NCBI RefSeq assembly: GCF_048771995.1
Contig: NC_133030.1
Location: 11,672,001-11,736,000, forward strand
Direction: 5' to 3'
Length of the DNA stretch: 64,000 bases
DNA from: Taeniopygia guttata
Lineage: Eukaryota; Chordata; Aves; Passeriformes; Estrildidae
Shown here: piece after piece, positions 1 to 64,000 of the stretch
How positions within the stretch are numbered: position 1 is the first letter of the stretch
Layout of the letters: the number at the start of each line of letters is the position of its first letter
Notes under the pieces: model-generated
Seen by the model: only the letters and a program-made list of their open reading frames with translations
Told to the model about the DNA's origin: nothing
Database searches by the model: none
Made by a program: the position numbers and the translations under genes

Positions 1-162
1 CCAGCATCATTCAGGAGGGACAACCCTCAGCGTGGGGCATTTCAGAGGGATACCAGGACTAGGGATGGACAGACAGGGATAAGATAGTGGCAGAGAGCCG
101 GGGAGGTGTCCTGCTGCTGTGGAGGGTAAATGGGAACTCTGAGAAGTGGAGGGTGGATTGAT

Positions 163-304
163 CCCTGGAAGTGTCCAACGCCAGGTTAGACAGGGCTTGG
201 AGTAACCTGGGCTAGTGGAAGGTGTCCCTGCCCATGGCAGGGAATGGAACTCGGATGAGCTTTAAGGTCCTATCCAACCCAAACTACTCCAGGATTCTAT
301 GATT
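163..304 (+). mobile_element. CR1 LINE 3' tail
   Basis: CAGGTTAGACAGGGCTTGG through GGTCCTATCCAACCCAAAC to the ATTCTATGATT terminus. Confidence 0.9.
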
Positions 305-446
305 GGATACCACGCTTGGCTATCCAGTGGCTCTCACTTTTATTTTCATAGATATATCATTTTGTTCCAACCAACTGGCATGCTTGGCATGCCCTTGCTT
401 ATCCAACAGACCTTCCTTCTCCCTGTTCTTCCTGCACAGCAGGTCA

Positions 447-512
447 TGTAATCATGGAATGCTTTGGGTTGGAAGGGACATTATTGATCATCCGGTTCCA
501 CCCCCATCCATA
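447..512 (-). mobile_element. CR1 LINE 3' tail
   Basis: Terminal words only (AATCATGGAATGCTTTGGG, GTTGGAAGGGACA). Confidence 0.8.
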
Positions 513-1165
513 GCATCTTCTCCCTGATCCAGTGGTGCTGGGTGATGTGGCCGGCCCAGGAACCCACACTCTGGGCTGGCTCCCAGCAGCACCTGGAGCA
601 CGTTCAGGGCACATTTGAAGGAAAGGCCTCCTTCCCAAGAGAAAATGTAATGTGACACTCAGGGTCCGCCACTTATCTCACTGAACTTTGGCTGCTTTGG
701 GGCAGTTACTCCAAACAGGGAGAGGAAGAGGTGGGAAGAGTGGGCAGGCCTGACTGCAAATGGAGCGGACAGAATTCTTGTGGAATTCCCTGTCTACAAA
801 TGTTCCCAAGTGCGAACACGTGTGTATTTCCCTGTGTTTTGGGGTGGTTGGGAGGAGAACTGGTTGGAAAAGCCAAGGCTAGAGTTTTAAACAGCCTCAG
901 AGTGCTTGGATCCAGCCTGGATGCAAAAACCAAGCATTAAAGGAATTTTTGCCTGGGTTGATTTGATTTTCCCTGTTTTTTCCATAGAAAAAAAACTTTG
1001 GTATCACCCCAACTTTGCTATGGAGTGGCAAATTGTTCTGGTTTTCCTACCCAAGTAGTTTGATGGGGAGGGGAGAGTGCAGAGAGCGTGGGGTGGGGAT
1101 GGAACAGGATTTTTGGAAGACTCAGGTGGGAAATCCAAAGAACTGGAAATTTCATTCATTGATTT

Positions 1166-1296
1166 ATAGAATCCTGGAATGGTTTGGGTTGGAAGGGACC
1201 TTAAATCCCATCATGTTCCATGGGCAGGGACACCTTCCACTATTCCAGGTTGCTCCAAGCCCTGTCTAACCTGGCCTTGAACACTTCCAGGGGTTG
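1166..1296 (-). mobile_element. CR1 LINE 3' tail
   Basis: TAGAATCCTGGAATGGTTTG, GGGACACCTTCCACTATTCC, GAACACTTCCAGGGG. Confidence 0.9.
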
Positions 1297-1763
1297 GGGC
1301 ATCCGCATAATTTATGACTTTCAATCCTGAGTGCTGATTGCTCAAAATCCACATAAACAGGAAAGCAAACATCTTATCAGCCTGCTGGATCTTGGGTTAT
1401 CTCCTGTGTTATGACTAGCCAGGGTTTATGGACATTGATTCGTGGAAGCATTAAAAAGGATGCTTTGACTTTATTGGGAATGAAACACCTGCTTAAGTAA
1501 AGGAAAACTTGGAAAACGGAGTTTTATAAGGGCCATCAAACCTTTTTACAGTTGATTGCTGCTTGCTGATAATGCGGTCAATGCTCCTTTCCTGAACAGA
1601 TGTGGGGTTTTCCCAGATGAGATTCCATCTATCCCAAAATCCGAGAAGTTCTGGGCAGGGGGAAATCCTACCTGTCCATGTCCCCTCCGTTCTCTCTTGT
1701 TTTAATTCAGATTTTGGGAAGGGGTATTGGAATGGAGAGGCTGATGTGTAGGGAAGACCAAGC

Positions 1764-1875
1764 CTGGATTGGACAGGGTTTGGAGTAATGTGGAGTAGTG
1801 GGAGGTGTCACTGTCTAGGGAAGAGGTGGCACTGGATGATCCTTAAGGTCCTTTCCAGCCCAACACATGCTGGGT
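1764..1875 (+). mobile_element. CR1 LINE 3' tail
   Basis: GGACAGGGTTTGGAGTAATG through TTAAGGTCCTTTCCAGCCCA. Confidence 0.85.
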
Positions 1876-2511
1876 GATAAATGATATTCCAAAACTCACC
1901 TCCTGGTGTTGAGGAGCCAAAGGGATACAGGGAACAACCCTGTGGGGACTTGCAGGCTGGGAACAGCTTTCACAGCCTGGGGTGAGGAGTTTGGATGCTG
2001 GAAATTGTGCTGGTGTCCTCGGGAAGAAGAACTGGACAAACTCAATCCATTCCAACAGGATGGGCTGTGGAACATCAAGGTAGGGACCTTTCCTACTTCC
2101 TGATTTTTAAGTACATGTAGTGTGGTTCTGGACATCCAATGGGCATCTGTGGATGCAACAGGTCAGGGATGATCACCGAGAGGGATTTTTACAGGATTTC
2201 CAACCTGTAAAAAGTTGGGCTTAAGTTGGAAATTCCTGCAGGATCACAGAGTTGAACCATTCCCCATTCTCATGTTGTTAAGGTGTTTTTCCCTCATTGC
2301 TGGTTGTGTTGCAGCAGGGATTAGCTCTGAAGGTTTTTCCCCACTGCCACAGAGAGTTTATCCATCAGATTGAGGTCACCATCCTGGTTTTGCTAGGAGA
2401 AAAGGGCTTTACCACCTCTTCCTTTCTTGTACCTAAATAATCCCTTGCAGAGGTGATTGAGCAGAACCAAGAGGCCTGGAATCTTGGGAGTTTCTTTCAC
2501 CCCATGTGAGC

Positions 2512-2865
2512 CAAGATCATGGAATCATGGAGTCATTTAGGTTGGAAAAGCTTCCTGGGATCATCCAGTCCAACCATTCCCCTGGTGCTGCACTACCAAG
2601 ACCACCACTATTCCACGTCCCCAAGTGCCACATCCACACAGATTTTAAATCCCTCCAGGGATGAGGATTCCACCACTGGAGCCTGTTCCAATGCTTTACA
2701 ACCCTTTCCATGAAGGAATTTTCCCTAATATCCAACCTAAACCTCCCCTAGTGCAATTTGAAGCCATTTCCTTTTGTCCTGTGCCATGTTCCTTGGGAGC
2801 AGAACCTGACTCCCACTTGGCTCCTGTCAGGGAGTTGTGGAGACCGAGAAGGTCCCCCTGGAATG
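2512..2865 (-). mobile_element. CR1 LINE, longer 3' fragment
   Basis: Runs from GGAGTCATTTAGGTTGGAAA through CCCCAAGTGCCACATCCACA and CCATGAAGGAATTTTCCCTA to the GGGAGTTGTGGAGA region, a different CR1 subfamily tail from the short ones. Confidence 0.88.
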
Positions 2866-3329
2866 TTTTTGACCCCGGTCCCTTCCTGGGGGTCTCTGCT
2901 AGGAAAATCCTTGTGCCTGGTATTTTATTTGGACACTACTCATTCCCACCTTCCCAAGCGACCTCCTGATCCTCTCCTCCCCATGGCACATCCTCAAGCA
3001 TCGTGCCAGGAACCTTCCCTCTGGATTTGGGCTCCTCCAGCCAGCCCAGTGCTTTGAAGTGATCCTGGGAACACCCAGGGAGCATGCGGGGTGGATGGGA
3101 TCCAAGCAGCACGTTTGGTATCTCGGCTGTATTGTCTGGGAAGTGTTTGCTAAATCCCTGGAGCAGGAAATATGTTCCAAGATGGCTTAGAGTTGGGTCA
3201 GAAAAGGCAAACAAGGGTTTTTTTTGTAAAAAAGGAAACCTCAGTTCCCTGTGAAAAGTGGATGTGGGAATAGCCAGCGTGACAGTAATCCCTGGGGAGT
3301 TTTGGGGTTTCAGTAGCGAGTTCAATTGC

Positions 3330-3400
3330 GTAGAATCCTGGAATGGTTTGGTTTGGAAGGGACCTTAAAGACCATCCAATTCCACCCCCTGCCATAGGCT
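3330..3400 (-). mobile_element. CR1 LINE 3' tail
   Basis: AGAATCCTGGAATGGTTTGG, GGGACCTTAAAGACCATCCA. Confidence 0.85.
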
Positions 3401-5317
3401 CAGACAGAAATGACAGCCCTGGACCTGTCACGCTTCTATTGGTCATGTTAAATCTGGGAGATACGGAATTCTCCTTGAGAGCTTTGTGTCACATGGATGA
3501 GGAAACTTTTGACACCCCTTGTGCTGATTTTCTTGGGAGACAACTCTGGAGCAAACATCCCAGCTGTGTGAGCAGCAGGAAAACCTGGTGACCCAATGCT
3601 CCTCCTTGTGAAAGACCCATGATAGTTGCACAAAATGGGATGGCCCTTCCCAAGCCCTGGAAAAAGTCCCATCTAGATAAATAGCTCTGCTTTTTCCTCC
3701 CAGTCTCTGGAGATTGTCCAGCCTGGCCAGACCTTGGTGCCTCCCAGATGGAAGGGAGGGAATTATGTGTTCGATCTGGACACGGTGTTCCCGGTGATGC
3801 TTGGCTGCCTCTGCTCCTGTACCCTGGTGCTGTTCCATTCTTAATCTCCCTCCCTAAGGATTGTTTTGTGCTGGAGGGGTTTCCAGGAGAGGCAGCACCT
3901 CTCCAAATCCTGAGTTATCCTGAGTTTCCTCTGTGTGTGTTGTGGATGTCTTAGAGTTGGGCTGGTTGTGGCTCATCCTGGCTCTCCAGATTCCCTAAGA
4001 GCCTTTCCAGTGCCACAGTGTTGTCCTTCGATGATGTCAGTGTCCAGGGACTGCATCCCTGGGTTCTTTCCTTGGAGCTAGAAGAGCAGCGGGATCACAG
4101 CTCAGGATCTGACATCTACTTGATCAACTCCTTGTGGTTCCCTGAGTGTTCCCTTTCCTGTTTATTGCCAAGCATGGGAAAGCTCTGGGTAGCTGGATGG
4201 AGTCTCTTCTTGGTACTGGTATGTAGCTGCTAATTATACTATTAATTTTTTATCAAGTCTGGCAATAATTCACTCTGAGGGAATGGTGTGGGATATGGAT
4301 ATGGACCTTCACCACCACAGCAGTGTCCAGGAGCTCATCCACGTCATGTTATCCTATGGAAAATGTCCCTCTTGTCCCCTCAAAGCTGAAGTCTGGATAA
4401 AACAAGGTCAGGTGAGGCACCTCAGCCGAAGAGATCCTCAGGAGCTTTCCCCTATCCCTGTTGTCCCCAAGAATGAGGCTCCAGCCTCGTACAGTGGGAG
4501 CCGCCAGATGAAGTGACCTCCTCCGGTCCTGTTGTCCCTGCTCCAGCACCCTCATCCCGGGAAGGGAGATAAAGGCGTTGTCTCCAAACAAACAGGGCAA
4601 TGTGCCCCCCTGGGCAGGCACCTTGGAGCCTCCCAAATGGAGCCGCTGTTCCTGCCCTCGGAGAGCATGAATGGACAAGCGCGGCATTGACGGCCGCGGG
4701 GACAGGGACAAACGCGCCTCTGTGTCCCTTCTCACACCTTCCCCTCCTCCTCCTCGGCCCCCGTTCTCCCAGGACAATGGCTCCATCCATGCCAAGGTTC
4801 ACAGCTGGCAAGGGCGGGGGAAAGGCCAGGACAAGGGTGGGGAGCTGCCAGGAGAAAGGGATGCAGGAGAGAGATCGGCTTTGGTGAGGGGAGATGGGAG
4901 ATGAGGGGAAATTCCAGGAGGGTTGGAGGAGAGAAGGTGCTCAAAGGGAGGGCTCAGGGAAGTTTGGGAGGGAGGATCATCCTTTCAGCCTCCTTTTCCT
5001 GCAGAGTTTCCCAAGGAACATGTCCATGGCCTGCCATGGCACAGCAGGATAATTTCCTCTGGCTCCTCACACTTCCTGTGACTTGGGATGTCTCCCACCA
5101 ACATTTTGTCCTTTTGGGAATGGGGAATGGAGGGGTTTATCTCCTTATCCCTGCATTTGGGATGTTTCCAGGGCCTTGTCCACCTCATCCAAAGGTGCTT
5201 TTGCCAAATATATTAATCTGTGGATGTAAGCTAAGGAGTTGTGGGATTATGTAGGAGCAGAGAGAGCTTTCCAGGAAACAGGGAGATGCTGCTGCCTTTG
5301 GATACTTGGTATTCAGG

Positions 5318-5390
5318 GAATCCTGGAATGGTTTGGGTTGGAAATTACCTTAAAGATCATCCAGTTCCAACCCTCTGCCATGGGTTTGGT
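5318..5390 (-). mobile_element. CR1 LINE 3' tail
   Basis: GAATCCTGGAATGGTTTGGG, ACCTTAAAGATCATCCAGTT. Confidence 0.85.
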
Positions 5391-8300
5391 TATACTTCCC
5401 ACCAGGCCGGGGTTTTTTTTATTCCAGGTGTTTTGCCTCTGGAGATGGCTCACTGTTACCCAGATTGTTGCTCCTGAGTTTCCCTGGACACCCTGTAAAA
5501 TGCTCTTTTCTCCCTCAGCCTGGGGGTTTGGCTAAATCCCACTGTCCTGTATCCCTATCCTTGATCACTGCTTTCCCTGCTTCCTGCCCTGTGTGGCATG
5601 GGATAGTTTCTCTAGGAATGCAGAGGGGTTGGATTTGGGATGTTGGCTGGGAGCTCACCAAGAACTCCCAGGAAGGAGAGGGTCAGATACTAGGAGTAAT
5701 CCTTGCCCCTCCATGTAGGTTTGGTGGGCTGTGTCTGTTCCAAGCCTTTATCATTGCTCTGTTGATTAGTCCATTTTAATTCCATGACAACCAAATTCTC
5801 ACAGACCCCCAAATGCTTACCCCTCAGTTTGGTGTTTTCCTTGGGATCCTATCCACAGATCCCAGAGCTCATCTTTGGCCATGTTTTTGGTATGGAATCA
5901 ATTGGAATTTGGCCCTTGTGTTTTTGGTCCAGTATGAGCAGGGGATGCCGGAGCTGCCCCTTTGCTTTGTAAGGACAGGGCTGTCCTTGGGGATGGGCTG
6001 GCTGGGGAATGTCCCCAGGATGGGACACAGGGGGTGGATGAACCTCAGCATTGCCTGGACAGTCCCATCTTTTGTTGTGGGAAGGGACATGGGCTGGGTT
6101 GGGATGTGTAGGGACCAAAGGTGTCCTAATCCAAAGGAAACTGCTCGAGGATATTCCTGGGGCAGCAAAGGATGACAGTAATGGGATGAGGAGGGGCTGT
6201 GGATCAGAGAAAAGGCTTGGGATCCCCTGGAAATGCCTTGGACAGCCGGGACTTCGCTCTGGGGTGGTCTCTGGAGAGCTGTGGGAGCGCTGGCTCTGTG
6301 TCCTGCTCCAGTTACAGGAGCCCTGTTTGGGGGCTGGTTATCGTCCCAGTCAGGTAATAAAGAGCATTAATTAAGCAGGAATGCTGGGCCGGGATCCAGG
6401 GGGAGCCAGGGGCTCCTCCAGGGTCACCAGAGGGGATGGAAGCAGCCCAGGGTTGGGCACGTGGGACAATAGGGACATCATCCTGCTGTTCCTTATGGAA
6501 GCAGCTTTGTCCAGGTGTGCAGCCCAAGTTTCTGTATTTGCTGAGGTGGCAGGCATGGGAGGGATGTTATTCCCAGCTGGAGCAGCTTCTCCCTGCGTGG
6601 CAGAGCCGCCCAGGATGGGGAGAAGCTCCGAAGCCAAGCACTGGCCCTGCGGCTCCCCGGGCTTAGGCGGTGTTTGGTTTGTTTGCCATGGCCCGGATTC
6701 CTGGTGCTCGCGGCCAGGCCAGCAGCCAATCCTCCCGGGCCGAAGGATAAACACGGCAGGAGGGAGAAGGGGGTGAGGAGTGGCGCGGGGCCCCGGGAAT
6801 GTGCCGATGCTGCAGCCTGGCTTGAGGATTGCACAACCGAGCCCCGGTGCACGGACACAGGGATGAGCCCAGGGATGTGCCGGGGCTCTGCCTCACCAAG
6901 CACTGGCACTGCTGTGGCATCCCAGGTAATTCCTGGTGGAGCTTCGTGCTGTGTATTCTGCTCATCCGTGTATCCCACTGCTGCTCCAGCACATGCTGGA
7001 GAACCATTAGGAGGGTGACCACATGGAACCAGAAGCTCCTGGGGCTTCCTGATCCTATTCTACTGTGCACCAGTTGGGATATTTTATCACCTCCCAGGCT
7101 GTTCCACGCCTCAGTTTTCCCTGAAAATTCTCTGGTATGTGGCTCCAATGGCACTGGGAAGCTCTGGGCTTGGCACAGCCTCTTCTCCTGCTCCTTCTCT
7201 TCCTTTTCCCCGGTGTCCCCCCACCCCTGGCTGATGCTCCCCAGCCCCTGCGGAGTGCTGACCTTGTCATCATCTCCAGCTTCCCACATCTGGTTCGTGT
7301 TAGCGCATCCCAGGATGAAGTTCTCCAGCTCTCTCCCTTCCTCCCACCCCCAGGTGACCCAGGCAGGATTAGGAGTGATTTCAAGACAGGCAACAGAGTA
7401 GGAATTGAAGAGGGAGGTGGGACTGTTATAAATAGAAATTCCATAAACTTCTCAACCTATCACTCCAGGAAGATTCCGGGTTAAATCCCTCAGACCTGTA
7501 AATATGACAGTCCACAGAGGCCTGGCCTTGTTAACTCTTTCCAAGCCCTATGGCGTCGTGCCCATCTCTGGGAGGACCCAAAACTGAGACAAGGAGCCGG
7601 GAAGGTGCCACCAGGAGGGACGAGCCGGTCAGAGCAGGGGCAGGGAGGAGGCGGCGGGGTGAGAAGCACCTCCGTTGGGATGTGGAGCATGTTTGGAGGT
7701 TTGGGGAAGGCAGAGAAAACCAGTCCAAACATTGGGATTCCTGACATTCTCACACGTCCAGGGGCCTCAGCCCGCCCGGCTCCGCTCACGAGGAGGGTGC
7801 CGAGGGTTTTAACTTCTTCAGGCAGAGGTTGGGTTTTTTTGGGATTGTCATGGCTCTTTTCCCACAGAAGGGTTGGAAAGTGGAGTGATGACATGGTGGG
7901 GGAGCAAGGTGGCAATGCCCATCCTGGGAGGAGGATGGGATGTAGGGACCTGGCAGGTTCGGGATGGATGAGTTCAGTGCTTCCCTGGGCTCCTCTCTCT
8001 TTCTTTGCTGGGATGAGATGTGGGAGCCTGTTCCATGCGGAGCCATGTGGGTGTTGAGCTCCCTTCCTCAGTGGCTTCCCACTAATCCCCACTTGGGAGG
8101 GGGAGGGAATGCTGGTGCCGTTGGGATCTCGTGACTATGGAGCAGTGTTAGCTTTTAATTAATCACCTAAGCTGGCTTTGGTAGGAGCCTAGCTGCATGG
8201 AAGCTCTGGGCGGTGGGACATGCCTTGTCCCTGCCCTGATATCCCTGGATTTGTGCAAATCCCACTGTCCTGGAGCAGAGGAAGGTCCTTGCTTTCTGGT

Positions 8301-8391
8301 GGGCAGCCACATCTCCCCTCCAGCCCTGACACACCTCTCACGTTACTGGGCTTATCTCGCCCTCCCCAAGGTGACTTCAAGGAAGCAAAGG

Positions 8392-8570
8392 AATTCTGGA
8401 ATGGTTTGAGTTGGAAGGACCGTAAAGTTCATCCAGTACTGCCCTCTTGCCATGGGCAGGGACACCTTCCACTGTCCCAGGTTGCTCCAAGTCACATCCA
8501 ACCTGGCCTGGAACACTTCCAGGGATGGGGAAGCCACAGCTTCTCTGTGCCAGGGCCTCAGCACCCTCAC
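8392..8570 (-). mobile_element. CR1 LINE 3' tail
   Basis: ATTCTGGAATGGTTTGAGTT through ACACTTCCAGGGATGGGG and CAGGGCCTCAGCACCCTCAC. Confidence 0.88.
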
Positions 8571-10139
8571 AAAATTGGGAAGTGCAGCATCCTACTGTCT
8601 ATAGAGGGCTTCTCATCCTTCCTGGAGGGTTCCTGGCCTTCTCTACCACCACAGAGGAGTTCCTGCTGGGGTTGGACTTTTCTTGGTCAGGCTGAGTCAC
8701 AAAAATTGGCCAGGTGCTCTTTTTGCTGCTTTGATCATGGATCCCAATGCCGAAACTTGGGATGAAGACAAGTTTCCTGATGGCCTTTGGGGTGGGTGTT
8801 TGCCAAAGGCATCCTGTGATTTATAGCCCAGGGTTTTTTTTGGCTAAGAGGGAGGCAACGGAGCATGGGGAGGATTCCCACCCTCCTGGAGTGCTCATCC
8901 CTGGCAGGAGGTTTCCAGGATGTTATGGGATGATGGTGAGGGCTTGAAGAGGAGTCCTGGGAGATGTGTTTGTGGTGAAGTGTAGGGAGGAGGCTGTGGC
9001 AGAGATCCTTAGGGGTGAGTGAGGGACACACGGATGGTTGTCAGTGAGTTCCCATAACTCTGAGGACAAGAGGGTGGAGCTACCACATCCCAGGAACTTC
9101 AGGCCAGGATGTGGCTGTCACAGTGGAGGGACAGAAGCCACCCCTGTGCTCCCCTGGGATCTGCAACTCCATACTGGAGGTGCTGGCACAGCTGGAGATC
9201 TCGGAGGCTCTGACTGCTCCATCCTCTCCTCACCTCACTGCTCACCTGGAAGCATCATGTGGACCTGCTCCATATGGATCCCATGTTCACGTGCAAAGAA
9301 CATCCTTACCCTGTCCCCCAGGTCCCTGGGCTCTGCCACAAAGATGTCCCAAAAAAGCAAATGGTTACCCAGCATTTTCCCCCCCTCCAGCCATGGTTTC
9401 TAAGGCAGAGATCCTTGTATCCACACCCACCCTGTCCGCTTGGCAGAATTCCTAGCTGGATTTATTTCTGCCGATTTGCCTGTCTTGGTATGAAAGGGAT
9501 TTGCAGAGGGAGAGCTGCAATTGGCTGGGGGGGGGGGGCTGGAGCCCCCCAGGCCGGCCTTTGCGGATCAGCAGGTGACCTTTCCCGGGAGCCTGCGGGA
9601 TCCAGGCGGTCAGGAGCTTCTCCTGGGCATTCACGTGGGGTCTTTCAGGATGGTCTTTCACTGATTTCCTTATCGGAGCAGGGGGAGTTGGGTTTTCTCT
9701 TCCTCTTTCTTGGCAGTGCCTTTGGCACCGTGGGCTGGCTCCGGCCCTGGCGGCCTCCGGACTCCCACTTGGGAGAGACAGATAAAGGAAGGTTTTTCTG
9801 TCAACAAAACCCTGCCCAGTTTCCCTGGAACAGGGCAGGGAGGGGAGGAGGAGCCCTCTGGAGAAAGGACAGGGAAGTCCACCAGTTGCCCATTTAGCAG
9901 AGGGGAGGGAGGAAGGTTGGGAGTTGATCCAGGCTGTGGTGGAGAATTCCAGTGTTCTGCAAAGGGTCAAAAGGGAACCATAGAATGTCCTGAGTTGAAA
10001 GGGATCCCAAATGATCTGGTTCCCACCATGTGTCTGTGTCCCGGCCCTGGCTTGTCCCACGTGCCCTGTCTCCGGGGATGACGCTTTACACTGGGATGCA
10101 GTGGGTATGGACAGCTGGCAATCCCCAGGGATCTGCTGA

Positions 10140-10222
10140 TCTAGTGAGTCATCCCTGCACATGGTGGGGGCTTGGAATGAGATGATCTTTAAGGTCCCTT
10201 CCAACCTATTCCGTTATTCCAT
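10140..10222 (+). mobile_element. CR1 LINE 3' tail
   Basis: GATGATCTTTAAGGTCCCTT and CCAACCTATTCCGTTATTCC, about 100 bases before MYRF exon 2. Confidence 0.85.
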
Positions 10223-10325
10223 ATAGCTCAGATCAGTTCCTTGACTGTGTAAGGGTCTGGTGGTGTTTCCAAGACCCTTTCCTGTCCTTCTCCTGGCTCA
10301 TGCCTCCACCTTCTCTCCCCTCCAG

Positions 10326-33552
<23,227 letters not shown>

Positions 33553-35874
33553 GTCCTGGCAGCACCAGTGCCCTCTGCTCAGAGACAGGAGGGGAACTGG
33601 TGCCACTGGGAGCCTCCCAAATTCCCTGCTCCGCTGGCCCCCAGCCCCGCCTCATCCCTGTGTCCTGCGGCAGCTCCGGAGCTGGAATGGTGATGGCTGG
33701 AGACACTGAAGCTCAGGACAGACAGGACCTAAAAGCCACCATCAGCCCTGTGGTGGCTCCTGGGGGGACCTTGCACCAATTCCCAGCATCCCACACCCCT
33801 CTCCTTCCGTTATGGGGATGTTTGTGTCCTCCATCACTTCCCCTTCCAACACTGGATTTGGAAACACACACCGGACTGAGCGTGGACAGTTCTGCCACAT
33901 CTCAGAGGGATGCTCCTTCCATGGACAGGAGCCCCATCCTGGTGCTCCCAGATGTCCCACATCAGTTCTTCACAACACTGGAATTGTTTCAACACTGGAG
34001 CCCTTTCCAAGAGCCAAACGCTGGAGTTTGGCCTGGAAAGGGTGGCTGTGCCTGGACCTACTGGAAGTTCTACACTGGAGTTGCTGTTCCTTCTGCTTGG
34101 CCCAGGGCCACTTCCCACAGACTTCCCAGAGACTCCCGGACCTGCCAATGGACACGTTCCTCTAGGAACAACTGGAGAAGGAGCAGCTTTGACGTCATCC
34201 CCCCTCTTCTTTGTGCTCTTAAATCCCATATCCATGTGGGATATCCACATCTGGATGGATAAAACCCCCACTCAAGATGCTGCTGAGGCCATGCCATGCC
34301 TGAGGACATTTGTCCTCAAGCCAGGGGTGACAAATGACCGGGACTTACCCACATTAAGTGCGGTAGGATCCGTTTTTATCCGCTTGGAAGCGGTGTGTGA
34401 GGAGCTGCCTGGTCGACTCTGGAGCCAGTGCCAACCTCTGCCCAGATGTGCAGCACTGGCAAAGCCTGGAGTGCCCTGCGGAGCAAGGCTCAGTCCCTGG
34501 GAACACCAGGAGCTGTGTCCAGGCGGGATCTCTGCCTCAGGAGAGGGGTGGTGTTCTCCCAAAAGTTGGGATGGCAGCAGCTGCAGGCTGTCCCTGCCCT
34601 CACAGAGTTAGGCTGGGGGGATTTGGGATATTTTACTGTTACAAGTCCTTAACTTGCTAAACTACTGAATTCTTGTGGGGTTTAAGCTGTAAAAAAATTG
34701 GGAATTTCCTTCTGGCCCCATTGAGCCACGTGTGTCCTGTGGGAAAGCCAAGCGGCTCCCTGTGCTTCCTCTTCCTCATCATGCTCCTCGTGCTAAAGAG
34801 GAGCTGTCTGCGTTCCTGGAGGCTCAGCCACCTCCAGGTTATTCCAAGATGGATATCCCTGAGGAAACAAGTGAGAGGGGAATGCCACATGCTGATCCTA
34901 AGGACACTCTAAATCTGCTCCAGAAAAACAAAGATGGGTTTTATCCAGGTAAAGTGATGGTTCTTGGACACATCTAGTTTTATCTCCCATCATCCCCCTC
35001 CTGAGCTTATCCCAACGAAGCAGCCCTGAAATTCCTGGTGATGTCACTTGGATTTGGCATCTGCCCCCAAGAAACTGTTTGTAGGGAGGTTTCAAGGCCT
35101 GGAAACACTGAATTATAGTTACTAAAATCCACCAAATCCTGGGAAGCAGGGAATAGTGGGTGAGCAGGGCATTCTGAGCAGCCAAGCAGTTGGAAAACCC
35201 AGTTTTGGGAAGCTCAGTGGGAGAACAGGATGCCCCAAGGCTTGGGAATACCTATGCACAAGCAGGGGGGCTCCACGCTCGGCAGGATTCTCTGTTTTTC
35301 CCTGAAATTGGGAAGGAAACACCTGGATGTAGCTAAGTGCTCTTCCCTCCACCTGCCCTGAGTTCCCTCCACCTGCCCTGAGCAGTTTTTCCTGGTTTTA
35401 AACTGGGAAGTGACTTCCTTGGCAGCTTTATTGTTCCCTTGGCAATCAGTGGCCCAGGCTGGCACATCCTCCTCAGGTGAGTGATGCCAAGCTGGGATAA
35501 AGGCCCCTGGAAGAGGAAACAGGGAATGTTGGGGGGGACAGAGCCTGCAATCACACTCTCACCCCCAGCCAAGACACCCCAATACATTCCACCCCACTCC
35601 TGAGGGAAGGAATCAATCAGTGGTGGCCCAGGAGGAGTTGGGATCTCTCAGGTGTCCCCAGAATGTTCAGCCATGGGATTTATGGAAATTCCCAACAAAC
35701 CAAGTGCCTGGAAACATCTCTAGTGCCTTTTTCCTTATGGAACAGCCCCAAGGAACAGTGTTTTCCCACATATATTCCCAAATGCTGCCTCAGACATGGT
35801 GCCTGGGTGGTTTAACCGGGATGTGGCAATTCCTGGAGTGCCAAAGGCAGCCCTTCCCACATGGAGCTGGCAGA

Positions 35875-36103
35875 AATCCCTTCGATCAGGAGAGGACAGG
35901 GATTCAGGATGAAGTTTTTTGTGTCAATAGTACCTTATGTCTTAAAGTGGCACAGGTTGCCCAGAGAAGTTTTGGATGTTCCATCCCTGGAAGTGTTCCA
36001 GGATAGGTTGGATGGATTTGGAGCTGCCTGGACTAGTGGAAGGTGGGTGGGACTGAATGGGCTTTAAAGTCCCTTCCTACCCAAACCATTCTAGGATTCC
36101 ATG
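35875..36103 (+). mobile_element. CR1 LINE 3' fragment in the MYRF 3' UTR
   Basis: GGCACAGGTTGCCCAGAGAA, ATCCCTGGAAGTGTTCCAGG, CTTCCTACCCAAACCATTCT; exonised as part of the UTR. Confidence 0.9.
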
Positions 36104-36750
36104 ATAAAAATCATCCATCAGCTGCTTCCCAGCGAGGCAGCAACGAGCTCCAAAGGGGTTCCGAATTGTAAAATGAAGGAGTCATGGAATTGTTTCCAGG
36201 CCCATGGAAACAGCTGTCTGCATGGATTTCCCCCCCCCAAAACGCATCTCTGCCCCTTCCCTGTCCCAAATCAGTACCAAGAGAGTTCACAATCAGGCCT
36301 TTCCCTGCGTGGGACAGAGGGAATTCTGAGCCGACCTCTCCAGCTTGGGGAAATCCCTCCCTATCCAGCGGCAAAGAGACATTCCTGGCAGGAAGGAAGA
36401 GGAAAAGGTGGAGAATGAGGCTGTTTGGGAGTTGTTTCAAAAGCAAATTCCCAACTCTTCTGTCCTACTGTTGGAGCTTAAAGCCTGTAAATAGAGACTA
36501 TGGCACCTCTGGAAGAATTAAGGAAAAAAACACCACGTAAAGCACTAATTTTGTTGGTTTAAATGTTGCTGCCACAGCTTTAATCACTGTATTTTGCCAG
36601 CCAGTTCGTAGAGTCGCATTTGTAGCAGGTTATTATTGATTCCTGGTTTTTATTTGTGGGGAACAAGCGTGGTTTCCCTCTTTTCTTCCTGATTTATATT
36701 TATATTTTGCTGAATTTGAGGGCTGCGTTTCCGGATTCCCCGGAATTTTT

Positions 36751-36778
36751 TTGTTTGTTTGTTTATTTGTTTTGTTTT
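36751..36778. repeat. TTTG-type simple repeat
   Basis: A short TTTG/TTTA tetranucleotide tract lies near the end of the MYRF 3' UTR. Confidence 0.7.
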
Positions 36779-36824
36779 GCTTATTTAGACTTTGTTTTAT
36801 GCTGGAGGTAAATGTGCCCGTATG

Positions 36825-36830
36825 AATAAA
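36825..36830 (+). terminator. MYRF: MYRF polyadenylation signal
   Basis: A canonical AATAAA lies at the end of the long 3' UTR, just before the gene-poor gap to TMEM258. Confidence 0.75.
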
Positions 36831-37004
36831 ATATATAAATACTGCTTTGTATCCAAGGATGGCTCCTGGTGTTTTCCTCCCTTTCTAGGGAATAACTCAG
36901 GTGAATGGCTGTAAAGCTGCCCACGGGATGAAGGAAATTCCAAGTCTTTAATCAGTGGAAGTTTCTGGATATGCCCACTCATGGTACTTTGGAATGGAGA
37001 TAAA

Positions 37005-37210
37005 AAGGAGAAAGGAAGGAGGAAAAAGAACAGAAGGGGAAAGAAATTAGGAAGGGAAAAATGAAGGAAGTAGGAGAAAAATGAAGACAATTAAGAGGGA
37101 AAAGAAAGGTTAAATGGACAAGGGAAAAAGGAAAAAGAAAGCAGAAGGACAAAGAAAGGAGGAAGAAGAAAAAAGGAGGGAAAAAGAAGAAAGGAAAAAG
37201 AAAGGAAAAC
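37005..37210. repeat. GA-rich (AAGG/GGAAA) low-complexity tract
   Basis: About 200 bases are almost purely A and G on the plus strand, with recurring AAGGA and GGAAAAAG words. The tract lies between the MYRF poly(A) site and the CR1 element at 37,680. No gene is seen here. Confidence 0.8.
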
Positions 37211-37679
37211 CTGCCTCTGACCTCTCATTGCTCACATCAAAGGGTAAACTCAGATCCAGAAGGATTCAAAAGTCCACAGAATGAAATCTTCCTTCCCAAA
37301 TAGGAAATTGGAGCTTGAATTTGTGTTTTGGAAGTGGAATGATTTGAAAGCTGGGCTAAAATTCCAATCTGCCTCTTAAAGACATATAAATCAATTCCTT
37401 GTTTCTAGGCCAGGCAGAAATTCAGGAGTTAATGAAGGGCCCATCCAGCACCACAATACTCCTGGTTAGGGATGAGAATAGGCACAGCATTCCCAAAAAA
37501 AAGGGTGAGGGGATGTGATGGCAAAGAAAGCTGAGGGATTAAAAGCAGATTTAGGATTTACTTTGCACAGCTGGGCTGCACCAGGACAGAAGGTGGCACT
37601 CGAACACCTGTGACCACACACAGCACAGAAAGCTGAGATAACACTGGGCATATCCCAAATTATCTGGATCTTGTGCCAT

Positions 37680-38038
37680 TATGGAGAAAGGGAAGCACAG
37701 GAGGGACCTTTTCACTCTGCTCAATTCCATGACAGGAGTGTGCAGCCAGGTAGGATTGGTCTCTTCTCCCAGGGAGTGACAGGACCAGAGGAAACAGCCT
37801 CAAGCTGCATCAGGGGAGGTTTAGGTTAGGCATTAGGAAAAATTCCTTCATGGAAAGGGTTTTAGAGCACTGGAACATGCTCCAGAGGTTGAGTCCCCAT
37901 CCCTGGAGGCATTTAAAAGCGGTGTGGCTGTGGCACTTGGGGACATGGGGTAGTGATGGCCTTGGCAGTGCAGGAGGAGTGGTTGGACTGGGCGGTCCTA
38001 GATGGCTTTTCCAGCCTTAGACTTCCCATAATTCTATC
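37680..38038 (+). mobile_element. CR1 LINE, 3' fragment
   Basis: This is a 3'-truncated-type CR1 tail in plus orientation. It shows the family words for the long 3' region (CAAGCTGCATCAGGGGAGG, TTCCTTCATGG) and ends in the typical TCTAGATGGCTTTTCCA / ATTCTATCC terminus. It lies just beyond the 3' end of TMEM258. Confidence 0.85.
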
Positions 38039-38095
38039 CAAAAAAAAAAATAAGACAAACCAGCAGTCACCAGGCAGGTGTATCACAGAGCCACT

Positions 38096-38101
38096 TTTAT
38101 T
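38096..38101 (-). terminator. TMEM258: TMEM258 polyadenylation signal
   Basis: TTTATT on the plus strand (AATAAA on the minus strand) lies about 120 bases past the TMEM258 stop, giving a short 3' UTR. Confidence 0.8.
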
Positions 38102-38218
38102 CACCTGTGGGTCACTGCCTGTCGCAGACCACACCTGCACCAGGCATTTTCTCCTTGAAATACAAAAGAAATATAAAAAGAGCTTTCCCGAATCCCCCAC
38201 CCAGGCTCCCCGGGGGGC

Positions 38219-39588
<1,370 letters not shown>

Positions 39589-39616
39589 TCAACGTCCCCT
39601 TTTTCCCTTCCCCAGG

Positions 39617-40777
39617 ATGGGAATCCATGGCTTGGCCAAGCTTATCGCCGACGTGGCTCCCGGGGCTATCCGGGAGAACGACATCAAGGCCTACTTTGGC
39701 CGGAAAGTGGCCATCGACGCCTCCATGAGCATCTACCAGTTCCTGATTGCCGTGCGGCAGGGAGCCGATGTGCTGCAGAACGAGGATGGGGAGACCACCA
39801 GCCACCTGATGGGAATGTTCTACCGCACCATCCGCATGGTGGAGAATGGCATCAAGCCGGTGTACGTGTTCGACGGGAAGCCCCCGCAGCTGAAATCCGG
39901 GGAGCTGGCCAAGCGCACGGAGCGTCGGGCCGAGGCGGAGAAACACCTGCAGGAAGCACAGGAGGCTGGGGAGGAGGAGAACATCGAGAAGTACAGCAAG
40001 AGGCTGGTCAAGGTGACCCCGCAGCACACGCAGGAGTGCAAGAAGCTGCTGACGCTGATGGGAATTCCCTATGTGGAGGCACCTGGAGAGGCAGAGGCCA
40101 GCTGTGCCGCCTTGGTGAAGGCTGGGAAGGTGTACGCCGCCGCCACGGAGGACATGGATTGCCTCACCTTCGGTAGCCCCGTGCTGATGCGGCACCTCAC
40201 AGCCAGTGAGACCAAGAAGCTGCCCATCCAGGAGTTCCACCTGAACCGGATTCTGCAGGATCTGCAGCTGACCTGGGAGCAGTTTGTGGACCTGTGCATC
40301 CTGCTGGGCTGCGACTACTGCGCCAGCATCCGCGGCATCGGGCCGAAGCGCGCCGTGGAGCTCATCCGGGAGCACAAATCCATCGAGAGGATCGTGCAGC
40401 AGCTCGACACCAAGAAGTACCCCCTGCCCGAGAACTGGCTGCACAGGGAGGCCCAGAAGCTCTTCCTGGAGCCCGACGTGATCGATCCCGATGCCGTGGA
40501 GTTGAAGTGGAGCGAGCCAGACGAGGAGCAGCTGGTGCAGTTTATGTGTGGGGAGAAGCAGTTCAATGAGGAGCGCATCCGCAACGGCGTCAGGAGGCTG
40601 AGCAAGAGCCGCCAGGGAAGCACCCAGGGCCGGCTCGACGACTTCTTCAAGGTCACCGGATCCATCACCTCGGCCAAGCGCAAGGAGCCGGAGCCCAAGG
40701 GAGGGGCCAAGAAGAAAGCCAAGACCAACTCCAAGCCCAATGGCACCACCGCCACAAAGACTAAAAAGGCAAAATAA
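39617..40777 (+). CDS. FEN1: Flap endonuclease 1
   Basis: FEN1 is a structure-specific 5' nuclease that removes 5' flaps in Okazaki-fragment maturation and long-patch base excision repair, acting with PCNA in nucleus and mitochondria. The uninterrupted coding exon gives 386 residues (human 380). The start is set by [10 protein letters not shown], directly after an acceptor (CCCCAG at 39,610-39,615), so the frame that is open upstream is intron. Two-metal active-site acidic residues are all present: D34 (VAIDAS), D86 (YVFDGK), E158/E160 (PGEAEAS), D179/D181 (TEDMDC) and D233 (GCDYC). The XPG N and I regions and the helix-hairpin-helix ([13 protein letters not shown]) follow. The PIP box QGRLDDFF that binds PCNA is intact. 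The Lys-rich tail is slightly longer than in human and ends KTKKAK. The intronless coding region is usual for this gene. Confidence 0.98.
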
Positions 40778-41490
40778 CTGGATTGGGTGCCCACAGACCT
40801 CTGGGATTGGGTTCTTGGGGGGCTTAATGATGAATTTTAGACTAACGACAGTTGCGTGTCAGTGCTGCGTGTTAGTGCTGGGAAGGAACGGATTAGGCCG
40901 GCAGAGTGGAATAGCTTCTGGGCACAAACACGCCCAGATTTCAGGATTCCAAAGCTGAACACCTCCAGAGCAGACTCAGGACGAATTAGATTTCAGCCTG
41001 ATCCCATCCCTCCCAGAAAAGGTAGATGCAAGCAGAAACTGGGAAGATATTAGTGGAAGGCAAGCTAGAACTGGGAAGGAGGCTTCAAGTAATGAGGTAA
41101 AATTCTCCCTTTAACGAGAGTTCATTAAGGTTTTTCCTTCCCTTTTCGTGGTCACTCCCCTTCTTCAAAACCCAGTTGTGGTCTCAATTCCAGCAATGTC
41201 CTAGCCTGCTTTTAGTGCGTAATCCAAGGAAAGCTGAGCCCAGTTTTCAGCTCTCCCAGACTAAAACTTGCTTAGAAATGCTTAAACATAAAAATATCCA
41301 TAAGCCTAGAACTGCAGCCTCTTCAGTCCCTGAATTCCAGAGGCATTTTTCCATGTTGTACACTTACAGGTCCCAGGGTGGGGATCAATACCTTTTATTT
41401 CTTATTTTATTGTGTTTTTTCTATAGTTTTTTGCTTGTCAGAGCCATAGGATGGGTTTTGTTTTCAGAATAAAATTTAAACACAAAGACA
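40778..41490 (+). other. FEN1: FEN1 3' UTR
   Basis: This AT-rich non-coding sequence runs from the FEN1 stop to an AATAAA at 41,468. No competing ORF of note is present. Confidence 0.75.
41468..41473 (+). terminator. FEN1: FEN1 polyadenylation signal
   Basis: A canonical AATAAA lies about 700 bases after the FEN1 stop, in an AT-rich context with a T-rich stretch just before it. Confidence 0.75.
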
Positions 41491-42254
41491 CTGTTTCTCT
41501 TTCTCTAGAGAAGTGGCTTAAACTGTGTTTTTAAATGAAAATTCCAGTTTTAGAGGGAATTCCTAACAGCTGACAAACCAAATGCAGTCTGGAACACAAA
41601 GAATTTCAATTTGGAGCTCTCTGGATGCTTCTTAGGCTTCAAAAATCCATGGGTCTGCCCTTTCCAGTTTGGAAAATAAGAAACTGGCTTGTTTTGTGTG
41701 GAAATGAATATTTAATATTTATTATGCATTAATCTTGCTAAAATTGGGATTTATGTTTCCTTGCTGTGGATTCTCTTACAAGTTTCAATCCATAATGGGT
41801 TTTTATCCAGAAGTTTTTAAACTTTTACCTCCAAATATCTTCATAGGTACAGAAATGGTTTTGTGGTGGAGAGATAAAAAATTATTTTAAAATAATAATA
41901 TCTGGAAATAAGTCTGAGAAATTTACCAATTCCAAAAGCTGCTTTTCCACCTCCCTCTCCCTAACTGGTGCTTCGTGGTATTTCACTCCATCTTTCCTCA
42001 ATTTCTCATTCCAAACAAAGATTCCCACTGCTTCTGACATTGATATTATTATTAATGAATTCCAGTTCCACTCTTTATCCTGGGAGCAAGTGCTGTGGGA
42101 AGCTAGGAACCCAGCAGAGCCAATCGGAGAGGGCACAGGGGATTTCAGGCTCTCAGGTGTGGGCAGTCTCCCCATGGGAAGACTGGAATACTTTTCCACC
42201 TTTTCCCCTTTTCCACCTCTTAATTCTAATTAAATGAATTTTCAACTTCTTCAT
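41491..42254. other. Intergenic, AT-rich, no gene seen
   Basis: No coding sequence is recognised between the FEN1 poly(A) site and the orphan minus-strand gene. The composition is AT-rich, unlike the GC-rich flanks. Confidence 0.6.
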
Positions 42255-42340
42255 CCCAGTTTTCCATCTGGCTGGACCATTACCCATGTGTTACCCACAG
42301 CATTCCCATCCTGAATCCAAACCCAATATGCACCAGCTCT
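42255..42340 (+). repeat. Dispersed repeat fragment, copy C
   Basis: The core CAGCATTCCCATCCTGAATC followed by CAAACCCA is shared with 43,938-44,100 in the same orientation, and with 47,770-47,900 in reverse. The family is not identified with certainty. The style resembles a degraded LTR fragment of an avian endogenous retrovirus; treat as a broken fossil. Confidence 0.5.
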
Positions 42341-42416
42341 GGGAAGAAAGGAACCCTGTCCCATTGGAGAGCAGAACAGTGGGAACTCTCAAATAGCTTT
42401 TGGGGAAACCCCAAAT

Positions 42417-43622
42417 TTATCCAGCACAAAGAAGACTACGGAGTGTGCCAGCTGCTGCCACAAGCTGCATCCTGAGCCATGCCAGCCATCTCCTGAGAGT
42501 TTCCTTGTGCTCCCGTTTCCGCTGGAGCCTCTTGTCCAGCGCTGCTCGGAGGGTTTTCTCCCGTGGCACTGCTGCAGTGTCCTGCCAGCCGTGCATTGGG
42601 CACCAGCGGCTCAGGGACACTTGCTGCTGGGAATGCTTTGCTGGAATGGCTTGGGCTCCCAGTTGTATTTCCAGGCTTTTCCTGGCCGTGGGTATCTGGT
42701 GAGTTCTGTGGATAGCCATGGCTCCGAGGCAGCAGGGAGACCTGTCCATGTGGGCTCCTCCATCTGGGGTCCAGCAGATCTCATGGAGGCTCTGGCAGGG
42801 ATGGAGACCTTTGCTATAAATATCCCAGGTGTGGAGATCTTCCTTAGCCTCGTCCTTCACAGGCAGCTCCAGGGAGCATCCCTGACATGGGAGCTGTTGT
42901 CTTTGCTGCCGGAGCCTCTTGTCCAGCAGTGTGCGGAGAGTCTGCCCAGATGGCTCTGCCACAGGATCCTGGGAGCTGTGGGTTGGGCACCGGCGGCTCC
43001 AGGACACTTCCACTTGCTTCTTGGCAGGAACAGGCCAGGTTCCAGTTGGAACACAACACAGGTCACAGAGGGTCTGGCTGGGAATGAAGGAGCCTTTCCG
43101 AGGGATGGACATTCTTGGAAGGGTGGAGGATCTCGACCAGCGCTGGGCTCTGCGGAGGACTGAGCCTTTTCCAGCGGCAGATGTTTTCCAACGGATCAGG
43201 GGTCTTGTTGGGCGCTGGCACCTGGAGGGCTGGGGACTCCTGGAGGAGCTGGAGGAGGCACAGCAGGGCAGCTGGCCTTGTTCCAGCAGCTGCTCCAGGT
43301 CCTCCCACAACAGCTGCCACATCTCCGAGTCCCGCGGGAAGGACACCTCGGGCCACAGCGGCGTCACCATGTCCTGCAGCTCCCGGGCCGCCGCCGCACA
43401 GGGGGTGCAGCAGGGCCCGCAGCCGCAGGGGATGTACAGGGGCCTCTCCGGGGCAGCCGGGCCATGGCGAGGGGTCTCCTCGGCCGGGGGGGAACCGGGA
43501 GCCCCCGGAGCCGCTCGGCAGCGCCACGTCCTGAGGCATTTCCGTGCCTTCCAAACACGGGTGGCCAGCAGGACGGCCGTACTGGCCACCAGCAGGACAA
43601 GCGGGGGGAGCAGGAAACTCAT
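42417..43622 (-). CDS. Unrecognised Cys-rich single-pass membrane protein with internal repeat
   Basis: I do not recognise this gene. On the minus strand an uninterrupted 401-residue frame starts at an ATG in good context (GCCATGA). It begins MSFLLPPLVLLVASTAVLLA, a clear signal-anchor or transmembrane helix followed by a basic stretch (RVWKARK). A Pro/Ala segment follows, then a cysteine cluster (CGCGPCCTPC) at about residues 66-75, a leucine/glutamate helix (MWQLLWEDLEQLLEQG), and a Ser-rich stretch. A block of about 45 residues occurs twice, built round SRRCPTHSSQD...TLRTLLDKRL and SRWCPMHGWQD...TLRAALDKRL. The frame continues open upstream of the ATG, with a possible acceptor (TCTCCACAG) near 43,681, so a 5' non-coding exon is likely. 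No identity is claimed. A loose resemblance to the N-terminal-anchor layout of SPATA31-type testis proteins is speculation. Confidence 0.55.
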   Translation of the reverse strand: MSFLLPPLVLLVASTAVLLATRVWKARKCLRTWRCRAAPGAPGSPPAEETPRHGPAAPERPLYIPCGCGPCCTPCAAAARELQDMVTPLWPEVSFPRDSEMWQLLWEDLEQLLEQGQLPCCASSSSSRSPQPSRCQRPTRPLIRWKTSAAGKGSVLRRAQRWSRSSTLPRMSIPRKGSFIPSQTLCDLCCVPTGTWPVPAKKQVEVSWSRRCPTHSSQDPVAEPSGQTLRTLLDKRLRQQRQQLPCQGCSLELPVKDEAKEDLHTWDIYSKGLHPCQSLHEICWTPDGGAHMDRSPCCLGAMAIHRTHQIPTARKSLEIQLGAQAIPAKHSQQQVSLSRWCPMHGWQDTAAVPREKTLRAALDKRLQRKREHKETLRRWLAWLRMQLVAAAGTLRSLLCAG

Positions 43623-43937
43623 GGCTTCATCCGTGTTCCATCGTGGCCATGCTGAGAGCCGGAGGGTGGTGTCAGTGTCCTGTGGAGACACTGTGCTGAT
43701 GTCACAGAGCTGCGGGTGCGACACCTGTGTGACATCACAGCCCCGCCTCACCCCAGAGCTCATGGCCCAGGGCACCCCAGTGCTGCCAGGGGCAAGGGGC
43801 TCCATGTGGGCACTGGTGGCCCTCTGGAGCAGAGCACATGGAAAGATTCTCAGGCAAGTAGGACACAATGATGAGGAGAAGGATGATGGTCTCACCTCCT
43901 GGCTGACAGAGCTGGGGACATGGATTCTCCCATGCGA

Positions 43938-44100
43938 CACTGCAAAGTGCTGGAGGAGGAAAAGCTCTTCTCGGTAACCACCAAATCACCTCTGTGTTTT
44001 TCACAGCATTCCCATCCTGAATCCAAACCCAGGGCTGTGCCAGCCACTGTGAGGAAAATGAACCCTGTGAATCCTACTAAAAGCAAACAACCAAACCACT
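43938..44100 (+). repeat. Dispersed repeat fragment, copy A (LTR-like fossil)
   Basis: This stretch aligns with the reverse complement of 47,770-47,900 (shared words CTGCAAAGTGCT, GAGGAGG, ACCACCAAA, ATCCTGAATCCAAACCCAG) and with 42,255-42,340. It appears to have inserted next to a decayed CBLIF exon. It is probably an old, broken LTR fragment; the exact family is unresolved. Confidence 0.55.
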
Positions 44101-44200
44101 GAGGCAGAGCAGCGTAAGTGTTTTCCATGGAGCATGATGGTGATGGAGGGGATTTAGCAGGGGGAAGAGGGGCAGACTGGGTACCCAGGACATCCCATGC
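44101..44200 (-). pseudogene. Relic of a duplicated CBLIF exon 7
   Basis: The plus-strand stretch around 44,113-44,147 (AAGTGTTTTCCATGGAGC...TGGTGATGGAG) matches the intact CBLIF exon 7 at 45,530-45,562 at nearly every base. Weaker similarity continues through the exon edge into the intron (GGGGCAG...GGTACCCAGG versus GGCAGGGTGGGCACCTGG). On the minus strand it would read like ITxxLxGKHxRxSxSV of CBLIF. Neighbouring exons were not found, and the left side abuts the dispersed repeat. It looks like a truncated tandem duplicate of CBLIF. Confidence 0.6.
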
Positions 44201-45071
44201 AGCACAGGGCAGGAATGTCATCTCCAGTAGAGCAGCTGATACCCTACACTTTCCTTTGCTGTGGCACTGCTGCATGGTGCCAACTTATCTGTGTGATCAT
44301 GGAAGGAACTGGAGGGTGGCACCGTCACCATGGGTTGAGTCAGAGAGGATGCTCCTGTGTGACTGGCTTGATGTCTAGGATAAGACCACATGTACTGGAG
44401 ATGATGGAAGGTGGTGGATGTTGGTGTTTGGGCTGTTGGGAAGAGTTTGGATCCTGTCCCTCCTAGCTCCTTCTGGAGACAGTGTCTGTGGAATTGTACA
44501 ATGGTTTGGGTGGGAAGGGTCCAGCTGGGAGCAGATCCAGGCTGAAGGTCTGACTGGACAAGGCCCAGTGGGTTTGGGGAATGGGGCTGGCTGGGAGAGC
44601 AGTTGGGACCCAGCTGGGAGGTGCTGGTGACTCCTGGCCAGAGATGGAGTCACAGAATTGGGACTAGAATCAGCTGCAACCCCAGGCCACCACCTGCAGA
44701 TTTCCAGGAGGAAATGCAACTGGTGGCCTGAGGCTGATGCTAATTGGGATTGTAATATTCAAATAGAGATAAGTGCATCTGATTAATGCCATGAGAGTTT
44801 GTGTGGGGATCAGACTAGGTTGAACTGAAGCCCAGCAATGTGGCTGGAGGAACAAGCCTATGGCTGCTGGGGAAAGGCTTTGTTGATGTCCAAGAGGGAA
44901 TTGACTCCATGAAGTTTTGGTAAGGCTGTGCTTGTGTGTGGTGCTGGGGAAGAGAAGGAGAGGAGCTGAACTCATGGAATTAAGCAGGAGGAAGACAAAA
45001 GGGATGTGAGCTGTGTTTTCTTCCTGAGATACAGACACACACACACACAGAGGGACATGCTGGAATGGCAC
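44201..45071. other. Intergenic, no gene seen
   Basis: Between the CBLIF exon relic and the CBLIF 3' end there is no supported gene. A (CA)n run lies near 45,032-45,049. Confidence 0.55.
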
Positions 45072-45077
45072 TTTATT
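45072..45077 (-). terminator. CBLIF: CBLIF polyadenylation signal
   Basis: TTTATT on the plus strand (AATAAA on minus) lies 35 bases after the stop codon, giving a very short 3' UTR, as in mammalian CBLIF. Confidence 0.8.
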
Positions 45078-45111
45078 GCTCCATGGAGGGGTGCAGGGTG
45101 TCTTGGTGGAG

Positions 45112-47069
45112 TCAGTAGATGCTGAAGATGGCCTCGATGTGCTCCCCATCGTGTGGTTTGTAGGTGCCAACCCCTGCAGCAGAGGGATGTGTGAGGCTGG
45201 GACATGGAGAATCCCCTGCACCATCCCTGGCCCCCTCCCTCACCTTCATCGAGGGCATCCCCAGCACTGAGGAACTGCCAGTAGGTCCTGTCCTCCATGC
45301 TGCCAGCCAACCCGTGGATGGAGGTCACAAAGAGACCCCAGGATGCCTGCTCCATCTGGAAGCTGCAGGAGAGATGAGGAGGCTCTGTCCTGGCTGAGGA
45401 AAATGCCAAATCCCACCTCCACAGCCACCCTGGCTCTCACCTAAAGGTTTGGGGGTTCTCCTGAGCTGCCACCTCCATCACCTGGAGCAGAGTGGAGCCA
45501 CTTGGAACTGTCACTGAAGTGGAGTAGCGGAAGTGTTTTCCCTGGAGCGTGTTGGTGATGGAGTAATGCACCTGGATGAGGTCTGTGCAGGGAGAGAGCG
45601 GCAGGGTGGGCACCTGGCACACCCTCAGCAGGCGCAGGATGGGAAATCATCCCTGTGGGGTCTGGGTAACTCCAGGTGGGATCAGCATACCTCTGGGAAT
45701 GCCGTGTGTCCCCAGCGTGGGGGACAGGGGCAACTGTTGGCCTGAGGACATATTCTTGGTGGCAGCACAGTCCAGGCCAGCCACATCCAGGTAGGACCTG
45801 CCCACCAGGGATGGCAGCACCTGGGCGATGGCCATGGGCTGCTGGTAGTCGTGGGTGCACACCACAGAAAAGGCCTGGGCACAGTCCCACTTCCGTGGGG
45901 CGTAAAACTTCCTTGTGGCCTCCAGTGCCTGTGGAGCAGGTGGGACATGGAATGACACATCTGGGAATGGGACCAGGTGGCCGTGATGCCACACTTCCCT
46001 GGCACCTCCCCTACCTGCAGGGCCAGCCCCATGCTGTAGATATTCCCGATCATGCCATTCCTCTTCTCCTGCTCATCCAGAAAGCTGTTGCTCACTGTCC
46101 GAAGTGCCTCCCGGAGCAGATCCTGCACATCCTGGAGCTCCACGTAGTTGTAGACGCAGGCCAGCGCCAGTGCCACCATGGCCTGGGTGTCTGTGGGATC
46201 CTGGAGTCACTGCCAAGGCTCAGGATAGACCCCAGGAGTGGGACTGTGGGAGCAGATGAGTTCCTCACCCACTGAGATGTGGCTCTCGGGGCTCAGCACC
46301 TGCTTGGCCAGGGCCACCGATGGTCCCTGAGCACCACCTGCTTCAGCCAGGCACAGGGCCAGGGTGTCCACGCCCACATTGTACAGGGTAGTTTTGGGAA
46401 TCCCGTCGGCCTCTGAAAGCAAAGAGTTGCAAGATGGCAAGGTGTGGGGACAGTGACACCCCCAGGCCCCCAAGTCCCAACAAACCCAGTTTGGCCATCT
46501 CCTCATCTGTTTTCTGCTGCAGGACACGGATCAGGTCGAGGGTCTGCTCCAGGGCATGGACATGCTGGGGATCCTGGCAGGAGGAGAGGAGGGCGAGGAC
46601 GTGCAGAGCCACCTGTCCCGAGGTCATGTCTGTGGGGACAAGGGGGCAGCCAGGCTGTGCTGGGCTGGGCACCCCAAGAACTGGCAGAAACCCGGTCCCC
46701 CAGGAGCTGGTGCCTTCCCTCCTTTCCCTCCCTACCTTTCTGGGCTCTCCTCACTGCCTCCTCCTTGATCTCCTGGAGCAGCCACTTGTGGATGGGACCA
46801 TCACTGTCCCCTCCAGCCAGGTTCATGGCCATCAGGATACTGGGATTTGCTGCCTCATCTTGATTTACAGATCCCTCCAAGCGCTGGAGCAGCTGGGAGA
46901 CCATATCCTGCGGGGCCACTGGAAGGAGAGGGGAGATCAGTGGGATCCTGTGTCCCATCCGTGCTCTCTCCTGGTTCTCCATGGGTGGCTGACACTCACC
47001 ACAGGGCTCGATGGCTGTGCAGCCCACCAGGGCCAGCAGGACTCCGATGCCCAAAGCCACACCAAGCAT
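45112..47069 (-). CDS. CBLIF: Cobalamin-binding intrinsic factor (transcobalamin family)
   Basis: CBLIF is a secreted vitamin B12 binder; in mammals it is made in the stomach and taken up by cubilin in the gut. Nine minus-strand exons join in frame to 425 residues (human CBLIF 417): 47000-47069, 46736-46918, 46486-46629, 46269-46412, 46015-46190, 45691-45928, 45441-45582, 45244-45362, 45112-45173. The signal peptide is MLGVALGIGVLLALVGCTA. The alpha6-alpha6 barrel half contains NPSILMAMNLAG, VDTLALCLAEAG, MVALALACVYNY, NGMIGNIYSMGLALQ and AIAQVLPSLVGRSYLDV. The beta-domain half contains TYWQFLSAGDALDEG and ends HIEAIFSIY, like the family. NPSIL.AMNLAG and the AMxxLAxxCxYN motif favour CBLIF over TCN2; TCN1-type haptocorrin is the main alternative. 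All GT-AG borders look normal and the gene appears functional. Confidence 0.9.
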
Positions 47070-47099
47070 CCTTCTGGAGCCAGCTGACCCACTCAGGGT

Positions 47100-47230
47100 G
47101 GCAGTGTCCTGTGGAATTCGGCTCTCTGGGCGTCCTCTCTGCTTTTAGCTGTTCCCAGTGTCCTTGTCCTGTCACCTGCCTTCCCGCAGCCACCCTGGGT
47201 CTGCCAGGCACTGCTGGCTTATCTGTGTGT
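47100..47230 (-). promoter_or_regulatory. CBLIF: Putative CBLIF promoter
   Basis: Upstream of the CBLIF start, the minus strand carries a TATA-like CTAAAAG (47,142-47,148) and, further upstream, an AGATAA GATA-factor motif (47,219-47,224). The spacing to the ATG at 47,069 fits a short 5' UTR. GATA factors act in foregut epithelium (family knowledge). The motifs are weak evidence alone. Confidence 0.4.
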
Positions 47231-47479
47231 ACAGTGGGGGAGGGAGGGCGGAGATTTTCCATTTGAGATCAACTGGGGACCACTTAGACCACTTCAGTAT
47301 CCACGAGGCTGTGATGTTGTTTGGGATTCATCCCAGTATGTCCCAGAAGGCACCACCTCAATCTTCCACCCAAGGTCCTGGAAGCCTGAGGGGCTCCATT
47401 GCTGGCTGGGCATTCTCCAGCTGTATCCCACTTGGACTTTTCCAGGAAACTCCAGCCCTGATGATCTAACTACAGTGCC

Positions 47480-47770
47480 AAGAAAAATGTTGGAGAAGAT
47501 CATACTGGATCTGCTGGGAAAACAATTCAAGGACAGTGCCTGCGTCAGGCACAGGCAGCTCAGGATAACTGAGAGAAATTCCTGTCTAACTGGTTTCTTA
47601 TCCTGCTGCCATAAGGTCTCCCAGCTCAGAGGTGATGGGAAGGGAAAGCCTGTTCATTTTGGGGATTGTAGTAGGAGTTTTGTCTCTGTCCTTCACAGAA
47701 TCCTTCTGGAGGTGTCCAGCTGTGAGATGAGCAGGGACAAGGTGTGCTGGCTGCTGTGCTGGATTTAACC
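47480..47770. other. Unassigned, repeat-like stretch
   Basis: This non-coding stretch of interspersed-repeat character lies next to dispersed repeat copy B. Family not determined; no gene seen. Confidence 0.3.
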
Positions 47771-47900
47771 GGGATAGGGAACTTTTTCTTTGCTGGATTT
47801 GGATTCAGAATGGTAATGGTGCAGATAACACCCGGGAGGTTTGGTGGCTGCTGAGTGGGGTTTGCCCTCCTCAAGCACTTTGCAGCGTCCTGTGGGACAA
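47770..47900 (-). repeat. Dispersed repeat fragment, copy B (LTR-like fossil)
   Basis: The reverse complement matches 43,938-44,100 over most of its length. It is an old, broken fragment; a degraded LTR is the best guess. Confidence 0.5.
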
Positions 47901-48289
47901 TTCAGGACAAGGCACCATCCTCGGGGATGTTCCCTGTGCCTTCTGTAGGCAAGGAGGAAAAAGGGAGTCTGGAGGGTGATGGTGTCACTTGGCACAGTCC
48001 ATTGTGGTGGAGACCAGGTGAGTGAGGGATGAGGGGGCCCGAGTGAGATCCCTCCAAAAAAGGGAGGTTACAGCCGCAAAATGCCTGAAAATTCATGAGG
48101 GGTTTGTGTGTAAAATACTGAAAACTGCAAATATTCCCATTTTTGTATATTCTGGGAAATTTTAATGCATTTAAAAACCGATTCCGAAATAAAACCTTGT
48201 GTCTGCTGTGTTATAGACAGGATATACACTGTAAGGAATTCTGATTACGGAGCTAGAGGGTTTGAAAATACAAATATATTTCTCTATCC

Positions 48290-48460
48290 GGGGCCAAGGC
48301 CGGGATAAAGTTTCCCGGAAAGAAACGCCGGAGCGCAAGCGCGGAGCCGGGAGCGGCAATGGTGGAGCCCGGGGAGCAGCGGCGCCGGGCTCGGAGGTGA
48401 GCGGGGAACGGGGAGAACCCCGAGCGGGGAACGGGGGCCTCGCGGGTCGGTGCCTCAGCA
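48290..48460 (+). promoter_or_regulatory. CpG-rich block with NRF1-like site, possible promoter/first exon
   Basis: An abrupt switch from AT-rich to CpG-dense sequence occurs here. An NRF1-like GCGCAAGCGC lies at 48,333-48,342, followed by an ATG at 48,359 and a splice donor (GGAG/GTGAGC) at 48,397. This looks like a promoter and first exon on the plus strand. The transcript is not identified. Confidence 0.45.
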
Positions 48461-50326
48461 CGGGGATCGGTGTCCCGGCACAGGGATGGCTGTCCCGGCA
48501 CAGGGATCGGTGTCCCGGCACAGGGATCGGTGTCCCGGCACAGGGATCGCTGTCCCGGCACAGGGATCGGTGTCCCGGCACAGGGATCGGTGTCCCGGCA
48601 CAGGGATGGCTGTCCCGGCACAGGGATCGGTGTCCCGGCACAGGGATCGGTGTCCCGGCACAGGGATGGGTGTCCCGGCACAGGGATGGCTGTCCCGGCA
48701 CAGGGATCGCTGTACCGGCACAGGGATGGCTGTCCCGGCACAGGGATCGCTGTCCCCTCCCGGGACACGGAGCGGGAAGGCGGCAGCAGCGGGAGCTGCG
48801 GGCAGGGGACACCGGAGCCGCCTCGGCCGAGCGGGGCCCGGGGCGTCGCTCTGGGGCGGATTCCGGAGGGGCCAAAGTGAACATTTTGGGGCAGAATCTG
48901 AATTAATGTGCAGGGGAGAGAATGCACAGCTTGGGGTAAGGATGAGGCGGTCGGTGCTCTCCGGAGGGACCGGCTCGGGCTGGCTCTGTGTTACTGTGAT
49001 TAATTTGCTTTATGGAACGAGACACCTGAGGCTGCCGCGGGAATGCAGGGCTGGAGCCGGGAAGGAAACCCGGGCTGTGCGGGAATGGCAGGGGCGGTCA
49101 GGCGGGGCTCCCGTCGGTCACTGGAGTCACCGCAGAGAAGGCGACGTGTAAGGATGTGTAGCGGGATATAAGGGACATGTTGATTGTAGGATTACCGATA
49201 AGGATACAGAACGGATCTATAGAACGACCGTATAACGAGATGTGTATTTTAAAAGCCCGTCGTCATCCTTCTCCCAGCCCCGCTGTGTTTTCAGGATCCT
49301 GGGGGAAGAGCCGGGTCTGGACGAGGCTCCCGGGCACAGGGGGGAGTTCTTGGGGTCCTGTGCGGGGCCCGGATTTGGACTCGATGCTGCCCGTGGGTCC
49401 GTTCCGGCTCGGAACTGCTGCGATCCTGTGCCGTGGCGGGTGAGATCCGGGGCATCAGCGGGGCTCTGCCCGCGGTGTCCGCGGCCCCGCCGGGTCCGGG
49501 CGGGTTAAAGCGGGAGCGGCCCGGGACAGCGGGAGCGGCCGGGACCGGCCCGGGACAGCGGGAGCGGCCGGGACCGACCCGGGACAGCGGGAGCGGCCCG
49601 GGACCGGCCCGGGACAGCGGGAGCGGCCGGTGCTGCCGCCCCGTGGGGAGCGCCCGGCACTGCAGCCCGGCACGGCGCGGGGCCGGCGTGGAGCGGCGTC
49701 CCGGGAATGCTGAGAGATCCCGGGAATGCTGAGAGATCCCGGGAATGCTGGGGCGTCCCGGGAATGCTGGGGCGTCCCGGGAATGCTGAGAGATCCTGGG
49801 AATGCTGGGGCGTCCCGGGAATGCTGAGAGATCCCGAGAATGCTGAGAGATCCCGGGAATGCTGAGAGATCCCGGGAATGCTGGGGCATCGCTGGGAATG
49901 CTGAGAGATCCCGGGAATGCTGAGAGATCCTGGGAATGCTGGGGCATCGCTGGGAATGCTGAGAGATCCCGGGAATGCTGAGAGATCCTGGGAATATTGG
50001 AGCATCGCGGGGAATGCTGAGGCGTCCCCTGCCTGGCGCACTCGGCAGCGCATCCCTGGTGCGATGCAGAAAAAGAAAAGTCCTGGGTTAGTGGGAGGAT
50101 GTTTCTGGAATGGAGCCGGGAGAGGTGCTGCTCATGCCATGGAATCACGGGCTGCTTTGGCTTGGAAGGGAGCACAGGATCATTGACACTCTCTGGTCTG
50201 ATTGCACAGCAAAGAACTTCCCAAACTGCCTCCTCAGCCTCATGGACAGCAGGAGTGTCTTCCATAGCTCCTGTTCAGGAATGGCAGTGGCTGTGGGGAG
50301 CTCTGGCGGGAGCAGCTGCAGACCAG
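48359..50326 (+). CDS. Candidate three-exon novel transcript (speculative)
   Basis: Three stretches with consensus borders, 48359-48396, 49295-49439 and 50210-50326, join in one frame of exactly 100 codons with no stop. They start MVEPGEQRRRAR and end at a clean CAG/GTAAGA donor. Exon 2 has a good pyrimidine-rich acceptor (TGTGTTTTCAG). No family is recognised. Exon 2 is GC-rich, where open frames are common, and exon 3 lies beside a CR1 scrap, so this may be a non-coding RNA or chance. Later exons were not found. Confidence 0.2.
48458..48758. repeat. 20-bp minisatellite, about 15 units
   Basis: An exact 20-bp period with unit CACAGGGATCGGTGTCCCGG. Units differ at two or three positions (ATCGG, ATCGC, ATGGC, ATGGG), and the variants are interleaved. 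Long ORFs on both strands here are products of the repeat (20 is not a multiple of 3, so every frame reads the unit). Confidence 0.95.
49505..49650. repeat. GC-rich tandem repeat (GGGAGCGGCC / GGGACCGGCCC)
   Basis: Short imperfect tandem units of GGGACAGCGGGAGCGGCC with inserted GGGACCGGCCC words. About five units. Confidence 0.8.
49699..50029. repeat. 19-bp minisatellite, about 17 units
   Basis: The unit is GGGAATGCTGAGAGATCCC, with a second variant GGGAATGCTGGGGCGTCCC. The two variants alternate irregularly. The array ends near 50,029. Confidence 0.93.
50140..50190 (-). mobile_element. CR1 LINE scrap
   Basis: Minus-orientation terminal words (GGAATCACGGGCTGCTTTGG, TTGGAAGGGA). Very short. 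Confidence 0.5.
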
Positions 50327-51429
50327 GTAAGAACAGAAATGGGATCATTCCAGCTGCTGCTGGAGGCGGTTTTCCCTTTTCAGGATGTTCCTCTGATGGG
50401 GGTTTGCACAGCAGTGTTCTAGGGCATGTGTGGGGGTAATGCCGGGAATTTTGAAACAGGTGAGAAGCAGAGGGGAAAAAATGTGAAGCTGATCTGTTTC
50501 TAGTAATTCCAAACTTATCCCACAGCACCATCCTAGGGGAAACCTGGGTAAGGGACAGAGATGGAGAGGAACAAGTGTTCTAAACCCCCCGGATTTCTGA
50601 CAGAGCAAACCTTCCCGTGATCCCAGCTGATGTCTCTGAGAAACTGTGGGGTCCTAAGGATTTCCAGGAAAGCAAAACAAGGACAGAGATGAGGGAATAG
50701 GTTTCCAATTAATAATGATTTGGTGGACATGGGACTGATTCTTGTATGTTTGATGCTCCCTGTTTTATTACTGGAATAATTTTAAAGTGATTCCTTTAAT
50801 AAATCATATAAATTTGAGAGGAAACAATGGAAAATTAATGCAGGGAGAGATTGTGGACTCATCATGGAATGGTTTGGGATGGAAGCCTCATCTCTGAGCC
50901 TGTCCTGGGCTGGCTCCTGTCCTTGGACCCCTGGAAGGACATGGAAATGGTGGAGATGTGCAGGGAATGCCGGTTGGTTTTCCCTGCCTCTGGCAATCTG
51001 GCCATTAGGAAGACTAATTGACCTCTCCCAGCAGGGAAACATTTAAACATGAGGTGCCAAAAAGAACTGGAGCTTCTGCACAATGAAACCTGCAGGAATC
51101 CAACTTAAAATCCTCCTGGATTGTCACCAGTCCAACTTCCATGGACTGGTCTCTGTGGCCAGGAGTGTCCAGTCCTGCTAGAAATGCACTGGACCAGGAT
51201 GTCATTTTCACTTTATGCAGGTAAAGAACCTCTGGGTGACCCCCAGTGACTGGAAGGACCAGACTGGGCTCCCAGGGCACTAATTCCAGGTGTTCTGGTT
51301 TTGGGAATAGCACAGGAGCAGCAGACTGCCTTCCTTAGTCCACAAATCCCCAGGATGGGCCACAGAGAAAATAACAGGAATGTGGAAATCCCCTGCTCAG
51401 GGAGTTTGTGGTGCTCTGGATTACATTTT

Positions 51430-51660
51430 GGATTTACAATATTAAAGGGGGGGAGGTGTAAGGTTTATTTCTCTTTCTCCTGTTCGTTGTTGTTCTCAGT
51501 GTTCTTGTTGCTCTCACTGTCATTATGTGTTGTCATTAATATTAAATGATTGTATTTGACTGGTTTCCATTATTAAAGTGTTGTGAGCTGGATTTTTGTC
51601 TCTGGTCTCTTGCCCATCCCACAAGGGGAGGGGGTGAGGGAGCTGCTGCTGGAGCCCAGC
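51430..51660 (+). repeat. Possible LTR-like fossil fragment
   Basis: A run with ATTAAA/ATTAAAG words, TTTTTGTCTCTGGTCTCTTG, and CCCACAAGGGGAGGGGGTGAG resembles the 3' part of old avian retroviral LTRs. It is broken and partial; family unassigned. Confidence 0.3.
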
Positions 51661-52031
51661 TGGGTCCGCCCATGGCCCGGGGCACTTGTGGGGGCTCTGA
51701 ACTCAATGGACTGGAGCAGTTTTGGGCTCACAAAGAGACACCCAGTGCTGCGTTTGGGGTGCTAAATCGGGCTCCGAGCTGAAAAACAGAGACTAAAGTG
51801 AGCATTTTGGAGCAGGCTCGTAGGGCCAGACCTGGGGCTCAGGAACAGGGACTAAACGCTGTGTTTGCAGGGCTTGAGGAGAGGAGCAAGTGCGGAGAGT
51901 TTGGGCTCGGCAAGAAAAGCCGAAGTGCAGCGTTTTGTTGGGCTGACGGAAAGCCCGGAGGCCCGGCCCAGGTGAGAGGGGCGGGTCCGGGAGCGATGGT
52001 CCCGCCGCCAGCCCGGGCCGGGCGGGGCCGG

Positions 52032-52290
52032 AGCTCTGGGGCGGTCCCGGGGCTCTGGGGCGGTCCCAGGGCGGTCCCGGGGCTCTGGGGCGGTCCCGGG
52101 GCTCTGGGGCGGTCCCGGGGCTCTGGGGCGGGCCCGGGGCTCTGGGGCGGTCCCGGGGCTCTGGGGCGGTCCCGGGGCTCTGGGGCGGTCCCGGGGCTCT
52201 GAGGCGGTCCCGGGGCTCTGGGGCGGGCCCGGGGCTCTGGGGCGGTCCCGGGGCTCTGGGGCGGTCTCGGGGCTCTGGGGCGGGCCCGGT
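52032..52290. repeat. 20-bp minisatellite, about 13 units
   Basis: The unit is GGGGCTCTGGGGCGGTCCCG, nearly homogeneous. It adjoins the outer end of the left arm of the large inverted repeat. Confidence 0.93.
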
Positions 52291-52337
52291 TCAGGTGCGC
52301 GGGGCCCCAGTGCGGCTGCGCGGGGCGGGGCCGAGGT

Positions 52338-52345
52338 GATTTAAG
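52338..52345 (+). promoter_or_regulatory. TATA-like box, left arm
   Basis: GATTTAAG lies about 10-20 bases after a GC box (GCGGGGCGGGGC) and about 25 bases before CCGCCGCCATTTGC. The same arrangement recurs on the minus strand at 54,664-54,671. Confidence 0.45.
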
Positions 52346-52439
52346 GCCCGGAAAGCGGCACCGCCGCCATTTGCTCTCTCAGCGGCTGACTCGGCTGCTA
52401 CTCGGCCGGGCTCTCCCGGCGTGGCTCAGGAGAGCCTCG

Positions 52440-52850
52440 TCTCGTCCTCTTTCTTCTCCCTCTTTCTCCTACTCTTATCCTCCTCCTTCTCCCCCCGCTT
52501 CTCCCCTCTTTTCTACCCCTCCAGCTTCTTTCTCTCTCCCCCCATTCCCCCTCTCCCTCCCAGCCCCCCTCCGCCCTCTCTCCTCTCCCCAGCCTCCCCT
52601 GGCCTCTCTCCCTGTTCCCCTGCACATCCCGGACCCCCCCTCGTCCTTTCGGCTGTCTCCTACCCCCTCCCCAGCCCGCCTCCCCTCTCTTGCCCCTGTA
52701 CCCCTCCTCTGTCCATCATCCCTCTCCCCACCCGGCCTTTCCCTTTCCTCCTCCTTCTCCCCCAAACCCCCCAACCCCTCTCCGTACCCTCCCAATCCCT
52801 CCCTGACCCCTCCTCTGTCCCCCCATTCCTCTTTCCCCCGCCGCCGCGGG
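52440..52850. repeat. Pyrimidine-rich (CTTCCC) low-complexity tract
   Basis: About 400 bases are almost entirely C and T on the plus strand. The counterpart at 53,990-54,590 is A/G-rich, as expected for the other arm of the inverted repeat. Long proline/serine ORFs here follow from composition. Confidence 0.85.
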
Positions 52851-52866
52851 GCTGGGGGCGCCGGAG

Positions 52867-52872
52867 AATAAA
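52867..52872 (+). terminator. AATAAA in left arm
   Basis: A poly(A) signal hexamer lies about 530 bases after the left-arm TATA-like box, within AATAAAGCCCAGAGGGCCGG. Confidence 0.4.
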
Positions 52873-53948
52873 GCCCAGAGGGCCGGAGCCCGGCGCCCCC
52901 CGCTGTCCCCGGAGCCCCACCGGGGCCGGGCCCGCTCGGCGGGTCCCCCGGGGCGGTTCTCAAGAGCCGCCGGACGCCGCCGGGGCTGCGGCTTTGCCCC
53001 CATCGCAGTGGGGGCTCCCCGGCGGCGTCGGGGCTGGGGGTCAGGGGGGAACCCCTCCTGACGAGGGGGTCCCAGTGTGGGTTCGGGTGGGATGGGCCCC
53101 CTCCTCCGGAGGGGGTCCTGGGGGTGGGGAGGTTTAGGGAGGGAGGGGTCCTGGGGTGGGGGTGGGTTAGGGGGGGCGGGGCCCCCTCCGGGGGAGGGGG
53201 TCCCGGGGAGGGGGTCGGGGTGGGCCCCCTCCGGGGGGGGGGGCCCGGGGGAGGGGGGTGGGGCGGAGGGGGGACTTCCCCCCTCCAGTCCCCGCCCCCT
53301 CCCCCGGACCCTTCCTCCGGACGGGGCTCACCCGGGCCCCCTCCCCGGGACCCCCTCCTCCGGACCGGGGCCCGGGGGGGGGGGGAGGGAGGGGGGTGGG
53401 TGGGGTGGGGGGGAAGCAGAGGGGGTCACGTCACTCTGCAGCGTGAACACACACAGATCCCCGCACAAACAAACGGCCCCTCCCCTTCTGCCCCCCACCC
53501 CACCCGCCCCCCCTCCCCCCCCCCGGGCCCCGGTCCGGAGGAGGGGGTCCCGCGGAGGGGGCCCGGGTGAGCCCCGTCCGGAGGAGGGGTCCGGGGGAGG
53601 GGGCGGGGACTGGAGGGGGGAAAATCCCCCCTCCGCCCCACCCCCCTCCCCCGGGCCCCCCCCTCCGGAGGGGGCCCACCCCGACCCCCTCCCCGGGACC
53701 CCCTCCTCCGGAGGGGGCCCTGCCCACCCCAACCCACCGCCCCCCCCCCCCCGACCCCCAGCCCCCCAAACCCCCTCCCCCGGGGACCCCCAACCCCCCT
53801 CCCGGGGACCCCCAGTGTGATGTAGGGAAAGCCGGAGCCCCGGCGGTGTCGGGCGGTGCATTGGAACGGTGTGGGGGGACCCGCCGAGCGGGCCCGGCCC
53901 CGGTGGGGCTCCGGGGACAGCGGGGGGCGCCGCTCCGGCCCTCTGGGC

Positions 53949-53954
53949 TTTATT
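53949..53954 (-). terminator. AATAAA in right arm (minus strand)
   Basis: TTTATT on the plus strand is the mirror partner of 52,867-52,872, about 715 bases downstream of the right-arm TATA-like box in the minus direction. Confidence 0.4.
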
Positions 53955-54663
53955 CTGCGGCGCCCCGAGCCCCGCGGCTGCGGGGGAAAGAAGGAGAGGA
54001 TGGAGGGCGGGAATAGGGGGGCAGAGGGGATGGACAGCGGGAGCCAAGGACGGAGGGCAGGTGGGGGGGGTCGGGGTGTACCGGGCAGTAGGGAGAGGGG
54101 ACAGGGGGAGGTGGGCTGGGAAGGAAGGAAGGGTAGAGAGGATGGAGTAGGAGGAATGAAGGCAGATTGAGGGGAAGGTGGGGCAAAACGCAGCACGGAA
54201 AGGGGGCAGGGGGAGCTGGACTCTGGGGTGGGGAAGGAAGGGCAGAGGAAGTAGAGAGAGGATTGAAGGCAGGTAGGAAAAAACTGGTGGGGGGAAGGAG
54301 AGCAGGGAGAGGGGCCAGGTGGGAGCCGGGTGGGGGAAGAAACGTGGAAGGACGAGGAGAAAGGTGGAGGGGTATGGCAGGGTTGGGGTGTGTAGGGGGA
54401 GAGGAAGAGGGGGAGTAGGGGGGGACCGGGCCGGGCCGGGGGGGGAAGGAGGGGAGGGCTAGGGGGGAGAGGGAGGGGGGGGGGTAGGGGGGGGGGAGGG
54501 TGTAGGGGGTGGGGGAGGGGAGAAAGGGAGGGGATAGAGGAGAGGTATAGAGAAAGAGAAGCAGAGAAGAGATAAAAAGGAAGAGAAATAAAGAGCCCGA
54601 CCCGGCGGCAACCTCTCCCACCGATCGCTGAGGGGCAAATGGCTCCTGAGGCGATTCCCGGCG

Positions 54664-54671
54664 CTTAAATC
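54664..54671 (-). promoter_or_regulatory. TATA-like box, right arm
   Basis: CTTAAATC on the plus strand reads GATTTAAG on the minus strand. It is followed (minus direction) by GCCATTTGCC and preceded by a GC box (CCCCGCCCCGCGCAGCCGC on plus). Confidence 0.45.
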
Positions 54672-54711
54672 CCTGCAGCCCCGCCCCGCGCAGCCGCTCT
54701 GGCGCTCTGGG

Positions 54712-54903
54712 GCCCTTCACACCTGAGCCGGGCCCGCCCCTCACACCTGAGCCGGGCCCGCCCTTCACACCTGAGCCCGCCTCGCCCTTCACACCTGAGC
54801 CCGCCCCGCCCTTCACACCTGAGCCGGGCCCGCCCTTCACACCTGAGCCGGCCCCGCCCTTCACACCTGAGCCCGCCCCGCCCCGCCCCGCCCCGCCCCG
54901 CCC
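54712..54903. repeat. 24-bp minisatellite, 7 units, then CCCCG run
   Basis: The unit is CCCTTCACACCTGAGCCGGGCCCG with GGGCC/CCGCC variants. It ends in a (CCCCG)n tract at about 54,876-54,903. It adjoins the outer end of the right arm of the inverted repeat. Confidence 0.93.
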
Positions 54904-54929
54904 GTAAATCCCGGCGGATCCGCGCCCGC

Positions 54930-55726
54930 TCCGCTTTGGGCGGGGGATGCTCATCCCGGGATGCGGCGGGACCGGCGCTCGGAGCGCTGTGCGGGCCCTG
55001 GGCCGGGGCTGCTCCCGGTGCTGTGCGGAGCTCGCGGCGCTGAGGTGGGGCCGGGAACGGGACCCGGGCCGGGGAATTCGGTCCGGGTCCTGCCGGTGTC
55101 TGCTGGGGGTCCCGGGGCGAGTGGGCGGTGGGTCCTGGAGCCGCAAGACCGGGGCGGGATTGGGGCAGGGATCGGGACAGGAATCGCCGCGGGGAGGCGG
55201 AGCCGCTCCGGGACGGGCGCGGACCGAGCCCGGCGCTGCCGCTCCCGCTCGGACCGCGGCCGGTGCGGGGCTGCGCTCCCGCTGGGGCTCCGGGCAGCGG
55301 GGAGCCGGGGCTGTGCCGGGGCCGGGCCCGGCAGGAGGCGGCGCTTTCCCGGAGCCGGCGCTGGATCGCGGCTGGAAGCGGGCGGGGCGCGGGGACCGCC
55401 CGGGCCGGCCCCGGGACCGCTCAGGGGCTGCTGGTCCCTCAGCGCCCTCCGGGAGGGGCGCCCTCTGGCGGACACAGAGCGGCGCTGCGAGTGCGGCGGC
55501 CCCCGGTGCGCGCTCCCGCCGGGCGGCGGCCCCCGGTGCGCGCTCCCGCCGGGCGGCGGCCCCCGGTGCGCGCTCCCGCCGGGCGGCGGCCCCCGGTGCG
55601 CGCTCCCGCCGGGCGGCGGCCCCCGGTGCGCGCTCCCGCCGGGCGGCGGCCCCCGGTGCGCGCTCCCGCCTGCGGAACGCCCGCCGGGGCTCGGTTCTGC
55701 TCGGGCCGCTCATCCGACATCTGCCA
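54930..55726 (+). promoter_or_regulatory. CpG island with splice donor, possible first exon
   Basis: A CpG-dense block of about 800 bases ends at a strong plus-strand donor (ATCTGCCAG/GTGAGG at 55,727). Frames are long but composition-driven, and no known protein is recognised. It may be the promoter of an unidentified plus-strand transcript. Confidence 0.4.
55493..55670. repeat. 30-bp minisatellite, 6 units
   Basis: The unit is GGCGGCCCCCGGTGCGCGCT + CCCGCCGGGC, with six copies almost without change. As 30 is a multiple of 3, all frames stay open, explaining the repetitive ORFs on both strands. Confidence 0.95.
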
Positions 55727-55833
55727 GGTGAGGCCTGATGCTCTCCTTCCTCCCCCCACCTTCCCTGTGGGTCGCACTCTGCAATGCAAAACAACTCCGT
55801 TTAAAAAGCCAGTGAAAGTTGTTTAATTTTTAT

Positions 55834-55839
55834 TTCCAG
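55834..55839 (-). terminator. Possible minus-strand polyadenylation signal
   Basis: TTTATT on the plus strand (AATAAA on minus) in an AT-rich patch could end a minus-strand transcript from the 56-59 kb region. Position approximate; weak evidence. Confidence 0.25.
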
Positions 55840-56693
55840 GTCTTCAGATATCCTGAGTAGGAAGGAACACGCAAGGCGCACCAAGTTGAACCCTTGTGTT
55901 AAAGGCTCATCTGGGCACTGAACCCACAACCTGGGCATTTTCAGCACCCTGCTCCAACCAAGCCAGTGTCCGGTCATGGCAATGGCCTGCCTGGGATGGG
56001 AATGCCAAGTGCCAGCAAGGGAATTCCTATGCCAATGCAGCTCCTTCTTTTATGCTGATGCTCCTTTACACACCAGCCCCTGGAATGTCCACAGGGCAGA
56101 GCTCCATGGCCAGCATCTGACTGTGGAGTAACACAGGTGAACAGTTGAGTGACAGCACAAAACTCTTCCAATAACCCTGATTTCCTGTCCTTTCCAGCAT
56201 TTCCTTGATGGCTGCAAAGGTGCTTGTGCCATGTCCCTTTCCAGGGAGAGATGAGCAAGCCAAGTCCTGAGGGTTCCCTTGGTCCATGGCCAAAGTTCTT
56301 CTGGAGAGTGCCGGGGCTGGTCCCGCCTGCAGAGGGGCATTTCCTGCAGGTGAGTGTTCACAGCCCAAAACCTCGGTGGGGCTGAGGCCGGGGCTGCTTC
56401 TCAGGCCCAGAGCTGCACGGAGCCCTCGGGGACTCCTGCTCCCTGCCAGGAACGTTCCTCGGTGTTCCCGGTGTGTCCCAGCGGGGCGGGAACGCGGGGC
56501 GGGAGGAGGCCGAGCCCCAGGAGGGGAAGCAGCCCCTCTTGTCCTTGGCACCTGCAGGGCAGGAGCTGTGCCTCAGTGTCCTGCCCGTGGCAGGCAGCGT
56601 GCCAAACGCAGCCCGGGGATGGGTGCTGGGGTGCCCGGGCAAGGGGGTAGAATCCACTGAATTCCAGGAACTCTGTCAGGTGCCCCCAGGGAC

Positions 56694-56772
56694 ATTGGTA
56701 GAATGAACATTTTGAGGTAAAAATGAGGCTATTGGTAGTAGGCAGATGGAAAACCTTGAGGGGAAACATTTG
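56694..56772 (-). repeat. Inverted single copy of the 57.1-58.6 kb array unit
   Basis: GAATGAACATTTTGAGGTAA followed by AAATGAGG and TGGTAGTAGGCAG matches the reverse complement of the array unit (TTACCTCAAAATATTCATTC, CCTCATTTTT). It stands about 350 bases before the array. Confidence 0.7.
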
Positions 56773-57117
56773 GCTGGGGGATGAGGGTTATAAATAACCA
56801 ATTCTATGAAATAGGAACTTGTCCTTGTCCACTGAGCTTCCTTGGAACCTCTGCTGCTTCCTGACACAGCTGGGATCAGATAGGCAGCTCTGCATGGGAA
56901 TACCCACACTCCATGAGGCCATGTGAGGTTATTCCAGTAGGAATTCAGCAGGGAATACAGGGCTATCAGTACAATTCCTCTAAACAGCAAAGCTGATACT
57001 GAACCCCAAATCTGGGCACCACACAGGGAACAATCTTTGTGCTGCCCTGCCAGCCAAAGCCCTGGGCTGGGAAATTTCAGCAGCCAAATTTCTTTTACAA
57101 GAAAGCATTCTTTCTCT

Positions 57118-58635
57118 ACTCTGGAGATTACCACAAGGTTTACCCTAAACATGTTCCCTACCTGTATTGCCCCATTTCCACCTTAATATTTCCATTCTTT
57201 ACCCTGTGGATGCTTTCAGTTTCTCCCCCCAGTAATTTCCCTACTTGTCCATAACTGATTACCATGAAGTGCATCCTCTCTGCTACAGATCACCTGAGAT
57301 TTTACCCCTGAAATTTTCTCTACCTCTCCACCACTGAGTAGCTCATTTTTACCTCAAAATATTAATTTTCTACCATGGAGATTCTCTCAAGTTTTATCCC
57401 CAGATTTACCCACCTGCCCACAGTGATTCCCTCAGTTTACCTCAGGATGCTCCTGCTCTTTCCTAGAGATAATCTCACATTTTACCCCCCAGTTTTACCT
57501 ACCTGTCCAATACTGATTATCTCCTTTTTACCACAAAATATCCATTCTTTCCTCTACAGATTAACTCAGATTTTATTACCAAAATGTCCATTTTGTCCCC
57601 TCTTTGCCAACTAGATTTTAAAACCAAAACCACACAGGTTATGCCTCTTATCCCCAAAATGTTCATTCTGTCCCCTACGAATTATGTCACATTTTTCCCA
57701 AAACCACTTATTCCTACATAATTACCTCAGGGTTACTGATTACCTAATTTCTACCTCAATATGTTCATTCTCTGCCCTACAGATCTTCCCAAGTTTCACC
57801 CCCAAAATTTCCTTGCCTACACCCAGTGATTGTTTCAGTTTGTCAGTGTTCACACTCTCCCTTGAGATTATCTCAAATTTTACCGGCAAAATCTTCCTTA
57901 CCTGTCCACAATTTATTGCCTTGTTTTTACCCAAAAATATTATTTCTGAACCCTTAGATTATGTCAGGTTTTGCCCCCCAAAATTCCCCTACCTGTCCAC
58001 TACTGATTCCCTCATTTTTCCTTTAAGTATTACTTTCTACCTTATAGTTTTTGTCAAGTTTTACCCCAAAATTTTCAATGTGTACCTAGTTTTTACTTCA
58101 AAATGTTCACTCTACAGATTATTCTAATTTTTAACCAAAAGCTTCCCCATCTGCCCATAACTGATTCCCTCATGTTACCTCAGTATGTTCATACTCTCCT
58201 CTAGAGATTAGCTCAGATTTAGCCCCCAAATTTGCCCTACATGCTCAGTACTCATCACCTCATTTTTCCCTCAAAGTGTTCATTTACTCTTGAGATTTTG
58301 TCAAGTTTTGCCTCCAAAATTTTCCTTGTTTACTACTAAGTACCTCATTTTTACTCCAATATATTAATTCTGTCCCTTACAGATTACATAGAGTTTTACC
58401 CCCAAAATTTTCCTTCCTGTACAATATTAACTCTTTTCTACTCCACAAATCGGCATTCTCTCCCCCAAACATCACCTCAGCTTTTCCCTCAGAAATGCCA
58501 CCTTGCTCCCCTCGACATCCCCTCACATTTTCCTACACAAACAGTTCAGTGTCCCCTCCCAACTGCCCCAGGTTTTCAGCTAAAAATGTCACCTCTGTCC
58601 CCTCTGAGTTATCCCAGGTTTTCCCAGATAGGAGC
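57118..58635. repeat. Degenerate tandem array, about 90-bp unit, about 17 copies
   Basis: The recurring pattern is ATTATCTCAAATTTTACCCC, AAAATTTTCCCTACCTGTCC, A(C/T)TACTGATT.CCTCATTTTT, ACCTCAAAATATTCATTCTC, TCCTCTACAG. Spacing between successive ATTATCTCA-type words is mostly 80-95 bases. Copies differ by many substitutions and small indels, so the array is old. ORFs here are repeat products. I know no named family for it. Confidence 0.9.
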
Positions 58636-58927
58636 TGCAAGGAATTCAGGCAGGGCAAATGACAGCAGGGAACAGCTGTAAATTCAAAGGCAGAAAGAGA
58701 TCTACCAGCAAAGGGGGAAGGTTTCAGAAAACATTTCTGCAACTAATAACTAATAATTATTCATTCCCCAGTGAGAAGAACACAAACTCACAACCATTAA
58801 GGCCTGGCAGTTCCCTGCAGTGAGAGCTCAGCACACATCCAGAGGCAATTCCAGCACCTGAAAGGAAGAAGAAAAAGGTGATTTCTTCTCTTTTGAAATT
58901 ATTTCAAGTTCTCAGACCCAAACCAAC

Positions 58928-59056
58928 CTTGCCCTTGATTTTGGCTGGGTGAATCCTGAGCAGTGGGCACAGGTCCTGTCATTCCTGCTGATGGGAGTGA
59001 TGCTTTCTGGGGAAATCAGCTGATTTCCAAAGTTCACTGCCTGCCCCATGCCTGAT
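58928..59056 (-). other. Candidate exon of an unidentified minus-strand gene
   Basis: This 129-base segment lies between a good acceptor (TTTTCTCCTGTGCAG) and a donor (CAAG/GTTGGT). It is open in one frame reading GMGQAVNFGNQLISPESITP then ISRNDRTCAHCSGFTQPKSR. A possible next exon starts at 58,857 after TTCCTTTCAG. The sequence reads like protein but I do not recognise it. CxxC pairs (CAHC, and CWNC across the junction) are suggestive only. Confidence 0.25.
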
Positions 59057-59059
59057 CTG

Positions 59060-61367
59060 CACAGGAGAAAACCTCTTCCATGAAGGGATTTTGCTCCATC
59101 TAATCCCATCTGCCCAGGCTGTTCCATGTGGATGTTGCCAGGCTGGGGCAGCACGGGCAGATGCAGCTCTCAGCTCTCTCTGCTCCAAACACAGCTCTGG
59201 GCTCCTCTGCAAACTCCTCTGCTGTGAGGTTTTCTCCAGGAGAACTCAAGGAATGGCTCAATGGCAGATTAAGTTATCAGAGAGGGAAGTAAAAGATAAA
59301 TATTCCTGTAAGAGCCTTTGGGATCTGCTGGGCTGAATTGGGAAGGGCCCCTTCGTTCCCTGCAGTGCAAATGCACAACAACCTCCAACACAAAGCCAGC
59401 ACTGTCAGGTGGGGTCTGAAAGCACCACTTGGACAAACCTCATTGTCATTCTTCCTTTCAGGGACTGTTTCATCAACCTCTGAAGCTGACAAGCCCAAAA
59501 GCTCTGGAGTCTGTCTGCTCTGGAGCACAAGGATACTCCCAGGGATGAGGCACATTCCCAGCAAACGCTCCCAACACGGCACAGAGGCACCACTGGAGCT
59601 CGTGTTGGGGTTGGGAAGGGCTGCCAGGAGGACACAGCCCCCAGCTGGGGTGGCAGGGGCAGTGACAGCAGCAAATTCCACAGGCTGATGGCACAAGAGA
59701 GGGACAAAGGCCAGCAATGGCCACGGAGCTGCAGGTTTCATTGTGCTCCCTGCGCTGCCACATCCCGGCAGGAAATCTCCAGGGGGGACAGAAACTCCCT
59801 GGGTGCACAAAGTGCAGCCTCTGTGCCCCTGATCCTGCTGGAACTCAGCTGTGGGGCCAGCCCCCAGGGTAAACACTGCCCTGCCTGCAGCAGCCTCAGG
59901 CACTGCCCCATTCTCAGCTCCCCCTGCCCCGGGGCTGCCACCACATTCCTGACCAGGAGCCAAAGGCCACACCTGCACTGGCACAGGCTCATCCCCCAGC
60001 CAGCTCCTCTCGTGGCTCCAAATCCTCCCAACCCTCCCCATCCGTGCTTTGGCCAGTGCCTGCCCCGAGGCTGTCACCCAGCCCTGCAGCATCACACCTG
60101 CAATCCAGGAAGCTTTAATGCTGGAGCCTGCTGTGCTTCAGTGTTATTTTCAGGAAGTAACAAACCCACCACAGTGCAAGGGGAAAAAAAGTGATTTAAG
60201 GAATGTTTTACTCAAGCACTCCTCACTTTACCCCTCGCAACCACCCCAGCATGAAACAGACATTCAGGAATTAGTGTTCAGTAGCTGCCTTTGGAATTTT
60301 AAGGGATACCAACAAAGCCTTGACAGATATGTGGGGAAGTCCACAGCACGTTTTCCTTCCCCATCTGTGTCAGCATCCAGCACAGTTCCCTGTTCCTCTT
60401 TGGTCCCCAGGAGCTGCAAGAGGAATGTCAGTCGTTGGCTTCGGTCGTTAGTCCAGGAGATAATTAATTCGAAGAGAATTAATCTGGTCAGTGGCAGAAG
60501 ATCATCACAGCGAAATAGCATCTTTGCCACAGGATATTTCCACCCTGTTCTCAGATCAAGAACTACTTCCCAAACTCAGTGATTCCATCTAAACCACAGC
60601 AGCACAGTTTGGAAGGACAGAAGTTTTCAGCCTTGTGTGAAGAAAGACAGAAACATCACTGGGAGAAAATCCTGAAGTTTAAAATCCTATTCCTCACTTC
60701 TTTGACTAATGAACCTCTTAACATCCAGTATGGACTGTGCAGAGAAGTTCCTTGGTCCCACCTGGAAACTGATCTCCCCAAAACATCCACAAAAGCCATC
60801 AAACAGTTATTAAAACTGATTCCATTAATTACTATGGAAAAGACAATACAAATAAACTGGAAAAAAATTTGGCTCAAGGTTTCCTCAGGAATGAATTGGG
60901 AGCTCACCAGCAAGGATTTCTGATAGGCAAAGAGTGTGATATAAAATATATATGTGCATACATATATATAATAAATAAGTATATATATATTTATACACAC
61001 ATACATAAAAATATATATAATACATATTTATATCACAAAGTATCTCACGTATATGTGCCAAATATATATAAAAACCACAAATGTTTTTATATCACAAACT
61101 CTACCTACAAACCCCCACATTTCCCCTTTTTTTTCAGGAATGTAATATTTTTAGGGATCCTAAAATCAAACACACGCAGTGCTCTGCAAAGGAAATCACT
61201 ATTTTATCCCATTAATTCCAAGATGTTTTCCTGGATGTGCTGCTGGGTGTTCTCCTGTAAGTCTTGTGGCTTATCCATGAAGTGTACTTGTAATTGTCAG
61301 GATCATGAAATCCATTTGGAATTTTACTGTCTCTGCAGTGGGATGAACTTCTCCAAAATTATTTCTC
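59060..61367. other. No supported gene; includes RMDN3 3' UTR at its right end
   Basis: Several medium ORFs exist here but none shows a recognisable domain or consistent splice borders. An AT-rich, TATATA-type simple-repeat patch lies at about 60,945-61,070. The right part should be RMDN3 3' UTR; no minus-strand AATAAA could be fixed. Confidence 0.4.
60945..61070. repeat. AT-rich TATA-type simple repeat
   Basis: Alternating TATATA/CATACA tracts with imperfections. Confidence 0.85.
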
Positions 61368-63766
61368 TCAGACTGAGCGCATCTCCTCAAGTTCTCTCTC
61401 ACTTTCTGCATCCTGGAAATGCAAGAGGGAAATTCATAAATGTACAGCTCGATTAAAACAAATAAAAAACACCATTTCCCTTCTTTTTCTCCAACCCAAA
61501 ACCAGCTTTTGAGCATATCGTGGAGTCCTGGAATGGTTTGGGTTGAAAAGGACCTTAAAGCCCATCCAGTTCCTGGGCAGGGACACCTTCCACTAGCCCA
61601 GGCTGCTCCAAGCCTTGGACACTTCCAGGGATGGGGCAGCCACAGCTTCTCTGGGCAACCTGTGCCAGAGCCTCAGCACTCTCCCAGGGAAGAATTTCCT
61701 CCTAACACCTGATCCAAGCATAATCTCTTTCAGTTTGAAGCCCCTATTCCCCCTCTTCCTGTCATTCCAGTCCCTTGTAAATTGTCTCTCTCCCTCTTTC
61801 CTGTCACTGGAAGGCCACAATTAGGGCACCACAAACTTCTTTATTTCAGGCTGAACAATCCCAATTCTCTCAGCCTTTCCTCATGGCAGAGGTGCTCCAT
61901 CCCTCCAACCAACTTGTCCCCCCTCTGGATTTGCTCCCTGTGGATGCAGAGATCCAGCTGGGCTCTCACAGAGTGGAGCAGAGGTGCAGAGTCCATTTCT
62001 GCTCCCGCTGAGTGTTACCTCTTTGGTGTACCCTGGCAGCTCCGCGGCGAGGTCCATCCACAGCATCGCCGCCGAGGTGTTCCCGAGGTCCCTGTAGCAC
62101 TGGGGAGGGAAAATGGCCACGGGAGAGGAGTTAAATGGGAGAAAACAGGCAGCAAATGGAACTGGGCACCTGCTAAGAAGAGTTGTTTCTGCCTCTTCAC
62201 CCTCTGCACTGGCATATCCTGCAGTATCCCTCAGCCACAAGGCGTCAGAAACACCACCAGATCTTGGAATACTAAATTATATTTGACTCTCTTTCATTTT
62301 GGGGAAGGAGATTGGGTTTTGCTTGGACATTTTTAACGTGTCCCTGTGGTTTTCACCCTTTTAAAAGCTCTACTTTGATTTTCAGTAGCTATTTCCCTCT
62401 TCCTCACACCATTTTCTCCACAAAACCTCTCTCCTGGAAGCACATCGTTCCCCGCCTGCTGAAAATGTATTAATTATTCTCCATGTGACCAGCAGCTGAG
62501 GCACACTGATCCCTCTGGGAACAGGAAGATTTTGGGTACCCAGAGAGTCTTGGAGGTATTTTGGAGACCATGAAATACACCCAGGGAAAGGAAGCTAAAA
62601 ACCCCTCAGCAAGAGGGCTCAAGACTCCCATGCTGGACAGGGAAAGAGAAATCCTTCATCCTTTACTTCTCCCCATGATTCTCTGGTTTTATCACCACAG
62701 AAGTCATGGTGGGGAAGGATTAAACCTCCAGCACACAGCTGTTAAGTCACCATTCCTGCTTTATATAGAATTTCATCTGTTAAAAACCAGGGATGCTCCA
62801 CTGAGTGACTCAAAGGCAAAACCCCTGAATTTTAAAGCCTCTGCACGACATGATTTGGTCTAAAAAGATTTAAAAGACAAAAGGAAATATTATCATCCTA
62901 AAAAATTCTGCTCCTGCTTGGAGTATTTTCCACCTGGTCGTTAAAGTTGAAGGTGATTTTTAACACAAATATTTCTTACCCTCTGAACAAATAAGAAGTG
63001 AGTGGTTACCTTGGCAATGTAAACTCTTCCTGTCTTGGAAAACCCTGGGCTCAGCTCCTCGACCTACAGGAACAGAGGGAGGGTGTGACAGGGAAGAGCA
63101 GACATTAGGATATGCAAGGACACAATTAATTCTTACATCAGGCTCACTGCAGCTTTTAAAGGAAAATAAATAGATGGCAGGAAGGAGAATCCTAATAAAT
63201 ACATAAAGCACTATATCCATGAAACCTTCAAGCAGTTGTCTGGAAAAGTTTGAAATGGAAAAGTCAGCCAGGCTTTAGATAAAATATTCTAAGGAAGGAG
63301 CTGCCACCCTGGAAGCACAGCCCAGATGTATCCAGTACTGAGCAAGGAATTAGAAAGGAAATTCCTTTTCTGTGCAGCCTTAGAAAGGAAAACCAACCCC
63401 CCCTAAACCAATTCCCAACACTTTGGGCTGCAATTCTGACATCTTCAACATCCCATTCTTTTGTCTGGCTATTCTGGAATGGACACTTCTCAAATTTCCC
63501 TCTCACCAGCTTTCATTCCACCCAGGTCCCAGGCCATGGGGAAGCACCAGGAGGGATCCAAGCAGCCCAGTGCCATCCCTGTGAGCTGGGCAGCTCAGTG
63601 ATGCCCTTTGTTGTGAGCTGGGCAGCTCAGTGATGCCCCTTCCTGGCACATTCCCACATTTCCTCACCCGCAGGAAGTTCTGCAGCGCGTCCTCCACCGT
63701 GGCCGTCGGGGGGGCCTCGAACAGCGCCGACACTGTCCTCTTCTCCAGCCAGCCCAGGTGGGCAAC
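61368..63766 (-). CDS. RMDN3: RMDN-family protein, last four coding exons (5' part beyond window)
   Basis: Regulator of microtubule dynamics proteins carry a C-terminal TPR-like helical domain. RMDN3 (PTPIP51) sits on the mitochondrial outer membrane, binds ER VAPB, and helps calcium and phospholipid transfer. Minus-strand exons 63668-63766, 63010-63063, 62019-62099 and 61368-61412 are all phase 0 and together read [16 protein letters not shown]..., [38 protein letters not shown]...PGYTKE and [14 protein letters not shown] followed by stop. This fits the RMDN C-terminus (AEEL.PGFSK..RVYI.KCYR.LG...A..W..LA.ELP..TKED). RMDN3 is chosen because its human locus lies on a segment syntenic with bird chromosome 5; RMDN2 is the alternative. 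The transmembrane N-terminus and earlier TPR exons lie right of 64,000. Confidence 0.8.
61525..61965 (-). mobile_element. CR1 LINE, longest fragment of the window
   Basis: GTCCTGGAATGGTTTGGGTT through GGGAAGAATTTCCTCCTAAC, CAGGCTGAACAATCCCAATT and TCTCAGCCTTTCCTCATGGC; about 440 bases, in the last RMDN3 intron, oriented as the gene. Confidence 0.93.
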
Positions 63767-64000
63767 CTGCACAGACAAAAGGGCAACCTGGCCCATCCAT
63801 CCAACACCAGCACAGCAACAAGGGTCTGCCCAGTCCCTGGGAGCTGCTCCTGCAGCAGGGAGGAAGCCAAACCCCTCTGCAGTGTCGGAATATTCCCATG
63901 GAGTATCCAAGTCTGGCCACAGAATTTAACCAGATTTGCTTTCCCTTGTCCCAGGTCAGGTTTTACAGTTCCATACTCTGGGATTTAGACGGCTCCAAAT

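Follow-up and report, generated by a model that had tools for sequence, protein, structure and literature searches.

Sex-chromosome and ampliconic palindromes are large inverted repeats whose arms are kept alike by gene conversion. The family described here resembles them in having inverted arms, a small spacer, inner parts that appear homogenised and a core that becomes inverted; unlike those palindromes, however, 18 of its 34 pairs are autosomal, most pairs have arms of 1.1 kb and old promoters of two types (A and B), and no protein gene was found in the arms. Long inverted-repeat loci that give rise to hairpin RNAs and endo-siRNAs are similar in their kilobase-scale inverted repeat and promoter-like ends, but the pairs described here have two inward promoters, with an AATAAA before the axis in both arms. 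Taken singly, each promoter is like a TATA-initiator promoter of RNA polymerase II, with a GC box, a TATA-like sequence near -30, a YCA initiator and fixed spacing, although here such promoters occur as facing pairs ahead of pyrimidine tracts with few ATGs. Lastly, retroviral LTRs with a poly(A) hairpin in R also have a TATA box and then an AATAAA in a predicted stem-loop, whereas the arms described here are inverted and have neither an internal region nor fixed ends. We did not find such a family described in the literature searched, the coverage of which was incomplete.

The window, by which we mean the whole stretch of 64,000 nucleotides of zebra finch (Taeniopygia guttata) DNA that was analysed, holds one such pair. 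A sequence-only reading had proposed an inverted repeat of 52290-53425 against 53476-54740, and alignment of the arms bears out two inverted copies around a spacer of about 50 nt. That reading had also described the arms as reverse complements, which holds for their inverted arrangement but not over their full length, since they match in islands only, near the axis (276 aligned positions at 92%), around the AATAAA (218 at 86%) and at the promoter (79 at 81%). In the tracts between the islands, the likeness of the two arms is mainly compositional. Both arms have the order reported there when read inward (GC box, TATA-like sequence, initiator, pyrimidine tract, AATAAA), and the reported spacing of 530-715 bases corresponds to TATA-to-AATAAA distances that we measured at 527 nt (left) and 715 nt (right). 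The AATAAAs of the two arms are 1087 nt apart, each on its own side before the axis. The features of the pair and its surroundings are as follows:

49511..52289, no strand: left flank, matching that of the C7:10.96 Mb copy at 94% identity
52020..52289, no strand: GC-box minisatellite ahead of the left promoter, with a 19-bp unit repeated about 14.6 times
52290..53425, + strand: left arm, promoter type B (arm alignment, promoter typing)
52322..52331, + strand: GC box GGGGCGGGGC of the left core promoter
52340..52344, + strand: TATA-like TTTAA of the left arm, 29 nt before the A of CATTTG
52367..52374, + strand: initiator-like CCATTTGC of the left arm
52426..52833, + strand: pyrimidine-rich tract of the left arm, 85% Y
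52854..52901, + strand: predicted hairpin with the AATAAA (52867-52872) of the left arm (predicted fold)
53153..53405, no strand: GC-rich inner part of the left arm, with a nested inverted repeat
53416..53439, no strand: axis element GCAGAGGGGGTCACGTCACTCTGC, containing the CRE-like TCACGTCA (53426-53433)
53476..54740, - strand: right arm, promoter type A (arm alignment, promoter typing)
53949..53954, - strand: AATAAA of the right arm, inside a predicted hairpin
54635..54642, - strand: initiator-like CCATTTGC of the right arm
54665..54669, - strand: TATA-like TTTAA of the right arm
54712..54883, no strand: minisatellite ahead of the right promoter, with a 24-bp unit repeated 7.2 times
54900..59968, no strand: right flank, common with C7:12.20 Mb at 92%

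The units of the 24-bp minisatellite contain TCACACCTGAGC, the complement of a CAGGTGTGA box, which we take to resemble T-box sites. A tRNA-Pro called by ARAGORN at 52231-52309 overlaps the GC-rich minisatellite and is probably false. No Rfam model matched the 64 kb window at its gathering score, and the phage collection gave no match.

When the genome was searched with one arm, as the sequence-only reading had suggested, the left arm matched many more places (40 of 107 candidates were scored). Combined with searches for the AATAAA pattern, this yielded 34 convergent (tail-to-tail) pairs in the zebra finch's own genome: six on C7, five on C2, one on C4, six on C5, nine on C40 and seven on C41. 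The last two contigs are probably Z and W, judging by their sizes (82.2 and 33.8 Mb) and the contig order. With at most one mismatch, the 23-nt AATAAA pattern had 115 hits in the genome (100 of them listed), and the reversed pattern, used as a control on the same genome, had none. The exact A form had 64 hits; 57 lie in convergent pairs, seven are without a partner hit, and no pair among the 64 is in divergent order. Five C5 pairs and one C2 pair were completed from searches other than that for the exact form. Recurrence of the pattern in 34 convergent pairs is far beyond chance.

Twenty-one of the 34 loci were read, comprising all 18 autosomal pairs and three of the 16 on C40 and C41 (two and one, respectively); the remaining 13 were counted from paired pattern hits alone. 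The inverted repeat is present at every locus read, always in tail-to-tail order, and the distance between AATAAAs across pairs is 0.9-2.2 kb. Near the contig starts, pairs occur every 0.15-0.31 Mb on C40 and every 0.16-0.33 Mb on C41. The three C40/C41 copies read have 96-97% identity between arms, and L010 (C7:6.73 Mb) is a palindrome across the 8.4 kb fetched, with 97% between arms; L010 also has, at either end, tandem repeats of about 100 bp. Hits that lack a partner are situated close to the contig ends on C1, C2, C3 and C5, at other positions on C1, C4 and C7, and also on C10, C27, C30, C31, C33-C36 and C39. Five of these places were read: L026, on C3, is a full arm with a promoter, and the core promoter is absent beside the AATAAA at L027, L028, L032 and L033.

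Arm anatomy was compared across 43 arms at 22 loci (the 18 autosomal pairs, the single C3 arm and the three C40/C41 pairs). The facing promoter-like modules that the sequence-only reading had seen in the window are present in all 36 arms of the 18 autosomal loci, as are AATAAAGCC and the canonical poly(A) signal AATAAA. Within a search window that permitted seven spacings, the first T of TTTAA lies 29 nt from the A of CATTTG in 31 of the 43 arms and 30 nt from it in the other 12. The initiator is CCATTTG in 42 arms and GCATTTG in one (L009 left), and every one of the 43 has a TATA-like sequence about 30 nt before a YCA-type initiator at fixed spacing, as in TATA-initiator promoters. Upstream, 42 of 43 arms have CAGGTGTG or CAGGTGCG within 200 nt and 40 of 43 have GGGGCGG between -65 and -25; a simple pattern for CTCF-like sites found none in the 43. 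Downstream of the initiator, all 43 arms have a pyrimidine tract of 224-680 nt that is 80-88% pyrimidine.

By our reading of the folds, about 37 of 47 sites have the AATAAA within a predicted stem that is rich in GC; seven C5 arms and L026-L028 have a different predicted fold, and the L011 right arm has one pair fewer. The predicted stem pairs through a change from G-C to C-G between types, which involves an indel on the 3' side, and one of its pairs varies among C-G, U-G and U-A. In none of the 43 arms is there a TGTGT, GTGTG or TTTTT 10-80 nt after the AATAAA; given this lack of a downstream GU/U-rich motif, the AATAAA may not be a working poly(A) site, and read-through is conceivable.

No ATG occurs between initiator and AATAAA in 32 of the 43 arms, versus 9.0 expected from shuffled bodies, a scarcity that is only suggestive because the arms are related and the shuffle ignores the placement of the few purines. 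We rejected coding arm bodies on these counts, though a few arms with an ATG have a frame of up to 298 codons that runs past the AATAAA; for one arm frame and one upstream frame, there was no homologous protein among the candidates sharing most words. An intron is likewise not claimed: although a 3'-splice-like GCAG precedes the AATAAA in 40 of the 43 arms, a GTRAG within the first 150 nt is present in just 12 of them.

Identity along the arm was compared for 11 arms, which we chose to represent the groups. Two islands stand out, the core promoter (-90 to +14) at 0.77 and the AATAAA region at 0.85; elsewhere, the upstream segments have 0.54 and 0.58, the leader 0.56, the 3' tract 0.62 and the part following the AATAAA 0.73, and shuffled controls gave 0.52-0.59. 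Tracts of different loci align hardly above the shuffled level. Anchor letters are conserved by construction at 12 of 104 and nine of 80 positions of the two islands, which without them have estimated identities of about 0.74 (core promoter) and 0.83 (AATAAA). This pattern suggests selection on the positions at which transcription would start and end, with copy-to-copy exchange a real alternative.

Promoter likeness within a locus is only 64-75% at 12 of the 18 autosomal loci, and it is the two promoters of these loci that we term types A and B. Each promoter of these 12 loci matches an arm at another locus better than it matches its own partner; the AATAAA regions of A/B pairs are 85-100% alike within a locus. 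The other six autosomal loci (L010 and L020-L024) and the three C40/C41 loci read have like promoters (93-100%). Leaving aside the C7 10.9-13.1 Mb group (the window and L011-L013), the loci read have within-locus identities of 0.94-1.00 for their AATAAA regions. That group does not follow within-locus homogenisation: its AATAAA regions are 85-87% alike within loci and up to 97-100% alike across loci. Around the axis there are nested GC-rich inverted repeats and the axis element, whose CRE-like TCACGTCA the sequence-only reading had picked out in the window; the element around this motif is perfect in 13 of 18 autosomal loci and 16 of the 21 read. Between the close relatives L015 and L017, the element is turned round with respect to the outer arms, as is expected if arms recombine. 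The arms appear to exchange sequence.

Flanks are common among copies for kilobases, with breakpoints that differ between copies. Blocks at 56772-57089 and 58710-59012 are common with places on C1, C2, C4, C5, C7, C40 and C41. Beyond 59968, the window no longer follows the C7:12.20 and C7:13.05 Mb copies, which continue together; with a right end that differs among these three C7 copies, the family has the look of segmental duplication, with no fixed ends. The flanks point to spread of the family by segmental duplication. The flanks of the window contain further repeats: minisatellites at 48447-48756 (20 bp x 15.5) and 49699-50021 (58 bp x 5.6) on the left, and on the right a perfect 30-bp tandem repeat at 55493-55670 (5.9 copies, 100%) and a degenerate repeat of about 90 bp at 57100-58600, which is strongly strand-asymmetric (GC skew of -0.46 at 57001-58000) and has relatives in L012 and L024.

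Elsewhere in the window, XPG domains at 39539-40777 belong to a gene that we take to be FEN1, and a frame at 42417-43940 on the - strand (507 aa) has 16 relatives among the best 7993 candidates scored. The 12 named relatives are all passerine and none has a known function; a Vidua match has 87% identity over 24% of the query. At L027 (C27) and L028 (C10), a relative of this frame stands head to head, about 1 kb away, with a related tract that has an AATAAA. A neighbouring frame in L027 has a weak protein-kinase match, below the curated cut-off.

A 191-bp satellite is known in finches. Tandem satellite DNA of this unit length, with a match of 92-94%, was found on C40 at 0.30 (L036), 0.79 (L034) and 1.27 Mb (L035), two of these three samples lying between pairs and one before the first pair; sampling between pairs covers C40 alone. 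It is absent from the 4.7-5.5 kb read at two C40 pairs and from the 5.0 kb read on C41. L027 and L028 contain stretches 76-80% similar to it. A "191 bp" mentioned in PMC2966331 is an unrelated allele.

Several other explanations bear on these observations. The pairs could be neutral palindromic segmental duplications in which the islands seem conserved because gene conversion homogenises the copies; the apparent exchange between arms, the duplicated flanks and the 96-97% identity between arms at L010 and the three C40/C41 copies read are all consistent with this. However, homogenisation has gone least far in the outer promoters at 12 of 18 loci (0.64-0.75), yet TATA, initiator and spacing are kept, leader and upstream DNA beside these conserved promoters are near the shuffled level, and the single C3 arm keeps the same core. 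We consider neutral duplication unlikely, while taking it seriously. Much harder to sustain is the suggestion of the sequence-only reading that the arms are an inverted pair of LTR fossils, or derive from some other mobile element. A TATA box followed by an AATAAA in a hairpin does recall the R region of an LTR, but there is no internal coding region between arms only about 50 nt apart, flank homology continues for kilobases, and the ends are not fixed, since the two C7 relatives of the window stay alike beyond 59968, where the window departs from them. Palindromes are also a known class of assembly artefact; that a fold-back could account for 34 separate loci with group-specific sequence, and with promoters diverged to 64-75% between arms at 12 of 18, is barely credible, in agreement with the sequence-only reading.

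The remaining alternatives concern what the arms might produce, and we consider both improbable. The arms might be the antisense or upstream halves of bidirectional promoters of flanking genes, with short CU-rich RNAs as by-products stopped early by the AATAAA. The head-to-head arrangement at L027 and L028 argues for this; nonetheless, neither locus has the TATA-initiator core next to the tract, the gene at 42417-43940 in the window is separated from the arm by 8.3 kb, a related block at 47610-47904 lies 4.4 kb away and is inverted relative to C27, and the one A-side frame searched, in a C40 copy, has no homologous protein among the candidates scored. Alternatively, the pairs might be sources of hairpin or double-stranded RNA, read-through transcripts crossing the axis, folding back over about 1 kb and feeding small-RNA or heterochromatin pathways, notably near the C40 satellite. 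The tail-to-tail order at 21 of 21 loci read, the nested GC-rich inverted repeats by the axis, the satellite at the three C40 places sampled and the missing downstream GU/U-rich motif point in this direction. The sequence-only reading had gone further, expecting overlapping transcripts and dsRNA whenever both arms were active, but this is not implied by the positions of the AATAAAs, both of which lie before the axis, 0.9-2.2 kb apart. Since the arms are inverted copies that are both read inward, their RNAs would be of the same sense, so that normally ended transcripts would neither overlap nor pair, and overlap would need read-through.

We favour the explanation that the pairs are conserved non-coding RNA polymerase II units arranged convergently, in which A and B units were joined, spread by segmental duplication and are under selection for their start and end signals; we put its probability at roughly 0.55. 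Each arm would be a small transcription unit, with upstream DNA rich in GC boxes and CAGGTG and a TATA-like box 29-30 nt before a CATTTG initiator. Its putative product would be a CU-rich RNA of 0.3-0.8 kb, probably unspliced, that ends before the axis and has its AAUAAA in a predicted hairpin in most arms. Two anciently different units, A and B, may have been joined tail to tail around the CRE-like axis element, after which the joined pair would have reached several macrochromosomes as well as C40 and C41 (probably Z and W), on C40 amid 191-bp satellite DNA. Exchange between arms would homogenise the 3' halves and flip the core, and selection would maintain the start and end signals and the pyrimidine bias rather than the RNA sequence. 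In that case, selection would probably be preserving transcription itself, or an RNA defined by composition, which might for example be bound by proteins that prefer CU-rich RNA. The anatomy, the copy number, the two conserved islands, the A/B pairing and the shared flanks were observed directly, whereas transcription of the units, maintenance of the islands by selection instead of exchange, and any function are inferences.

A bolder version of this proposal, which we regard as speculative and rather improbable, is that the pairs constitute a specialised system of facing non-coding promoters in which selection acts on transcription through the palindrome and not on RNA sequence. Such a system would have spread over the macrochromosomes and would recur at intervals of 0.15-0.33 Mb by the starts of two large contigs, probably Z and W, of which the one sampled, C40, has 191-bp satellite DNA around its pairs; there, the chromatin state of the germ line would be set by read-through dsRNA or by transcription as such.

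If the units are active, the zebra finch genome would contain some 34 near-copies of a facing-promoter device whose start and end signals persist although the RNA sequence between them changes. These copies would be natural replicates with which to ask if convergent transcription across a palindrome serves a purpose, and those amid satellite on a probable sex chromosome could be compared with those in gene-rich autosomal DNA. Even if inert, the pairs would be clear vertebrate palindromes with arms that exchange sequence but have distinct outer promoters.
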